Positions 1-64,000 of a stretch of DNA of 64,000 nucleotides are shown here, piece by piece. The position numbers were made by a program, and so were the translations under genes. The DNA is from Psychroserpens mesophilus (GTDB taxonomy: Bacteria; Bacteroidota; Bacteroidia; Flavobacteriales; Flavobacteriaceae). The DNA lies in assembly GCF_000826645.1 (NCBI RefSeq), contig NZ_JXJP01000020.1, forward strand, positions 186,001-250,000. The letters run 5' to 3'. Under the pieces are notes generated by a model. The model saw nothing but the letters and a program-made list of their open reading frames with translations. It had not been told where the DNA came from and searched no databases. Positions within the stretch are counted from its first letter, which is position 1; each line of letters begins with the position of its first letter.

Positions 1-545
1 TGAAAAAAATCACTTATCTCTTTATTCTTTCAGTTTTATTAATAAACTGTAGTGGCAATGATGATTCTAATAACAATAACAATCAAGATCCATCTGATAC
101 TTTTGTTAGAGCCACTATTGATGGTGTTAGTTTTAATGCAACTGGAGTAAGTCTGTTTAATACAATTAATGCTCAACTCATTGAAAATGAAACTATATTT
201 GGATTAATAATTGTTGGTCAAGTCGCTGATGAATCTCTTAATTTCAGAAGTATTAGTATTGGGATAGGTGGCACTGATTTTAATGAAGTTATTTCTGGTT
301 TAGAGGTTCAGAGTCCTAATAATCAATTTACAGTAGAAGGAGGTTATTTTTTTGGTGACGCAAGTAGCAGTCGTAGTTCGGTATCTGATGAAGATGAATT
401 TATTAAAATAACATTTATTGATAAAGCTAATCAAATAATTTCTGGAGAATTTAGATTCTTGGCAATAGATGACGATGATGATAGTCTCATGTATAATGTA
501 ACTGAAGGTGAATTTAGTAATGTAAGTTATACAGTAATTGACTAA
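1..545 (+). CDS. Putative lipoprotein, DUF6252-like (5' end cut by window)
   Basis: The first base of the start codon lies just outside the window; the visible TG continues as an in-frame ORF of about 180 residues ending at TAA 543-545. The N-terminus is a lipoprotein signal: two lysines, a hydrophobic stretch, then the lipobox LLINC, followed by an Asp/Asn-rich linker (SGNDDSNNNNNQD) typical of surface lipoproteins in Bacteroidota. The mature part has alternating beta-strand-like segments and ends with a pattern (GEFRF...EGEFSNVSY) that resembles the DUF6252 family. Function is unknown. A good terminator follows directly, so this is probably a single gene or the last gene of an operon. The gene call is secure; the family name is from memory of the pattern. 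Confidence 0.75.
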   Translation, partial: KKITYLFILSVLLINCSGNDDSNNNNNQDPSDTFVRATIDGVSFNATGVSLFNTINAQLIENETIFGLIIVGQVADESLNFRSISIGIGGTDFNEVISGLEVQSPNNQFTVEGGYFFGDASSSRSSVSDEDEFIKITFIDKANQIISGEFRFLAIDDDDDSLMYNVTEGEFSNVSYTVID

Positions 546-566
546 TCTAGTGTATAAAATTTAATG

Positions 567-593
567 AAAACCATCTCAAATGTAGATGGTTTT
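567..593 (+). terminator. Rho-independent terminator after the lipoprotein gene
   Basis: A 10-bp perfect stem (AAAACCATCT, 567-576, with AGATGGTTTT, 584-593) encloses a 7-nt loop and runs into a T tract (590-596). It lies 20 nt after the lipoprotein stop codon and before priA. Confidence 0.85.
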
Positions 594-620
594 TTTATGC
601 AAACCCATTACCTTTGATGT

Positions 621-3074
621 GTGAATCATTTCATCAACGTCATATTACCAATTCCTTTAGAAAAGAGCTTTACTTATGCTATAACGCAAGCAGAAGCTGA
701 ATTTCTGAAACCAGGAATGCGTGTGTCTGTACCTTTCGGAAAGAGCAAAATTTACACTGGACTTGTTGAACGTATTCACCAGGAAGCGCCTCAGATTTAC
801 GAAGCTAAGGAAATCCATCAGATTCTTGATGAAACTCCTTTGGTAACATCTATTCAACTAAAGCATTGGCAATGGATCTCCAGTTATTATATGTGTACTG
901 TTGGTGAAGTCATGAGAGCAGCGTTACCAAATGCTTTTATTCTGGAAAGCGAAACAGTTGTCTATAGAAATACTGAAGTTCAGATCAATGATGAAGATTT
1001 AAAAGATGATGAATTTATAGTCTATGAAGCCTTACATCATCAGTCATCGCTTAAAATTCAGGATTTGATGGCTATTCTAGATAAAAAAAATGTGCTTCCA
1101 ACCATTAAGCGACTTTTAGAAAAAGATGTCATTAACGTTCAGGAGGAGATTTATGAAAAATATAAACCAAAGCTGGTTAGATATGTCAAATTAGCAACTG
1201 CTCATACGTCTGAAAAAGCACTTCAGGAATTGATGGATACCTTAAGTCGAGCGCCAAAGCAACGAGATGTGGTTATGACCTTGTTTTCGGTTTCTGCGCA
1301 AACTAAAAAGCCTGTAAAAGTTTCCGATTTAATTGATGAAAGTGATGCGTCTTCTGCAATTATAAAAACCTTAATTGATAAAGGTGTTTTAGAAGAATAT
1401 CACATTCAAGCTGATAGAGTGCACTATGAAGGTGATGACAATGAGGCGTCAAAACAATTAAATGAATATCAGGAAATAGCTTTAAGTGAAGTTATTCAAT
1501 CATTTAAAGATCAAAATATTACGCTTCTTTACGGAGTTACATCTTCTGGAAAAACAGAACTTTACGTTAAGCTTATTGAAACACAGTTAGCAAAGGGGAA
1601 TCAAGTCTTGTATTTGCTTCCAGAAATTGCTTTAACAACACAACTGGTGGAACGGCTTCAGAATTACTTCGGAGAAAAAGTAGCTGTATTTCACAGTAAA
1701 TATTCATCTCACGAACGTGTTGAAGTTTGGAATAATGTCCTGAATAACTCTCCGAAAGCACAGATTATTTTAGGAGCACGTTCTTCGGTGTTATTGCCTT
1801 TTCAAAACTTAGGATTAATCATTGTTGATGAAGAGCACGAATCGTCTTATAAACAATTTGATCCAGCACCACGATATCACGCCAGAGATACAGCTATTGT
1901 ATTAGCAAGTTTGTTTGAAGCTAAAACTTTGTTAGGTTCTGCGACGCCAAGTCTTGAAAGTTATTTTAATGCGCAACAAGGTAAATATGGTTTAGTAGAA
2001 CTCAAGCACAGATATAACAATGTGTTAATGCCGGACATTGAACTTATTGATATTAAAGACAAGCACAAGCGCAAACGTATGACAGGTCATTTTAGTGACC
2101 GACTTATTTTAGAGATGCAAGAGACCTTAAATGAAGGTCATCAAATTATCTTGTTTCAAAACAGACGTGGTTTCTCACCAATTGTTGAATGTAACACCTG
2201 TGGACATTCACCACAATGTCCTAATTGCGATGTGAGTTTAACATTTCATCAATATAAAAATCAGTTGCGCTGTCATTACTGTGGTTATCATTCCGTTATG
2301 CATAAAACCTGTGAAGCTTGTCATAGTGTTGAACTGGATTCTAAAGGCTTTGGAACAGAGCAGGTAGAGCAGGAGGCCAAATTGTTGTTTCCAAATCATA
2401 ATATAGCGCGAATGGATTTAGATACGACGCGTGGTAAATATGGTTATGAAAAAATAATAACAGCTTTAGAGCAGCAGGAAATTGATATTCTGGTTGGAAC
2501 CCAAATGCTTACTAAAGGTTTAGATTTTCGTAATGTTAAGTTAGTAGGTATTATGAATGCTGATAATATGCTGAATTTTCCAGATTTTAGAGCTCATGAG
2601 CGCAGTTATCAACTGATGGCTCAGGTGTCGGGTAGAGCAGGTCGAACCAAAGAACGAGGTAAAGTCCTGATTCAAACCTATAATCCGTTTCATCGCATTT
2701 TACAGCAAGTGTCTACAAATGAATATGAACAAATGTTTACTGAGCAAATGGATGATAGACATACCTATAAATATCCTCCAGTGTACAGAATGATAAAAAT
2801 TACCCTAAAGCACAAGGATTATCAAAAAGTAAATGTAGGAGCAGAGTGGTATGCAAAATCATTACGAACGGTCTTTGATAAACATGTTTTAGGACCAGAA
2901 TTTCCACCAGTAGCAAGAATTCGCAATCAGTATTTAAAACATATTCTGGTTAAAATCCCACAGAAACAATCACTATCAAAAACGAAAGAAGCTATTATTA
3001 AAATAAATAACAGCTTCTTAAGTGTAAAAGATTTTAGGGCAGTAAGAGTAATCTTAAATGTCGATAATTATTAA
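621..3074 (+). CDS. priA: Primosomal replication restart helicase PriA
   Basis: Superfamily 2 DNA helicase that reloads the replisome at stalled forks. The 817-residue protein has an N-terminal 3' DNA-binding domain (starting FINVILPIPLEKSFTY), a Walker A motif GVTSSGKT at 305-312, and the DEEH box at 403-406. A zinc-binding insertion follows, with cysteine pairs starting near residue 524 (CNTCGHSPQCPNCD, CHYC, CEAC), and then helicase C-terminal motifs (GTQMLTKGLDF, QVSGRAGR). Length is normal for the family. The start is GTG at 621: an in-frame TGA lies at 615-617 and the ATG at 617 is in another frame, so no ATG start is possible. It stands alone, between a terminator and an oppositely oriented regulator gene. 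Confidence 0.96.
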   Translation: MNHFINVILPIPLEKSFTYAITQAEAEFLKPGMRVSVPFGKSKIYTGLVERIHQEAPQIYEAKEIHQILDETPLVTSIQLKHWQWISSYYMCTVGEVMRAALPNAFILESETVVYRNTEVQINDEDLKDDEFIVYEALHHQSSLKIQDLMAILDKKNVLPTIKRLLEKDVINVQEEIYEKYKPKLVRYVKLATAHTSEKALQELMDTLSRAPKQRDVVMTLFSVSAQTKKPVKVSDLIDESDASSAIIKTLIDKGVLEEYHIQADRVHYEGDDNEASKQLNEYQEIALSEVIQSFKDQNITLLYGVTSSGKTELYVKLIETQLAKGNQVLYLLPEIALTTQLVERLQNYFGEKVAVFHSKYSSHERVEVWNNVLNNSPKAQIILGARSSVLLPFQNLGLIIVDEEHESSYKQFDPAPRYHARDTAIVLASLFEAKTLLGSATPSLESYFNAQQGKYGLVELKHRYNNVLMPDIELIDIKDKHKRKRMTGHFSDRLILEMQETLNEGHQIILFQNRRGFSPIVECNTCGHSPQCPNCDVSLTFHQYKNQLRCHYCGYHSVMHKTCEACHSVELDSKGFGTEQVEQEAKLLFPNHNIARMDLDTTRGKYGYEKIITALEQQEIDILVGTQMLTKGLDFRNVKLVGIMNADNMLNFPDFRAHERSYQLMAQVSGRAGRTKERGKVLIQTYNPFHRILQQVSTNEYEQMFTEQMDDRHTYKYPPVYRMIKITLKHKDYQKVNVGAEWYAKSLRTVFDKHVLGPEFPPVARIRNQYLKHILVKIPQKQSLSKTKEAIIKINNSFLSVKDFRAVRVILNVDNY

Positions 3075-3120
3075 GTTAGGTTAACGTTATATCTTCAAAC
3101 GAAATAATCTTAAATGCCTT

Positions 3121-3816
3121 TTAAATATTATTTAAAGCGTCAACAAGTTGGGTTTTCTTATTTCTACTAAGCGGAATCTCATAGGCGCCAACTTCAACGT
3201 TTTTGCTATTAAATCGATCAACTTTGTCAAGGTTAACGATATAGGATTTATGGATTCTTAAAAATTTACCTTCCGGTAACTCGTGTTCAAATGCTTTCAT
3301 TGTAGATAAAACGACTAAGCTATTTTCTTCAGTAACTAATTTTACATAATCACCAAGAGCTTCAATCCATTTAATATCTTTAATGTACACTTTTCGTTTT
3401 TTCAGGTTACTTTTTACGAAGATGTGTTCTCCGTCAGTTTCATTGAAATCAAGCTTTAGTTTATGTTGTTCAAGCGCTTTTTCTACAGAAGTATTAAATC
3501 GTTCCCTAGTGATAGGTTTTTGTAGATAATCGGTTGCATCATAATTAAAAGCTTTAAATGCGTATTCAGTTTTACCTGTAACGAAAATAATTTGGGGTTT
3601 GTTGTTGAGTACGTCAAGCAGTTCGAAACCGTTAAGAACAGGCATTTCAATATCTAGGAAGATTAAATCTACCTTGTGAGTATTGAGTCCGTTTTTGGTC
3701 TCTAATGCACTACTGTATTCTGCAATAAGGTTAAGTGAGGAATGATTCTCAATTAACTTTACAATCGATAATCGTTGAATCGCAGAATCATCAACTACTA
3801 CACAGTTTAAAGTCAT
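3121..3816 (-). CDS. LytTR-family response regulator
   Basis: Two-component response regulator of the AlgR/LytR type, 231 residues from the ATG at 3816; a longer reading to 3885 would add residues with no family match. Residues 1-120 form a receiver domain with acidic pair D9-D10, phospho-acceptor D55 in LIFLDIEMP, T80 and K100 (YLQKP). Residues about 135-230 form a LytTR DNA-binding domain (FVKSNLKKRKVYIKDIKWIE, then FLRIHKSYIVNLDKV and IPLSRNKK). No histidine kinase gene is adjacent, so its partner is encoded elsewhere. LytTR proteins bind pairs of direct repeats about two helical turns apart; such a pair occurs near 15.9 and 18.5 kb, but linking the two is speculation. Confidence 0.92.
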   Translation of the reverse strand: MTLNCVVVDDSAIQRLSIVKLIENHSSLNLIAEYSSALETKNGLNTHKVDLIFLDIEMPVLNGFELLDVLNNKPQIIFVTGKTEYAFKAFNYDATDYLQKPITRERFNTSVEKALEQHKLKLDFNETDGEHIFVKSNLKKRKVYIKDIKWIEALGDYVKLVTEENSLVVLSTMKAFEHELPEGKFLRIHKSYIVNLDKVDRFNSKNVEVGAYEIPLSRNKKTQLVDALNNI

Positions 3817-3952
3817 AACATTATTATATTTTAGGTTAAGATATCGACAATAGTACAAAAAATTCGGATAAAAACCAAAAAACATCGGTCAAATGCGTTT
3901 TTTAACAAAATTTTAAGAAAATAATCTGACTTGAATTTAAGATACAAAAATG

Positions 3953-3983
3953 TTGTCAAATATAGAATAAATAGTTATTTTTG
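3953..3983 (+). promoter_or_regulatory. Promoter of the rpsF-rpsR-rplI operon
   Basis: A textbook Bacteroidota promoter: TTG at 3953-3955, a 20-nt spacer and TATTTTTG at 3976-3983 (consensus TAnnTTTG), about 30 nt before the rpsF ATG. Because the -7 box covers 3981, a TTG start codon there for rpsF can be ruled out. Confidence 0.85.
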
Positions 3984-4013
3984 CACCCATTTTTAATTGT
4001 AAAATACATTTAT

Positions 4014-4352
4014 ATGAATCATTATGAAACTGTTTTCATCTTAAATCCCGTTTTATCTGATGACCAGATAAAGGAAACAGTACAGAAATATGAAGATTTT
4101 CTTGTTTCTAGAGGAGCGAAGATGATAGCCAAAGAAGATTGGGGCTTAAAAAAATTAGCGTACCCAATTCAAAACAAAAAAAGTGGATTCTACCACTTAT
4201 TTGAGTACACTGTTGATGGAGAAGTAATAAATCCATTAGAAGTAGAGTTTAGACGTGATGAGCGTTTTATGCGTTACTTAACAGTAAAATTAGACAAGCA
4301 TGCGATTGCTTGGGCAGAAAAGAGAAGAAACAGAGATAAACAAAAAGCGTAA
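4014..4352 (+). CDS. rpsF: 30S ribosomal protein bS6
   Basis: bS6 binds the central domain of 16S rRNA together with bS18. The protein has 112 residues from ATG 4014 and starts [19 protein letters not shown], the usual bS6 N-terminus. A conserved segment [22 protein letters not shown] lies near residues 48-68 and [14 protein letters not shown] near the C-terminus. The ATG is preferred over an upstream TTG because that TTG sits inside the promoter -7 box. It is the first gene of a three-gene ribosomal operon; rpsR starts 2 nt after its stop codon. Confidence 0.98.
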
Positions 4353-4354
4353 TT

Positions 4355-4651
4355 ATGTCTTCAATTGAACAACAAGCAAAAGGAAAAAAAGATGGAGAGA
4401 TCAGATATCTTACTCCATTAAATATTGATACGAGTAAAACTAAAAAGTATTGCCGTTTCAAAAAATCTGGAATCAAGTATGTTGATTACAAAGATGCAGA
4501 CTGGTTACTAGGTTTTGTAAATGAGCAAGGTAAATTGTTACCAAGACGTTTAACAGGAACTTCTTTAAAATACCAAAGAAAAGTATCTGTTGCTGTAAAA
4601 AGAGCTCGTCACTTGGCATTAATGCCTTACGTAGCAGATTTATTAAAATAA
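4355..4651 (+). CDS. rpsR: 30S ribosomal protein bS18
   Basis: 98 residues. It shows the bS18 core [18 protein letters not shown], where a single cysteine and basic residues precede the IDYKD-like motif, and the C-terminal segment [29 protein letters not shown] that contacts 16S rRNA. The extra N-terminal stretch ([28 protein letters not shown]) is common in Bacteroidota bS18. It lies between rpsF (2 nt upstream) and rplI (13 nt downstream), so it is cotranscribed with both. Confidence 0.98.
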
Positions 4652-4664
4652 AATACCAATAACT

Positions 4665-5126
4665 ATGGAACTTATATTAAAACAAGACGTTGAAAATTTA
4701 GGATTTAAAGACGATATTGTAACAGTAAAGAACGGTTATGGTAGAAATTTTCTAATTCCTCAAGGTCAAGCTGTAATGGCAACGCCTTCTGCTAAAAAAG
4801 TATTGGCAGAAACTTTAAAGCAAAGAGCTTATAAAGAGAAAACAATTATTGCAGAAGCTGAAAAAACTGCTGAGGCAATTAAATTATTAGATATTAAATT
4901 AACTTCTAAAGCTGGAACAGGCGCAACTGCAGGAGATAAATTATTTGGTTCTATTACCAATATGGATTTAGCGAATGCACTTAAAAATGAAGGTCACGAT
5001 GTAGAAAAGAAATACATTTCTATCGTTGGTGGTAACATTAAGCGTTTAGGTCAGTACGAAGCTGCAATCAGACTACATAGAGATGTGCAGGTAGATTTAA
5101 CTTTTGAAGTTATAGCAGAAGCTTAA
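4665..5126 (+). CDS. rplI: 50S ribosomal protein bL9
   Basis: 153 residues. The N-terminal domain begins MELILKQDVENLGFKDDIV and includes the signature GYGRNFLIPQGQAV (about 24-37). A long connecting helix rich in Lys, Glu and Ala follows (about 45-80), then the C-terminal domain with TGATAGDKLFGSITN. It is the last gene of the rpsF-rpsR-rplI operon, and a strong terminator follows 19 nt after the stop codon. Confidence 0.98.
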   Translation: MELILKQDVENLGFKDDIVTVKNGYGRNFLIPQGQAVMATPSAKKVLAETLKQRAYKEKTIIAEAEKTAEAIKLLDIKLTSKAGTGATAGDKLFGSITNMDLANALKNEGHDVEKKYISIVGGNIKRLGQYEAAIRLHRDVQVDLTFEVIAEA

Positions 5127-5145
5127 TACTTAATAGTAATATATT

Positions 5146-5175
5146 AAAAGCCTCAACATCACGTTGAGGCTTTTT
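5146..5175 (+). terminator. Terminator of the ribosomal operon
   Basis: Stem AAAAGCCTCAAC (5146-5157) pairs with GTTGAGGCTTTT (5163-5174) around the loop ATCAC and runs into T residues. It lies directly after rplI. Confidence 0.9.
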
Positions 5176-5193
5176 CAATTTTAAACTTTAAAA

Positions 5194-5242
5194 GGATTCT
5201 GTACTTAAGCTAAGAATCCGTTTGCGGAAACCATTTGTCCGC
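5194..5242. repeat. Two small adjacent inverted repeats before the DUF6495 gene
   Basis: GGATTCT (5194-5200) pairs with AGAATCC (5213-5219), and GCGGA (5224-5228) pairs with TCCGC (5238-5242). They fill the space between the rplI terminator and the next start codon, so they would lie in the leader of the downstream gene or in its promoter. Stems are short and the role is unknown. Confidence 0.4.
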
Positions 5243-5259
5243 CAGAATACTTGTATCAA

Positions 5260-5733
5260 ATGAAATATTCAAGACTTACAAAAGAGCAATTTGAAGAATT
5301 GCATCAAGAATTCATCAATTTTTTAGCAACACAATCTATTACTGCTGAAGAATGGTCAGAAATCAAAACTAACAAACCAGAAGTTGCTGAGCAGGAACTT
5401 GATGTGTTTAGCGATTTAATCTGGGAAGGTGTCTTGTCTAAAGTAGATTATTTAGAACATATTTCTCCGCAGCACATGCATTTATTCCATTGCACGCCTA
5501 AAGAAATGAGACTTATTGCACTTAAAATAAAAGCTTCAGATATAGACATTACTACGGAAGAAGGATACGATTGGTTTAGAAATAATTTATTGTCTGATGA
5601 TGTTGAATTTTTCACAGCGAAAAAAGACTATTCAGAACATAAAAATCAGGATAAGTTTAAACTCATTCAGGAAGGAGCGAATATCACCAAAGGTGAATTA
5701 TATCAGTATTTTGAGAATTTAGTGAGTAAATAA
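5260..5733 (+). CDS. Conserved hypothetical protein, DUF6495-like
   Basis: A 157-residue acidic cytoplasmic protein without signal peptide or membrane segment. It begins MKYSRLTKEQFEELHQEF and contains the conserved-looking core EQELDVFSDLIWEGVLSKVDYLEH, then CTPKEMRLIAL, in agreement with a family I recall as DUF6495 from Flavobacteriia. The start is ATG 5260; the TTG nine bases upstream adds only three residues. Function is unknown. It has its own leader, separated from rplI by a terminator. Confidence 0.75.
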   Translation: MKYSRLTKEQFEELHQEFINFLATQSITAEEWSEIKTNKPEVAEQELDVFSDLIWEGVLSKVDYLEHISPQHMHLFHCTPKEMRLIALKIKASDIDITTEEGYDWFRNNLLSDDVEFFTAKKDYSEHKNQDKFKLIQEGANITKGELYQYFENLVSK

Positions 5734-5858
5734 GCTAAGTTGTTAAGTCGTTTGTTGTTGATATGATAAGCAGTTAGAATATCATGTAATTCAAAATCAG
5801 TCTAAAATCAGTCTAAAATCTGTTATCTAAAAGCGAAGCGGTCTATTGTCTTGTTTAC

Positions 5859-7097
5859 TTACTCATAACGCAAGGACTCAATAGGATCAAGTCTTGCAGC
5901 TTTGTTTGCTGGATATGAACCAGAAATAACAGCAACAACAAATGTAATTATAGTAGCTGCAATCATGGCTGTCCATGGAATCACAAATGTGAATTCTACA
6001 ATGGCAGCAAATATAAAACCAAGGAGAATACCAAGAATTATTCCTAAAATGCCTCCTAACTGACCAATAATAATGGTTTCAATAAAAAACTGAAACGCAA
6101 TGGTGCTTCGCTTCGCACCTAATGCTTTTCTTACACCAATTTCACGAGTTCGTTCAGTTACTGAAACAAGCATCATATTAAGCAAGGCAATCGTTGATCC
6201 AAAAATAGTAATGATGCTAATAATCCATGCAATGGTTTCTAAAACTCCCGTTATGGTTGCAATGCGATTGATCAAGTCATCACTTCGTTCTAATCCGAAA
6301 TTGTTTTCTTCAACAGGATTTAATTTTCTAATATTTCTAAACAATAAAATGGCTTCATCCTGTGCACCAGCAAGCATATCTTTTTTATCCGTTTTAACAC
6401 TCAAGCTGTAATTTATGTTAGGATTAGTAAAAATCGTACGAGCTTTTTGAAGCGGTAAAAGCACTCTGAGATCCTGGTTATTTCCAAATGTTGCACCTTT
6501 TTCTTTTAGAACGCCAACCACCTTAAATTTTGCACCTCTAATACTAATGGTTTTATTGATCGGATTGACGTTAGAAAGAAGCGCTTTTCTAAGATCACTA
6601 CCAATTACACATACATTATTACTGTTCTGAACATCAAAATAATTTAAGTCTCTACCCAAATCGATTTCTAAGCCAGAATTGGTAATATAATTTTCATTAA
6701 TTCCTAAAACCTGAACTTCAGGATCTGTTTTTACATTATCATATTTGATTTCTGCTAAAGTTGTACCTACAAAGGATATCGACGTTTTGGTAAATGGAAA
6801 TGAATAGTTTTCCTCAAATTCTTTAACATCCCGATAACTTATAACCGGATTTACTTTTTGCTTTTCACCATTTTGGCGCTGCGTGTTAAATTCGTATTGC
6901 TGAATATTAAACGTATTTGCTCCCATAGATGAAAAATCACTTGAAATCGTATATTCTAGTGCGGAAACAGCACTCAAAATGCCAACCAAGGCTGTAATAC
7001 CAATGGCTATAATTAAGACGGTAAGAATCGTACGTAGTAATTGGCTTCTGATAGAATCAAAAGCAATTCGGATATTTTCTCTAACTAATGAAAACAT
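5859..7097 (-). CDS. ABC transporter permease, MacB/FtsX type
   Basis: 412 residues with the MacB-like fold. The cytoplasmic N-terminus (MFSLVRENIRIAFDSIRSQLLRT) leads into a first membrane helix at about 20-42. A large periplasmic MacB_PCD domain (about 45-275) follows, then three C-terminal helices (about 285-310, 335-360, 375-400) that form the FtsX domain. The conserved ERTREIGVRKALGAKR coupling segment is present near 315-330. Such permeases use ATP for mechanical work on the outer membrane side (lipoprotein, peptide or macrolide export) rather than forming a channel. No ATPase gene lies next to it, so the partner must be elsewhere. Substrate unknown. Confidence 0.9.
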   Translation of the reverse strand: MFSLVRENIRIAFDSIRSQLLRTILTVLIIAIGITALVGILSAVSALEYTISSDFSSMGANTFNIQQYEFNTQRQNGEKQKVNPVISYRDVKEFEENYSFPFTKTSISFVGTTLAEIKYDNVKTDPEVQVLGINENYITNSGLEIDLGRDLNYFDVQNSNNVCVIGSDLRKALLSNVNPINKTISIRGAKFKVVGVLKEKGATFGNNQDLRVLLPLQKARTIFTNPNINYSLSVKTDKKDMLAGAQDEAILLFRNIRKLNPVEENNFGLERSDDLINRIATITGVLETIAWIISIITIFGSTIALLNMMLVSVTERTREIGVRKALGAKRSTIAFQFFIETIIIGQLGGILGIILGILLGFIFAAIVEFTFVIPWTAMIAATIITFVVAVISGSYPANKAARLDPIESLRYE

Positions 7098-7234
7098 ATT
7101 GTGTATTATATGTGGTTGCGTTTTAATGTAAGACTACAAAACACTTATAAAGTTACTATAAAATTGAAATAACTTAGGATTCCCTCTAAAAATTATAATA
7201 TTTTTGTGAAGATTTGAATTGATACCCATAGGCT

Positions 7235-7282
7235 TGTCATTTCAAGCGCAGTCGATAAATCTTTAACTCAATATTAAAGATT
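7235..7282. repeat. Partial copy of a dispersed GC-richer repeat plus inverted repeat
   Basis: The stretch GTCATTTCAAGCGCAGTCGA resembles the arm of the dyad at 54253-54325 (TCGAGCGCAGTCGA) and is less AT-rich than its surroundings. It is followed by AATCTTTAA (7258-7266) paired with TTAAAGATT (7274-7282). It lies between the permease gene and hisS, which diverge. Confidence 0.45.
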
Positions 7283-7335
7283 GACTAATAATTATTGTTT
7301 TACTAAAAAAGATTTCCACTTTCGTGGGAAATATT

Positions 7336-8706
7336 ATGGCACAAAAACCAAGCATACCAAAAGGTACCAGAGATTTTAATCCTGAAGAAGTCGCAAAACG
7401 CAATTATATTTTTAATACAATCAAGGCGCAATTTGAAATCTTTGGTTTTCAGCCTATCGAAACACCAAGTTTTGAAAATTCAGACACCTTGATGGGAAAA
7501 TATGGTGAGGAAGGTGATCGCTTGATTTTTAAGATATTGAATAGTGGTGATTATTTGAGCAAGGTAGATGCTAACTTATATAGTTCTAAAGATTCCACAA
7601 AAATAACCTCAAGTATTTCTGAAAAAGCCCTTCGTTATGACCTTACCGTTCCGTTTGCGAGATACGTGGTGCAACACCAGAATGAAATTGACTTTCCTTT
7701 TAAGCGCTATCAAATTCAACCTGTCTGGAGAGCAGATCGACCTCAAAAAGGACGATTTAGAGAGTTTTATCAATGTGATGCCGATGTTGTTGGTAGTAAT
7801 TCGCTTTGGCAGGAAGTTGAATTTGTTCAATTGTATGATGCTGTATTTTCTGCTTTAGGTTTGAATGGTGTTACTATAAAAATCAATAACCGTAAAATTC
7901 TATCAGGAATTGCTGAAGTTATTGGAGCTCAGGATAAGCTTATCGATTTTACGGTAGCTTTAGATAAACTTGATAAAATAGGAGAGGAGAAGGTGAAGGC
8001 TGAAATGTTAGAGAAAGGTATTCCAGAGGCTGGTATTGATAAATTACAACCGTTGTTTAGCTTACGAGGCGATTTTAGTTCTCAAATTAAGGAGTTGAAA
8101 TCCATTCTTAATAGTTCTGAAGAAGGACAAAAGGGCATTGAAGAATTAGAGTTTATAAATCAAGGAATTGAAACGCTTGGTTTAAAAACAGCAAAACTTC
8201 AGTTAGACGTTACCTTAGCTAGAGGCTTAAATTATTATACTGGAGCCATTTTTGAAGTATCAGCTCCTGAAGGTGTAAGCATGGGATCGATTGGAGGAGG
8301 AGGCCGTTACGATGATTTAACAGGAATTTTTGGATTAAAAGATGTGAGTGGCGTAGGCATAAGTTTCGGTCTAGATCGAATTGCTTTGGTGCTTGAAGAT
8401 TTGAATTTATTTCCTGAAACCATCAGTACAACTGTAAAAGTATTGTTTATCAATTTTGGAGATGCTGAAGCTATGGCAAGTATGAAAGCTATAAAGCGAT
8501 TACGTGAACATGGCCTAAGTGCAGAATTATTTCCTGATCATAAAAAGACCATCAAGCAATTCAATTATGCTAATAAGCGTAACATACCTTATGTTGTACT
8601 TTTAGGTGAATCTGAAATGAAAGCCAATACCTTCACTTTAAAAAATATGAAAACAGGCGATCAGGAGTCACTGTCTTTTGATGCGATGTTGAAGTACCTG
8701 CAATAG
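7336..8706 (+). CDS. hisS: Histidine--tRNA ligase
   Basis: Class II aminoacyl-tRNA synthetase that charges tRNA-His, 456 residues from ATG 7336; a GTG at 7324 is the alternative start. Visible motifs: PKGTRDF at the N-terminus, class II motif 2 as [22 protein letters not shown], the histidine-binding signature [14 protein letters not shown], then [13 protein letters not shown] and motif 3 [11 protein letters not shown]. The C-terminal anticodon-binding domain starts near residue 365 ([13 protein letters not shown]). It is a single gene ending at a bidirectional terminator. Confidence 0.97.
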
Positions 8707-8740
8707 GTTATCTCAGTTTTTAAAATATCATAAAAAAGTA

Positions 8741-8768
8741 AAAGCCTCAAATTTCTTTGAGGCTTTTT
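8741..8768. terminator. Bidirectional terminator between hisS and the giant gene
   Basis: AAAGCCTCAAA (8741-8751) pairs with TTTGAGGCTTT (8756-8766) around the loop TTTC. T residues follow on the plus strand and A residues precede on the other side, so it can serve both convergent genes. Confidence 0.88.
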
Positions 8769-8801
8769 ACATAAGTTAAGTTTAAGGTAGATTTGGGTCT
8801 A

Positions 8802-11800
8802 TTATTTTACTAAAACTTTCTTGGATACTGAACCGCTTACAGTATTTATTTTTACAATATAAGTTCCAGAACTTAAATCCTTAACTTCATATTCAGAATA
8901 GTCCAGTTCTGAAATATCTTTTATAGTGTGAATCGATTGTCCAACAATATTGAATAATTCGATAGACTTCACTTCATTATAATTAGGGTTTAGTAACACT
9001 AAACTTTCGGTTTCGTTTGAATAGTACACTGTTATACTGCTTAATTCATTATCATCAATACTTAAGGTATCATCTGCTTCTCTGAAGGTCATTTCAAATC
9101 GGTTTAAATGCTCACCAGCAGGAAGATAAATTTCATAATCACTTTCTCTTAAATTGTGATAAATGTTATTTTCGATATCGTGAATGAAAATATCCATACT
9201 ATCAGGTACATTCTCCAGAGCATTGATGCTAATAGTGTTTAATCCATCAGAATCCGTTGTAATACCTAAAGGATACGTTGTATCAATTTCAACATCATTA
9301 CTACCTTGAATGATGTATTTTTCACCATCAATCATCCAATACATGTCATCCATTTGGGTTTCATTCATAATCCCATCATAACCAAGATCAACAGCTGTAG
9401 TGGCATTTGGATCGATAGTTAATAATAATTGACGTTGTATAGTATTTACAGAATAAATACCAATTCTAAATTTCATTCTTGGATCCCCTTCAGTAGATTC
9501 AGTTTGATAATCGTTAGAAGCAGCTTCACTATTTCTAATAAAGACAGAACTTCCACTTAATGAACCATCTTCTTTACGAAATATACGTTGATCATTTTCA
9601 AAAAGAATTGGACCACCAGCATCTGCCACTACGAAGAAACCTTGACTTACAGGAATAAATCTTCCAGGTGTTTTTCTTGCGCTACCAGTGTTGCTAATAT
9701 AAGCCACTGGAACACCTAATGTTACTGAAGGCGTTCCTCCAGATAAATTCATTAAGGCATAACCACCTTGGTAATCTGCCAAGATATGATTTCCTCCGCC
9801 CCAATGTTCCCAGAAATATAGTGTTCCTGTTGTAGTGCCAAGGTTGTCATTAATAAATTCTACAGCATCAATAGCTGAAGCATAAGGGTTTCCAACCAGG
9901 TAGTTGTTACCTGGATTCAAGTTTAGTTCAATATCACCATTATTTGGTTTACCTCTAAAGATGTAGTTTTGATCATCAGTTAATGAACCAGAACCTGGAC
10001 CCTTCATTGTAAATCCTTCACCAGCTAAAATATTACCAGTACTTCTTGTGTGTTGCCATGCTGAATAATCACCATCGGCAAGATTTGCAAACTTCCATAC
10101 CCAGTAATCTGCGATACGTAAAGGAGATGCTGAACCATCATATCCACTTGTCAGGAATCCAACATTTGTTAATACATCGGTTAGATTATATCTAAACTCA
10201 TTGGTTTCTAGATCGTCTATTCGTCCTACAGGAGAAGACCAGTAATTGTATGTAAAAGTATCAGCCGTACCTTGTTGATCACGCTCTAATCGTCCTGTTC
10301 CAGCAACAACCAAGTCGCTGTTTTCAGTTTGAATTAATTGTGATTCACCTTCAAGATCAATGGTTCCAGTGAGTGCTAAATAATGAGATACTGTAAGTCC
10401 GTAACCTGTATTTGTTGATGTATTCGTGATGCCACTAACCTCTAACTCATTGCTTTCCACCATTAACCCAAGAACGGTTCTGTTTCCATTATTACCAGCA
10501 GGTAAATCTGAATCATCGTCAATCGTTACATTGTGATTTGTTCTAATTATATTCCAATCAACAGTTTGATTCACATCAACTATAGATGTTGTACCTGGAA
10601 TAGTTTGAATATTTCCATTTTGCCAAGTGCTTCGTGTGTCCCAGTTTCCATTTTGAGTTGAAACGTAAGGTAAAGGAGCAGTTTGTCTATCGACAGTATT
10701 TAAATTTCTTAAAGCACCTTGATTACCTTTACCTGAGGCATCCTCTGTGTTGGTATAAGTATAAACCGACATTGGATAATAACCTGCCAATTCAGACCAA
10801 GGAATGGTTTCAACATCATTTTTAGATATGTTAGTAGGTAGTACGCTACCAGTAACAAAGGTATCGTCACTTTCAATTTCCTGATTCATGATGAATCGTA
10901 ATTGTTCAGGAGTTAAGGCTCTATTCCAAACTCTTACTTCATCAATATTACCTTCAAAATGGTTTACAGGTGTGCTTTTTCCAGCAGCAGCAATATAGAA
11001 AGATTCGTTAGTATCTACAGGAGGTGTTCTACTTTCAGAATTATCACCAATGCCATCAATAAATAATTTTATAAAGGTTCCATCGTAGATAGCAGCTACA
11101 TGATGCCATTCATTTTCTGGTATTTCAATGGTACTAACAACAGTCTGTGTTGAACCATTTTTCCAAGACAACTCTAATCGCCTGTCACTTCTTATTTTAA
11201 AATCATATCCTTGCGTATATGCAGCATCTCGTTTTGAAATGATCGAACAATTTGTATTGTCTCTTTTAATCCAAGCTGAAATGGTAAAACCAGCAGGATC
11301 TAAATCTAAAGCGTCTTCCATGTCGACGTAGTCAACAGCTCCATCAAAATAAATTGAACGTTCAACAATAACCTGTGGTGCATATCCAAACGTGATATAC
11401 GTTGTATTATCAAAATCGTAATCCGTTTCAAGGTTACCATTGCCATCAGATTTCATTACTCTATAATCAGCAGTTGGGTCAAAGACACCAGTACTTGATA
11501 TGAACATGTAATAACTACCTGGAGGGTTAATATTTCTTATAGCATTTTGAGGAATTCTTACTCTAACAGAAGGAATATCTCCTCCGTTTTCAACGACTTT
11601 CCAAACACGTTGCATAGCAGTGAAACTTACATCTGTATTTAAAGCAGGCGTAATGCCAGCACTCATATTGACAGAAATTGTAGAAGAAGCAAGATTTAAA
11701 TCAGCTCCATTATTTCCCCACATTAAGAACTCTTTGTCGTTAAAAGACGTTGGGTTTGATGATTGATTTAACTTGTTAGTATCGTAGATTTCTGTAAGAC

Positions 11801-14800
11801 CAAAAGTTAAAACTCCTTCAGTTCTACCACCTCCATCAGAAGCATTATTTACACTTCTTGATTGTTTTTGATTAAGTTCTGAAGCATCATCTCTACCAAT
11901 TCCGGCAATATCATAATTATATCCTGAGTTGGCTGATTGATCCCAGATAACTGTACCATCACTATCAACATAATCTTGAGAAGTGCCATTAACGCCTAAT
12001 GTTATTCCATATTTAACTCCTAAATACGATTGGATTCTATTGCGTTCTTGAGTTAAATTCACGTCATCTTTTCTTGATGAGTAGGTAATAACTTCAGCAA
12101 CCCTAGCATTTAATGTAGCTTCCCAGCCTTCCGAACGGCCAATCCACCATCTTGAATCATCCGTATTTAGATATTCTGCGATATCATTTTGTGTATTTCC
12201 AATATTATTAGCGTTATAAAATAATTCTTGTTGTGTGTCTGCACTATTATTTCTAGTATTTATAATTCCGACGTTGTCATAACTTGAGCCTGTTCCAATT
12301 TCTGCAACAGCATAACCGTCTGCAGGTGTTTGGCCTTGGGTGTACGAGTCATGTGCGTAACAAATAATTTCACCACTAACTCGACCAGTATAGTCACCAA
12401 AACCAATACCAGTTGCGTCTGTTGCTGCTGTATCTAAATGCGCATCACTACAAAATACATCCATGTATCCAAAAGAGTTGTTTATAGGAGTGTCATCTGG
12501 TATTAATACAATAAAGACATCTTGTGTGTAAAAACCGTAGTCGCCTGATAGGAACTCTGTAGAGGTACTATCATGAGAATAATCAGAATCTAATCCAAAT
12601 GATGTAAAGGTATTGTCAAATTCTATGACAGGATTAAAGTTGATATTTTTAGTCACATTGTCAAAATACGTAGGTGCCTGACTAGCGTTAACTACTCGAG
12701 CATTACTACCTAGACCTTGATCAATCCACGACGTTACATTTTGTCCGCTAGTATAAGTTAATCCGTCATCGGCTTTCAACCAAAGTGCTAAATCAGCTGT
12801 AACACCACCTGGAGCAACTATAGGTGTGGGTTTATCTTCTACAGTAACATGATCTATAGCCATGTCACTATAAACATTACCATTAATTTCACCTTTTATT
12901 CTAATTTTAACTGTTTGTCCAACATATGGCGTTAAATCAAAAGTTACTGGAATAAATGATGAGTTAATATTATTTTGAGTTTCACCTGATTTAGTGAAAA
13001 CTATATTTGGATAAGTTAAACCATTATCAGTACTTAATTCGACTGATAAATCTCCCATTCCACTGCCAAACATATGATAGAAGAACGTAATTCTTGGGTT
13101 TGTTGCGCTTGTTAAATCAAAACATGGGCTAAAAAGAATGGCATCATCATTGGTGTTACCGTTTGATTCCGTAAAGATATAGGAATTACCATCTTGAGCT
13201 TCATTAGGACCTGTAAAAGCAGTAGGAGTACTTCCACTTGTTCTTGACCAGTTAAAGTCATCTTCCAATATGTTTATACCTTGCGTCCAAAGACCAAAGC
13301 CAGATTCGAAACTTTCAGAGTAAGGGTAGGTAGATACTGTTGAAAAACAAACTCCTGCAGCAGTACCAGTACCTTCAACATTGAAGTTATATGGATTTTC
13401 GTCACTATCATCATTAACAATACTAACAGAGGCTGTTCTTGTTCCTGTACCACTTGGATCAAAAGTAATTTGAAATGTTGTTGTACCTCCAGAAGACACC
13501 GTTGCAGCTGGGCTACTAGTAACTGTAAAATCACCAGCGTTAGCACCTGAGATGGTAATACTTCCGATATTTAAAACACCTGTACCAGTATTTTCGATAG
13601 TAAATGTATTTGGATTAGTAGCTCCAACTACAGTTACTGAACCAAAATCGGTATCATCTGCGACATCTGGGGTTGTATCTCCATCTGCTATTGAAACAGC
13701 ATTACCGATGACATCCATTTCTGGACTTGGTGCGATTCCATTACCTCTAATATTAAAGTTATAAGGGTTTTCGTCACTATCACCATTTACGATGCTTACT
13801 GACGCAGTTCTAAGTCCGTTAGCACTTGGATTAAATGTGATATCAAATGCAGTATTTCCTAAAGACGCTACAGATGCTGAAGGGCCAGACGTCACAGTAA
13901 AGTCACCTGCATGAGCACCAGAAATGGTAATGGCACCTACAGATAATGTTGCTGTTCCTGTATTTTGAATTGTAAATGTGTTTGTGTCTGTTCCTGAAGC
14001 TGTATCAACATCACCAAAATCAGTATCATCAGCTAAACTAGGTGTTATATCTCCATCAGAAATAGAAGTACCAAGACCAGTAATATCTATTTCAGGCACT
14101 GGTGGTCCAGTTACAGCAGTTAACTCAATATCATCAATAGCCATGTCACTTCTATAGTCACCACTAGTTTCCCCTCGGAACCTTAACATGATCGTTTGAC
14201 CGACGTAAGCATTCAAATTGATATTAACGGCTTCCCAAGCGTCATAATAACTTGTTTGAACCTGACCTGATTCCGACCAAATTGGAGCAGACCAAGACCC
14301 ACCATTGTCATTACTTATTTCAACAAATAAATCTCCCATAAAAAACCCATACATGTGGTAGTAGAATGTAAAATTAGCGGAAGATGCTGAGGTTAAATTG
14401 AAACATGGACTTATTAAAATAGCGGTACTATTTGCGTTTCCCGTTGCTTCTGTATATAAATAATCGACTCCTTCATTAGCAACAGAAGGTCCAGTCCAAT
14501 TTGAAGGAGTAAAACCTGTATCAAAAGACCAGTCCATGTCATCAGTTGCATCCTGGGACCATAAGCCTAATCCTGATTCAAATCCTTCAGAATATGGAAA
14601 AACACTTACAGTAGAAGCGCAACTTGCTGTTCCTGAGGTTAATCCAGATAAGTCAACAATTTGAATTTCATGATTCATTGTATTACCACTTCTATGTGAC
14701 CAATGTGCTGCTTCAGAAATTGAATTTAAATAGTAATTTCTCCAACCTCTAGCATATGCCGTACCACCTCCACTAGTAGTAGAACTACCAATAATTAAGG

Positions 14801-15830
14801 CTTCGTTTATATCAGATAATCCAGCAGATGATATGTTAATTGCTGTTTCTCCAGCCGAGTTACCAGTATCTTGATACCTTGTGACATTTAAATTTGGGTT
14901 TGATAAAACGTGCACGAATTGTCTGTTATTACCATTTGAATCATGATCCGAATGAAAAGTCCAGTCAACACGCTGGTCATTTGAACCAGGTTCAGCTAGA
15001 GGCCAGTTATCGGCAATAGCTTCATTTGTTCCATTTTGATTATTATCAGCTCTATGTTGTGTGAAAATTACGGCTTCATTCCAATCGGTAACACTAGCTG
15101 TAGTTCCAGTACCATCAGAATCATTTGTTAAAGTAATAGTCCCAGAATCTGCACTCGTATTTCCAGAGTCACCATGTAAAACTGTCCAGTTACTACCAGT
15201 AAATTCAACAACAGTAACATATACAACTACATTGTTTGCATTGGTTCCTTTTTGAACTCTCAAACTTGTAGCACTTTCTAAGTAAGCTATTGCTGTACCA
15301 GAATCTGCTCCAGCAGAAGAAGCATTGGTACTTATACCAGTTATGAAAGGAATACATTTATTAGCATTCGTTATTCCACTGAGAGTCGTTGTTGTACTAT
15401 TAGTTCCTCCATTAAGTGTAACTACATATCTGCCTCTAACGATCATTTCATTATCACCAGCAGAAGGACCTACATATTCCCAGATTGAGGTGTTAAATCT
15501 CATATCGGCAGAATTAGATCCAGATTCTCTATAATATTGTAATGTGTTTGTAGTCGTCAGAGCTCTTGCACCAGCTAAATCATCGGCATTAAGTGTGCCA
15601 CCTGACGAGTCTGGTCCAGCGTTAGACTTTCTATTACTGTTTGCTAAAGCCACAGCATTACTCAAAGAACTAACAGCTGTAAAACCTGTGTTGGTCCCTC
15701 CAGAGTTCCCAATATCATCTTGCAAATGTTGAACTTTGAAATCGGCAGTTTGAGCTAACATCAAACTTGATAAAAAAAGCATACCTAATAACAGGATATA
15801 CTTTCTTAGCGAAAGTGTAGAAATTTTCAT
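8802..15830 (-). CDS. Giant multidomain secreted protein with LamG-type domains and T9SS sorting signal
   Basis: 2342 residues. A signal peptide (about 1-26, ending LMLAQ) is followed by a Ser/Thr/Asn-rich region to about 400. A MAM-like beta domain (about 405-573, FPYSEGFESGLGLW to DMAIDDIEL) comes next. Then come two tandem choice-of-anchor-D repeats (about 577-697 and 700-820, each with DDTDFG...TFTIQNTGT...NPYNFN). A second MAM-like domain (about 827-990), a concanavalin-like region starting LALWLKADDG (about 1010-1260), a LamG domain (about 1490-1645) and a long beta-rich C-terminal part follow. The last 75 residues form a type A T9SS sorting domain ending in Lys. It is expected at the cell surface or outside; such proteins act in adhesion or glycan binding. 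The domain order is read from sequence, the ligand is unknown. Confidence 0.9.
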   Translation of the reverse strand: MKISTLSLRKYILLLGMLFLSSLMLAQTADFKVQHLQDDIGNSGGTNTGFTAVSSLSNAVALANSNRKSNAGPDSSGGTLNADDLAGARALTTTNTLQYYRESGSNSADMRFNTSIWEYVGPSAGDNEMIVRGRYVVTLNGGTNSTTTTLSGITNANKCIPFITGISTNASSAGADSGTAIAYLESATSLRVQKGTNANNVVVYVTVVEFTGSNWTVLHGDSGNTSADSGTITLTNDSDGTGTTASVTDWNEAVIFTQHRADNNQNGTNEAIADNWPLAEPGSNDQRVDWTFHSDHDSNGNNRQFVHVLSNPNLNVTRYQDTGNSAGETAINISSAGLSDINEALIIGSSTTSGGGTAYARGWRNYYLNSISEAAHWSHRSGNTMNHEIQIVDLSGLTSGTASCASTVSVFPYSEGFESGLGLWSQDATDDMDWSFDTGFTPSNWTGPSVANEGVDYLYTEATGNANSTAILISPCFNLTSASSANFTFYYHMYGFFMGDLFVEISNDNGGSWSAPIWSESGQVQTSYYDAWEAVNINLNAYVGQTIMLRFRGETSGDYRSDMAIDDIELTAVTGPPVPEIDITGLGTSISDGDITPSLADDTDFGDVDTASGTDTNTFTIQNTGTATLSVGAITISGAHAGDFTVTSGPSASVASLGNTAFDITFNPSANGLRTASVSIVNGDSDENPYNFNIRGNGIAPSPEMDVIGNAVSIADGDTTPDVADDTDFGSVTVVGATNPNTFTIENTGTGVLNIGSITISGANAGDFTVTSSPAATVSSGGTTTFQITFDPSGTGTRTASVSIVNDDSDENPYNFNVEGTGTAAGVCFSTVSTYPYSESFESGFGLWTQGINILEDDFNWSRTSGSTPTAFTGPNEAQDGNSYIFTESNGNTNDDAILFSPCFDLTSATNPRITFFYHMFGSGMGDLSVELSTDNGLTYPNIVFTKSGETQNNINSSFIPVTFDLTPYVGQTVKIRIKGEINGNVYSDMAIDHVTVEDKPTPIVAPGGVTADLALWLKADDGLTYTSGQNVTSWIDQGLGSNARVVNASQAPTYFDNVTKNINFNPVIEFDNTFTSFGLDSDYSHDSTSTEFLSGDYGFYTQDVFIVLIPDDTPINNSFGYMDVFCSDAHLDTAATDATGIGFGDYTGRVSGEIICYAHDSYTQGQTPADGYAVAEIGTGSSYDNVGIINTRNNSADTQQELFYNANNIGNTQNDIAEYLNTDDSRWWIGRSEGWEATLNARVAEVITYSSRKDDVNLTQERNRIQSYLGVKYGITLGVNGTSQDYVDSDGTVIWDQSANSGYNYDIAGIGRDDASELNQKQSRSVNNASDGGGRTEGVLTFGLTEIYDTNKLNQSSNPTSFNDKEFLMWGNNGADLNLASSTISVNMSAGITPALNTDVSFTAMQRVWKVVENGGDIPSVRVRIPQNAIRNINPPGSYYMFISSTGVFDPTADYRVMKSDGNGNLETDYDFDNTTYITFGYAPQVIVERSIYFDGAVDYVDMEDALDLDPAGFTISAWIKRDNTNCSIISKRDAAYTQGYDFKIRSDRRLELSWKNGSTQTVVSTIEIPENEWHHVAAIYDGTFIKLFIDGIGDNSESRTPPVDTNESFYIAAAGKSTPVNHFEGNIDEVRVWNRALTPEQLRFIMNQEIESDDTFVTGSVLPTNISKNDVETIPWSELAGYYPMSVYTYTNTEDASGKGNQGALRNLNTVDRQTAPLPYVSTQNGNWDTRSTWQNGNIQTIPGTTSIVDVNQTVDWNIIRTNHNVTIDDDSDLPAGNNGNRTVLGLMVESNELEVSGITNTSTNTGYGLTVSHYLALTGTIDLEGESQLIQTENSDLVVAGTGRLERDQQGTADTFTYNYWSSPVGRIDDLETNEFRYNLTDVLTNVGFLTSGYDGSASPLRIADYWVWKFANLADGDYSAWQHTRSTGNILAGEGFTMKGPGSGSLTDDQNYIFRGKPNNGDIELNLNPGNNYLVGNPYASAIDAVEFINDNLGTTTGTLYFWEHWGGGNHILADYQGGYALMNLSGGTPSVTLGVPVAYISNTGSARKTPGRFIPVSQGFFVVADAGGPILFENDQRIFRKEDGSLSGSSVFIRNSEAASNDYQTESTEGDPRMKFRIGIYSVNTIQRQLLLTIDPNATTAVDLGYDGIMNETQMDDMYWMIDGEKYIIQGSNDVEIDTTYPLGITTDSDGLNTISINALENVPDSMDIFIHDIENNIYHNLRESDYEIYLPAGEHLNRFEMTFREADDTLSIDDNELSSITVYYSNETESLVLLNPNYNEVKSIELFNIVGQSIHTIKDISELDYSEYEVKDLSSGTYIVKINTVSGSVSKKVLVK

Positions 15831-15872
15831 AAGCGGTTAAATTTTAGTTTGGGACTAATTAAATTTACGGTT

Positions 15873-15903
15873 CAAATATAATGCAGTACTCTATGAAATG
15901 CAA
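15873..15903 (-). promoter_or_regulatory. Promoter of the giant secreted protein gene
   Basis: Read on the minus strand: TTG (15903-15901), 20-nt spacer, TATATTTG (15880-15873), about 43 nt before the start codon. A second TATATTTG box (15908-15901) overlaps the TTG and could be a separate promoter. Confidence 0.75.
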
Positions 15904-15923
15904 ATATATTCGACGAAATGCAT
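15891..15923. repeat. 33-bp shared upstream element, copy 1
   Basis: This stretch matches 18471-18503 at 26 of 33 positions without gaps. Inside it, the 10-mers ATGAAATGCA (15893-15902) and ACGAAATGCA (15913-15922) form a direct repeat with a 20-bp period. It starts 60 nt upstream of the giant gene's start codon; copy 2 starts 68 nt upstream of the carboxypeptidase gene. Confidence 0.65.
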
Positions 15924-15954
15924 GTTAATATTTTAATATATTGATAATCAGTAA

Positions 15955-15990
15955 ATTAAAAAAGCTGAAATTAATTTCAGCTTTTTTAAT
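15955..15990 (-). terminator. Terminator of the M14 carboxypeptidase gene
   Basis: A perfect 36-bp palindrome; the core AAGCTGAAATT pairs with AATTTCAGCTT and is bordered by runs of A and T on both sides. It follows the carboxypeptidase stop codon (16006) on the minus strand. Confidence 0.85.
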
Positions 15991-16005
15991 TGTTATACCG
16001 GATTT

Positions 16006-18402
16006 TTATTCCTTTATGATCTGTTTAATAGAAGAGTTACCTGATTCATTTTCAGTGATTTTTAGGAAATAAGAGCCTTTCGAAATATGTTGTGTGTTTT
16101 CTAATTTGAATTGGCTATTGTTCAACTTTACATGTGACATATTCAATATAGATCTACCACTAATATCGTATAATTCGATGTCTATACTTGAGTTACCAGA
16201 TTGGTATGGTAATTTTATGGTAATAGAATTATTAAATGGATTTGGAAAAATTCTAATATCTTCTATGCTATTGTCTTCAATACTAAGAGTATCTTCAACT
16301 GTAACCACGACTTCTTTTCTTCCACTCTTAATATCTTCAAGATTCCAATCATAAAAGAAGTAGTAATAATCTAAATTGTTGATGTTATTTCCTTTAATAG
16401 TAACTGCTCCATTCGTATAAGGATAACTTGTTCCTGCACTAGTATTGTTTCTAAAAAGGGTAAATCCTGAAGACATTTCAGCACTTGCAAGCCTTAAATT
16501 ATTCCCAACAGGGATTAAAAAATTCAATTCAATTTGTTGTAAGCCTGAAGATTCAACTAAAATAAGTCTTGAATCTAACATGTTACCAGAGGCGTCCTGT
16601 AATTGTACTTCCATTTCACCAGCTTGTCCAGCATTGATTGTTACTTCTTTTAACATGACTGATTCGGCTGAATCAAAAATTAAATAACGATCTGTGGCTC
16701 CACCTGCAAAGTAGCCACCATTTGAAGAGTGATTTGTTGAACCAACATTACTTTTTGTGATGACATCTTCAATAAAATATGATGTCGTTGTAGTTAAGTT
16801 AGGCGTGTTATAACTGTTGCCAGTAGCAATAGGAGACTCATCATCGATGTTTTGGTACCAGTTAATTATTCCAGAACCCGTTGCCGTTAAAACAGTACTT
16901 TCATTGGTATTAATGGTTACATCATTACTTAAAGGTTGTGCAGTAGTAGCAACCATAGTTACATTCTGAATGGTTTGAGTGTTATCAGTAATGGTCACAT
17001 TAATGGTTTGTGTTGCGTAACCAGGTGCTTCATAAGTTACATTATAACTACCACCTTTAAGTAATCTATAATAATCTCCTAAATCTTCGTTTGAAAACAC
17101 ATGAGAATTTAAAGCATCGTGGCCAGCAATTGATATTTTCGCCACTACGGGATTTCCAGATTCATCAGAAACTATACCTTGTAAACCATAATTTACTTGT
17201 TTCATATAATCTAGTAATGCTTGTCTATTATAGGTCCAGTGATTATTAATAGCATTGCCTTGAATCCATTTTGTATCAGATAACTCTACAACGACTTCTC
17301 TTCCGCCTCTATAAAAATTCATATAGTCTTGGCGACCTCCATACACACGATACCATTCTGCACCATGTGTCACACCTGGACTTGGATATACGTCTGAATC
17401 TTCATCAACCATCATATAGCCAGATGGACTGTTGTTTTGAGCATGTGTAGCATACTCAACTGAAATATATTCGAACCAATCATGATCTGCATGCTGATCG
17501 TAAGTATTGTCATAAGGATAATTAACTAATTCTGTACCTCCATGAAAATTTGCAGATAACACAATATTATGGGCTTCTTCAAATTTCATAAATGCTAGTG
17601 TTTCAACTTCGTAAATACCACTATCGTGAAGACCAGCAACATTATCGGCATAATTTCTATTTAAATCTTGTCCGTTAGCATTTGCTCTTATCGGATTTGT
17701 AATGGTGTTGTTTCCGGCATTTCTGTAAGTTCCATCAGGATTTGCTAATGGATTGATGTAAATAACTGTATTATTTACAATGCCATTTACTTCTGCATCT
17801 GAGCCATAATTTGTTAAGAGATACTCTGCAAGTCTTATCATCAAAGGAAAACCAGCTAATTCATCACCATGCATTGATGAGGTGTACATAAATTCTGGTT
17901 CAGCCTCATTAGTAGAAACGTTATCAGATATTTTTAGCATTAATAATTCTCTTCCATTATTCGTGGTTCCTATAGATTCAAGCGAACAAAGGTTTGGATA
18001 AGTTGTAGCAAAATAATTCATTTTAGCTACATATTGAGTGTAAGTAGGATAAGCGTTCCAATCTACATCCCAAGCTTGCGTATCTTCAGTAGAATTTAAA
18101 ATAGGTATAAATTCATTTTCACTTGAATTGACTTCAAACGGCAGTCCGTAAGTTAAAAATTGTTGAAATGTTTCAGCATTTGCAAAAGCTTCAACCTCTA
18201 AGGTTTCATGGTTTACATTGTGACCAATTGATAGAAATTGTGCTATTTCTTGTACTTGTTGTTCACTGTTAGCAGTAAATACAAAGCAAACTTCGCCTCT
18301 GCTTTCGATATAGCTTTGTGCTTTTTGTAAATCGGTAGTTTGAGCATGTACACTTATAAACATAAGTAGTAACAGTACATGTAAGAATGTAATTTTGCGC
18401 AT
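16006..18402 (-). CDS. Secreted zinc carboxypeptidase, M14 family, with T9SS sorting domain
   Basis: 798 residues. A signal peptide (1-20, ending SVHAQ) and a pro-region to about 110 precede the M14 metallopeptidase domain. Zinc ligands are H178 and E181 in MHGDELAG and H287 in NFHGGTE; the catalytic Glu is E373 in EVVVELSD. The substrate-loop segment NPDGTYRNAGNN and NGQDLNRNYAD are also present. A transthyretin-like CarboxypepD regulatory domain follows (about 405-475, LQGIVSDESGNPV), then beta-rich modules, and a C-terminal T9SS type A domain (from IRIFPNPFNN, about the last 85 residues). It probably removes C-terminal residues from extracellular peptides. Upstream it carries copy 2 of the 33-bp element shared with its neighbour. 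Confidence 0.93.
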   Translation of the reverse strand: MRKITFLHVLLLLMFISVHAQTTDLQKAQSYIESRGEVCFVFTANSEQQVQEIAQFLSIGHNVNHETLEVEAFANAETFQQFLTYGLPFEVNSSENEFIPILNSTEDTQAWDVDWNAYPTYTQYVAKMNYFATTYPNLCSLESIGTTNNGRELLMLKISDNVSTNEAEPEFMYTSSMHGDELAGFPLMIRLAEYLLTNYGSDAEVNGIVNNTVIYINPLANPDGTYRNAGNNTITNPIRANANGQDLNRNYADNVAGLHDSGIYEVETLAFMKFEEAHNIVLSANFHGGTELVNYPYDNTYDQHADHDWFEYISVEYATHAQNNSPSGYMMVDEDSDVYPSPGVTHGAEWYRVYGGRQDYMNFYRGGREVVVELSDTKWIQGNAINNHWTYNRQALLDYMKQVNYGLQGIVSDESGNPVVAKISIAGHDALNSHVFSNEDLGDYYRLLKGGSYNVTYEAPGYATQTINVTITDNTQTIQNVTMVATTAQPLSNDVTINTNESTVLTATGSGIINWYQNIDDESPIATGNSYNTPNLTTTTSYFIEDVITKSNVGSTNHSSNGGYFAGGATDRYLIFDSAESVMLKEVTINAGQAGEMEVQLQDASGNMLDSRLILVESSGLQQIELNFLIPVGNNLRLASAEMSSGFTLFRNNTSAGTSYPYTNGAVTIKGNNINNLDYYYFFYDWNLEDIKSGRKEVVVTVEDTLSIEDNSIEDIRIFPNPFNNSITIKLPYQSGNSSIDIELYDISGRSILNMSHVKLNNSQFKLENTQHISKGSYFLKITENESGNSSIKQIIKE

Positions 18403-18470
18403 TAGGTTTAGGTTTAGGTAAATTTGGATTTATTATTTGGCGCTAATATATTATTTATTTCAATAAATAT

Positions 18471-18503
18471 CTATAAAATGCAAAAAAAACCGATGAAATA
18501 CAT
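18471..18503. repeat. 33-bp shared upstream element, copy 2
   Basis: Upstream of the M14 carboxypeptidase gene. It matches 15891-15923 at 26 of 33 positions, including CTAT, AAATGCAAA and GAAAT. The internal 10-mers are ATAAAATGCA (18473-18482) and ATGAAATACA (18493-18502), again 20 bp apart. Confidence 0.65.
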
Positions 18504-18736
18504 TATATTTTATGAAACTACTTTACTTTTGTAAGTAGTGGATTACTTAACAAAACTGTATTAAGGTTAGAAGGCATAAAGCATTTCCTTGTATTTTTCA
18601 ATCTAAGTAGTAATTGGTTATTCGAATTTTATAATTTAAATTTTAAGAGAAAGAAAGAAGCCCTTTACAGAAATGTAACTTTTCCAGAAGACAAAACGAT
18701 ACGTAATTGTTCAATTATATGAATAGTTTAAAATAA

Positions 18737-18766
18737 AAAAGTCTTGTACATTAGTACAAGACTTTT
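18737..18766 (-). terminator. Terminator of the tRNA-Met gene
   Basis: AAAAGTCTTGTAC (18737-18749) pairs perfectly with GTACAAGACTTTT (18754-18766) around ATTA. On the minus strand the T tract follows the stem 8 nt after the tRNA; the hairpin could also work in the plus direction. Confidence 0.88.
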
Positions 18767-18773
18767 CTTGATG

Positions 18774-18847
18774 TAGCGAGAACGAGATTTGAACTCGTGA
18801 CCTCTGGGTTATGAATCCAACGCTCTAACCAACTGAGCTACCTCGCC
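18774..18847 (-). tRNA. tRNA-Met (anticodon CAT)
   Basis: Folds as a 74-nt tRNA on the minus strand: acceptor GGCGAGG with TCTCGCT (two G-U pairs), D arm GCTC/GAGC, anticodon loop TTCATAA, and T arm ACGAG-TTCAAAT-CTCGT. The discriminator is A and CCA is not encoded. A 1-72 G-U pair with otherwise normal D and anticodon arms fits an elongator Met tRNA; lysidine-modified tRNA-Ile also has CAT as gene sequence and cannot be excluded entirely. Confidence 0.92.
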
Positions 18848-18860
18848 ATAATTTCGGCTG

Positions 18861-18890
18861 CAAATATAAAAACAAATTCTATGGCAACAA
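18861..18890 (-). promoter_or_regulatory. Promoter of tRNA-Met
   Basis: On the minus strand TTG (18890-18888), 19-nt spacer and TATATTTG (18868-18861), ending 13 nt before the tRNA 5' end. This matches the Bacteroidota consensus and a short leader. Confidence 0.8.
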
Positions 18891-18977
18891 ACATTAAATG
18901 CTTAAAATATTTTTTTAGTGATTAGTTTTAAACTCCACAATTAATTGTATATATTGAGCCTCATAATAAAAATACAA

Positions 18978-19370
18978 ATGGAAGATAAAGTCAAGTTCGA
19001 AATGGAGTTTCCTATACATGCTTCTCCTCAGCTTTTATATCAATATATATCTACACCTTCAGGCTTATCTGAGTGGTTTGCAGACAATGTAAACTCAAGA
19101 GGTGAATTATTTACATTTATTTGGGATGATTCTGAAGAAAGAGCCAAACTTTTGAGTAAAAAAAGTGGCGAACGTATTAAGTTTAGATGGATGGCAGATG
19201 AAGAAGAAGGTGATAATTATTATTTTGAAATCAGAATTCAGGTTGATGAAATCACCAAAGATGTTTCAATTATTGTCACCGATTTTACTGAAGAAGACGA
19301 AATTGAGGAAGCTAAAATGCTATGGGATAATCAAATCTCAGATTTAAAGCAAGTTTTAGGTTCAGCTTAA
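18978..19370 (+). CDS. START-like domain protein (AHSA1/SRPBCC fold)
   Basis: A 130-residue cytoplasmic protein from ATG 18978. MEFPIHASPQLLYQYISTPSGLSEWFADNV is the typical start of the START/AHSA1 fold used for binding hydrophobic ligands or Hsp90-type partners. A strongly acidic C-terminal half (DEEEGDNYYFEI, TDFTEEDEIEEAKMLWDNQI) ends in the long C-terminal helix. Conserved across Bacteroidota as START-like domain proteins; ligand unknown. It is followed by a terminator hairpin that sits directly in front of the next gene's start codon. The ORF extends 33 nt upstream from a TTG, but the ATG gives the usual family N-terminus. Confidence 0.85.
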   Translation: MEDKVKFEMEFPIHASPQLLYQYISTPSGLSEWFADNVNSRGELFTFIWDDSEERAKLLSKKSGERIKFRWMADEEEGDNYYFEIRIQVDEITKDVSIIVTDFTEEDEIEEAKMLWDNQISDLKQVLGSA

Positions 19371-19391
19371 GCTTCTAACTCATATAAGTTT

Positions 19392-19399
19392 TATATTTG
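19392..19399 (+). promoter_or_regulatory. -7 box of the aminotransferase gene
   Basis: TATATTTG matches TAnnTTTG and lies 27 nt before the ATG at 19427. A TTG partner is not evident about 20 nt upstream. The box overlaps the first base of the following terminator stem. Confidence 0.55.
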
Positions 19400-19426
19400 T
19401 CTCGATGTTTAATCGAGACTTTTTTT
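19399..19426 (+). terminator. Terminator abutting the aminotransferase start codon
   Basis: GTCTCGAT (19399-19406) pairs with ATCGAGAC (19412-19419) around GTTTA, followed by seven T (19420-19426), and the ATG begins at 19427. It probably ends the START-like gene, while the next gene is transcribed from a start inside or after the stem. Confidence 0.75.
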
Positions 19427-20272
19427 ATGACAAATCTCAACGGTGAATTATTAGATTCTTCAAATTTTATCACAAGTGAAAACAGAGGTTACAAATATGG
19501 TGATGCTGTATTTGAAACCATAAAAGCTGTACATGGGAAGCTCCTGTTTTGGGAAGATCACTATTTCAGACTTATGGCCTCCATGCGAATCATGCGTATG
19601 GAAATTCCTATGAATTTTACGATGGAATTTTTAGAGTCTGAAATTTTAAAAACAATCGTCGCTAATTCACTTCTAAAATCATCAGCACGAGTGCGATTAA
19701 ATGTCGATAGAGGAGATGGAGGTAAATACCTTCCGAAGCAAAAAAATATTAGCTATAATATTTCGGTTGAAGCTTTAACTTCCGATTTTTATTCCGTTTC
19801 AAAACAAGAAACATATACTGTCGATTTATACAAAGATTTTTTTGTTGCTCCAGGATTATTGTCAACACTTAAAACAAATAATAAAGCGATTAATGTTTTA
19901 GGTAGTATCTATGCGGAAGAAAATGGATGGGATAACTGTTTGCTTTTGAATACCAATAAGAATGTTGTAGAAGCTTTAAATGGAAATCTATTCGTTGTTT
20001 CAGGTGAGACCATTAAAACACCTCCATTAGAAGATGGTTGTTTAAAAGGCATTATGAGAAAACAATTAATAGAAGTCATAGTAAATTCTGGAGATTATGT
20101 GATTGAGAAAGCATCCATTTCTCCATTTGAACTTCAAAAAGCAGATGAATTATTTATAAGCAATGTGATTACAGGTATTCAACCCATACAGAAATATCGT
20201 AAAAAAGAATTTGCGACAACAATTTCTGAAGATATAATACGACGACTAAATATTAAATTAAGAATGTCTTAG
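19427..20272 (+). CDS. PLP-dependent class IV aminotransferase
   Basis: 281 residues from ATG 19427 (an upstream TTG lies inside the promoter box). Fold type IV: ENRGYKYGDAVFETIK near the N-terminus, the arginine segment RVRLNVDRGDGGKY, and the PLP lysine K149 in STLKTNNK. Then come the glutamate segment VVEALNGNLFVV and the cofactor phosphate loop GCLKGIMRKQL. The family includes branched-chain aminotransferase, D-amino acid aminotransferase and 4-amino-4-deoxychorismate lyase (PabC). The length and the short active-site loops fit PabC or an unassigned member as well as IlvE, and no pathway neighbour decides it. It converges with yqgE, their stop codons overlapping in TTAG. Confidence 0.88.
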   Translation: MTNLNGELLDSSNFITSENRGYKYGDAVFETIKAVHGKLLFWEDHYFRLMASMRIMRMEIPMNFTMEFLESEILKTIVANSLLKSSARVRLNVDRGDGGKYLPKQKNISYNISVEALTSDFYSVSKQETYTVDLYKDFFVAPGLLSTLKTNNKAINVLGSIYAEENGWDNCLLLNTNKNVVEALNGNLFVVSGETIKTPPLEDGCLKGIMRKQLIEVIVNSGDYVIEKASISPFELQKADELFISNVITGIQPIQKYRKKEFATTISEDIIRRLNIKLRMS

Positions 20273-20829
20273 TTGTAACTCGGATTTTCGGGAGCATTAG
20301 ACCATAATTGATAATTGCCACCTAACTCCAGCATTTTTTCTTTCCAGAATGAGTCACAGCATTTATCCATTAGTTCTTCTTTATAGATGTTTTTAGTAAC
20401 GATCCAGGAATTTGATAACAATTCGTTGTCTAATTGTTGAGAGTCCCATCCTGAATACCCCAGAAAGAAGCGTATATCAGAGCTTGATAACTTATTATCC
20501 TTAATCAATTGAAGAACCACTTCAAAGTCTCCTCCCCAAAAAATTCCGAGCGATATTTCGATACTACCTGGTATCAAATCGGGAACTTGATGAATAAAGT
20601 ATAAATTGTCTTGCTCAACAGGTCCACCATTGAATACTTTAAAATCAGCTTGGATTTCAGGTATTAAATCTTGAAGTGAATATTCTAAGGGTTTGTTTAG
20701 AATAAAACCAATAGAACCATTACTGTTGTAGTCAGCAAGAAGGATAACGGATCTATTAAAAGATAAATCACCAATGATCGATGGTTCTGCAATCAATAAA
20801 TCACCTTTTTTGGGCTTTATGGTAATCAT
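20269..20829 (-). CDS. YqgE/AlgH family protein
   Basis: 186 residues, the usual family length. It shows the family signature at the N-terminus, KGDLLIAEPSIIGDLSFNRSVILLADYNSNGSIGFILNKPL, followed by FNGGPVEQDNLYFIHQ and FFLGYSGWDSQQLDNEL. YqgE-like proteins are widespread and cytoplasmic; AlgH influences alginate genes in Pseudomonas, but the molecular role is not settled. The stop codon overlaps the stop of the converging aminotransferase gene. About 170 nt with no recognised motif separate it from the HU gene upstream. Confidence 0.93.
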   Translation of the reverse strand: MITIKPKKGDLLIAEPSIIGDLSFNRSVILLADYNSNGSIGFILNKPLEYSLQDLIPEIQADFKVFNGGPVEQDNLYFIHQVPDLIPGSIEISLGIFWGGDFEVVLQLIKDNKLSSSDIRFFLGYSGWDSQQLDNELLSNSWIVTKNIYKEELMDKCCDSFWKEKMLELGGNYQLWSNAPENPSYN

Positions 20830-20944
20830 GGCTAATGCTTTATGTACTAAATCTAAAACTTATTTTTTTAAAAACCAATAAATTTATAACTAAACTCTTT
20901 TGCTGATAGTGTATTTTGATTATTAAGCTGGCCTTATTCTAAAC

Positions 20945-20974
20945 AAAAAAAGCCCACTTTTTTAAAAGTGGGCT
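20945..20974 (-). terminator. Terminator of the HU gene
   Basis: AGCCCACTTT pairs with AAAGTGGGCT across a small AT loop; on the minus strand the stem is followed by seven T (complement of 20945-20951). It starts 24 nt after the HU stop codon. Confidence 0.88.
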
Positions 20975-20998
20975 CTTAAATCTTATTTTAAGTGATGC

Positions 20999-21271
20999 TT
21001 AGTTTACAGCGTTGCTTAAATCAGAACCAGCTTTAAACTTTACTACGTTTTTAGCTTTGATTTGTATAGTCTTACCAGTTTGAGGGTTTCTTCCTTCTCT
21101 TGCAGATCTTCTAGAAACTGACCAAGAACCGAATCCTACTAAAGAAACTCTTTTTCCTTTTTGTAAAGCTCCTTCGATGTCGATTAATAATGAATCTAAT
21201 GCTTTCTTAGCAGCTGCTTTTGTAATTCCAGCATTTTCTGCCATTCCATTGATTAAATCTGTTTTGTTCAT
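20999..21271 (-). CDS. hup: HU family DNA-binding protein
   Basis: 90 residues, the standard HU length. It begins MNKTDLINGMAENAGITKAAAKKALDSLL and carries VSLVGFGSWSVSRRSAREGRNPQTGKTIQI, which includes the DNA-intercalating arm with GRNPQTG, then KNVVKFKAGSDL. As a histone-like protein it bends and compacts DNA. It is a single gene with its own promoter (21333-21362) and terminator. Its leader also contains GTTAAACATTTTGT (21307-21320), identical to the core operator of the two photoprotection operons near 33 and 42 kb. Confidence 0.96.
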   Translation of the reverse strand: MNKTDLINGMAENAGITKAAAKKALDSLLIDIEGALQKGKRVSLVGFGSWSVSRRSAREGRNPQTGKTIQIKAKNVVKFKAGSDLSNAVN

Positions 21272-21306
21272 AAAATTAAATTTTTAATTATTAATAAAAT
21301 AGTTGG

Positions 21307-21320
21307 GTTAAACATTTTGT
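21307..21320. promoter_or_regulatory. Third copy of the photoprotection operator core
   Basis: GTTAAACATTTTGT on the plus strand, identical over 14 nt to the operator cores at 33.3 and 41.9 kb (both minus strand). Here it falls within the predicted HU leader, 36-49 nt before the HU start codon, and no -7 box follows it in its own direction. Confidence 0.4.
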
Positions 21321-21332
21321 TAAATCCTCTTA

Positions 21333-21362
21333 CAAATTTATATGTAAAATCCATCTACGCAA
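21333..21362 (-). promoter_or_regulatory. Promoter of the HU gene
   Basis: On the minus strand: TTG (21362-21360), 19-nt spacer, TAAATTTG (21340-21333). Predicted leader about 55 nt. Confidence 0.8.
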
Positions 21363-21466
21363 GTAATAGCAAGGCAAATACAGTTATTTGTTGATAACTT
21401 AGCGCATTTGTTAATAAAGGATGTGCATTTTATCGGATTTTTTATAATATCAATGATAATAAGGGT

Positions 21467-22420
21467 TTAGAGCAGTTTTGCATTTTCTTTAAATTGATAT
21501 CCATTTAATAATGATTTTGCATCCATTTTTCGTTTACCAGGAAGCTGAATTTCTTTAATATTTATAAACCCGTCAGTTACAGCAACTTTGAGTTCAACAT
21601 TATTACTCACTAGCATTCCATTGTCTAAATCATGCTTTTCTGATTCTTTTTCAATCTTAAAAATCTTTACGCTCAATGTATCATCACCATTATTTAGGTA
21701 GGACCAAGCCGAAGGAAACGGATTTAAACCTCTTATTTTATTATAGATGTCTTCTAAGGGTAAATTCCAATCTATTTTACAATTGTCTTTATGTAGTTTG
21801 TAGGCTGTTTTTAAATCGTCTGTTTTCGGTTGAATTGTGGTTTTAACATCGCCTTTCTCAATCAGTTTTACTGTTTTTAATACGAGTTTACTACCAATAT
21901 TCATCAATTTGTCATGAAGTGTTCCTACAGTTTCATCATCTTCTATGGCAACTTCATCCTGAAGAATCATGGCACCTGTGTCAATTTTTTCATCTATAAA
22001 AAAAGTCGTGACACCAGTTTTAGTTTCTCCATTTATGATGGCCCAATGTATTGGAGCAGCACCTCTATAGTTAGGTAAAAGTGAGGCATGAAGATTAAAA
22101 GTTCCATATTTAGGCATATTCCAAACCACTTCTGGTAACATTCTAAACGCAACAATAATTTGTAAGTTAGCTTCTAATGCTTTTAACTCTTCTAAAAATG
22201 ATTCAGCTTTCAAATTGGTCGGTTGTAGAATGTTTAAGCCTTCAGATTGTGCATAGGTTTTAACAGCCGATTCATTAAGTTTTCTACCTCGTCCAGCGGG
22301 TTTATCTGGAGCAGTAATTACGCCAACGATATTATAATTAGCATCAACCAAAGCTTTTAAAGTGGCAACCGCAAAATCTGGTGTGCCCATAAATACTATT
22401 CTTAAGGTGTCTGTATTCAT
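21467..22420 (-). CDS. fmt: Methionyl-tRNA formyltransferase
   Basis: Formylates initiator Met-tRNA with 10-formyl-tetrahydrofolate. 317 residues. The hydrolase core has catalytic N109 and H111 in NLHASLLPNYRGAAPI and D147 in DEKIDTGAM. The C-terminal OB-fold domain begins near 205 (LPLEDIYNKIRGLNPFPSAW). Its ATG overlaps the recQ stop codon by 4 nt (ATGA), so it is translated as the last gene of the ATPase-recQ-fmt operon. Confidence 0.96.
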   Translation of the reverse strand: MNTDTLRIVFMGTPDFAVATLKALVDANYNIVGVITAPDKPAGRGRKLNESAVKTYAQSEGLNILQPTNLKAESFLEELKALEANLQIIVAFRMLPEVVWNMPKYGTFNLHASLLPNYRGAAPIHWAIINGETKTGVTTFFIDEKIDTGAMILQDEVAIEDDETVGTLHDKLMNIGSKLVLKTVKLIEKGDVKTTIQPKTDDLKTAYKLHKDNCKIDWNLPLEDIYNKIRGLNPFPSAWSYLNNGDDTLSVKIFKIEKESEKHDLDNGMLVSNNVELKVAVTDGFINIKEIQLPGKRKMDAKSLLNGYQFKENAKLL

Positions 22421-24321
22421 CGTGATTTTATTTTATAGGAATTTGATGGTGTTGTTTCAATAATTTGGTGTTCTAATAATAATTTTAGGGCGTCAAATAT
22501 GTCTGTATCTTTAAATGATAATTCTTCTACAAGTTGCCGTGAATTCATGTTTTTTGTAGCTAATATTGAAATAATCTGTTCTTGAATGGTCTTAACATCT
22601 GGAACTTCTATAACTTCCGAATGTGATAAACACACCGAACATTTGCCACAATTTTTTGTTGAGTCTTCTCCAAAATAATGTAGTAATTGTACTTGTTTAC
22701 AAACCGAATTATTTTCAACATATTTTAATACAGCATTGACCTGAAGCCTTTTTAATTCCTGCTGTTGTTCTACAATGGTCACAATCCTGTTGATGGTTTT
22801 ATCATCTTCTCTCGGTTGAAGAAAAACGACTTCAGAATCTGTATTACTATATTTAAAATCTACGATATCATCTTTATCTAAATGTTGCAATACAGCTATA
22901 ATTTGTTTTTCTGAGGTAGCGGTTTTAGTAGCAATTAGCGACAAATTAATGGCGAGTGCATGTTCGAAAATGCCTCCATAGGTTCTTAAAATAGATTTTA
23001 CAATAAGTTCAACGTGCTTGTGTCGATCTAAATATGCAAATAATGAATTACTACTAATTATAAATTGTAAGGTTGTTGTATAATTAAACTGTTGCGAGAG
23101 TTTAATTATACTGTTTCTGTCTAAAATTTGAAGGGTATTGAAGGTTTGCGTTGTTTTAAAATCATAGGTTTTACAAAAGGTATTAAAGTTAAACTGATGT
23201 GATGAAAACTCCCCTTCGCCATAAGATATTTGAAAATAATTACATAGCTTTCTGTATACTTGCTTGATGAACTCTATGGAAGGTAATGTGTTTAGAAACT
23301 GACGTTTGAGTCGTTCTTCATCAGAGGTATTCGTCAATAAAAAAGCATAAGCATCCTCATTATTTCTTCCAGCTCGACCTGCTTCCTGATAGTAACTTTC
23401 GAGACTTTCGGGTAAATTAATATGAAATATAGTTTTTACATCTGGTTTATCAATTCCCATACCAAACGCAGTTGTGGCCACCATGATTTCCTTTTGATTG
23501 TTCATCCACTGATTGAGTCGTTCCTGTTTATCTTTTGTTGGAATGCCACCATGAAAAAATGTAGAACTGTATCCGAGTTTGTTTAAATGTTCGTGTATTT
23601 CTACAGACAGCTTTCGGCTTCTTACATATATAATTGAAGCACCTTTATGGATGTTTAAAAATCGCTCTAAATTGTAAAGTTTGTCTTCGCTATAAACGAC
23701 ATTGTAAGCAATGTTAGGTCTGCTAAAAGACGCTTTGAATTTTTTGGGTGTGATAAAATCTAATTCAGCTATTATTTCTTGAATAACTTTAGGTTTTGCA
23801 GTTGCTGTTAACGCAATCACATTAACAGTAGGATGCAATTCTCTTAAAACAGTAATGTTTTTGTAAGCAGGTCTGAAATCATTTCCCCATTGACTGATGC
23901 AATGTGCTTCATCAACAGCGATAAGGTTAACGTTCATTTGTTGAATACGATGCTGTACAATGTCTTGTTGCAATCGCTCAGGTGATAGATACAAAAATTT
24001 ATAGTTGCCGTAAATGCAGTTATCTAATAAAGTGTCTAGTTCAGCATAACTAATTCCACTGGTAATAGCCATAGCCTTAATTCCTTTATCTTTAAGATGC
24101 TTTACTTGATCTTTCATTAAGGCTACAAGTGGCGATACAACAATACATATCCCTTCTTTTATTAAGGCAGGAATTTGAAAGCAAATCGATTTTCCACCAC
24201 CTGTAGGTAATAACACAAAAGTGTCTTCATTATCTAAAACGGCATTGATAATCTCTTCTTGAAGTGGTCTGAAAGATGTGTGATTCCAGTAACGCTCCAG
24301 TATGTTAATAGGATGTGACAT
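22417..24321 (-). CDS. recQ: ATP-dependent DNA helicase RecQ
   Basis: 634 residues. SF2 helicase motifs: Walker A TGGGKS (40-45), DEAH at 137-140 followed by CISQWGNDFRP, ALTATA, and motif VI QEAGRAGRN. The RecQ zinc-binding subdomain supplies cysteines near the C-terminal third (CKQVQLL...NCGKCSVC), followed by a winged helix (to about 634). An HRDC domain is absent, so this is a short-form RecQ. It unwinds 3'-tailed DNA in recombination and fork repair. It starts 2 nt after the upstream ATPase gene and overlaps fmt by 4 nt. Confidence 0.95.
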   Translation of the reverse strand: MSHPINILERYWNHTSFRPLQEEIINAVLDNEDTFVLLPTGGGKSICFQIPALIKEGICIVVSPLVALMKDQVKHLKDKGIKAMAITSGISYAELDTLLDNCIYGNYKFLYLSPERLQQDIVQHRIQQMNVNLIAVDEAHCISQWGNDFRPAYKNITVLRELHPTVNVIALTATAKPKVIQEIIAELDFITPKKFKASFSRPNIAYNVVYSEDKLYNLERFLNIHKGASIIYVRSRKLSVEIHEHLNKLGYSSTFFHGGIPTKDKQERLNQWMNNQKEIMVATTAFGMGIDKPDVKTIFHINLPESLESYYQEAGRAGRNNEDAYAFLLTNTSDEERLKRQFLNTLPSIEFIKQVYRKLCNYFQISYGEGEFSSHQFNFNTFCKTYDFKTTQTFNTLQILDRNSIIKLSQQFNYTTTLQFIISSNSLFAYLDRHKHVELIVKSILRTYGGIFEHALAINLSLIATKTATSEKQIIAVLQHLDKDDIVDFKYSNTDSEVVFLQPREDDKTINRIVTIVEQQQELKRLQVNAVLKYVENNSVCKQVQLLHYFGEDSTKNCGKCSVCLSHSEVIEVPDVKTIQEQIISILATKNMNSRQLVEELSFKDTDIFDALKLLLEHQIIETTPSNSYKIKSR

Positions 24322-24323
24322 CT

Positions 24324-24863
24324 CTACAAATGTAAAGCATCTAAGATGAAATCTGTACGTTTTTCAATACTATCAAATGGCACATCTATGAGTTTATAAC
24401 CAAATTGTTCATAGGTGTTTAGTAAGGCATCATGAATTTGAACTGCCTGGTCAAAGTTTTCATAACGTTCACTATCACTAACAAAAATCTCTTGCCAAGG
24501 CGCTAGTACAAATACGTTGTCATACTGATACGTTTTGCAGGTCTCTGTAAAATGATCAGGATATTCACTGTTTGCATACTCCATATAAGCAATCACATCT
24601 GGCAAGCCTCTATCTAAAAATACAAGATTCTTTTTTAAAGAGGTTGCTTCTATAAATTGTTTTGTTCTCGCCTCCAGAAGTAATTCACTAAAGAGTAAAG
24701 GTTTGGTTAAAAAAAGTTGTTCGATACCATCTTTTCTGGCGTCAAGAGTTACCTGTCTTGAGATTTCTTCAAAACAAGTATAGTTACGTTTAATAAGTTC
24801 ATTTATGACGGAAGATTTTCCTGTTCCAGGTCCACCAGTAATGACGATTTTGCGTGTATTCAA
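24324..24863 (-). CDS. AAA_28-type P-loop ATPase / kinase-like protein
   Basis: 179 residues. The P-loop ITGGPGTGKSS (9-18) opens the protein, followed by an acidic/Arg motif ISRQV and the Walker B-like segment NLVFLDRGLPDVIAYMEY. The fold and size match the AAA_28 (NadR kinase-like) family, of unknown substrate; a small-molecule or nucleotide kinase role is possible. It is the first gene of an operon with recQ and fmt (2-nt gap to recQ), which by itself does not reveal a function. It diverges from the DUF493 gene. Confidence 0.85.
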   Translation of the reverse strand: MNTRKIVITGGPGTGKSSVINELIKRNYTCFEEISRQVTLDARKDGIEQLFLTKPLLFSELLLEARTKQFIEATSLKKNLVFLDRGLPDVIAYMEYANSEYPDHFTETCKTYQYDNVFVLAPWQEIFVSDSERYENFDQAVQIHDALLNTYEQFGYKLIDVPFDSIEKRTDFILDALHL

Positions 24864-24926
24864 ATTGGCAAGGTTTTGGATGTAAATTTAACAATTAATT
24901 ATGCAAAGCAAAAAGGAAGTAAAACG

Positions 24927-24934
24927 TATATTTG
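24927..24934 (+). promoter_or_regulatory. -7 box of the DUF493 gene
   Basis: TATATTTG, matching TAnnTTTG, 20 nt upstream of the ATG at 24954. No TTG at the expected distance. Confidence 0.55.
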
Positions 24935-24953
24935 CTGCGGAAGAAAAATTACT

Positions 24954-25247
24954 ATGAGTTCAGACAAAAAAACAGAAGAATTTTACAAAAAATTGCGAAG
25001 TCAGCTTTATGAAACTGCAAGCTGGCCTTCAGAATATCTTTACAAATTTATTGTACCGACAGATCAGCAAAAAATAAATCAGATTGAAGACTTGTTCAAT
25101 AATCTTGGTGCCGTGATAACGACCAAAGAATCTGGCAAAGGAACCTATACTAGTGTTTCTATAAATGTTGACATGATTGATCCAGATGCTGTCATAACTA
25201 AATACAAGGAAGTCGCTGAAACCGTCGAAGGTGTTATTTCTTTATAA
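24954..25247 (+). CDS. DUF493 family protein (YbeD-like)
   Basis: 97 residues from ATG 24954; a longer reading to 24876 would overlap the promoter box and lacks family similarity. The sequence YKFIVPTDQQKINQIEDLF...GAVITTKESGKGTYTSVSINVDMIDPDAVITKYKEVAETVEGVISL matches the ACT-like ferredoxin fold of DUF493/YbeD. Its function is unknown; in enterobacteria ybeD lies by lipoate genes, but no such neighbour exists here. Confidence 0.88.
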   Translation: MSSDKKTEEFYKKLRSQLYETASWPSEYLYKFIVPTDQQKINQIEDLFNNLGAVITTKESGKGTYTSVSINVDMIDPDAVITKYKEVAETVEGVISL

Positions 25248-25288
25248 AAAGAACTGAAAATAACTATTTTTTTGTATTTTGCGAACAC

Positions 25289-25339
25289 ATGCAGAAGTAC
25301 TTCGAGCATGATAAAATACTACACAAACTTATATTTTGA
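25289..25339 (+). CDS. Possible 16-codon leader ORF upstream of the DUF4290 gene
   Basis: ATG at 25289 opens a 16-codon ORF ending in TGA 25337-25339. That stop overlaps the TTG start codon of the DUF4290 gene (TTGA, 25336-25339). The arrangement would allow translational coupling. It may equally be chance, or a frameshift that hides a longer N-terminus of the downstream protein. Confidence 0.35.
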   Translation: MQKYFEHDKILHKLIF

Positions 25340-25986
25340 TAGACGACATAGAATACAACACTGAGCGTGAACATTTGATTATTCCGGAATACGGAAGACA
25401 TCTACAAAAAATGGTAAACTACGCTAAACAATTACCAACAAAAGAAGAACGCAATAAAGTGGCAAAATCCATCATTAATGTTATGGGTAATTTGCAACCG
25501 CATTTGCGTGATGTGCCAGATTTTCAGCATAAACTTTGGGATCAGCTTTTTATTATAGCTGACTTCGAATTGGATGCAGATTCTCCATATCCAGTGACTA
25601 CAAAGGAAGAATTAAACGAAAAACCGGAACCTTTAAAATACCCTCAAAATCATCCTAAATATCGTTTCTACGGAAATAATATAAAAACAATGATTGATGT
25701 AGCAAATACTTGGGAAGAAGGTGAATTAAAGGAGGCACTAATTTATACTATTGCTAATCACATGAAAAAATGTTTCCTTAACTGGAACAAAGATACCGTT
25801 GAAGATGACGTGATTTTCAATCATTTATATGAGCTTTCAGATGGGAAAATTAACCTTAAAGGCAGTGATGAAGACCTTTCAGACGCTACAAGTCTACTCA
25901 AGAATAAAAAGAAATATTCAAGCAGTAGTAGTAAGAAATCACACCACAAAAAAAGTAATTCTAACCGAAGTAGAAAACGTTACTAA
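25336..25986 (+). CDS. DUF4290 family protein
   Basis: 216 residues. The conserved opening DDIEYNTEREHLIIPEYGRHLQKMVNYAKQLP matches DUF4290, a Bacteroidota family of unknown function. The rest is helical with conserved-looking KYPQNHPKYRFYGNNIKTMID. The last 25 residues form a basic low-complexity tail rich in Lys, Ser and His (SSSSSKKSHHKKS), suggestive of nucleic acid or membrane contact. The start is TTG at 25336: the frame is closed upstream by TAA 25312-25314 without any ATG, and the next Met (residue 26) would remove the conserved N-terminus. murA follows after 10 nt, so the two are cotranscribed. Confidence 0.85.
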   Translation: MIDDIEYNTEREHLIIPEYGRHLQKMVNYAKQLPTKEERNKVAKSIINVMGNLQPHLRDVPDFQHKLWDQLFIIADFELDADSPYPVTTKEELNEKPEPLKYPQNHPKYRFYGNNIKTMIDVANTWEEGELKEALIYTIANHMKKCFLNWNKDTVEDDVIFNHLYELSDGKINLKGSDEDLSDATSLLKNKKKYSSSSSKKSHHKKSNSNRSRKRY

Positions 25987-25996
25987 TACCTAGTAC

Positions 25997-27313
25997 ATGT
26001 CAACATTTATTATTGAAGGAGGTCACCAACTAAAAGGTAAAATTCAGCCTCAAGGTGCAAAAAATGAAGCTTTACAAATATTATGTGCAGTTTTATTAAC
26101 TGCTGAAGAAGTTAAAATCGACAATATTCCTGATATTATTGATGTTAACAAACTGATCGCCTTACTTAAAAAGTTGGGTGTAAAAATTCAGCATGTAGGA
26201 AAAGGTTCTTATACCTTCAAAGCCGATGAAGTCAATTTAGACTATTTAGAGTCTGCTGAGTTTAAAGAAGACGGAAAGGGTTTAAGAGGATCAATTATGA
26301 TAGTTGGTCCGTTATTAGCTCGTTTTGGAAAAGGTTACATTCCGAAGCCTGGAGGTGATAAAATTGGTCGCCGTAGATTAGATACTCACTTCGAAGGATT
26401 CATTAATCTTGGAGCTAAATTTAGATATAATAAAGAAGATTATTTTTATGGTGTAGAAGCCGATAAATTAAAAGGCACATACATGCTTCTTGATGAAGCT
26501 TCAGTTACTGGAACTGCTAATATTGTTATGGCAGCCGTTTTAGCAGAAGGTACTACAACGATTTATAATGCAGCCTGCGAGCCTTATTTACAGCAACTAT
26601 GTAAAATGCTCAACCGAATGGGAGCAAAGATAAGTGGTGTTGGTTCTAATATGTTAATTATTGAAGGTGTTGAAAAATTAGGAGGAACAACGCACAGAAT
26701 GCTTCCAGATATGATTGAAATTGGTAGCTGGATTGGTTTGGCTGCAATGACAAAAAGTGAACTGACTATTACTAATGTAAGTTGGGACGATTTAGGGCAA
26801 ATTCCAAATGTATTCAGAAAAATAGGAATCACTGTAGAGCGTCAAGGTGACGATATTCATATTCCAGCGCATACAAACGGATATGAAGTACAGAGTTATA
26901 TTGATGGTTCAATATTAACTGTTTCTGATGCGCCATGGCCTGGATTTACACCAGATTTATTAAGTATCATTTTAGTGGTTTTAACTCAAGCCAGAGGTAG
27001 TGCATTAGTACACCAAAAAATGTTTGAAAGCCGATTGTTCTTTGTTGATAAACTCATTGATATGGGAGCAAAAATCATACTTTGTGATCCACACAGAGCT
27101 ACAGTTATTGGTCACGATTTTAAGTCTAAACTTAAAGCAACAACGATGACATCACCAGATATTAGAGCAGGAGTATCATTACTCATTGCTGCCTTATCGG
27201 CAAAAGGTACGTCAACCATACACAATATAGAACAAATTGATCGTGGATACGAAAATATAGATGAACGTTTACGAGCTATTGGAGCAAAGATTACCAGAGT
27301 AGAAGGGAACTAA
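25997..27313 (+). CDS. murA: UDP-N-acetylglucosamine 1-carboxyvinyltransferase with Asp in place of the active-site Cys
   Basis: First committed enzyme of peptidoglycan synthesis: transfers enolpyruvate from PEP to UDP-GlcNAc. 438 residues with the EPT double fold: GGHQLKGKIQPQGAKNEAL at the N-terminus, and GPLLARFGKGYIPKPGG. In the catalytic loop the usual PGGCxIGxRP reads PGGDKIGRRR, so the residue equivalent to E. coli Cys115 is D121. A Cys-to-Asp change at this place is known from mycobacterial and chlamydial MurA and prevents covalent attack by fosfomycin. Cotranscribed with the DUF4290 gene; a bidirectional terminator follows. Confidence 0.97.
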   Translation: MSTFIIEGGHQLKGKIQPQGAKNEALQILCAVLLTAEEVKIDNIPDIIDVNKLIALLKKLGVKIQHVGKGSYTFKADEVNLDYLESAEFKEDGKGLRGSIMIVGPLLARFGKGYIPKPGGDKIGRRRLDTHFEGFINLGAKFRYNKEDYFYGVEADKLKGTYMLLDEASVTGTANIVMAAVLAEGTTTIYNAACEPYLQQLCKMLNRMGAKISGVGSNMLIIEGVEKLGGTTHRMLPDMIEIGSWIGLAAMTKSELTITNVSWDDLGQIPNVFRKIGITVERQGDDIHIPAHTNGYEVQSYIDGSILTVSDAPWPGFTPDLLSIILVVLTQARGSALVHQKMFESRLFFVDKLIDMGAKIILCDPHRATVIGHDFKSKLKATTMTSPDIRAGVSLLIAALSAKGTSTIHNIEQIDRGYENIDERLRAIGAKITRVEGN

Positions 27314-27331
27314 CGTCAACTTTTAAATTAT

Positions 27332-27363
27332 AAAAAAAAGCCTCGAATTATCGAGGCTTTTTT
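27332..27363. terminator. Bidirectional terminator after murA
   Basis: GCCTCGA (27340-27346) pairs with TCGAGGC (27351-27357) around ATTA, with eight A before and six T after, between the convergent murA and SnoaL-like genes. Confidence 0.9.
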
Positions 27364-27378
27364 ATGGTATTCAAAAAC

Positions 27379-27741
27379 TTATTCCATAGAATAAAAATAT
27401 TGCTCACTTGCAATTTTTCCGTCTTTTACTTCATACACACAGACCTCTTCCATTTTTTGTCTACCACGTTCTTTAAATGTGCAGTCAAATCCCATTTTTG
27501 CAGTAAACCAGTTTCCAGCAACAACAGGTTCACTAATTGAGCTGGAGTGAAAATCTTCAACGCTATCTAGCCATTCTTTACTTTTATTCCATACATTTTG
27601 TTTGCCCGAAATAACCTCTCCAGGCATGCCAGGCATTTCTTTGCTAACGACATTATCTGCATAAAGTTCATTAATACAGTCAAGGTTTTTACCTTCTCTG
27701 CACATTTTTACCCATTTTTGGGCAACGTCTTTTGTGTCCAT
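27379..27741 (-). CDS. SnoaL-like / NTF2-fold protein
   Basis: 120 residues with an NTF2-like pattern: an N-terminal helix (DVAQKWVKMCREGKNLDCINELYADNVV), then strands with ISGKQNVWNKSKEWLDSV, FTAKMGFDCTFKERGRQKMEEVCVYEVKDGKIASEQYFY. Members of this fold are small hydrolases, isomerases or stress-related binding proteins; activity cannot be read from the sequence. It lies between the murA terminator and the end of the photoprotection operon, 77 nt downstream of the photolyase gene on the same strand, so it may belong to that transcript. Confidence 0.8.
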   Translation of the reverse strand: MDTKDVAQKWVKMCREGKNLDCINELYADNVVSKEMPGMPGEVISGKQNVWNKSKEWLDSVEDFHSSSISEPVVAGNWFTAKMGFDCTFKERGRQKMEEVCVYEVKDGKIASEQYFYSME

Positions 27742-27818
27742 TTTAATTGATTTTTAGATTGTTACTAAAATTAATTAAAAAAAGTAGTATGCTTATTTAA
27801 AACAATGTTAATCTTATA

Positions 27819-29123
27819 CTAACTAACAGCTTCCTTATAGACTTTCAAACAACGTTCACGTGCTTCTTTATGATCAACTATTTTTTCAACATAGTTATCA
27901 GTGTCATATTCTGGGACATACTTTTTAATGTACTTTCTGTCTTTATCGAATTTATCAATTTGAGTGGTTGGATTAAAAATTCTGAAGTAAGGAGCTGCGT
28001 CAACACCAGAACCAGCAACCCATTGCCAGTTGCCTACATTGCTTGCCATTTCGTAATCGTGAAGTTTTTCAGCAAAATAGGCTTCGCCCCAACGCCAGTC
28101 AATTAGTAAATGTTTACATAAAAAACTGCCCACCAACATACGTACTCGGTTATGCATAAATCCAGTCTCATTTAGTTGTCGCATACCTGCATCAACCAAA
28201 GGATAGCCTGTTTGTCCGTCACACCATTTTTTAAATTCAGTTTCATTATTTCGCCATTCAATTCTGTCATATTTTGATTTGAATGCTTCTGTAGCAGTAT
28301 GTGGAAAGTGCCATAGGATTTGCATGAAAAATTCTCTCCATATCAATTCCTGCCAAAAGATTTCATTAGTTTCAGCAATGGCCTTCTTTACCATTTTTCT
28401 GATACTCACGGTTCCAAAACGAAGATGTGGACCTAAGCGAGACGTTGCATCTTTTGCAGGGAAATTTCTTGTAGTTTCATAGTCCTGAATTAGTGTTGGA
28501 GTTACCGTATAGTCTGCTATATGATGATTCGATTTTGTGAAACCAATATCTGAAAGTGATACATTAGGTAATCTAGAATGCTGAACTAAATTCTTTAAAT
28601 ACGAATTAGTGTAAAAAATTTCTAGTTCATGAGATTTAAACGTGTCTTTCCAAACTTTCATATAAGGTGTATAGACCACATACGGATCACCATCTTTCTT
28701 TACAACTTCATCCTTTTCAAAAATAACCTGATCTTTGAAGGTTTTGAACTCTATATTGTGTTTTGATAAGAAGTCCTTAATTTCTAAATCCCGATCCTTA
28801 GCATAAGGTTCGTAATCCCGATTTGTATAAACGGAATGAATTTCAAACTCCTTAATGAGCTCCTTATAAATATCAATAGGTTTACCGTGATACATGGCAA
28901 TACTGCTATCGTGTTCCTTTTGAAGTGTGTCACGCATGCTTTGAAGCGTTTGATGAATAAACGTTATGCGAGCATCATCTTTAGGAAGCTTGTCTAATAT
29001 TTCAGTATCAAATATAAAAATAGGTAATACGGGAAAATCACTTTGTAACGCCTGATAAAATCCAACATTATCATCTAATCGTAAATCACGTCTAAACCAG
29101 AATATGTTTAGTGGTTGCTTCAT
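27819..29123 (-). CDS. phrB: Deoxyribodipyrimidine photolyase, class I CPD type
   Basis: 434 residues. An N-terminal photolyase alpha/beta domain (NIFWFRRDLRLDDNVGFYQAL) for the antenna chromophore is followed by the FAD-binding domain with TSRLGPHLRFGTVSIR. The C-terminal signatures are intact: TGYPLVDAGMRQLNETGFMHNRVRM, WRWGEAYFAEKLHDYEMASNVGNWQWVAGSGVDAAPYFRIFNP. The Asn and the Trp pair of NVGNWQW are those of CPD photolyases. It uses blue light to split cyclobutane pyrimidine dimers. Last main gene of photoprotection operon A, 15 nt after the SRPBCC gene. Confidence 0.95.
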   Translation of the reverse strand: MKQPLNIFWFRRDLRLDDNVGFYQALQSDFPVLPIFIFDTEILDKLPKDDARITFIHQTLQSMRDTLQKEHDSSIAMYHGKPIDIYKELIKEFEIHSVYTNRDYEPYAKDRDLEIKDFLSKHNIEFKTFKDQVIFEKDEVVKKDGDPYVVYTPYMKVWKDTFKSHELEIFYTNSYLKNLVQHSRLPNVSLSDIGFTKSNHHIADYTVTPTLIQDYETTRNFPAKDATSRLGPHLRFGTVSIRKMVKKAIAETNEIFWQELIWREFFMQILWHFPHTATEAFKSKYDRIEWRNNETEFKKWCDGQTGYPLVDAGMRQLNETGFMHNRVRMLVGSFLCKHLLIDWRWGEAYFAEKLHDYEMASNVGNWQWVAGSGVDAAPYFRIFNPTTQIDKFDKDRKYIKKYVPEYDTDNYVEKIVDHKEARERCLKVYKEAVS

Positions 29124-29138
29124 ATGAGTTTTATTGTT

Positions 29139-29606
29139 TTAGGCTTTGTAAGTTCCGAATAATTCTTCTAATTTTTGAGTGCGATAATTGAAAATTTCTT
29201 CCAGTTTTGGTTTAACGATGATTGGATGAACAAGTTGACCTAATATTCCGAGAGGAATTTTGTAATCGATAATGTCTTCCATTTCAACACCTCCATCAAT
29301 CTCATTTATAAAGTGTTTGTGATGCCATAAGGCATAAGGACCAAAACGTTGTTCATCAACAAAATAATGCTTATCAACAATGTGTGTGATTTCAGTAACC
29401 CATTTTGTCTTTATACCTAAAACAGGAGTAACAATATACTGAATAATTTGTCCTGCATACATCGGTCTGTCTGCTCCAGATAATATATGAAATCCCATAT
29501 AATCTGGTGTAATGGTTTTCAGATTTTTAGGATTTGATAAAAACTCCCACGCAGTCTCTATTGAGATAGGTAGATTTTGCTTTTTATGTAATCTGTATAT
29601 TTTCAT
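29139..29606 (-). CDS. SRPBCC family protein (ligand-binding cyclase/dehydrase-like)
   Basis: 155 residues, single SRPBCC/Bet v1 domain: LPISIETAWEFLSNPKNLKTITPDYMGF, then IIQYIVTPVLGIKTKWVTEITHI, and FVDEQRFGPYALWHHKHF. This subgroup is often encoded beside photolyase genes in bacteria. It probably binds a hydrophobic or pterin-like ligand, though this is not known. It lies between tspO (59-nt gap) and the photolyase gene in operon A. Confidence 0.88.
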   Translation of the reverse strand: MKIYRLHKKQNLPISIETAWEFLSNPKNLKTITPDYMGFHILSGADRPMYAGQIIQYIVTPVLGIKTKWVTEITHIVDKHYFVDEQRFGPYALWHHKHFINEIDGGVEMEDIIDYKIPLGILGQLVHPIIVKPKLEEIFNYRTQKLEELFGTYKA

Positions 29607-29665
29607 GTGTTAAAATGCTTTGTATTATTTGTTGTAAATCTGGTTATATATAGAATAAAAGCGCT

Positions 29666-30127
29666 TTAATTATAAATTGAAATGTAAAGGTTGAGAGACG
29701 TGGCAATACACAACCAAATAAGGTAAGGCAAAATGAATATTGATTTTATTTTCAAATCTTTAAGGTATGTGAATAGAAAAACAGCAACAATAAAGGTTAG
29801 TAAAGTAATATTAACAAGCGCTAGATCAATGTGTTTCTGATTAAAAAAGAGAAAGTTCCAACTGATGTTAAGGATAAATTGAATGAGAAACAAAATTCGA
29901 ACTTTTTTTGTAAAACGCTTTAAGTACAAGGAAACCATATATATCGAAAAACAAATCATTATGCTTGTCCAAGCAACACCAAAAACCCAGCCATCTGGAG
30001 TCCAAGGTGCTTTATCTAACTGTAAATACCAGTCTCCTTGTGGGCCTTCAGCCATAAAAAAAGAACCAATGCCTAACGCACTAAAGTTTAGCAACAGGAA
30101 TACAAAAAAAGGCTTTAGAAATTTCAC
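29666..30127 (-). CDS. tspO: TspO/MBR family membrane protein
   Basis: 153 residues with five predicted transmembrane helices. Family residues are visible: GDWYLQLDKAPWTPDGWVFGVAWTSI after helix 1, a basic KRFTKKVR loop, and NISWNFLFFNQKHIDLALVNI. Bacterial TspO binds porphyrins and is linked to light and oxidative stress; in Rhodobacter it regulates photosynthesis genes. Its place among photolyases, a peroxidase and folE agrees with a role in handling photosensitising porphyrins. Operon A; the Lacal_2735 gene is 5 nt upstream. Confidence 0.95.
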   Translation of the reverse strand: MKFLKPFFVFLLLNFSALGIGSFFMAEGPQGDWYLQLDKAPWTPDGWVFGVAWTSIMICFSIYMVSLYLKRFTKKVRILFLIQFILNISWNFLFFNQKHIDLALVNITLLTFIVAVFLFTYLKDLKIKSIFILPYLIWLCIATSLNLYISIYN

Positions 30128-30132
30128 TATAA

Positions 30133-30300
30133 CTAAAGTTGTATGTCTTCTATTTTCTTAACGATTTCCTGAGCTTCAGCGAATTTTTTGTCGCTTTCAG
30201 ATCTGTTAGTTGTTGATAACTCATGCCATTCTTTCATTAATTTTTCATATTTTTTCTGAAGTTTATCAATTTCAGATGTTTTTTTGAATAGTCCGAACAT
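30133..30300 (-). CDS. Small Lacal_2735-like protein
   Basis: A 55-residue gene from ATG 30300 to TAG 30133: MFGLFKKTSEIDKLQKKYEK at the start, then a charged helical segment with LMKEWHELSTTNRSESDKKF and AQEIVKKIEDIQL. It resembles the short Lacal_2735 family of flavobacteria, predicted to be a single coiled helix. It is placed with a 6-nt gap after the glutathione peroxidase gene and 5 nt before tspO, which supports it as a real gene. Function unknown. Confidence 0.8.
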   Translation of the reverse strand: MFGLFKKTSEIDKLQKKYEKLMKEWHELSTTNRSESDKKFAEAQEIVKKIEDIQL

Positions 30301-30306
30301 ATGGAT

Positions 30307-30840
30307 TTATTTTAAATGGGTTATAATTTTTGAGCTCGTTGGTGATGTCATCGAGTAATAATAGTTTATTAATTTACCAGAGGGATCAACCAGATATTTT
30401 TGGAAATTCCATTTCACTTTAGAATTAGATATACCATTCTTTTGTTTTTGGGTTAACCAGGTGTACAATGGATGCTGATTTGAACCTTTAACGTCAATTT
30501 TTTCAGTAATAGGAAATGTTACGCCATAATTCATTTCGCAAAAGGACTCAATATCCTGAACACTTCCTGGTTCTTGGTTTCCAAATTGATTACATGGTAA
30601 ACCAACAACTACTAGCTGGTCTCTATGTGCATCGTAAAGTTTTTGTAAATCTTTATATTGAGGCGTAAAGCCACATTTTGAGGCAACATTAACAAACAAT
30701 ATATATTTACCTTTATAATTAGATAATGTTATGGGTTCGCCATTGAGGGCATTAATTCTGATGTCATAAATTGATGTGTTCTCAATAGGCATTGTTGATT
30801 TCGAAAAAAGAGTCGCCGTAAAAATTTTGAATGGATTCAT
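30307..30840 (-). CDS. Glutathione peroxidase family protein (Cys type)
   Basis: 177 residues from ATG 30840, which starts 1 nt after the upstream SDR stop; a longer reading would run into that gene. The peroxidatic residue is C56 in NVASKCGFTPQY (cysteine, not selenocysteine). A second cysteine lies in VGLPCNQFGNQEPG, and the WNFQKYLVD segment gives the conserved Trp and Asn. Bacterial Cys-GPx are usually thioredoxin-dependent and reduce lipid and other hydroperoxides. Context in operon A suggests defence against light-generated peroxides. Confidence 0.95.
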   Translation of the reverse strand: MNPFKIFTATLFSKSTMPIENTSIYDIRINALNGEPITLSNYKGKYILFVNVASKCGFTPQYKDLQKLYDAHRDQLVVVGLPCNQFGNQEPGSVQDIESFCEMNYGVTFPITEKIDVKGSNQHPLYTWLTQKQKNGISNSKVKWNFQKYLVDPSGKLINYYYSMTSPTSSKIITHLK

Positions 30841-30841
30841 A

Positions 30842-31525
30842 TTATATCTTAAAGGTAACGATTCCACAATCCATCTCAAAAATTTGACCTGATATCGAAT
30901 TTGATTTTTCAGATAATAAAAATTCTGCCATACCAGCTACATCTTCTGGTTGTAAAAATTTCTTCATTGGGTGACGTTCTGTAATATTTTCAATCATTTT
31001 GTCATTACGTAATAGCTTTGCTGCTAAATCAGTATTGGTTACCGTAGGTGCAATGGCATTAATTCGTAATGTGGTTGCTAATTCTGCACCTAATGATTTC
31101 ACTAAACCTTCTACACCAGATTTCGCTGCTGCTACACTCGCATGGAAAGGCATTCCTAATTTAGCTGCAACAGTACTAAATAGGACTATCGATGGATTTT
31201 CACCATTTTTAATCACGTTGAGATAGTTCTGGATTGCTTTTACAGCACCAATCACATTAATTTCGTAATCTTCTCTAAACTCTTCCAGACTAAAACGTCC
31301 TATCGGTTTAAGGTTGATACTTCCTGGACAATAAACCAATCCGTCTGCTTCAGTTACATCAGGTAATTCATCTTTAAGAACATCACACGCGTAATGTGTT
31401 AAGTTTTCATGTGATATTTCTGGTGGTGTTCTACTTATGTTGACGACCTTATGGTTTTTAAGTAAGGTTTCTACAATAGCCTTTCCAATCCCACGACTAC
31501 CACCTATTACAATGTATGTTTTCAT
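30842..31525 (-). CDS. SDR-family protein with altered catalytic motif
   Basis: 227 residues, Rossmann fold. The NAD(P)-binding motif is GGSRGIG (8-14), with N90 in EINVIGA and S117 in FSTVAAKLG. In a classical SDR the active site is YxxxK; here the lysine is K135, but the position four before it is Val (V131 in HASVAAAK). The catalytic Tyr is therefore missing, while the remaining fold and the C-terminal SGQIFEMDCG segment are normal. It may be a pseudo-enzyme, a sensor, or use another proton donor (H128 or S130). Operon A, just upstream of the peroxidase gene; 82 nt separate it from the gene before it. Confidence 0.88.
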   Translation of the reverse strand: MKTYIVIGGSRGIGKAIVETLLKNHKVVNISRTPPEISHENLTHYACDVLKDELPDVTEADGLVYCPGSINLKPIGRFSLEEFREDYEINVIGAVKAIQNYLNVIKNGENPSIVLFSTVAAKLGMPFHASVAAAKSGVEGLVKSLGAELATTLRINAIAPTVTNTDLAAKLLRNDKMIENITERHPMKKFLQPEDVAGMAEFLLSEKSNSISGQIFEMDCGIVTFKI

Positions 31526-31607
31526 TTCAATTTTTTATATTAATAGAGCGTAACAGAATTACGAAAAAACGTTTTCTACTACGCTCCAAGTACATATTTG
31601 GTTAAAA

Positions 31608-31832
31608 TCATACGGTTAAAGGATTACCTTTAAGTCTTTTTTCAACCTTTTGTTTAATTTTAGTGAGTCGTTTCATTAAATCCATAATCGAATCGTCTTT
31701 CTTTTCTTTATAGATTTGATTTAAAGCTAAGATCAGACGTTTTGCTTCACGTGAGATTTTAACACGATCGCTTGTTGAAAGAGATTTCATTTTTCTCTGT
31801 TCAAATTCTAAGGCTCTGTTTATTACTTCCAT
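31608..31832 (-). CDS. Small conserved-looking helical protein of operon A
   Basis: 74 residues, not recognised. Very basic (about 17 Lys and Arg), predicted all-helical: ALEFEQRKMKSLSTSDRVKIS, then AKRLILALNQIYKEKKDDSIMDLMKRLTKIKQ. No signal peptide or Cys. It begins 4 nt after the folE stop codon, so it is cotranscribed with folE. A nucleic-acid or protein-binding accessory role is only a guess. Confidence 0.7.
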   Translation of the reverse strand: MEVINRALEFEQRKMKSLSTSDRVKISREAKRLILALNQIYKEKKDDSIMDLMKRLTKIKQKVEKRLKGNPLTV

Positions 31833-31836
31833 GATA

Positions 31837-32532
31837 TTAATTGTTTATATAATTATGTAATTCTGAAACTTTTTCGGGTTTGCTGAACTGTCCTCCGTAA
31901 TAAGATGTTACCGTTGCAGAGGTATCATCTTTAATGCCTCTTGAGGATACACACAAATGTTTTGCATCAATAATAACAGCAACATCATCTGTTTCTAAAA
32001 TGGACTTTAATTCTTCAGCAATTTGATTGGTAAGTCGTTCTTGAACTTGCGGTCTCTTGGCATAATATTGAACAATTCTATTGAGTTTTGACAAGCCAAT
32101 CACTTTACCTGACGACATATAAGCGACATGTGCTTTTCCTATAATTGGAACAAAATGATGCTCACAGTTGGAATAAAACGTAATGTTTTTTTCAACTAAC
32201 ATTTGGTTATACTGATACTTATTATCAAATAAAGCCACCTTTGGTTTATTTGCAGGATTTAAGCCCGAAAATATTTCATCAATATACATTTTAGCAACGC
32301 GTTTTGGAGTGCCTTTGAGTGAATCATCTGTTAAATCTAAACCCATAACATCCATGATTTCCTCAAATAAAATAGAAATGCGCTCTTTTTTTTCATCATC
32401 GGTTAGTTTGAAGGCATCAGCTTTCATTGGTGTTTCTAAACCTGTATATAAATGATCATCGCCAATCTCAGACGTAGAGAAATCGTTTAACTTGTGACCG
32501 TTTCTTTTTAAATGTAAAGTGTTTGTGTTCAT
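31837..32532 (-). CDS. folE: GTP cyclohydrolase I
   Basis: 231 residues. Converts GTP to dihydroneopterin triphosphate, the entry into folate and pterin synthesis. Zinc ligands are in NCEHHFVPIIGKAHVAYM and in AKHLCVSSRGIKD; GLSKLNRIVQYYAKRPQVQERLT is the usual substrate-binding segment. The N-terminal extension of about 45 residues is poorly conserved. Its location in an operon with photolyase genes suggests it supplies pterin or folate, such as the MTHF antenna of photolyases, in addition to any housekeeping copy elsewhere. Confidence 0.95.
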   Translation of the reverse strand: MNTNTLHLKRNGHKLNDFSTSEIGDDHLYTGLETPMKADAFKLTDDEKKERISILFEEIMDVMGLDLTDDSLKGTPKRVAKMYIDEIFSGLNPANKPKVALFDNKYQYNQMLVEKNITFYSNCEHHFVPIIGKAHVAYMSSGKVIGLSKLNRIVQYYAKRPQVQERLTNQIAEELKSILETDDVAVIIDAKHLCVSSRGIKDDTSATVTSYYGGQFSKPEKVSELHNYINN

Positions 32533-32587
32533 GTCTAGTCTTTTTTTTGTGCTGTCCTGAGGAACTCATCTCCTAAGTCAAAGCACG

Positions 32588-32860
32588 TTATCGTTTTGAA
32601 ATCGAGTTATGGGTGATTTGTTTCTGTCTTGAACATTTAAATCTACCCTCTGAAAATGTTCTTAATTTTTCGTGTTTTGTTTTACGTCCTTGAACCCGTT
32701 TGCGCCACATTTTGAAACTTTTAGGCTTCATTTCTTTTCGCATCAACTCAATCACATCCTGTTCGTTTAAGCCAAATTGGAATTTAATGGCTTCAAATGT
32801 CGTCCTGTCTTCCCAGGCCATTTCAATAATTCTATCAGTCGTTCTAGTATCTAATTCCAT
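32588..32860 (-). CDS. TIGR03643 family small protein (DUF2805)
   Basis: 90 residues from ATG 32860; an upstream in-frame start at 32887 would overlap the preceding gene. The core RIIEMAWEDRTTFEAIKFQFGLNEQDVIELMRKEMKPKSFKMWRKRV matches TIGR03643, a helix-turn-helix-like domain of unknown function often found near photolyase genes. The tail is highly basic. It starts 1 nt after the stop codon of the upstream gene. Confidence 0.88.
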   Translation of the reverse strand: MELDTRTTDRIIEMAWEDRTTFEAIKFQFGLNEQDVIELMRKEMKPKSFKMWRKRVQGRKTKHEKLRTFSEGRFKCSRQKQITHNSISKR

Positions 32861-32861
32861 A

Positions 32862-33287
32862 TTAAAACTGAAAATTGAAGCGTTCATCGTAATTCACTTT
32901 TGCTGCCAAGAGCTTCTTTAAAAACGAAGTATTTTCTCTAAAGGTTGTATTATCTCTAAAATGAATAAACTTTCCTTGCGCATGAATGCTGGCGCCATTG
33001 GTTTTATAAATTACCAATTGGTAATATGGAATAATCCATGTATAGTTTTTAAGTCCTTTATTGATAAATATTAAAATACCATCTGACCTCATTTCAATAT
33101 TAGCATAGCTTAGGTCTGAAACGCTATTTAAATACTGTTGCATATTCGGACTGACTTCATCTATAATCATACGTTTTGAACCGACGCCTCCCATTTTAAA
33201 CGATTCTAAAAATGAAAATGGTTTACCAATTAAATCATTAATGATTTTTTTGTGTTCTTTATTCGGATGTGTAGTATCTAAAATCAA
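32862..33287 (-). CDS. Hypothetical protein, first gene of photoprotection operon A
   Basis: 141 residues, not recognised. No signal peptide and no membrane segment. It shows an alternating hydrophobic beta pattern in YANIEMRSDGILIFINKGLKNYTWIIPYYQLVIYK, then IHAQGKFIHFRDNTTFRENTSFLKKLL, so an alpha/beta fold is likely. It is the promoter-proximal gene of the operon that also holds folE, tspO and a photolyase gene, which makes it a candidate component of light-stress response. Its ATG lies about 22 nt after the regulated promoter box. Confidence 0.75.
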   Translation of the reverse strand: MILDTTHPNKEHKKIINDLIGKPFSFLESFKMGGVGSKRMIIDEVSPNMQQYLNSVSDLSYANIEMRSDGILIFINKGLKNYTWIIPYYQLVIYKTNGASIHAQGKFIHFRDNTTFRENTSFLKKLLAAKVNYDERFNFQF

Positions 33288-33308
33288 CGTTGTAAATTCT
33301 TAAGTACT

Positions 33309-33340
33309 CAAATCTACAAAATGTTTAACGTTTTAAACAT
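33309..33340 (-). promoter_or_regulatory. Promoter/operator of photoprotection operon A
   Basis: On the minus strand: inverted repeat ATGTTTAA/TTAAACAT (33321-33328 and 33333-33340, 4-nt gap), then CATTTTG and the -7-like box TAGATTTG (33316-33309). The stretch GTTAAACATTTTGTA is identical to the one before operon B. There is no TTG at -33, as if an activator or alternative factor replaced it, or a repressor covered it. Confidence 0.7.
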
Positions 33341-33413
33341 ATCTTTAAACAAAAATTAACATAATACTAAATATTTGCCTAGCTTGCTGTGTACAATATT
33401 GAATATAAGACTG

Positions 33414-34898
33414 CTATTCCGTTAATTTTGGGCCTCTTAAGGTATGCTTTTTAAGAATTCTCAAACTCTCTTCCTTAACTTTTTTGTTTTTACGAAGATT
33501 CCACAGAATATCTGTAGCCTTTTTTCGAGTTTCATTGATTTCAACAATTGGATACGGATAGTCCTTACCAAGATGGAAATTATAAAGTTGCTGTTCCATC
33601 TCAGTCATCAAATAGGGTTCATGAGCAAATGGAATATCTAGATCTCTTAATTCTGGAACCCATTTTTTTATAAAAGAAGCATCAGGATCATGCTCTAAAC
33701 TATTTTTTACAGGATTATATATTCTTAACATATTCGTTCCGGTTTCTCCAGCTTGCATTTGTAATTGCGGAAAATGAATTCCTGGTTCAAAATCTAAAAA
33801 CATTTGTGATAGATGTTGCGATGCTGCTTGCCATGGTTGCCATAAATTGTGTGTAAAAAACGATACAACTAATGCACGCATTCTAAAATTTAAATATCCT
33901 GTTTCGTTCAAGCAACGCATACAAGCATCAACTAACGGAAAACCTGTTTGTCCCGTTTTCCATGCCGTCTGATAACGCTCTGAAATTTCTTTTTTCAGTT
34001 TTTGAAATCCTTTGTTGATGCTTTCTTGTTCCATAGTGTGCTCCATTTCAAACTTTTGAATAAAGTGAGCCTGCCATCTTAAGCGCGACATGAAAGCTTC
34101 TAATGATTTTTTGTTGTCGGCAGTTTTCTTTAGAAAAAAAGCCTTTCTATAAACTTCACGAATCGATAAATTTCCCCAGGCTAAATAAGGAGATATTCGG
34201 CTGCAGCCAGTTCTTGAGAGTTCTGGTTTAGAAATGTGAAACATATAATTTACATAGCGCTTATCTAGAAAGGAATCTAAATATTTCATTCCCATAGTTC
34301 GACCACCTTTTTGAAATAGGGATTCTTCCGGAGTTTCTAATGATGGAATATTGAGTAGTGCTTCCAAAGCTCCAATATCATCGATATGTAGTAATTGGTT
34401 TTTTAATGGTGCAAATGGAAGTGGTTCTGTATCAAAATATGCATTACATAATTCTGTCCATGTTTCTCGATCTTGTAAACCACGCTGAACACCATTGTTT
34501 ATGGTCTCATGCCAAGTAATTAAATTGTTTTTACAAAAGCGTTTGAAGGATTTATCTCGATTAAAGGTAATTAGAATTCCCGTTTCCTGATGTGAATAGA
34601 TATCTTTTATGGTAAAAAATTCCATGAGTTGATTGATTGCAGAAATGATATCAGCCTCAATGGTTAAAATTTTTGAGTGATGCGATTCTAAACGCTGATT
34701 TAAATCTTTAATAGATTCTTTAACAAAATTCCAATGACGCTCACTGTAATGATTGTCTTCCATAAGCATGGGTTCAAATGCATAGAGCAGGAGCGTACGT
34801 TCACCAGTTTCTAAAGCTTTAAAAATAGCTTCATTATCTTCTAAACGAAGATCACGCTTTAACCAAACCACATTTATTTTTGGAGCATTAGTAGTCAT
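33414..34898 (-). CDS. Divergent cryptochrome/photolyase family protein
   Basis: 494 residues. N-terminal photolyase domain: NVVWLKRDLRLEDNEAIFKAL; FAD domain: SPYLAWGNLSIREVYRKAF and TGQTGFPLVDACMRCLNETGYLNFRMRALVVSFF. The canonical C-terminal segment DxxxxxNxGxWQWxAG is replaced by DFEPGIHFPQLQMQAGETGTNMLRIYNP: the Asn and the Trp-x-Trp used for dimer recognition and flavin tuning are gone. It thus belongs to a separate clade, probably light sensing or repair of another lesion. The start overlaps the FeS-BCP gene by 11 nt. Last gene of operon B. Confidence 0.9.
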   Translation of the reverse strand: MTTNAPKINVVWLKRDLRLEDNEAIFKALETGERTLLLYAFEPMLMEDNHYSERHWNFVKESIKDLNQRLESHHSKILTIEADIISAINQLMEFFTIKDIYSHQETGILITFNRDKSFKRFCKNNLITWHETINNGVQRGLQDRETWTELCNAYFDTEPLPFAPLKNQLLHIDDIGALEALLNIPSLETPEESLFQKGGRTMGMKYLDSFLDKRYVNYMFHISKPELSRTGCSRISPYLAWGNLSIREVYRKAFFLKKTADNKKSLEAFMSRLRWQAHFIQKFEMEHTMEQESINKGFQKLKKEISERYQTAWKTGQTGFPLVDACMRCLNETGYLNFRMRALVVSFFTHNLWQPWQAASQHLSQMFLDFEPGIHFPQLQMQAGETGTNMLRIYNPVKNSLEHDPDASFIKKWVPELRDLDIPFAHEPYLMTEMEQQLYNFHLGKDYPYPIVEINETRKKATDILWNLRKNKKVKEESLRILKKHTLRGPKLTE

Positions 34899-36420
34899 CT
34901 TGATGTGCTATAATATGTTGTGCTTTGTCTTTAATGTTTTGAAGTTCTTGCTTGTCCATTTTATCCAACAAACTGTACATCATTCCCATTCTGAAATTGT
35001 TGCCTAGTTGTGCTCTTTTTTCGTCAAGGAAATTCCAATACAAACTGTTAAACGGACACGCATCATCTTCAGTTCTTTTATTTTTATTGTAATGACAATC
35101 ACTACAATAATTACTCATTTTGTTAATATAGGAACCAGAAGATACATAAGGTTTAGTGGCAATTTTGCCACCATCAGCAAACTGACTCATACCTCTTGTA
35201 TTTGTAAGTTGAACCCATTCGATAGCATCCACGTAAACGCCTAAATACCAATCATCAACCTCATTCGGATTTGTTTGGGTTAATAAGGCATAATTACCAG
35301 TAATCATTAAGCGCTGGATATGATGCGCATAACCGTTGTCTAACGAATTGTTTATGGCATGCTTTAAACAATTCATTTTGGTGTCACCTGTCCAAAAGAA
35401 ATCTGGAAGGTGGTTATGATTGTCTAATTCGTTTTTAGTTTTATAATCTGGCATAAATGCCCAATACATACCTCTCATATATTCTCTCCAGCCTATAATT
35501 TGTCTAATAAACCCTTCCACTTGAGAAATATGAATCTCATCATCATGCTTTCGGTAATAGTTCATGACAGTTTTAACAACATCTTTAGGCGAAATCAATT
35601 TCAAGTTCATTGCAAATGATAATCTCGAGTGAAACAGATAGTCTTCATCAGTATGCATGGCATCTTGGTAATCGCCAAAATGAATAAGTAAAGCTTCACA
35701 AAAATATTTGAGTTGTTCTAGGGCTTGAGTTCTGGTAATCGGATAGGAAAAGGTTTTTGTTTCGAATCGTCCGATGGTTTCAATGTTTGCTTTTATGAGA
35801 TCTTCAACAATGTTAGAAACATCATTTTTGAACAACTTGTATCTCGGAATTTCAACATCGCCTTTCCATTTATTTCTGTTGCTCTTATCGTAATTCCATT
35901 TACCACCTTCAGGTTGACCAGCAATCATCAGAATATCATGATTTTTGCGCATATCTCTATAGAAGTTTTCCATGAGATATTGTTTTTTGCCCTCAAAAAA
36001 TGTTTGTAAATCTTGACGCTTGGTATAAAAATGCTCTGCGGAAACAGCTTTTGTCGAAATATCTAAACCATCAGAATACATACGTAATTGTTCATCTAAT
36101 CGGTATTCGTCAGGATAGATATATTCAAAATGTTCAATGGCATGCTCTTTTATAACTTCGGAAAGATTATCGGTTAGCGATTGTGTGTTTTTCTTATCAT
36201 TAATTTTATAATAGGTCACCTGATGACCTTCAGATATTAAGTCTTCGGAAAATTGACGCATGGCAGCAAAAAAACCAATTACTTTTTGAACATGATGTTT
36301 GACATAATCTGTTTCTTGACGCATTTCAAATAAACAATAGGTGACATTTTCATGAGTTTCTTTAAACCATGAATGTTTACTATTGAGTTGATCACCTAAT
36401 ATGAGTCTTAGTGTTTTCAT
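34888..36420 (-). CDS. Iron-sulfur cryptochrome/photolyase (FeS-BCP, prokaryotic (6-4) photolyase type)
   Basis: 510 residues. It begins LRLILGDQLNSKHSWF, the hallmark of the FeS-BCP class. Four cysteines for a 4Fe-4S cluster are C351 (MNCLKHA), C439 and C442 (YCSDCHYN) and C455 (DDACPF), each only one residue off the positions in Agrobacterium PhrB (350, 438, 441, 454). The FAD region includes QVEGFIRQIIGWREYMRG and HHIQRLMITGNYALL. Enzymes of this class repair (6-4) photoproducts and use FAD, a lumazine antenna and the cluster. Its stop overlaps the next gene; it begins directly after the Cry-DASH stop. Confidence 0.95.
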   Translation of the reverse strand: MKTLRLILGDQLNSKHSWFKETHENVTYCLFEMRQETDYVKHHVQKVIGFFAAMRQFSEDLISEGHQVTYYKINDKKNTQSLTDNLSEVIKEHAIEHFEYIYPDEYRLDEQLRMYSDGLDISTKAVSAEHFYTKRQDLQTFFEGKKQYLMENFYRDMRKNHDILMIAGQPEGGKWNYDKSNRNKWKGDVEIPRYKLFKNDVSNIVEDLIKANIETIGRFETKTFSYPITRTQALEQLKYFCEALLIHFGDYQDAMHTDEDYLFHSRLSFAMNLKLISPKDVVKTVMNYYRKHDDEIHISQVEGFIRQIIGWREYMRGMYWAFMPDYKTKNELDNHNHLPDFFWTGDTKMNCLKHAINNSLDNGYAHHIQRLMITGNYALLTQTNPNEVDDWYLGVYVDAIEWVQLTNTRGMSQFADGGKIATKPYVSSGSYINKMSNYCSDCHYNKNKRTEDDACPFNSLYWNFLDEKRAQLGNNFRMGMMYSLLDKMDKQELQNIKDKAQHIIAHQDDY

Positions 36421-37731
36421 TTAAAATAAAGTTTCTTGTAACCATAATTTTTGAAACTTACCATTAGCATCGTATCGCTCAGCTTGTAAGTCTACATTAA
36501 ACTTTCTGTCTCTTGGGTCATTGCCAACTCCAGCAACATACATCCAGTTGCCATAATTGCTATGAACATCATAGTCGATAAGCATGGCTTCAAAATAGGC
36601 AGCACCAATTCTCCAGTCTAATAGCATGTCTTTTGAAAAAAAGGAAGCGACATTTTGGCGACCTCTATTGCTCATCCATCCTGTTTTTTTTAGTTCAATC
36701 ATATTGGCATTGACAAATGACGATCTGGTTTTGCCATGAATCCATTGTTGTATTCGCTGTTCATCAGATTTCCATTCATAGTCTTTGTTTAAAACACCAC
36801 CAACTTTGAAAATGCTATTTTGGTGTTTTAATGAGATATATTTGAAGTAATCTCTCCAAATCAATTCAAATATGAGCCAATAAGTGGAATCGTTTTTAAA
36901 GTGTTCTTTTTCAAATTGTTTGATTTTCCAATAGATTGTTCTGGCTGAAATACTCCCATTGGCCAACCATGGAGAAAATTTTGAGCTAAAATCAGTGCCG
37001 ATTAATCCGTTACGAGTTTTCTTGTAGATTCCTAATTTTTTAGTTTCAAAAAAATAATCATGGAGTCTGTTTAAAGCACTCGTTTCACCACCTTCAAAAG
37101 GAAATGCTGAATTTTGATGCGTTTCAAAATTTTCAAAACCTAAATCCTCAAGGGTAGGTATTTTGGTAGAATTGTTTAGAATATTAATTTTTTCTACGGA
37201 ATGATTTTCGATTACTGGCTTAATGTCACTATATTTTTCAACCTTTTTTCTAAAATTGGTAAATACCTGAGGAATGTTTGAAATTGACATCCCAATATCA
37301 TTCGGATGGTATAAAAACTGATCGAAATAGTCATTAACTTCGACTTCAGCTGGCAATGCGTTTTTAACCTTATTTAATGTGTTTACTTCCTCGCTAGTCC
37401 ATTCCTTCTGAAGATAGATGGATGTGATGTTGAATGAATCGACTAAGTGTTTTATATGAGATACTGGAGACTCGGTAGAAACAAAGAGTTCAATATTTAA
37501 AGCTTTAAGATGAGTTTTTAAATCTTGAATGGTTTCAATTAAGAATTTTGCCCTGAATTTTTCAGTTTTTTTAAAGCCGTATTTAGAGGTTTCAAAATCT
37601 TTTGGATTAAAACAATAACAAGCGATCACAAATTTATGATTACGAATTGCGTGGTTCAAAATGGTGTTATCTTGAACCCTTAAATCGTTTCTAAACCATA
37701 CTAATCCTATACTGTTTTGTTTCTTCTGCAT
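36421..37731 (-). CDS. DASH-type cryptochrome
   Basis: 436 residues. Starts [21 protein letters not shown]; the FAD domain contains [46 protein letters not shown], then [72 protein letters not shown], the typical DASH ending. Cry-DASH proteins repair CPDs in single-stranded DNA and may signal. Its start codon overlaps the DUF2256 gene by 25 nt, and the FeS-BCP start abuts its stop codon. Confidence 0.95.
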
Positions 37732-37850
37732 TTTTCACTGCAATATTTTACATGATCCCAATTCTTTTCCCATTTCTTTCGCCAACTAAATGGCAAACCA
37801 CATGTTTGACAAACTTTTTCTGGTAAAAACTGTTTTTTATGACTAGACAT
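37707..37850 (-). CDS. DUF2256 family zinc-ribbon-like small protein
   Basis: 47 residues from ATG 37850 to TAG 37707. Two CxxC-like pairs, [19 protein letters not shown] and [10 protein letters not shown], match DUF2256, a small probable zinc-binding protein commonly encoded next to photolyases. The gene overlaps its upstream neighbour by 8 nt and the Cry-DASH start by 25 nt, so it could easily be missed; the conserved Trp and Cys pattern leaves little doubt. Function unknown. Confidence 0.88.
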
Positions 37851-39267
37851 CAACAAGTTTGTTTATCATTCCTCTAAAAATAAAACCATGAAATGGCAAC
37901 ACACTATACCAATACAATCTACCCCAAAGTCCGCGTGGTCTAAATGTAGCCGTTTGTTTAAGTAAACCATTTTCAATTTTAAACTCTAACCAAGCTTCAC
38001 CAGGAAGTCGCATTTCGGCATAGAGCAGAAGTTTCTGTTGTTGCTTATCGGCAAAAATAACGCGCCAGAAATCTAAGGCATCACCAACATCTAAATCAGT
38101 AGGACTCGTACGTCCTCGTCGTAAACCGATACCACCAAAAAGTTTATCGATATAGCCTCTTATTTTCCATAGAAAAGTTCCGTAATACCAGCCGTTAGTA
38201 CCTCCAATGCTCCAGATTTTTTCTAATGTTTTTTCTGTATCAACGACTTTCCGTTCTTTATAATCAGTGAAACACCCAAATTTTGGCACATTAATGTATT
38301 TGTGAAGATTATTCCGTAGTCTGCCACTACTAATCATAGAGTCTTTCCAGCTGGATACGATACTGTTTTGTTCGATTTTCTCAAAAGCTAATTCAACAGC
38401 TTGTTTGTAAGTTAATGGATTTACTTTAAGTATGTTATTTATGTCGCTTGGTTTACCTATGATTTGAACTCCCATACTATCGACTAAAGACGACGCGAGT
38501 TTGTAAGATGTGGATGTCACAAAATACAACCAGTAAGAGGACAATTTTGGCGTCATTACTGGAACAGTCAGAATGTATCGCTTTAAACCTCTAACCTCTG
38601 CAAATTGTAAAAGCATTTGCTTATAGGTTAATACTTCTGGTCCGAAAACATCATAAGTTTGATTGTATAAATTTTCTTGACCTGCAGCTCTGTGTAAAAA
38701 ACTCAAGACATCTCTTACCGATAAAGGCTGTGTTTTTGTATTAAGCCATTTAGGAGCAATCATAAATGGTAATTTTTCAACCAAATCTCTAATAATTTCA
38801 AAGGATGAACTTCCTGAACCTACGATAATTCCCGCTTTAAAAATGGTGAGACCGTAAGCATCAGATTCTAAGCATTCCTCGACATTTTTGCGAGATTGCA
38901 GATGTTTAGATAAATTCTCTTCATTTGTAATTCCGCTGAGATAAATAACTTGTTTTGCATTTGTAGTTTCAATGTAATTTTTAAAGTTAATAGCACAACG
39001 TTCTTCTAGCGATTCAAAATCTTTTGAAGAATTAGACATAGAATGTATGAGGTAATAGGCAATATCAATATCTTTTGGAATATTCTCAAGCGTTGCAGGT
39101 TTCAAGAAATCGGCTTCAACCACATCAATTAAATCCTCCTCAGCATAATTTTTATCAGCACGAAGTTTGTCTCTAACAGCACAAACAACATGATGTTCAT
39201 CATTGGCTAATAACGGAATTAATCGTTTTCCAATATAACCTGTTGCACCTGTTACTAGAATCTTCAT
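37843..39267 (-). CDS. SDR-like NAD(P)H-binding protein with C-terminal DUF2867 domain
   Basis: 474 residues. The extended SDR Rossmann motif [10 protein letters not shown] is at residues 7-16. The first 300 residues resemble NmrA/UbiA-associated atypical SDRs without a YxxxK ([13 protein letters not shown]). The C-terminal 160 residues are a DUF2867 domain ([38 protein letters not shown], then [15 protein letters not shown] and [19 protein letters not shown]). Often encoded beside photolyases; substrate not known. It lies between the flavin reductase gene (9-nt gap) and DUF2256 (8-nt overlap). Confidence 0.9.
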
Positions 39268-39276
39268 AGCATATAA

Positions 39277-39891
39277 TTATTTAGGTCTTTGGTATCCAAA
39301 ACGTTGATTGTTTTGAGGTACAGCATAAGCATCCAGCCCATTAATGGTCGCTATATTTGCTTTTGATAAATTGATAAAACCGTCATCTTCTAGTAGTTCC
39401 TCATTTACATGCAATCCTACAACTTTGCCAATCACTAAGATAGTGTTATTGGCTTTGATTGTATATTCTTCAACATATTCCATAGCGAGTTGCAATGGAG
39501 CGCCTTTTACAAAAGGTGCCTGAAAGTTGTTTTTATATTCTGAAATTAAACTCGTTTTATCAAATTCGGAAATTTCAGAATCGTATTTAGCTGACGTATG
39601 ATGAGCATCTTCCAGAATTGATTCATGAATGTGATTAATAGTAAAGAAGCCAGTGGTTTTTAAATTCTCATAGGTGTTTCTTATGACCGTTGTAGGTCTT
39701 GTAAAAAATCCTAACATTGGTGGATTAGAGCCAATATGTGTTACTGAACTGAAGACAGCAACGTTTTCAAAACCAGCCTCAGATTTTGTTCCTAATAAAT
39801 TAGCAGATTTATAACCAGAGCAACTATTAATTAAATTGATTCGGTAGATATGGTGAAAGTTGTCAATATCTTCATGGCTTATGTGAATCAT
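39277..39891 (-). CDS. Flavin reductase family protein
   Basis: 204 residues, split-barrel FMN-binding fold: NLINSCSGYKSANLLGTKSEAGFENVAVFSSVTHIGSNPPMLGFFTRPTTVIRNTYENLKTTGFFTINH, a standard flavin reductase-like core. Members reduce or bind FMN/FAD. Near three flavin-dependent cryptochromes/photolyases, it could supply reduced flavin, but that is inference. Its ATG overlaps the ABC1 kinase stop by one base (TAATG). Confidence 0.9.
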   Translation of the reverse strand: MIHISHEDIDNFHHIYRINLINSCSGYKSANLLGTKSEAGFENVAVFSSVTHIGSNPPMLGFFTRPTTVIRNTYENLKTTGFFTINHIHESILEDAHHTSAKYDSEISEFDKTSLISEYKNNFQAPFVKGAPLQLAMEYVEEYTIKANNTILVIGKVVGLHVNEELLEDDGFINLSKANIATINGLDAYAVPQNNQRFGYQRPK

Positions 39892-41201
39892 TATAAGTTT
39901 TGAAAATTATTGATATTTATATCTTTTGCTTTTAAATCAAACATTAAATTATACAAGCCAAAGAATGTTCTGTTCATGTAAATAAAATGTTTCGAACCTC
40001 TATTTCCATTCATTTTCCTTAGCTCTGTATTTTTGGAATATTTTTCTCCCAGTTCAGCGATTTTTCCAAAGAATTTAGCATCCGAAAAATCAAAAACTTC
40101 AGCATGTAAAGGTTGTGTGAATAAGCTCAACATGTCGTGAAACATTTCGGTGAAAAAAGCGATTTCTTGTTTGGAATCATCTTCACGTAAGATTTCAAGT
40201 TCATAAAGCTTATTTTTAAAATAGGCTTTATTGGTGATATTTTCTTTTTCAGCAAGCTCAAAATAAGGTTTGTAGAATTCTTCTGGAATAGTTTTCATAC
40301 ACCCAAAATCTAAAGCGATAAGTTGCGCATCTTCAGAAATAAGAAAGTTCCCAGGATGCGGATCTGCATGTACTTTTTTAAGATTATGTATTTGGAACAT
40401 GTAAAAATCCCATAAGGCTTGACCCAATTGATTAGAGATTTCCTGATTGTTGTTATGCGCTACAAATTCGGAAAGGTGTTCACCAACCATATAATCCATA
40501 GTAATGATCCTTTCATTTGAAAGCGCTTCGTAATAGTTTGGAAATTTCAGATTAGGAATATGTTTGCAAGCGTTTACGATTTCTTTGCTTTGTTTCACTT
40601 CAAGTACATAATCGGTTTCTTCAACCAATTTATTTTCAACTTCTTTAAAATATTTGTCAGATCCCTTTCCTTTAATATTGAACATACTCATCGCAATGGG
40701 TTTTACCATGGCTAGATCTGATGCGATACTTTCTGCAACGCCTGGATATTGAATTTTCACAGCAAGTTTTTTCCCATCCTTAGTTGCCACATGGACTTGT
40801 CCGATGCTGGCAGCGTTTACAGACGTTGCATTAAAAGTATCATATAACTCATTTGGGAGTTTCCCAAAGTATTTTTTAAATGTTTTCATCACCAAAGGTG
40901 GTGAGAGTGGTGGCACAGAAAATTGTGCTAAAGAAAATTTTTCTACATAAGCCTGAGGCATAATACTTTTTTCCATGCTCAACATTTGAGCTACTTTTAG
41001 AGCACTTCCCTTTAATTGTTTTAAACCGTCATAAATATCTGAAGCATTATTTTCATTTAAGCGCTCTTTAGCTTCTAATTCTGACTTTGTAATTTTATCT
41101 CCATAATATTTCAGATAATTAACACCAACTTTAGCTCCAGTTGAAACTAATTTTGAGGCACGCTGTATTTTGGAGGTTGGAATTTTATCTATGGTTTTCA
41201 T
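39891..41201 (-). CDS. ABC1/AarF/UbiB family atypical kinase
   Basis: 436 residues. UbiB-type signatures: the KxGQ-like helix GLKQLKGSALKVAQMLSMEKSIMPQAYV, the Ala-rich nucleotide loop NAASIGQVHVATKDGKKLAVKIQYPGV, catalytic HADPHPGNFLIS and LALDFGCMKTIP. Such kinases act in quinone synthesis or lipid export and, in plastids, in photo-oxidative stress. Its operon with cryptochromes fits a stress role. It lies 10 nt after the TetR gene. Confidence 0.93.
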   Translation of the reverse strand: MKTIDKIPTSKIQRASKLVSTGAKVGVNYLKYYGDKITKSELEAKERLNENNASDIYDGLKQLKGSALKVAQMLSMEKSIMPQAYVEKFSLAQFSVPPLSPPLVMKTFKKYFGKLPNELYDTFNATSVNAASIGQVHVATKDGKKLAVKIQYPGVAESIASDLAMVKPIAMSMFNIKGKGSDKYFKEVENKLVEETDYVLEVKQSKEIVNACKHIPNLKFPNYYEALSNERIITMDYMVGEHLSEFVAHNNNQEISNQLGQALWDFYMFQIHNLKKVHADPHPGNFLISEDAQLIALDFGCMKTIPEEFYKPYFELAEKENITNKAYFKNKLYELEILREDDSKQEIAFFTEMFHDMLSLFTQPLHAEVFDFSDAKFFGKIAELGEKYSKNTELRKMNGNRGSKHFIYMNRTFFGLYNLMFDLKAKDININNFQNL

Positions 41202-41211
41202 TTGAGATAGT

Positions 41212-41868
41212 TTAGTTCATGTGGATTTTTTCTTTGTAAATAAATTTCCCAAAGTCAATCAAACTCTTAATCGGAGCGACATCAAGAACATCAAACGTGG
41301 TGTTGACAGACTTTTCGATGAATATATCTGTTTTTTCAAATCCAGAAGAGGTGTCATCCATCCAAAATTTCATTGTAAGTAATAATTGCAACCATGCTGT
41401 TTCTTTCAATCCACGACGTTGGATTCTATCAATTTGCTCCTGCTTGATTTCGATAAGATCGATACCGAGATGCGCAATGTAATTTGTGAAAGCACTTTTA
41501 AGTTCTGATAATAATCGCAACCCTTTTAAACTGTTTTTATGCTTATCTAAAGCATATATGACATAACTCCTGTTTGCGGTTAAGTTCTCAAAGAAGGTAA
41601 AGTAAAAACTTAGTAACTTATTTCGAGCGTCAAATGTATTGTAATCATCATTTTTTTCCAACGCATGGAGCGTATTGTCAAAAAAGGCTTTGAAAATATG
41701 CTTTTCTAAGGCTTCAAAAGTACCAAAAAACTCATAAAATTTTTGTTCTTCAAAGTTATTGCTTTTTGCAAAAGCATATATTGTTTTTGGTTGATGATCG
41801 TGCTCAAGCACGAAATCCATGTAGAATGTAATTATATCGTTGCTTGAAATGTTTTTCTTTTTTGCCAT
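41212..41868 (-). CDS. TetR-like transcriptional regulator of photoprotection operon B
   Basis: 218 residues. The N-terminal 60 residues form a TetR-type helix-turn-helix: IITFYMDFVLEHDHQPKTIYAFAKSNNFEEQKFYEFFGTFEALEKHIFKAFF. The rest is all-helical (TetR C-terminal ligand domain). As the first gene of operon B it sits directly downstream of the inverted repeat TGTTTAAC/GTTAAACA, a plausible autoregulatory operator that also occurs in front of operon A. Ligand unknown; it may sense a photo-oxidation product, porphyrin or flavin. The Asn/Phe-rich recognition helix is less canonical than usual. Confidence 0.85.
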   Translation of the reverse strand: MAKKKNISSNDIITFYMDFVLEHDHQPKTIYAFAKSNNFEEQKFYEFFGTFEALEKHIFKAFFDNTLHALEKNDDYNTFDARNKLLSFYFTFFENLTANRSYVIYALDKHKNSLKGLRLLSELKSAFTNYIAHLGIDLIEIKQEQIDRIQRRGLKETAWLQLLLTMKFWMDDTSSGFEKTDIFIEKSVNTTFDVLDVAPIKSLIDFGKFIYKEKIHMN

Positions 41869-41885
41869 GACTGTAAATTATAGTG

Positions 41886-41928
41886 TAAATATACAAAATG
41901 TTTAACAATTCAAATTATTAGTTAAACA
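41886..41928 (-). promoter_or_regulatory. Promoter/operator of photoprotection operon B
   Basis: On the minus strand: TGTTTAAC (41928-41921), 14-nt gap, GTTAAACA (41906-41899), then TTTTG and the -7-like box TATATTTA (41893-41886). GTTAAACATTTTGTA is the same as in front of operon A, and the following box differs at two positions. A further AAATTTAACA lies just outside. Confidence 0.7.
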
Positions 41929-42138
41929 AAATTTAACAAGACATTATCACTTATCTCCATTTAGGTGAATGAAGAACCTGATAGCAGTATAAAAACGCAA
42001 TTGTAAAGGTCAAGCTGTGCTCTGAATATGATCACTGGATACTGTAAACTAAAGTAATTTATAGTTTTATTAACAATTTAAGGCTTTGCATGTTTGTAAA
42101 TTTACAAGAATTAAAAACTAATCATAAAATCTTATACA

Positions 42139-42987
42139 ATGAAAAAATTACTACTAGTATTTGCAGTATTTACAATGGCTCTCAATGTGAATGCTCAAAT
42201 TGAAACACCACAGCCTAGTCCATTTTCTAAAATGGATCAAAAGGTAGGACTGACAGATGTATCTGTAGAATATTCAAGGCCTAACATGAGAGGTCGTACT
42301 ATTTTTGGAGATTTGGTTCCTTACAACAAAATGTGGCGAACAGGAGCAAATAAAAACACCATGATAACATTTAGCGATGATGTTGTCGTAGGAGGGAAGA
42401 CACTAAAAGCAGGTTCTTATGCAATTTTTGTGACACCTTCAGAAAAGTCTTGGGAAGTTGCTTTTTATTCAGATACTGAAAATTGGGGAACACCTAGAAA
42501 ATGGGATGAATCTAAAGTGGCAGCTAAGGTAACAGCTGATGTATATCCATTGCCAATGAAAATTGAAACATTTACTATTTCATTTGATGATTTATCTAAT
42601 GATTCCGCTGTTTTAGGTATGATGTGGTCGGATGTTTATGTTGGAGTTAAGTTTGAAGTGCCAACAGACAAAACAGTTGCAGCTTCAATAGACAAAATAA
42701 TGGCAGGACCTGGAGCTGAAGATTATTATGCAGCAGCACGTTATTATTTGGAGTCTGATAAAGATATCAAGCAGGCTGTTAAGTGGATTGATATGGCTAT
42801 CGATATGACTAAAGATGAACCACGTTTTTGGTGGTTACGTCAACAATCTTTAATTCATGCTAAAGCAGGAAATAAAGACAAAGCAATTGCTGCTGCAAAA
42901 GCATCTATGGCAGGAGCAAAAGAAGCTAAGAATGATGATTATGTGAAAATGAACATGGATTCTCTAAAAGAATGGGGAGCTATGTAA
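42139..42987 (+). CDS. DUF2911 domain protein, exported
   Basis: 282 residues. A signal peptide (1-19, MKKLLLVFAVFTMALNVNA) is followed by a DUF2911 domain (about 25-175: SPFSKMDQKVGLTDVSVEYSRPNMRGRTIFGDLVPYNKMWRTGANKNT, then AGSYAIFVTPSEKSWEVAFY). The C-terminal 90 residues are Ala/Lys-rich helical repeats similar to a TPR (ARYYLESDKDIKQAVKWIDMAIDM). The protein is abundant in many Bacteroidota periplasms but its function is unknown. The 270-nt region upstream holds the operon B promoter on the other strand; no clear promoter was found for this gene. Confidence 0.9.
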   Translation: MKKLLLVFAVFTMALNVNAQIETPQPSPFSKMDQKVGLTDVSVEYSRPNMRGRTIFGDLVPYNKMWRTGANKNTMITFSDDVVVGGKTLKAGSYAIFVTPSEKSWEVAFYSDTENWGTPRKWDESKVAAKVTADVYPLPMKIETFTISFDDLSNDSAVLGMMWSDVYVGVKFEVPTDKTVAASIDKIMAGPGAEDYYAAARYYLESDKDIKQAVKWIDMAIDMTKDEPRFWWLRQQSLIHAKAGNKDKAIAAAKASMAGAKEAKNDDYVKMNMDSLKEWGAM

Positions 42988-43026
42988 TATAAGATTTATA
43001 AAGCTTTTAGCTTTCCATATCTTAAT

Positions 43027-43065
43027 AAAAAAAGACTGTTTGATATTCTCAAGCAGTCTTTTTTT
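43027..43065. terminator. Bidirectional terminator between DUF2911 and the symporter genes
   Basis: GACTG (43034-43038) pairs with CAGTC (43054-43058), extended inside by TTGA/TCAA, and flanked by seven A and seven T. Both flanking genes end towards it. Confidence 0.85.
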
Positions 43066-43080
43066 ATATGCATTTGTTAC

Positions 43081-44784
43081 TTATGCTTCTGAAAAAGTAG
43101 TATTACCATTTATACTTTGAAATAAACAGGCTATGCCAATGACAATCACGCAGCCAACAAAGTTCAACCATAAGAATGGAAGATTGATGATATCAAATTG
43201 ATTTAATAAAAACAACCCAATTACTAAAATTTGAGTGATTAAGGCAGCAGTAAATACTGCGTTACCCTTAACAAACTTAAAAAAGAATCCTAATAAAAAT
43301 ATACCAAGCACATTTCCGTAAAAAATAGAGCCAATAATATTTACAAGTTGAATTAAATTTTCAGCAAGATTTGCAACACAAGCGACACCAATTGCTACAA
43401 TTCCCCAACCCAAAGTAAACCACCTTGAGACCTGTACCATTTCGGTTTCTGATTTTTCTGGCATATTTCTTTTATATAAATCCATGGTAGTCGTACTTGC
43501 AAGCGCATTAAGTTCACTAGATGTACTTGACATTGCGGCACTTAAAATCACTGCTAATAATAAACCTATCAAACCTCTTGGTAAGTTGTTAAGTATAAAA
43601 TGTATAAACACGTAATCCTTATCGTTGCTTTCAACTTTTAAATTTTTAGCATCACCCGCTTTATCTATTAATAATCTGGCTTCAGCTCGTAGTTCATCAT
43701 TAGACGTGTTCAAAGCAGCAATTTCTTTTGAAACCTCTTGGTTATTAGAATTTACAAACGCGTTAATTAACACTTGTTTTTTTTCAAATATGAGTTGTTG
43801 TTTATCCTGAATTGCTTTGTACTCTTCAGCGTATTCAGAATTTAAAACGACTTCAGTTGCCGTTGGATTAAAGTTGACAGGTGCCTGATTGAACTGATAG
43901 AACACAAAGACCATGACACCAACCATGAGGATAAAGAATTGCATCGGAACTTTTAGAAGTCCGTTAAACATCATACCAATTTGCATTTCTTTTAGTGATT
44001 TACCTGACAGATAGCGTTGCACCTGACTTTGATCTGTTCCGAAGTAAGACAGCATTAAAAATGTTCCACCAATAAGACCGCTCCAAACGGTATAACGATT
44101 ATTCAGATTAAACGAAAAGTCTAAGACTTCCATTTTACCATTGGCACCAGCGATATCTAAAGCTTTTGAAAATGTGATATCGGCAGGCAGTTTATTTATG
44201 ATTAAGACAAATGCAATAATCATTCCTGTAAAAATGACAATCATTTGATGCTTTTGAGTCACATTAACAGCTTTGGTTCCACCAGAAACTGTATAAATGA
44301 TAACCAAGACACCAATAATAACATTGAGCATTAGTAAGTTCCATCCTAAAACGGCAGAAAGTATAATGGCAGGAGCAAAAATGGTAATACCAGCAGCTAA
44401 GCCACGCTGAATTAAAAATAAAATAGCTGTGAGCGTTCTGGTTTTAAGGTCGAATCTGTTCTCAAGAAATTCGTAGGCTGTGTAAACCTTCAATCGATGG
44501 TATAATGGAATAAACACCATACATATTACGACCATAGCAATTGGTAATCCGAAATAGAATTGGACAAATCCCATTCCGTCATTAAATGCCTGACCAGGAG
44601 TAGAGAGAAACGTTATCGCACTGGCTTGTGTTGCCATTACAGATAAACCGATCGTCCACCATTTTGAAGTGTTTCCACCTTTTAAATAATCTTTTACATT
44701 CTTGCTACCACGAGATTGATAAGTTCCATAAACAACTATGAGTAATAGTGTACTAATAAGTACAATCCAGTCTAATGTTTGCAT
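43081..44784 (-). CDS. Sodium:solute symporter (SSS family)
   Basis: 567 residues with about 13 membrane helices. Conserved parts: TYQSRGSKNVKDYLKGGNTSKWWTIGLSVMATQASAITFLSTPGQAFNDGMGFVQFYFGLP at the N-terminus, the Na+ site helix near 410 (LIGLLLAVILSAAMSSTSSELNALASTTTMDLYKR), and a long charged cytoplasmic or periplasmic loop (about 310-380). Substrate cannot be inferred from the sequence; neighbours point to an amino sugar or deacetylation product, since it shares an operon with a PIG-L deacetylase. A 31-codon microprotein gene ends 1 nt before its start codon. Confidence 0.93.
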   Translation of the reverse strand: MQTLDWIVLISTLLLIVVYGTYQSRGSKNVKDYLKGGNTSKWWTIGLSVMATQASAITFLSTPGQAFNDGMGFVQFYFGLPIAMVVICMVFIPLYHRLKVYTAYEFLENRFDLKTRTLTAILFLIQRGLAAGITIFAPAIILSAVLGWNLLMLNVIIGVLVIIYTVSGGTKAVNVTQKHQMIVIFTGMIIAFVLIINKLPADITFSKALDIAGANGKMEVLDFSFNLNNRYTVWSGLIGGTFLMLSYFGTDQSQVQRYLSGKSLKEMQIGMMFNGLLKVPMQFFILMVGVMVFVFYQFNQAPVNFNPTATEVVLNSEYAEEYKAIQDKQQLIFEKKQVLINAFVNSNNQEVSKEIAALNTSNDELRAEARLLIDKAGDAKNLKVESNDKDYVFIHFILNNLPRGLIGLLLAVILSAAMSSTSSELNALASTTTMDLYKRNMPEKSETEMVQVSRWFTLGWGIVAIGVACVANLAENLIQLVNIIGSIFYGNVLGIFLLGFFFKFVKGNAVFTAALITQILVIGLFLLNQFDIINLPFLWLNFVGCVIVIGIACLFQSINGNTTFSEA

Positions 44785-44785
44785 T

Positions 44786-44881
44786 TTAAAAGGCTTTAGT
44801 TATAAAGTAAAATGCGATAATGTAAATAATATTAGCAACCAGTACAAGGGTGTACATTCGATTCCATTGATACTTTTCCAT
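44786..44881 (-). CDS. 31-residue membrane microprotein next to the symporter gene
   Basis: ATG 44881 to TAA 44786. The peptide has a short charged/polar start (MEKYQWNRMY) and one hydrophobic helix of about 18 residues (LVLVANIIYIIAFYF) before a Lys-Ala-Phe end. It starts 14 nt after the PIG-L stop and its stop lies 1 nt before the symporter start codon, the usual spacing of a real operon gene. By analogy with small subunits of transporters it may stabilise the symporter. Nothing in the sequence proves translation. Confidence 0.6.
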   Translation of the reverse strand: MEKYQWNRMYTLVLVANIIYIIAFYFITKAF

Positions 44882-44895
44882 GGGTTGTGGTGTTT

Positions 44896-47400
44896 TTAGT
44901 TGATATTGTTTTTACCAATAGACAACATGTTAGCAAATAGGCGATAAGCTCCTGAAACTCCTGCTGGAAATTCTCTAAAAAAACTTAATCCGGTGTATAT
45001 GTAATGTCCTTTACCATATTTAGCAACCAACAAACTACCAGTTTTAGCGGTTTCATCTTTATCGTTCATTGATAAAATAGGTATAAATTCGTCAGCCCAT
45101 TCATTAGGAAAATATAGACCACGTTCTTGTGTCCAACCTTCAAAATCTTTAACAGTGATTTTATTTGGATAATTTAAAACTTCATGGTTTGAAGCCAGTA
45201 AGGTCACATCGGCAAACTCATCAGTCACTCGATCTCTTGATAATTTTAACTCATAAGGCGCTATGTTATCTACTTTCAATCGACGATTTGTATTGTATTG
45301 CACAATCATATTTCCGCCTTGAGCGACATAATCAAAAAGCAATTTCTGTTTAAACTTTAAAGTTTCGACAGTATTATAAGCCCTAATTCCTAGAACAACA
45401 GCATCAAAACCATTTAAGTTTTCTGCAGAAATATCTTCAGGATTTAAAATGGTGACATCATACCCAATCTGTCTAAGACTTTCTGGAACAACATCACCAG
45501 CACCTTCAATATAACCAATATTTTTACCACGTTTTTGAATGTCTAACCGAACAATTTTACTCTCACTTGGTAATAAAACGGTTTGAAACGGAATATGATC
45601 ATAATCGATCTCAATCAGTTCTCTGGTATATATTTTTTCTCCTACGTGAACCAAAGGCGTTAAAAGTCCTTCACTTTGTTCTTTTGGAGGAATAATGGTA
45701 AAAGTTAGACGTTGTTCCTGACCACGATTAGCGATGCTTACTTTTTGTTTCTCTGGATAAACATTCCAATCATTAGGATGCGCTAATTGCACATAGCCTT
45801 CTAAATTATCTCGTCCGGCTTTTACAATCACTTCAATCTCGCGTTGAACATCAGAATCTAATATAATAACACCTTCCGAAATTTTTGCGGAAGCTTCAGG
45901 TATGATTTCAAAAGGTTTGTAAACCTCTCCTTTTACAGGATCATTTGTTTTGTAAACGATGGGTTTTGTATAAGATATATTTACATTTTCGATATTAAGA
46001 TTAAAAACAACGTCCAAAGCACTTGGAGTTTCAGGCTTGCCAATTAGACTTTTGTCTGTAACAGCATACATCCCTAAACTGCCTTTTTTTCTTAGCCAGT
46101 AAGGAGTCGAAACATCTTGATTAGCATTGATTTTTATTGTTTCTTTAAAGTCGTAATCGGTATTATTATCTAATTTTAAGTTTTTATCAATTTGTATTTG
46201 GTTGGGATTAACAATACTACTTAATATAATATTTGAATCACTTCTGTTTATAACTTCGATATTTAAATTTATGGTTGAACCTGCCGCTGTATGATTCGTA
46301 TCAGATGAAACTTCAAGATACAATCCAGCACAAGCAGCAATAATATCTTTAATCTCGTTGGTTTTAATGGTTTTCCAGTGCGAATCGTTTAAGTCTTGAA
46401 TTGCTTTGTATGCTCTAACCAATTCTGGGATGGAAGCTGAAGGATTTTTAAAATCGTACTGATCTTGAACCGCATGTAAAATATCTCCAATAGCTTGTCC
46501 GCCTTCAATTCTATTCCAAGACGTATCAATGCCTTCAAAAATATTATCTCTATCAGAAGGTAAATTACCTTTTATTAATTCGATGTATTCAATTTGAGTA
46601 CCTCGACTTCCAGTGCTACCAAATCCCTGAGACTTATGCTGACTTCTACTAAGTGCAGCAATTTCAGTATTACTTAATCCGCTACTTGGGAAATAAACGC
46701 CTGTATCAATTTCTAATAAGTTGGTTTTATCTGCTTTTTCAAAATTTTCTTCACTTCCATAAAACCACCAAGACGTATTAAAAAACAATCGTTTTGGTTG
46801 CCATGTATCGACAGAAGATAATTGATTTGGATAGGAATTTTTATCACCAACCAAATCAAAAGCTTCAATACTTAGCATCGCTGAACTCGTATGGTGACCA
46901 TGAGTTGTTCCAGGATTCCTATGATTAAATCGGTTGATGATGACATCTGGTTTGAATTTTCTAATGGCTAAAACCACATCATTTAACACTTCTTCTTTGT
47001 TCCAGATGGCCAGTGTTTCATCTGGATGTTTTGAATAGCCAAAATCGTTAGCTCTAGTAAATAATTGTTCGCCACCATCAGTGCGTCTAGCTGCTAATAA
47101 TTCTTGAGTTCTGATAACACCAAGTAATTCTCTAATTTCGGGACCAACGAGATTTTGTCCACCATCGCCTCTGGTTAGAGAAAGATATGCTGTTCGTGCT
47201 TTAACTTCATTAGACATGAAGGAGATGAGTCGTGTGTTTTCATCATCAGGATGAGCAGCAACGTATAAAACTGAACCTAAAAAATTTAATTTTTTTATAG
47301 ATTCATAAATCTCTGATGAGGTTGGTTTTTTGGGTTGTTGCGCGAAAGAAAATAATGAGGTTAGTAGAAATACTACTATAAAATGTAAATGTCTTTGCAT
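44896..47400 (-). CDS. PIG-L family deacetylase with large C-terminal extension
   Basis: 834 residues. A signal peptide (1-20) is followed by the PIG-L domain (about 40-290): zinc motif AHPDDE at 49-54 and NRFNHRNPGTTHGHHTSSAML for further metal contacts. The 540-residue remainder contains beta-sandwich-like parts (300-600) and a C-terminal GATase1/ThuA-like alpha/beta segment (LNGFDAVVLGIRAYNTV, then VAQGGNMIVQYNTNRR). Family members hydrolyse acetyl groups from GlcNAc-type substrates. It is the first gene of an operon with a microprotein and an Na+ symporter, suggesting uptake of a deacetylated sugar. Confidence 0.92.
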   Translation of the reverse strand: MQRHLHFIVVFLLTSLFSFAQQPKKPTSSEIYESIKKLNFLGSVLYVAAHPDDENTRLISFMSNEVKARTAYLSLTRGDGGQNLVGPEIRELLGVIRTQELLAARRTDGGEQLFTRANDFGYSKHPDETLAIWNKEEVLNDVVLAIRKFKPDVIINRFNHRNPGTTHGHHTSSAMLSIEAFDLVGDKNSYPNQLSSVDTWQPKRLFFNTSWWFYGSEENFEKADKTNLLEIDTGVYFPSSGLSNTEIAALSRSQHKSQGFGSTGSRGTQIEYIELIKGNLPSDRDNIFEGIDTSWNRIEGGQAIGDILHAVQDQYDFKNPSASIPELVRAYKAIQDLNDSHWKTIKTNEIKDIIAACAGLYLEVSSDTNHTAAGSTINLNIEVINRSDSNIILSSIVNPNQIQIDKNLKLDNNTDYDFKETIKINANQDVSTPYWLRKKGSLGMYAVTDKSLIGKPETPSALDVVFNLNIENVNISYTKPIVYKTNDPVKGEVYKPFEIIPEASAKISEGVIILDSDVQREIEVIVKAGRDNLEGYVQLAHPNDWNVYPEKQKVSIANRGQEQRLTFTIIPPKEQSEGLLTPLVHVGEKIYTRELIEIDYDHIPFQTVLLPSESKIVRLDIQKRGKNIGYIEGAGDVVPESLRQIGYDVTILNPEDISAENLNGFDAVVLGIRAYNTVETLKFKQKLLFDYVAQGGNMIVQYNTNRRLKVDNIAPYELKLSRDRVTDEFADVTLLASNHEVLNYPNKITVKDFEGWTQERGLYFPNEWADEFIPILSMNDKDETAKTGSLLVAKYGKGHYIYTGLSFFREFPAGVSGAYRLFANMLSIGKNNIN

Positions 47401-47422
47401 AATAGATTAGTTAGCTAAAACT

Positions 47423-47448
47423 CAAATATAGCAAAGTAATCTAGGCAA
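47423..47448 (-). promoter_or_regulatory. Likely promoter of the PIG-L operon
   Basis: TATATTTG (47430-47423) on the minus strand, with TTG at 47448-47446. The spacer is only 15 nt, shorter than usual, so the -33 assignment is weak. Confidence 0.5.
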
Positions 47449-47484
47449 ATAGTTTGTTTTAATGTTTCTTTAACTTTAAAGAAT

Positions 47485-48201
47485 TTAGTCTTTATGAATC
47501 ACAAAAATGGCAGGACGTTTATGCAAATCAATATTTACATGTTTCCATTCATTAACCGTTAGCGTTTTAATGTATTCTGTTGGTAATGTAATATCACAAG
47601 CGATACAAACTCTGGTTTGAGGATGCAGTGCATTACAAATGTCTTCAATGATTTTGTTGTTTCTGTAAGGTGTTTCAATAAAAAGTTGCGTTTGATTTTG
47701 CTCAAACGAAATGCGTTCCATCTTTTTTAGAGCCGCTTTTCGTTCGGCTTTGTCTATTGGAATGTAACCATTAAAAGCGAAACTCTGGCCATTCATTCCT
47801 GAACTCATCAAGGCCAAAATAATTGAGGATGGTCCAACGAGTGGTACAACCTGAATATTGTTTTCGTGAGCTAACTTAACGATATCTGCTCCAGGATCTG
47901 CTATTCCTGGGCAACCAGCTTCAGAGAGCAAGCCCATAGATTTTCCTTGGATACATGTGTCAAGAAAACGTTGAATTTCTTCAGGTTGGGTGTATTTATT
48001 TAAAATCTCGAATTTTAGAATCGACTGCTGTTTTCTGGAATCAACTTTTTTTATGAATCGTCTTGCAGTCTTTTCATTTTCAACAATGTAGTCGTCAACA
48101 ATTTCAATAATTTTTTTTACTGAAATCGGTAACACTTCCAAAGGTGGATTGTCTCCTAGCCGCGTTGGAATAAGGTAAAGCTTTCCTTTATTAGTATGCA
48201 T
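47485..48201 (-). CDS. SAM-dependent methyltransferase, RsmI/TP-methylase type
   Basis: 238 residues from ATG 48201. TP-methylase fold: LYLIPTRLGDNPPLEVLPISV at the start, GLLSEAGCPGIADPGADIV (the RsmI-like signature) and VPLVGPSSIILALMSSGMNGQSFAFNGYIP. The relative RsmI methylates the 2'-O of C1402 in 16S rRNA; this shorter flavobacterial version is a paralogue or variant whose target is not established. Its start lies 6 nt after the sugar dehydrogenase gene. Confidence 0.88.
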   Translation of the reverse strand: MHTNKGKLYLIPTRLGDNPPLEVLPISVKKIIEIVDDYIVENEKTARRFIKKVDSRKQQSILKFEILNKYTQPEEIQRFLDTCIQGKSMGLLSEAGCPGIADPGADIVKLAHENNIQVVPLVGPSSIILALMSSGMNGQSFAFNGYIPIDKAERKAALKKMERISFEQNQTQLFIETPYRNNKIIEDICNALHPQTRVCIACDITLPTEYIKTLTVNEWKHVNIDLHKRPAIFVIHKD

Positions 48202-48207
48202 TAACAA

Positions 48208-49578
48208 TTAATTTACAACCAATTTTTTAACTGTAGTTGTGTTGTTGCTAATTTCAATTTTAACAAGATATATGCCTTTACTTAAAAAAGAAATATCGAT
48301 ATTTTTATCAGACACAGAAATGTTTTGTTGTGAAAGCAACATACTTCCTTTCAAATCTGTTATAGATATTGAGTTAATAGTATTATTATCAGAATTAATG
48401 TTAAGATTATCTGAAGCAGGATTAGGAGTCATGGTCACTTTTTGTTCTTCAAATTCAGGAACTGATAAAATACTCCCTTGAACCCTGTGAATACTACCCG
48501 TAATATCTGCAATATACATTTCTTTGTCCATATCTTCTCCAAACGATACCCAAAACCCGTTATCAAAGTTTCCTTGATTTACTAGATTATTAGAAGAATC
48601 TACTGTGCCAAGTTCTCCATTTCCAGTGGTAGCAAAAATGTATACACCAAATATATCGCTGTAAACACTTCCTCTGTAAACTTGTCCACCTGCTACATTA
48701 CAAAAGCATGGAGGAATTGGGTATTCAGCGACTGGAAATGTGAGTTCTCCAGCTGAAGGACATCCAGTGGTGTTATAGGTATTTGAGCCTTCATAGCATC
48801 TCCATCCAAAGTTGTAGCCAACCGGAGTGACAGCAACTCTGTTGATTTCTTCAGTAGTATTTTGACCAACATCTCCAATCCACATTTCGTTGGTATCTGG
48901 ATCAATAGAAAATCTCCAAGGATTTCTTAAGCCATAAGCCCATATTTCATCTAAAGCATTAGGATCTCCAACAAAGGGATTGTCGGAAGGTATTGCATAG
49001 TTATTTCCGTTTTCAGCATTATCAACATCAATTCTTAATATTTTTCCTAGTAATTCCATTAAGTTCTGAGATCTGTTTCCAGGATCACCACCAGCACCAC
49101 CATCACCTGTTGAGATATAAAGATAACCATCAGCAGGACCAAAATGTAAATCGCCACCATTATGATTGCTGTATGGTTGTAGTATTGTCATTAAGATAAG
49201 TTCAGATGTTGGGTCAGCAATGTTTGCCGAGCTTCTCGTAAATCGTGAAATAACGGTATCTCCAGAATTATTAGTATAATTTACATAAAAGTAACCGTTA
49301 GATGCATAATTAGGATGAAATGCTAGTGATAGTAATCCTTGTTCGCCTCCACTAGTAATCCTTGAATCGATATCTAAAAAAGGAGTAGTATTAGTAGTGC
49401 CATCTGAATTTAAAATTTTGATAACTCCATCTTGTTCTACGATAAATAATCTGTCATCGCCAGCATTTCTAATACATAAAGGGTCTGAGAAACCATCAGC
49501 AAATAATTCTAATTGAACAACCTGGGAAAAGCTAAATGCGTAAATCATACACATTAAACATAGGGTAATTTTTTTCAT
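48208..49578 (-). CDS. PQQ-dependent sugar dehydrogenase-like secreted protein, T9SS type
   Basis: 456 residues. A signal peptide (1-18) precedes a six-bladed beta-propeller of the glucose/sorbosone dehydrogenase family: LFADGFSDPLCIRNAGDDRLFIVEQDGVIKIL, GEQGLLSLAFHPNYASNGYFYVNYTN, NHNGGDLHFGPADGYLYISTGDGGAGGDPGNRSQN, AYGLRNPWRFSIDPDTNEMWIGDVGQ. A C-terminal T9SS sorting domain follows (MTPNPASDNLNI to the final VKKLVVN). It would oxidise a sugar outside the cell using PQQ, or act as a binding propeller if PQQ is absent. It lies between the phosphatase and RsmI-like genes of the dnaA cluster. Confidence 0.92.
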   Translation of the reverse strand: MKKITLCLMCMIYAFSFSQVVQLELFADGFSDPLCIRNAGDDRLFIVEQDGVIKILNSDGTTNTTPFLDIDSRITSGGEQGLLSLAFHPNYASNGYFYVNYTNNSGDTVISRFTRSSANIADPTSELILMTILQPYSNHNGGDLHFGPADGYLYISTGDGGAGGDPGNRSQNLMELLGKILRIDVDNAENGNNYAIPSDNPFVGDPNALDEIWAYGLRNPWRFSIDPDTNEMWIGDVGQNTTEEINRVAVTPVGYNFGWRCYEGSNTYNTTGCPSAGELTFPVAEYPIPPCFCNVAGGQVYRGSVYSDIFGVYIFATTGNGELGTVDSSNNLVNQGNFDNGFWVSFGEDMDKEMYIADITGSIHRVQGSILSVPEFEEQKVTMTPNPASDNLNINSDNNTINSISITDLKGSMLLSQQNISVSDKNIDISFLSKGIYLVKIEISNNTTTVKKLVVN

Positions 49579-49648
49579 AACATTATAATTTTTTAGGCTC
49601 TTTTGTGCTAAAAATACAAAAAAACTAATAATTGGTTAGAGAAAATTC

Positions 49649-50113
49649 CTATAAACCAGACTTTTGTAATTTTTCTGAAAGGGAATGGCATGCTTTTTCT
49701 AACAGTTCAAAAACATTTTGGAAGTCTGACATATCGCCATAATAAGGATCAGGAACATAGGTATGTTTGTTGGAATGATTTCCTTCAAGAATGCATTTAA
49801 CTTTAGCAATGTCGTCTGAGTTTCTAGCTAAAGCGATAACATTTTGATAATTGGAATCATCCATAGTGAAAATGTAATCAAATGTATCAAAATCAGATAC
49901 ATTGAATTGTCTTCCACGTTGATTAGAAATATCGATGCCATTAGATTTTGCGATTGCTATAGAGCGATGATCTGGAGCATCACCAACATGGTAATTAGCC
50001 GTTCCGGCAGAATCTACAAAAAAGGTATCAGAAGGTAATTTTGATTGTAAAATACCATGTGCTAATGGTGATCGACAAATATTGCCCAAACAAACCATTA
50101 AAATACGAGTCAT
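49649..50113 (-). CDS. Low-molecular-weight protein-tyrosine phosphatase
   Basis: 154 residues. The N-terminal active-site loop CLGNICRS (C8 to S15) is complete, with catalytic C8 and R14; the general acid is in the C-terminal YVPDPYYGD. Such phosphatases act on tyrosine kinases of polysaccharide export or on small aromatic phosphates. It starts 9 nt after the dnaA stop codon, so it is cotranscribed with dnaA, an order common in flavobacteria. Confidence 0.94.
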   Translation of the reverse strand: MTRILMVCLGNICRSPLAHGILQSKLPSDTFFVDSAGTANYHVGDAPDHRSIAIAKSNGIDISNQRGRQFNVSDFDTFDYIFTMDDSNYQNVIALARNSDDIAKVKCILEGNHSNKHTYVPDPYYGDMSDFQNVFELLEKACHSLSEKLQKSGL

Positions 50114-50122
50114 AGTAAATTT

Positions 50123-51550
50123 TTATAAAGATAATTTCTTAGAAAGGTCTTCGACATACTTCCGAAATTGCTTGTCGGTTGATGATAGGTTATCTACAGT
50201 TTTGCAAGCATGAAGAACTGTCGCGTGATCTCGCTTTCCAATTTGAGAACCTATACTTGCTAGTGAAGCCTTAGTGTATTTTTTAGCAAAAAACATCGCT
50301 AATTGTCTTGCCTGAACAATATGACGTTTACGTGTTTTTGATTGTAATGTGCTGACATCCATTTGGAAATAATCTGAAACGACTTTTTGAATGTAATCGA
50401 TAGATACTTCGCGCTTGGTGTTCTTTACAAATTTCTCAACAATTTCTTTTGCAAGATTTACCGTAATTTCTTTTTTGTTGAACGATGATTGTGCAATTAA
50501 TGAGATAATAGCGCCTTCTAATTCACGCACGTTAGTTTTAATGTGCTTGGCAACATATTCAATAATGTCATCAGGCATTTCAACACCATCACGATACAAT
50601 TTGTTCTTTAAAATAGAGACTCTAGTTTCAAAATCCGGACTTTGAAGCTCTGCAGAAAGTCCCCATTTGAAACGTGATAACAAACGTTGTTCAATATCCT
50701 GCATATCAACAGGAGCTTTATCACTTGTTAAAATGACTTGCTTTCCGTTTTGATGTAAATGATTAAAAATATGGAAGAATACGTCCTGAGTTCCAGATTT
50801 TCCTGATAAGAATTGAACATCATCAATAATTAAAACATCAATAATTTGGTAGAAGTGAATAAAATCATTTCTATTATTCTTTTTAACGGAATCTATATAT
50901 TGTTGCGTAAATTTTTCTGCGGAAATATATAAAACGGTTTTTTCAGGATACTTATCTTTTATGTCAACTCCAATAGCATGAGCTAAATGAGTTTTACCTA
51001 AGCCGACACCTCCAAAAATCAATAACGGATTGAAAGATGTACCTCCAGGCTTATTTGCAACTGCTAATCCAGCGTTTCTCGCTAATCTATTCGAATCACC
51101 TTCTAAGAAGTTTTCAAAACTGTAGTTAGGATTCAATTGAGATTCAATCTTAACGTTACGAATGCCAGGAATTATGAACGGATTTTTTAATTCAGGATTT
51201 TTATTGTTTAGAGGAACATCAACATCTTGAGATTTCATTGCGCCTCTGTTTGAACTTGGAATTTTTTCTGTAAATGGTTGTTTGTTACCATAGGTATTTT
51301 CCATTTTAATAACATAAACCAATTTTGCGGTTTCGCCCAATTGTTTTGTAAGAGCTACTTTAAGAATCTTTACGTAATGCTCTTCAAGCCATTCATAGAA
51401 AAATTTACTTGGTACCTGAATGCTCAACGCGTTGTCAGAAAGTTTAACTGCTATTATTGGCTCAAACCATGTTTTATAGGCTTGAGGTTGAATATTGTCC
51501 TTTATAAAAGACAGGCAGTTATTCCAAACCGATTGCGCAGTTATGTCCAT
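50123..51550 (-). CDS. dnaA: Chromosomal replication initiator DnaA
   Basis: 475 residues. Domain I (1-80) with VWNNCLSFIKDNIQPQAYKTWF; short linker; AAA+ domain with Walker A GGVGLGKTHLAHAIG and Walker B VLIIDDVQFLSGK. Domain IV DNA-binding has KRHIVQARQLAMFFAKKYTKASLASIGSQIGKRDHATVLHACKTV, the DnaA-box recognising helices. It opens the chromosomal origin. The 190-nt region upstream has a terminator-like hairpin within the probable leader; no cluster of DnaA boxes was seen there. Confidence 0.97.
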   Translation of the reverse strand: MDITAQSVWNNCLSFIKDNIQPQAYKTWFEPIIAVKLSDNALSIQVPSKFFYEWLEEHYVKILKVALTKQLGETAKLVYVIKMENTYGNKQPFTEKIPSSNRGAMKSQDVDVPLNNKNPELKNPFIIPGIRNVKIESQLNPNYSFENFLEGDSNRLARNAGLAVANKPGGTSFNPLLIFGGVGLGKTHLAHAIGVDIKDKYPEKTVLYISAEKFTQQYIDSVKKNNRNDFIHFYQIIDVLIIDDVQFLSGKSGTQDVFFHIFNHLHQNGKQVILTSDKAPVDMQDIEQRLLSRFKWGLSAELQSPDFETRVSILKNKLYRDGVEMPDDIIEYVAKHIKTNVRELEGAIISLIAQSSFNKKEITVNLAKEIVEKFVKNTKREVSIDYIQKVVSDYFQMDVSTLQSKTRKRHIVQARQLAMFFAKKYTKASLASIGSQIGKRDHATVLHACKTVDNLSSTDKQFRKYVEDLSKKLSL

Positions 51551-51586
51551 TCTCTAAGTGTAATTTTTTTGTTGTTAGTTAGTTAG

Positions 51587-51614
51587 CAAAAAAAAGAGAA
51601 ATTCGAGTTTCTCT
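51587..51614 (-). promoter_or_regulatory. Terminator-like hairpin in the dnaA leader
   Basis: On the minus strand AGAGAAA (51614-51608) pairs with TTTCTCT (51601-51595), followed by eight T. It lies 37-64 nt upstream of the dnaA start codon and downstream of a possible -7 box CATATTTG (51640-51633). This is a possible attenuator, or a terminator for antisense transcription from the right. Confidence 0.5.
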
Positions 51615-51741
51615 GGGTTGATTTTTACATGACAAATATGTGAACAAAATTTTTAATAAAAAAATCAAAAGGGGTTGATTTTCTAGAATTTTTTCCTCAT
51701 GTTTAAATCGTGTCGAATTTACAAAAAAAATATCAATAACG

Positions 51742-52152
51742 ATGACAAATCCTATTAAAGCTGACGAAATACAATTTAGAGTACGTTATGGTGAAACCGA
51801 TCAAATGGGAGTTGTCTATCATGGCAATTATGCACAGTATTTTGAAATGGGACGAACTGAATGGTTGCGTAAAATGGGTTTTTCCTACAAACAAATGGAA
51901 GCGGAAGGAATAATGCTTCCTGTAGTTAGTTTGACTGTAAATTACAAAAAGTCAGCTTGTTATGATGATCTCATTAAAGTAAAAACTAAACTCGTAAAAA
52001 AACCCACAGCAAAAATTGAATTTGAATATGAAATTTTAAATGAGAATGATGAAATTTTAACGACCGGAAATTCTGTTTTGGTATTTATGGACATTCATAA
52101 GAATCGACCTACAAGATGTCCCGATTATATTTTAGACAAACTGCAAATTTAA
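51742..52152 (+). CDS. Acyl-CoA thioesterase, YbgC/4-HBT type
   Basis: 136 residues, hot-dog fold: FRVRYGETDQMGVVYHGNYAQYFEMGRTEWLRKMG, with the Asp of ETDQMG and HGNY motif of the 4-hydroxybenzoyl-CoA thioesterase family. It hydrolyses acyl-CoA thioesters of unknown chain length. It diverges from dnaA and converges with yigZ, where the stop codons overlap in TTAA. Confidence 0.93.
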   Translation: MTNPIKADEIQFRVRYGETDQMGVVYHGNYAQYFEMGRTEWLRKMGFSYKQMEAEGIMLPVVSLTVNYKKSACYDDLIKVKTKLVKKPTAKIEFEYEILNENDEILTTGNSVLVFMDIHKNRPTRCPDYILDKLQI

Positions 52153-52769
52153 TCGTTCAACGTTTTGATGTCAATTTCATAAAGATGATCAAAGATTTCA
52201 TAAATGGATGTGGCCTCTTTAAGTCGTACTGAAATTATAAGTTCACATCGCAATTCTAAAGTTTGATTTATGACATTTAATTTTTTTTCTTTTACAATGC
52301 GCATGACTGTATTCATGTTTTTGTAATCAAAAGTGATAACGTATTTGACATTGATTGTTCTAGTTACAATTTTTGAAGCCTCTAAAGCCATTTGTGCTCC
52401 AGTTCTATATGCATTTATCAAACCACTTACTCCTAACTTAATACCACCAAAATAACGTACCACTACGATTAATACGTTGGTGACCTCAAACGATTGTATT
52501 TGTCCGTAAATTGGCATTCCTGCACTATTATTAGGTTCGCCATCGTCATTCGCTCTAAAATTGTATTCATTTTCAGACTTCCCTAATTGATAAGCATAAC
52601 ACCAGTGTCGTGCTTGGTGGTGCTGCTTTTTGAGATCTTCAAGATGCGTTTTAACTTCTTCTTCAGTAGTGACTGGAAAGGCATAACCGTAAAATTTACT
52701 GTTTTTATCTTTAAAAAGAACTTCAGGAGATGCCTTTACAATAGTTTTATAAGTATCTTTTTCTATCAT
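52149..52769 (-). CDS. YigZ/IMPACT family protein
   Basis: 206 residues. N-terminal UPF0029 domain with KDNSKFYGYAFPVTT-like start, then HHQARHWCYAYQLG, NDDGEPNNSAGMPIYGQIQSFEVTNVLIVVVRYFGGIKLGVSGLINAYRTGAQ, and a C-terminal DUF1949 ferredoxin-like part. Widespread protein of uncertain role, possibly in translation control. It begins exactly where the EamA gene stops (no gap) and converges with the thioesterase gene. Confidence 0.93.
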   Translation of the reverse strand: MIEKDTYKTIVKASPEVLFKDKNSKFYGYAFPVTTEEEVKTHLEDLKKQHHQARHWCYAYQLGKSENEYNFRANDDGEPNNSAGMPIYGQIQSFEVTNVLIVVVRYFGGIKLGVSGLINAYRTGAQMALEASKIVTRTINVKYVITFDYKNMNTVMRIVKEKKLNVINQTLELRCELIISVRLKEATSIYEIFDHLYEIDIKTLND

Positions 52770-53633
52770 TTATGACAAAGTTACTAATACGATTGAAACA
52801 ATGGCTAATCCAATCCCAAACCAATTTGTTTTAGATATGGTTTCTTTAAAAACCATGAGACCTACAAGTGTAGTAACCATAACTATTGCCACATTATTTA
52901 CTGTAAATAAAGTCGAGCTTTCTAAACTTTCATGGTTAAGTGCTTTTAATAAATAGTAAATAGAGAAGTAATTTACAATACCTAAAATGCTTCCGGCAAC
53001 AAGTGTTTTTAGGGTAAATCTAATTGGTGTTTTAATGGACTTATAAGTAAGAATACTCAATCCAATTACAAATGCAAATGCAAAAATAGATGCCGAGAAT
53101 ATGGGGATTCCATTTTCTGAAACATAGGAGGTTTCCAGGTATTTAATAGATGTGTCAATAATGCCTGAGCCAAAAAATAAAACGATAGGCAACCAAAGCC
53201 CTTTAGTAACATTAGTGGTAGTTTTTGCTCTTACTGAGGTTAGATACACTGCGACTAATGCTAATAAAATTCCAATAATTTTTTGAGCTCCAACACCTTC
53301 GTTATAAACATATATCCCAAAAATCACCGGAATAATAACACTCATTTTAGATGCTACAGAAGCTACTGAGAGTCCGTTGCGCTGAGCAGTAAGAGCCATA
53401 ACATTAAAAATAGCTATAAAAAGAAAGCCCAAGGCAACGGCACCAAAAAGCCATTGCGAATCTGCAATCTCTTTAATGTTAAAAGGTTTATCGTAGCTCC
53501 ATACACCAAACAAGCAAGCTGCAAAATAATTCACTACAATAGCTTGAAGCGTGTTAATATTATAACGATCAAGAAGTTTAAAAACGATAAATATGAGTGT
53601 AGAAGCCGTTATGCTTAATAGTAGGTATATCAA
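52770..53633 (-). CDS. EamA/DMT-type drug-metabolite transporter
   Basis: 287 residues with ten predicted membrane helices in two EamA repeats (about 1-140 and 150-287). Typical helix-edge motifs include GLSVASVASKMSVIIPVIFGIYVYNEG and STLFTVNNVAIVMVTTLVGLMVFKETISKTNWFGIGLAIVSI. Exports or imports a small metabolite; identity unknown. Its ATG overlaps the upstream HAD gene by 4 nt and yigZ follows at once, forming a small operon. Confidence 0.9.
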   Translation of the reverse strand: MIYLLLSITASTLIFIVFKLLDRYNINTLQAIVVNYFAACLFGVWSYDKPFNIKEIADSQWLFGAVALGFLFIAIFNVMALTAQRNGLSVASVASKMSVIIPVIFGIYVYNEGVGAQKIIGILLALVAVYLTSVRAKTTTNVTKGLWLPIVLFFGSGIIDTSIKYLETSYVSENGIPIFSASIFAFAFVIGLSILTYKSIKTPIRFTLKTLVAGSILGIVNYFSIYYLLKALNHESLESSTLFTVNNVAIVMVTTLVGLMVFKETISKTNWFGIGLAIVSIVLVTLS

Positions 53634-54244
53634 AACAGGTCTTTTTTTATAGCAAATAAATTGGTGATATCTTCTTTGGTTTCGTCAATATTCCAGACAT
53701 GAATTCCCAGTTTAGAAGCTGCATCAGTATTTTCTTTGGTGTCATCTATGAACAAGCATTCTTGAGCAATTAGATCATTCTGATTTAAAACAAAATGGTA
53801 AATATCTGTATTCGGTTTTCTTAGATTGATTTCATGAGATAAATAAAATTGATCAAAACAAGCTTTAAAATCTTCATAAAACACGACATGATCCTTGACC
53901 CAATTGATATGTATGTCGTTCGTATTGCTTAATAAGATTAAGTTATACTTGTTTTCTTTTTTTAGGTTTTTAAGAAATTTTAATCGTGCTTCTGGAAAGT
54001 CTCTTAAAATGAAATTCCATGCTTCAATGATGGTTTCTTTTGAAAGTTTCGGAAAATTATCAGTATAAAATTCTATAAATTCTTCTGAAGAAATCAATCC
54101 TTGCTCATATAATGTGTTGATAGCAATGAGATCTTCAGGAAATTCATCCAATTCAAAAAGTGTGAGGGCATTTTGCATTGCACCAGCCTTGTCTAGATTG
54201 ATGAAGACATCACCGAAATCGAATATAATTGTTTTAATTTTCAT
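53630..54244 (-). CDS. HAD-superfamily hydrolase
   Basis: 204 residues. HAD motif I TIIFDFGDVFINLD (the second Asp of the usual DxD is a Gly-Asp variant: DFGDV), motif II as ILLSNTND, motif III Lys in LRKPN and motif IV ECLFIDDTKENTDAA. Fits the YihX/phosphatase-like group of small-molecule phosphatases. It is followed by the EamA gene with a 4-nt overlap, and preceded by an intergenic palindromic repeat. Confidence 0.9.
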   Translation of the reverse strand: MKIKTIIFDFGDVFINLDKAGAMQNALTLFELDEFPEDLIAINTLYEQGLISSEEFIEFYTDNFPKLSKETIIEAWNFILRDFPEARLKFLKNLKKENKYNLILLSNTNDIHINWVKDHVVFYEDFKACFDQFYLSHEINLRKPNTDIYHFVLNQNDLIAQECLFIDDTKENTDAASKLGIHVWNIDETKEDITNLFAIKKDLF

Positions 54245-54252
54245 TTTTATTT

Positions 54253-54325
54253 TGTCAGATCGAGCGCAGTCGAAATCTAATTTTTAATGTCAGATTAATA
54301 CCACTCGACAGCGCTCGAGGTGACA
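54253..54325. repeat. Imperfect palindromic intergenic repeat
   Basis: CGAGCGCAGTCGA (54261-54273) pairs with TCGACAGCGCTCG (54305-54317) with one mismatch. The outer ends TGTCA (54253-54257) and TGACA (54321-54325) also pair. It is much richer in G+C than the surroundings and a related arm occurs at 7235-7254, as expected of a small dispersed element of flavobacterial genomes. It lies between the HAD gene and ribD. Confidence 0.7.
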
Positions 54326-54327
54326 TT

Positions 54328-55332
54328 TTAAGTGTTTTTATAATAGGTTAATGTATCATCGATAATTGATACTTCTGATAAAAGCTTACCTGTAAAATTA
54401 GGAGCCTTGATTCCTGTTGCAAATTTAGATGTTCCAGTAAAAATACGAGCTTCATCCCAAAGGTTTTCATCAATAAATGATTGAAGTGTTTTTAATCCAC
54501 CTTCAACAATGACTGAAGTAATGTTCTTTGAATGTAAAAAATGACAAATTTCTTGTGCTAAAGGTTTATTGAAATTGACTTCATTTTCAGAAATAATAAG
54601 GGTTTCACTTTTATTGTCAAAGACTGAATAATTTTTGGGTAATGCATTTGTCTTATCAATCACAACTCTAATAGGATGCTTTCCAGACCAATCTCTAACG
54701 GTTAAACTTGGGTTGTCCTCTAAAACGGTATTGGTCCCAACTAAAATTGCTTGTTCTTCAGCTCTCCATTTATGAACCAGTTGTCTAGAAAAGGTATTGG
54801 TAATCCAAACAGGTTCTTTTTTGTCTTTTGTGGCTGGAGCAATAAATCCGTCACTCGTTTCAGCCCATTTTAAAATGATATAAGGACGTTTTTTGTTGTG
54901 AAACGTGAAAAAGCGTTTGTGATGTGATTTACATTCGGCTTCTAAAATACCAACAGTAACGTTGCATCCACTAGCTTTAAGTTTAGCAATACCTTTTCCG
55001 GAAACTTCAGGATTATCATCAATACAGCCAATCACGACATTCGGAATTTGATGTTTAATAATTAAATCGGAGCAAGGTGGTGTTTTTCCGAAGTGTGAAC
55101 ACGGTTCAAGCGTGACATAAAGTGTAGCTTGTTTTAGTAAGGCTTTGTTTTTTACTGAATGAATCGCATTTACTTCAGCATGATTACCACCATAAGCACT
55201 TGTATATCCTTCACCAATGATTTTATCATTATGCACAATTACAGCACCAACCATCGGATTTGGAGCAGTGATGCCCAAACCATTTATGGCGATATCCATA
55301 CAGCGTTTTATGTAGATTTCGTGTGTTGTCAA
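54328..55332 (-). CDS. ribD: Bifunctional riboflavin biosynthesis protein RibD
   Basis: 334 residues. N-terminal deaminase domain with zinc motif GGNHAEVNAI and PCSHFGKTPPCSDLI; C-terminal reductase domain from about 150 (KRPYIILKWAETSDGFIAP, then VGTNTVLEDNPSLTVRDW and SVIVEGGLKTLQSFI). Carries out the second and third steps of riboflavin synthesis, and so supplies precursors of FMN/FAD and of the lumazine that FeS-type photolyases use as antenna. It directly follows the LEA-type lipoprotein gene (no gap). Confidence 0.95.
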   Translation of the reverse strand: MTTHEIYIKRCMDIAINGLGITAPNPMVGAVIVHNDKIIGEGYTSAYGGNHAEVNAIHSVKNKALLKQATLYVTLEPCSHFGKTPPCSDLIIKHQIPNVVIGCIDDNPEVSGKGIAKLKASGCNVTVGILEAECKSHHKRFFTFHNKKRPYIILKWAETSDGFIAPATKDKKEPVWITNTFSRQLVHKWRAEEQAILVGTNTVLEDNPSLTVRDWSGKHPIRVVIDKTNALPKNYSVFDNKSETLIISENEVNFNKPLAQEICHFLHSKNITSVIVEGGLKTLQSFIDENLWDEARIFTGTSKFATGIKAPNFTGKLLSEVSIIDDTLTYYKNT

Positions 55333-55788
55333 CTAAAATTTTATTTTAATATCTTCCGTTTTATCAACAGTATATGTGTGTGAGAATCCAAAGACCTTAT
55401 ATTTAATATCACCTTTGTATTGTACGTTTATGGTTTTGCTGAAAATACTTCCTAACAAACTGCTTAAATTTTTATCACTTAGTAAACTGTCTGTTGGCAC
55501 ATTTGCTGTTAAAGGAATAGAAAATTCTTTTTTTGCAGGAACCTCGAAAGATTCCGTTGATACTGAAGCCATTTCGTTACCATTGACAAACACTTTAATT
55601 TCATCCGTTTTTAGTTCGCCTCCAATATCATTGGGATTCATAAATAAAGCATCTGCAGTTAAGGTTATGGTGCTGCTTGTAGATTTTAAAACTTTAATAT
55701 TTTCAACACGTAAAAATTCGGGTTTTTCTTTTACCGAACAGGATATAAGAGTAGCCAGTAGTGTTGATAAGATTATAAGCTTCTTCAT
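55333..55788 (-). CDS. LEA type 2-like lipoprotein
   Basis: 151 residues. Lipoprotein signal with lipobox LISCS (Cys17). The mature part, EFLRVENIKVLKSTSSTITLTADALFMNPNDIGGELKTDEIKVFVNGNEMASV and FEVPAKKEFSIPLTANVP, has the immunoglobulin-like WHy/LEA type 2 pattern with the Asn-Pro-Asn segment. Probably anchored in a membrane and facing the periplasm; role unknown. It ends where ribD begins, so the two are likely cotranscribed. Confidence 0.88.
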   Translation of the reverse strand: MKKLIILSTLLATLISCSVKEKPEFLRVENIKVLKSTSSTITLTADALFMNPNDIGGELKTDEIKVFVNGNEMASVSTESFEVPAKKEFSIPLTANVPTDSLLSDKNLSSLLGSIFSKTINVQYKGDIKYKVFGFSHTYTVDKTEDIKIKF

Positions 55789-55823
55789 ACTTACTTTTTT
55801 AGATTTATACTATCTTCACAGAG

Positions 55824-55831
55824 CAAAAATA
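55824..55831 (-). promoter_or_regulatory. -7 box of the LEA-lipoprotein/ribD operon
   Basis: TATTTTTG on the minus strand (55831-55824), matching TAnnTTTG, 35 nt before the lipoprotein start. A TTG is present only at a 15-nt spacing. Confidence 0.5.
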
Positions 55832-55841
55832 CGACTATAAA

Positions 55842-56333
55842 GTGAGCAAAGATACTATTGTTATACGAGAAATTCTTCCAGAGGACAATCCGCAAATAGA
55901 GGCAGTGATTAAAGGGTGTTTTCCTGAATTTAAAATTCCATTAAAAGGAACTGCTTACGAAGATGCCGAAACCCCTTTTATGTATGAATCTTATCAAGGT
56001 GAGCGAGAGGTTTATTATGTGGTTGCCAGTGCTTCTGAAGTTTTTGGAGGAGCAGGTATTAAGCAACTCAAAGGTTACAATGGCGATGTATGTGAACTTC
56101 AGAAAATGTATTTTTCGCCAAAAATTAGAGGTAAAGGCTACGGAAAACAACTTTTTGAGATTTGTCTGAAAGCTGCTAAAGATTTCGGATTTGCATCTTG
56201 TTATCTCGAAACGGCTTCACAACTAAAAGCTGCCATTCATATTTATGAAGACTTCGGATTTGAGCATTTAACAAAACCTTTAGGAAATACAGGACATTAT
56301 TCATGTGGTGTCTGGATGACCAAACAATTATGA
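55842..56333 (+). CDS. GNAT family N-acetyltransferase
   Basis: 163 residues beginning at GTG 55842; no in-frame ATG exists before the conserved TIVIREILPEDNPQIEAVIKG. The acetyl-CoA binding motif is LQKMYFSPKIRGKGYGKQLFEICLKAAKDFGF, followed by the aromatic YEDFGFEHLTKPLG. Substrate unknown. The prmC start overlaps its stop (ATGA), and it diverges from the lipoprotein gene. Confidence 0.92.
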   Translation: MSKDTIVIREILPEDNPQIEAVIKGCFPEFKIPLKGTAYEDAETPFMYESYQGEREVYYVVASASEVFGGAGIKQLKGYNGDVCELQKMYFSPKIRGKGYGKQLFEICLKAAKDFGFASCYLETASQLKAAIHIYEDFGFEHLTKPLGNTGHYSCGVWMTKQL

Positions 56334-57208
56334 GGTTAAAAGCAATGCTTAAACAATTTCATTCTGTATTGGATGAAAATTATGGAAAAGAGGAAGTCAA
56401 TGCATTTTTCGATGTATTAATGGAGCATCATTTAAATGATAAACGAATTCAATTGGTTCTAAATCCTGATTACACGATAACCAGTGCGCAAGAGCAATTG
56501 TTTTTAAATGCTCTAAATGATTTAAATAACCATATTCCTATACAATATATAATAGGTGAAACGGAATTTTACGGATTGCCTTTTAAAGTCAGTAAGCACA
56601 CCTTAATTCCGAGATCAGAAACGGAAGAGTTGGTTAGTTTTATAATTGAAGATGTCACTTCGAGCACAGTTGAGAAGTCTATAAAAATCCTTGATATAGG
56701 AACAGGAACAGGTTGTATTGCTATTTCTTTAGCGAATAATCTTCCAGAAGCAAATGTTCATGCTTTAGATGTTTCTGAAGATGCTCTACGAGTAGCGAAG
56801 CAAAATGCTAAATTGAACGAAGCAACTATTGAATTTATCCATGATGATATTTTAAATCCGAGTCATGCTGTACTTATTTCAGTATCTCACACATTTGACA
56901 TAATTGTTTCCAATCCGCCTTACGTTAGAAACCTAGAAAAAGCAGAAATTAAACCGAATGTCCTCGAAAACGAGCCACATTTAGCATTGTTTGTAGATGA
57001 TGAGAATCCGTTACAGTTTTATAAAGCCATTTGTGAGTTTGCTCAAATCCATCTAAAAACAGGAGGAGCCTTATATTTTGAAATCAATGAGTATTTAGGA
57101 CAAGAGATGGTTCAGCTTCTTCAGGGTTTTGGTTTCAAATCCATACAATTGAAAACCGATATCTTTGGTAAAGATCGAATGATTAAAGCTGTGAAATTAG
57201 TTGAATAA
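56330..57208 (+). CDS. prmC: Peptide chain release factor N5-glutamine methyltransferase
   Basis: 292 residues from ATG 56330, which overlaps the GNAT stop in ATGA. Methylates the Gln of the GGQ motif in release factors 1 and 2. SAM-binding IKILDIGTGTGCIAISLA and catalytic NPPY in IIVSNPPYVRNLEKAEI are intact, with an N-terminal helical substrate-recognition domain (1-100). Confidence 0.95.
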   Translation: MRLKAMLKQFHSVLDENYGKEEVNAFFDVLMEHHLNDKRIQLVLNPDYTITSAQEQLFLNALNDLNNHIPIQYIIGETEFYGLPFKVSKHTLIPRSETEELVSFIIEDVTSSTVEKSIKILDIGTGTGCIAISLANNLPEANVHALDVSEDALRVAKQNAKLNEATIEFIHDDILNPSHAVLISVSHTFDIIVSNPPYVRNLEKAEIKPNVLENEPHLALFVDDENPLQFYKAICEFAQIHLKTGGALYFEINEYLGQEMVQLLQGFGFKSIQLKTDIFGKDRMIKAVKLVE

Positions 57209-57229
57209 AAAACTGATAAAAAGATTTAA

Positions 57230-59305
<2,076 letters not shown>

Positions 59306-59350
59306 ATACTTACAAATAAATGTATTTTATCGATTAAATAAGATTTTAAT

Positions 59351-59379
59351 CGTTTAATTATTACGATTTTTTATATTTG
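59351..59379 (+). promoter_or_regulatory. Promoter of the first YhhN-like gene
   Basis: TATATTTG at 59372-59379, 25 nt before the ATG. At the -33 position stands CGTTTAA (59351-59357) instead of TTG; the same arrangement recurs before the second related gene. Confidence 0.6.
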
Positions 59380-59403
59380 CTATGTTATTAATTCAACTGA
59401 TAT

Positions 59404-60153
59404 ATGCAAATAGGGAAATTTTTAGGGTTAATTATATTGGTCCTTAGTTTGTTTTTTCTCGGATTACAATTTAAAGGTCTGGAAATTGAAGCCGCTGGAG
59501 TTAGGGCTTTAGCTGTGACTTTGCTTTTGTTCTTATATGTTTTAAGAATTAAAGATAAGCATCCTTTTTTTCTGTTATTTTTAATCTTCTTTGCAATTTC
59601 GGAAATTCTCAATTATGTGACATGGGTTGTAGATATAGATATTTCTTCCGAAATCGACTATTTCTATTATGTAGGTAATTCACTTTATATAATAGCTTAC
59701 TTTTTCTTAATAGCTAGAATTGCTGTTGATATGAATTTCAGAAAAGCATTTTTAAAATTTCCTGTTCAAATTGGCTTGTTAGCAATTCTGGGGTTATTTT
59801 TTGTGTATTTTGTTTCAGATACGACAAGAAAAGAACTCACAATTAATGAGTATTATTTGGAACTACTTTATAATGCAGTCGTGATGTTTTTAATGGCTAT
59901 TGCTCTTGTAAATTATATGTATAGAGATGATAAAAAATCTATGAATTTGTTGATTGGAACAATATGCATTATGTTTTCTGAAGTGATCCAACTGGCTTAC
60001 TTTTATATAGCAGCTGACTTTAATTTGCTTAATGTGTTGTGCTCTATGTTTTTAGTGTTTGCCTTTTTATTCTTTTACTTACAATCACGATTAAAGCACA
60101 GGAAAATTATGGACTACCAACAGCAGCATCAGGATATTCATATTGAAAGTTAA
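59404..60153 (+). CDS. Multi-pass membrane protein, YhhN/TMEM86-like
   Basis: 249 residues with about eight hydrophobic helices (near 5-22, 30-47, 52-75, 88-107, 122-140, 155-172, 180-200, 205-228) and a short basic C-terminal tail. The pattern of helices and the FAISEILNYV and GNSLYIIAYFFLIARIA segments resemble YhhN/TMEM86 proteins (lysoplasmalogenase relatives), but catalytic residues are not clear. A related gene lies at 60685. It converges with a DoxX gene; their stop codons overlap in TTAA. Confidence 0.75.
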   Translation: MQIGKFLGLIILVLSLFFLGLQFKGLEIEAAGVRALAVTLLLFLYVLRIKDKHPFFLLFLIFFAISEILNYVTWVVDIDISSEIDYFYYVGNSLYIIAYFFLIARIAVDMNFRKAFLKFPVQIGLLAILGLFFVYFVSDTTRKELTINEYYLELLYNAVVMFLMAIALVNYMYRDDKKSMNLLIGTICIMFSEVIQLAYFYIAADFNLLNVLCSMFLVFAFLFFYLQSRLKHRKIMDYQQQHQDIHIES

Positions 60154-60533
60154 AAGCGTTTACCAATTATAGGAATGTCTTTCCTGTAAATAAATGCAAT
60201 ACTTGCTGAAATCATAAATGTTACTATAGCTGTACCAAATAAAACTCCACCATCTCCATTAATTTCAATTCCCAATTTGGTAAGATGCATCATAATTGCA
60301 CCACCAATAACACCTAATGTTAGAAGAGCTCCAGCCCAAGCAGTTTTTTTAAACAGCAATAACAGTCCTGCAAGTAGTTCAACAATCCCTATTATTATTC
60401 TGCCCATAGGTTCTAATCCCACTTTTGTAAAAATATAAACACTATCCGGATGCGATGTAAATTTAAATCGTAAGGTTTGAATTAAAATAATCGCTACTAT
60501 AATTCTCAAAATTAACGGAAAATATCTTGTCAT
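60150..60533 (-). CDS. DoxX family membrane protein
   Basis: 127 residues, four membrane helices. DoxX-like segments: RIIVAIILIQTLRFKFTSHPDSVYIFTKVGLEPMGRIIIGIVELLAGLLLL, then AGALLTLGVIGGAIMMHLTKLGI. DoxX proteins are small membrane proteins sometimes linked to oxidative stress or thiosulfate-quinone oxidation. It sits between the two YhhN-like genes, opposite in direction. Confidence 0.88.
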   Translation of the reverse strand: MTRYFPLILRIIVAIILIQTLRFKFTSHPDSVYIFTKVGLEPMGRIIIGIVELLAGLLLLFKKTAWAGALLTLGVIGGAIMMHLTKLGIEINGDGGVLFGTAIVTFMISASIAFIYRKDIPIIGKRF

Positions 60534-60631
60534 GATCTCTAGTGTGGTTTCAACTTTAGACGAAAGACGATATGAAAACTACCAAAACAGGATGAAATCA
60601 TCATAATAATCGATAAAAAGTAATAAAAAAC

Positions 60632-60661
60632 CGTTAAAGTGTAATATTTTTTATATATTTG
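60632..60661 (+). promoter_or_regulatory. Promoter of the second YhhN-like gene
   Basis: TATATTTG at 60654-60661, 23 nt before the ATG, with CGTTAAA (60632-60638) at about the -33 position, much like the promoter at 59351-59379. Confidence 0.6.
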
Positions 60662-60684
60662 CTTACCTACTTATTAGAATTATC

Positions 60685-61470
60685 ATGAAAAAAGCCCACA
60701 AATTCACACCAAATTTGATTATGGTCATCGTGCTTGCAGTCATAGTTTCTTGCTCTGCAGTAGCTACGTATTTTGATTCTATCATGGTTCCTAAAACGGT
60801 TAAATTGATAACAGTTACCATTTTAATGACCTTTTACTTTTGTCAGTTGGATAAAATGGCAAATGTATTTTTGACTACATTTCTATTGTTCTTTATAGGA
60901 GATGCTTTTGCTGTGTTTAGCTTTGGTGAAATCATGCTAAAACTCTCTAAAAGCATGTATATTGGTGCATACCTTCTTTTAATTTTTGTATTGCTTGGTA
61001 AAGTGAAGAAAATTAAGTTTAATGGATTAGTATCGGTCTATTTGATTCTTGTACTCGTTCTAAATTCTTATTTTTTATATGTATTATATGAAGTTGCCAA
61101 AGATCATTTTGTTGACGAAGTAAACCTGGTACTTTATATATGTCACGGCGTTACCTTGATCGCATTAACATATTTTTCTTTTGCTGTTTATTTGAGTAAA
61201 GAAACCGGACAATCAATCACCTTTTTATTAATGGTTTTTTGTTTTGTGTTTTCTGATGTACTAGATTACATAAATACCTTATATATTTATTACTGGTTAT
61301 TTGAAGCTTTTGAAAGAGCGCTTCATATTGGTGGTTTGTTTTTATTATATAAATATGTGTATGATCATCACACCTTAGCTAAAAACGAGAAGAAAATGAA
61401 TTTAAGTGAATACTTTATTACGACATCCCAACAATTAAGAGATATTAAAGTAGAAGGATCATTTGAATAA
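60685..61470 (+). CDS. Second multi-pass membrane protein, YhhN/TMEM86-like
   Basis: 261 residues with about eight helices and the same overall plan as the protein at 59404: a helix pair at 10-50, FLLFFIGDAFAVFSFGEIMLKLSKSMYIGAYLLLIFVLLGKV near 70-110, FVFSDVLDYINTLYIYYW near 200-215, and a charged C-terminal tail of about 30 residues. The two probably arose by duplication but have diverged strongly. Function unknown. Confidence 0.75.
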   Translation: MKKAHKFTPNLIMVIVLAVIVSCSAVATYFDSIMVPKTVKLITVTILMTFYFCQLDKMANVFLTTFLLFFIGDAFAVFSFGEIMLKLSKSMYIGAYLLLIFVLLGKVKKIKFNGLVSVYLILVLVLNSYFLYVLYEVAKDHFVDEVNLVLYICHGVTLIALTYFSFAVYLSKETGQSITFLLMVFCFVFSDVLDYINTLYIYYWLFEAFERALHIGGLFLLYKYVYDHHTLAKNEKKMNLSEYFITTSQQLRDIKVEGSFE

Positions 61471-61475
61471 TATAG

Positions 61476-62387
61476 CTATACTATAATAGACGTTCCGTTG
61501 GCTGATTTGTTTTTATCGGAATCAAAATAAAAATCAATTTTACCCAAATTAATTCCATAACATCCAACCTGATTGACTAAAGTGTTTTTGCCTTCCAGAT
61601 TTTTTACAATGGTAGGTTTGTCTAAGAATGTATGTGTGTGACCACCAATAATCAAATCAATGTCTTTAGTTGCTTCAGCGAGTTTTAAATCACTTATTTT
61701 ATCTGGTAAATGCGAATAGTTATAACCTAAGTGCGACAAGCAAATGATAAGATCGCATTGTTCGTCTTCTTTCAAAATACGACTCATGTCTTGTGCAGAT
61801 TCTACAGGATCATTATAAACTGTTTCCTTGTATAAGTTCTTATCCACTAATCCTTGGAGTTCAACTCCTAATCCGAAAACCCCTATTTTAATGCCATTTT
61901 TAACAATGATTTTATAAGGCTCAACATGAGAATCCATTATGGTATTTGAAAAATCATAATTGGCAGAAACGAAGTCGAAGTCTGCATGAGGTAATTGCGC
62001 GAAAAGTCCGTCAATACCATTATCAAAATCGTGATTTCCAATAGTTGCGACATCATACTTCAGCATGCTCATAAGTTTAAATTCTAACTCTCCTCCATAA
62101 TAATTAAAGTATGGTGTGCCTTGAAAGATATCACCTGCATCTAGTAATAAGGTGTTAGGATTTTCTTTTCTGATAGATTCGATTAAACTTGCTCTTCTTG
62201 CCACGCCACCTTTATTTGGATTACGACCATCTTCAGGACCAAATGGATCAATGTGACTATGCACATCATTGGTATGAAGTACAGTAATCTTTTTTTGTGA
62301 CGATTTAAATGAAGATAATCCAATACCTCCAAGTCCGATTAAAGCTGAAGCTGCAGCTGTTTGTTGAATAAAGTCTCTTCGTTTCAT
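61476..62387 (-). CDS. Metallophosphatase, catalytic half of a split 5'-nucleotidase
   Basis: 303 residues from ATG 62387. Begins with a Tat-like signal (MKRRDFIQQTAAASALIGLGGIGL), then calcineurin-type metal motifs: VLHTNDVHSHIDPF, LLDAGDIFQGTPYF, ATIGNHDFDNG, LSHLG, LIIGGHTHTF. This is the N-terminal, catalytic part of UshA-like 5'-nucleotidases; the substrate-binding C-terminal domain is encoded separately just upstream (4-nt gap). Predicted periplasmic. Twin arginine is present as KRRDF. Confidence 0.92.
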   Translation of the reverse strand: MKRRDFIQQTAAASALIGLGGIGLSSFKSSQKKITVLHTNDVHSHIDPFGPEDGRNPNKGGVARRASLIESIRKENPNTLLLDAGDIFQGTPYFNYYGGELEFKLMSMLKYDVATIGNHDFDNGIDGLFAQLPHADFDFVSANYDFSNTIMDSHVEPYKIIVKNGIKIGVFGLGVELQGLVDKNLYKETVYNDPVESAQDMSRILKEDEQCDLIICLSHLGYNYSHLPDKISDLKLAEATKDIDLIIGGHTHTFLDKPTIVKNLEGKNTLVNQVGCYGINLGKIDFYFDSDKNKSANGTSIIV

Positions 62388-62391
62388 TAGG

Positions 62392-63147
62392 CTATTGTTT
62401 TGTCTGATAAAATCGGTCGTCAATTACTGGTGCTATCGTGTCTTTTTTAGTAAAATAATCGATTAGAACATTTCTAATCTTATAATTTAGAACATAAAGG
62501 CTATCGTTGGGCTTAAAAAAGGTCATTCGGTCGCCACCACTGTACAAATAATCATTTGTAGCAACATTGTAAGTTAAATTTGCTTCAATAGGTTTGCCAT
62601 TAACTAAAGCTGATTTTAGTTGAAGTTCCTCATCTATAACAATTTGTAAACCATGAACTGGATGCGCTCGTTGTTCTCTCACCAGATAATCTACAAGTTC
62701 ATTTACCTTAGAGCCTTTCATTTTAACAACAACAACTGAATTTTCAAATGGCATCACATTGTAAGCTGTTCTTGTTGTAATGTTTCCTTTAGAAATTATA
62801 GCGCGAATTCCACCATGATTGAGCAGAACAAAATCGATATCTTGACCAGTTCTCGATTTAAATACAGGATTAGATTCTTCATAAACTGCATCAGCCATCA
62901 TATTACCAATGGCAGTATTTAAATAACCATCTGCTTTTGAGTACGTATTTTTGGCATAAGAGATAACGCTATCAAGGCTTTTATTAATCTGTATCCTGTA
63001 AGGTTTAATGTAATCTTCAATAGATGGTTTGGTTTCAAGACTATCAGTTATTGCTATTTGCCGACCTTCAATTTTGTAAAGGTATTTCGACTTGCATGAC
63101 GTTAATAGAATGAAGGTTAAGCATGTTAAAAGAAAGATGTTTTTCAT
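62392..63147 (-). CDS. 5'-nucleotidase C-terminal domain lipoprotein, second half of the split enzyme
   Basis: 251 residues from ATG 63147. Lipoprotein signal MKNIFLLTCLTFILLTSCKS. The mature domain is the 5'-nucleotidase C-terminal (substrate-binding) domain: GYLNTAIGNMMADAVYEES, FVLLNHGGIRAIISKGNITTRTAYNVMPFENSVVVVKMKG, then YNVATNDYLYSGGDRMTFF. It has no catalytic metal motifs of its own. The gene precedes that of the catalytic half, the reverse of the domain order in UshA, and the two should work as a complex at the membrane. Confidence 0.92.
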   Translation of the reverse strand: MKNIFLLTCLTFILLTSCKSKYLYKIEGRQIAITDSLETKPSIEDYIKPYRIQINKSLDSVISYAKNTYSKADGYLNTAIGNMMADAVYEESNPVFKSRTGQDIDFVLLNHGGIRAIISKGNITTRTAYNVMPFENSVVVVKMKGSKVNELVDYLVREQRAHPVHGLQIVIDEELQLKSALVNGKPIEANLTYNVATNDYLYSGGDRMTFFKPNDSLYVLNYKIRNVLIDYFTKKDTIAPVIDDRFYQTKQ

Positions 63148-63193
63148 AGGTGATTTATGCAATCGTTAACAAAACATGCAGCGACTTTTTTAC

Positions 63194-63201
63194 TACATTT
63201 G
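63194..63201 (+). promoter_or_regulatory. -7 box of the DUF6913-dapA operon
   Basis: TACATTTG matches TAnnTTTG, 18 nt before the start codon at 63220. No TTG about 20 nt upstream. Confidence 0.5.
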
Positions 63202-63219
63202 TACAAAGCATAAATATAA

Positions 63220-63738
63220 ATGATTTTAAAGGCATTTAAGGCAAATTCTAATCAAAAATATATTAACAAATTGCTAAACGCACGTCAGGTTGCAGTTAGC
63301 AATGCGAAGATGAATTCGGTTGGTGTCATTTTGAATATGAATGAGTTTTCAGATTTTGATGCATTTAGAACTTATTTTAAAGAACTAGGTCTTTTACCAT
63401 CAAAGACGAAAATAATTGCTTTTGTCGATGACGCAAAAGATGCAAATCCGCTTTGGGACACCTATTTTAATCCGAAAGATTTTGGTTGGAAAGGGAAAAT
63501 AAACAACATCGATTTACAATCGTTTATTGATACAAAATTTGATGTTTTAATAAGTTATTACACAAAGGAAAGTTTAGAATTAAAACTTATAACAGCAGCA
63601 TCAAAAGCCAATTTTAAAGTTGGTTTAATTCAAGATGATAAACGTGTATTTGATTTAATGATAGACGTTACTACAAAGCAAATTACACTTTTTTTGAGTG
63701 AACTAACTAAATATTTACATGTTTTAAATAAAATATAA
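63220..63738 (+). CDS. DUF6913 family protein
   Basis: 172 residues, no signal peptide. MILKAFKANSNQKYINKLLNARQ, VGVILNMNEFSDFDAFRTYFKELG, NPLWDTYFNPKDFGWKGKI and FDVLISYYTKESLELKLITAASKANFKVGLI follow the pattern of DUF6913, which in flavobacteria lies before dapA, as here (the stop is next to the dapA start codon). A Rossmann-like alpha/beta fold is likely. Function unknown. Confidence 0.82.
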   Translation: MILKAFKANSNQKYINKLLNARQVAVSNAKMNSVGVILNMNEFSDFDAFRTYFKELGLLPSKTKIIAFVDDAKDANPLWDTYFNPKDFGWKGKINNIDLQSFIDTKFDVLISYYTKESLELKLITAASKANFKVGLIQDDKRVFDLMIDVTTKQITLFLSELTKYLHVLNKI

Positions 63739-64000
63739 ATGACAAAATTTCAAGGCACAGGAATCGCTATAATTACACCTTTTAATGATGATTTATCAGT
63801 AGATCATTCAGCTTTAGCCAATTTGGTGAATTTTAATATTGAAAATGGTATAGATTACATTGTGATATCAGGCACTACAGGAGAGAGTGTTACCATCACT
63901 AAAAGTGAAAAGAAAGCTATTATTGATACTATAGTAAAAGCAAATAATAGCAGAGTTCCTTTAGTATTAGGCATTGGAGGTAATAACACAGCTGAGGTTA
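63739..64000 (+). CDS. dapA: 4-hydroxy-tetrahydrodipicolinate synthase (3' end cut by window)
   Basis: The first 87 residues are visible. TGIAIITPFNDDLSVDHSALANLVNFNIENGIDYIVISGTTGESVTITKSEKKAII is the DapA start, with the SGTTGES motif carrying the conserved threonines. Condenses pyruvate with aspartate semialdehyde in lysine and diaminopimelate synthesis. Directly follows the DUF6913 gene, so they share a transcript. Confidence 0.95.
   Translation, partial: MTKFQGTGIAIITPFNDDLSVDHSALANLVNFNIENGIDYIVISGTTGESVTITKSEKKAIIDTIVKANNSRVPLVLGIGGNNTAEV

Follow-up and report, generated by a model that had tools for sequence, protein, structure and literature searches.

A two-part direct-repeat element resembling LytTR sites in predicted promoters of Flavobacteriaceae genes for surface and secreted proteins

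Introduction

LytTR proteins bind two direct or inverse repeats of 9–11 nt with 11–13 nt between them, and the site of YpdB (PyrR), a LytTR response regulator of E. coli, comprises two direct repeats of GGCATTTCAT, as given in the accessible portion of PMC4847170. In the PorX-PorY-SigP system, type IX secretion machinery genes are controlled through an ECF sigma factor, according to the available excerpt of PMC4800418. For the remFG-sprCDBF operon (sprB operon) of F. psychrophilum, the available portion of PMC9723704 describes sigma54 and SM5 promoters and a variant −7 motif; the terms 'LytTR' and 'direct repeat' are both absent from the main text of that paper. A literature search of weak, mostly open-access coverage returned no account of the element described here or of a LytTR regulator of type IX cargo.

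In this study, a 64-kb stretch of DNA from Psychroserpens mesophilus (the window) was analyzed, in which two copies of a two-part element precede neighbouring genes. The element is similar to the YpdB site in that its unit, TGCATTTCAT, is identical to the YpdB unit at 9 of 10 positions and its repeats lie about two helical turns apart, measured against the site as given in the portion of PMC4847170 cited above. It differs in its period, being 20 instead of the 21 given there for YpdB, and its spacing, counted as 9 + 11 or 10 + 10, lies at the lower edge of or just under the LytTR range of that source. Further differences concern the candidate regulator, whose LytTR domain is 22% identical to that of YpdB, the predicted overlap of the second box with the −33 element of a Bacteroidota promoter, and the targets, which are secreted proteins here. 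Type IX secretion is also involved in the PorX-PorY-SigP system, and a variant of the element is located at the end of porX in the source genome; however, PorX is composed of receiver and PglZ domains without a LytTR domain, and machinery genes are the targets in the excerpt of PMC4800418, whereas cargo genes lie behind the element here. With F. psychrophilum, the control of an SprB adhesin operon is shared, but the promoter motifs given in the portion of PMC9723704 are different ones. Judged from sequence, we regard the element as the mark of a new regulon of a known regulator class, differing from the PorX-SigP, sigma54 and SM5 controls.

Results and Discussion

Two copies of the element in the window

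In gene direction, the element consensus reads TG[CT]ATTTC[AG]TCG-N6-TTTGCATTTCAT and consists of two direct-repeat boxes with a period of 20 (Table 1). Element A reads TGCATTTCGTCG-AATATA-TTTGCATTTCAT and element B TGTATTTCATCG-GTTTTT-TTTGCATTTTAT. A sequence-only reading of the window had pointed to both copies, and its description proved accurate: positions 15891–15923 and 18471–18503 are identical at 26 of 33 bases in an ungapped comparison, their ends lie 60 and 68 nt from the ATGs at 15830 and 18402, and each contains two 10-mers 20 bp apart. With TG[CT]ATTTC[AG]T in both boxes, the element comprises two repeats of 9–11 nt, as LytTR sites do. Both target genes, which had been described as T9SS-secreted, do encode proteins with type A tails (LamG/MAM and M14). 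The hairpin located between them resembles a terminator, and the two genes are therefore probably transcribed separately.

A half-site pair search of the whole window, allowing up to three mismatches, returned elements A and B as the sole two places, in agreement with the claim that the element is absent before the third T9SS gene (48208–49578). Judged from the window alone, the element pair is within chance, 1.5 half-site-pair matches being expected and 42 of 100 shuffles reaching two.

Table 1. Features of the element loci and the candidate regulator gene (window coordinates).
Feature	Position	Strand	Basis
Element A box 1 (TGCATTTCGTCG)	15911..15922	-	sequence comparison, genome pattern scan
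Element A box 2 (TTTGCATTTCAT), includes predicted −33 TTTG	15893..15904	-	genome pattern scan, promoter scan
Element A predicted −7 box TATATTTG, TTTG 20 bp earlier	15873..15880	-	promoter scan
Element B box 1 (TGTATTTCATCG)	18491..18502	-	sequence comparison, genome pattern scan
Element B box 2 (TTTGCATTTTAT)	18473..18484	-	genome pattern scan
Element B predicted −7 box TATATTAG, TTTG 30 bp earlier; TTG absent at −33 place	18443..18450	-	promoter scan
LamG/MAM protein, 2342 aa, T9SS type A tail; target gene of element A	8802..15830	-	
M14 carboxypeptidase, 798 aa, T9SS type A tail; target gene of element B	16006..18402	-	
Terminator-like hairpin AAAAGCTGAAATTAATTTCAGCTTTTTT, between LamG and M14 genes	15960..15987	.	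read directly from sequence
Candidate regulator: receiver-LytTR response regulator, 231 aa	3121..3816	-	

Occurrence in the genome, the genus and the family

Scanning the 3.68-Mb source genome with the pattern YATTTCRTCG-N6-TTTGCATTTCAT at up to three mismatches revealed 8 sites, 7 of them with 0–1 mismatches; the reversed pattern gave 0, and a gap of 7 instead of 6 gave 2 three-mismatch matches, at other places. Within the genus, the element was detected in all 23 genomes (198 sites; reversed pattern, 6). At up to two mismatches, it was found in 87 of 199 genomes of the family, representing 198 genera (reversed pattern, 6 of 199). A scan for the exact element in one genome per species, covering 84,980 species, yielded 103 stretches, 80 of which were listed. 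Judged by title, 74 of the 80 listed stretches are of Flavobacteriaceae origin. Among the other six, four loosely labelled assemblies carry an orthologue of the LytTR regulator encoded in the window (window LytTR; 62–100% identity), and none was found in a Sphingobacterium MAG and a Chitinophagaceae MAG, both of which contain the exact element.

Genes located behind the element

The downstream survey drew on the 80 named loci as well as the source genome and another seven genomes, comprising 127 distinct sites with up to two mismatches and room on both sides. A sense ORF of at least 60 aa started within 200 bp at 95 of these sites (median distance 63 nt) and an antisense ORF at 13. According to a crude rule, exported-like starts were present in 79 of the 95 sense ORFs and 1 of the 13 antisense ORFs, compared to 163 of the 447 remaining ORFs of 200 aa or more from the same loci.

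The motif search that the sequence-only reading had suggested excluded scattering at random, based on reversed-pattern, spacing, orientation and distance controls. A chance match was rejected by the reversed-pattern controls in the source genome, the genus and the family and by the altered-spacing control in the source genome, and a dispersed repeat by the orientation and distance bias relative to ORF starts. Although the window alone would admit it, a chance likeness or functionless dispersed repeat is left with a negligible probability by the pattern and spacing controls and by the 95 sense versus 13 antisense ORFs.

T9SS tails were sought in the C-terminal 110 residues of every complete downstream protein of 200 aa or longer (54 proteins, in two batches). 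Many of these proteins are mutually orthologous. Tails were recognized in 32 of them, namely 24 of type A (21/28 and 3/26 in the two batches) and 8 of type B (5/28 and 3/26). Eleven further proteins were found by inspection to be homologous to a 442-aa protein of the source genome, which leads a gene row including a PorP/SprF protein and a giant SprB-repeat protein. The rest consisted of four LytTR regulators and seven leucine-rich-repeat, amidase-like, TPR-like or unmatched proteins. As far as sequence comparison goes, these results place the two-part element at predicted promoters of genes whose products are surface or secreted proteins, in many marine bacteria that glide.

Of the eight sites in the source genome, two lie before the window's LamG and M14 genes and one before a second M14 gene. 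Four others are found ahead of a choice-of-anchor-L gene encoding a type B tail, the SprB-type row, a gene for an exported-looking protein of 157 aa and a short ORF, and the last is located at the end of porX. This genome encodes 106 type A tails, of which only 3 follow an element directly, so that just a minor part of the cargo is marked by it.

Variant sites and Flavobacterium loci

The site just behind porX (L022:6096-6123, corresponding to C23:30095-30122 of the source genome; PorX recognized by NCBIfam) is a variant of about TATTTCATCGGATTTTTTTGCATTACAT, which points antisense into the end of porX and has no −7 box. By alignment, it was also detected in six more genomes (L101, L113, L125, L127, L134 and L136). 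Another variant, AACATTTTATCGATAAAATTTGCATTTAAT, lies 9 bp before the ATG of a histidine phosphatase gene, SixA-like by eye, in two genera (L105 near 1533 and L114 near 1500), a layout that does not fit an activator site. Elements at L104, L112, L119 and L137 precede genes for small exported-looking proteins of 63–89 aa, which feature a proline run, a PPPPGLPID-like segment and then a hydrophobic stretch, and which may resemble sorting-signal peptides.

In thirteen Flavobacterium loci, what follows the exact element is either a LytTR gene or a short transcript, and not T9SS cargo. This is a point against the mechanism proposed below, as are the sigma54 and variant −7 promoter motifs of the F. 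psychrophilum sprB operon. In eight Flavobacterium genomes, the exact element precedes a different receiver-LytTR gene adjoining a glycyl-tRNA-synthetase-like gene, linking it with the LytTR family as a whole. Two of these LytTR genes were identified by Pfam and the C-termini of four by NCBIfam, while the remaining ones and the neighbouring gene were assigned by eye. At L241, L244, L272, L296 and L302, the exact element is followed by a short conserved stretch with a terminator-like hairpin at its end, flanked by purF-like and superoxide-dismutase-like genes (by eye). An Rfam search of these five loci assigned no family to the conserved stretch and found only Flavo-1, elsewhere in three of them; the stretch is possibly an unrecorded small RNA or leader.

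Promoter anatomy and two layouts

When 36 loci from the genus were stacked (3 were out of register), the boxes, an A/T-rich gap and then a conserved TAtnTTTG at a fixed distance became visible. In flavobacterial promoters, the −33 element is TTTG. The −7 box of the main sigma factor is given as TAnnTTTG, at −12 to −5, in the available portion of PMC9723704. Among 173 distinct sites from fetched loci (about 170–173 depending on the edge filter), a −7-type block, TAnnTT[TA][GC], was located 19–21 bp past the TTTG of box 2 in 92, compared to 114 of 1730 background trials at three adjacent offsets elsewhere. Because the block sits at the standard distance from this TTTG, box 2 is predicted to contain the −33 element, and in the class represented by element A it would supply the −33 TTTG of an ordinary housekeeping promoter.

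This arrangement also bears on two other readings. The conserved block might serve an alternative sigma factor (ECF, SigP-like) as its −35 region, since an ECF factor governs genes of the type IX machinery in other species (available portions of PMC4800418 and PMC9723704). That origin appears very improbable in view of the TAnnTTTG-like housekeeping −7 box at its normal place in the 92 sites, and of the block itself, which is a direct repeat with a 20-bp period and occurs at 30 and 40 bp in other sites. A LytTR-type factor could also repress by covering the −33 element, as the TTTG inside box 2 at the same 92 sites would permit; we consider this improbable, although the class of sites speaking for activation is small.

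In this second class, comprising 16 sites, the −7 block lies at 30–32 bp, about one helical turn further away; it reads TATATTAG in 14 of the 16, and TTG occurs 19–21 bp before the block in none. Element B and the site of the second M14 gene are its members in the source genome, and four Flavobacterium-type sites have their block 40 bp away. With only about twice as many sites as expected from background, the 30-bp class draws its weight from the −7 block that its members share and from the absent −33 element. A site one turn further up from a promoter without −33 favours an activator, and an activator acting on one helix face would be the simplest reading of both layouts. The −33 element inside box 2 and the separate promoter layouts of A and B had been overlooked by the sequence-only reading.

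Candidate regulator

The gene at 3121–3816 indeed encodes a LytTR regulator, with PF00072 (2.2e-19) followed by PF04397 (1.1e-18), both above cut-off; no kinase gene adjoining it was seen within the window. It is one of 16 LytTR proteins of the source genome. For the orthologue test, all 50 LytTR matches from five element-rich genomes of other genera were used; of the 66 LytTR proteins in the set, phmmer picked out 60, and 6 were added by hand. Three LytTR proteins of the source genome had a reciprocal best orthologue in every one of the five genomes: the window LytTR (94–100% identity), L055 (75–86%) and L058 (71–83%). The other LytTR proteins were dropped, as they had no reciprocal-best orthologue in at least one of the five genomes.

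Presence in the family survey was defined as E ≤ 1e-50, which includes distant relatives. On this basis, the window LytTR was detected in 84 of the 87 element-bearing genomes, L055 in 82 and L058 in 46, and L058 was rejected by this phyletic pattern. The genomes missing the window LytTR are 81, 87 and 96% complete. Among the named element-bearing genomes (50 of the 80 loci checked), it was found in 47, at 93–100% identity in 24, at 62–66% in 22 and as a partial sequence in one; the other three are MAGs, two of which contain only relatives at 37–39%. The exceptions in both sets may reflect either data gaps or true absence.

By identity, the window LytTR falls into two groups. Seventy family genomes encode the window LytTR at 86–100% identity, 54 of them with the element (mean 2.2 sites) and 16 without any element at up to two mismatches; at lower identity, the element was present in 30 of 84 genomes (mean 0.5 sites), and among 45 genomes in which the regulator was not found, it was present in 3. 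In the genomes among the matches listed with positions (42 of high and 21 of lower identity), an element was located within 40 kb of the window LytTR gene in 27 of the 42, compared to about 2.7 expected at random, and in 0 of the 21. The 16 high-identity genomes without a site, the 30 of 84 and the 0 of 21 speak against this protein as the reader of the element. The linked site precedes a T9SS-type gene in four of five genera examined and often represents, probably, one ancestral neighbourhood. Because the species share ancestry, phyletic match and linkage are not independent trials.

The window LytTR is 94–100% identical in the five genera, compared to 71–91% for the other LytTR proteins that have orthologues in four or five of them, which suggests that it is under unusual constraint. 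Segments that we take, from AgrA, to be its DNA contacts are retained for the most part, though not everywhere, in 19 distant orthologues. Searching solved structures with the protein returned receiver and LytTR homologues and nothing about the DNA site.

The sequence-only reading had related repeats of this period to LytTR regulators in general. The LytTR character gained from the genome scans, the promoter anatomy and the YpdB-like site; the period did not fit as closely, being 20 against 21 for YpdB. We consider it quite probable that the element is read by a LytTR-family factor. The reading had left a connection to the regulator of the window open. This protein emerged as the best of the 16 by phyletic pattern and linkage, subject to shared ancestry and to L055 being nearly equal, and the chance that it is the reader seems a little better than even. 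The same element and regulon could instead be served by L055 or by a DNA-binding protein of another family. The presence of L055 in 82 of the 87 genomes and all five other genera, its detection in three genomes that gave no window LytTR match (G100, G109 and G215), and the confinement of the comparison to LytTR-family proteins agree with such a reader. It is nevertheless unlikely, if less so than the readings discussed above, because five element-bearing genomes, each 99% complete and with the window LytTR, gave no L055, and the box resembles a LytTR site.

Proposed mechanism

What can be read from sequence is the element and how well it is conserved, where it lies with respect to the −7 box, which kinds of genes follow it, and the phyletic pattern. 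The model that we derive from this predicts binding, activation rather than repression, dimer geometry and the identity of the regulator. A LytTR-type response regulator, most likely the window LytTR, would activate a set of surface and secreted proteins through the element, chiefly type IX secretion cargo and, in the source genome, also the SprB-type adhesin operon. A regulator dimer would occupy both direct-repeat boxes on one helix face. At most targets, those of the element A class, box 2 would overlap the −33 element of the housekeeping promoter; at those of the element B class, the site would lie one turn upstream of a promoter without −33, and the regulator would recruit RNA polymerase. 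On balance, we favour with moderate confidence this combination of a LytTR-type activator site and a surface and secreted protein regulon, most likely read by the window LytTR.

Conclusions

Gliding, surface-living Flavobacteriaceae choose which of their roughly hundred type IX cargo proteins to make. For this choice, the analysis provides a concrete element with few targets, a prediction of how its promoters are laid out and a single named candidate as regulator; in the source genome, the targets are 3 of the 106 type A cargo genes, one type B gene and the SprB-type operon. The recognition unit closely matches the one used by a LytTR protein of E. coli, a member of a different phylum. Tentatively, and with less confidence than in the mechanism itself, a nearly invariant LytTR protein without a neighbouring kinase may command a surface regulon in a large part of the Flavobacteriaceae that comprises type IX cargo, an SprB-type operon and, by way of the site at its end, possibly porX. 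If true, this would constitute a cargo-level control layer alongside PorX-SigP and sigma54.
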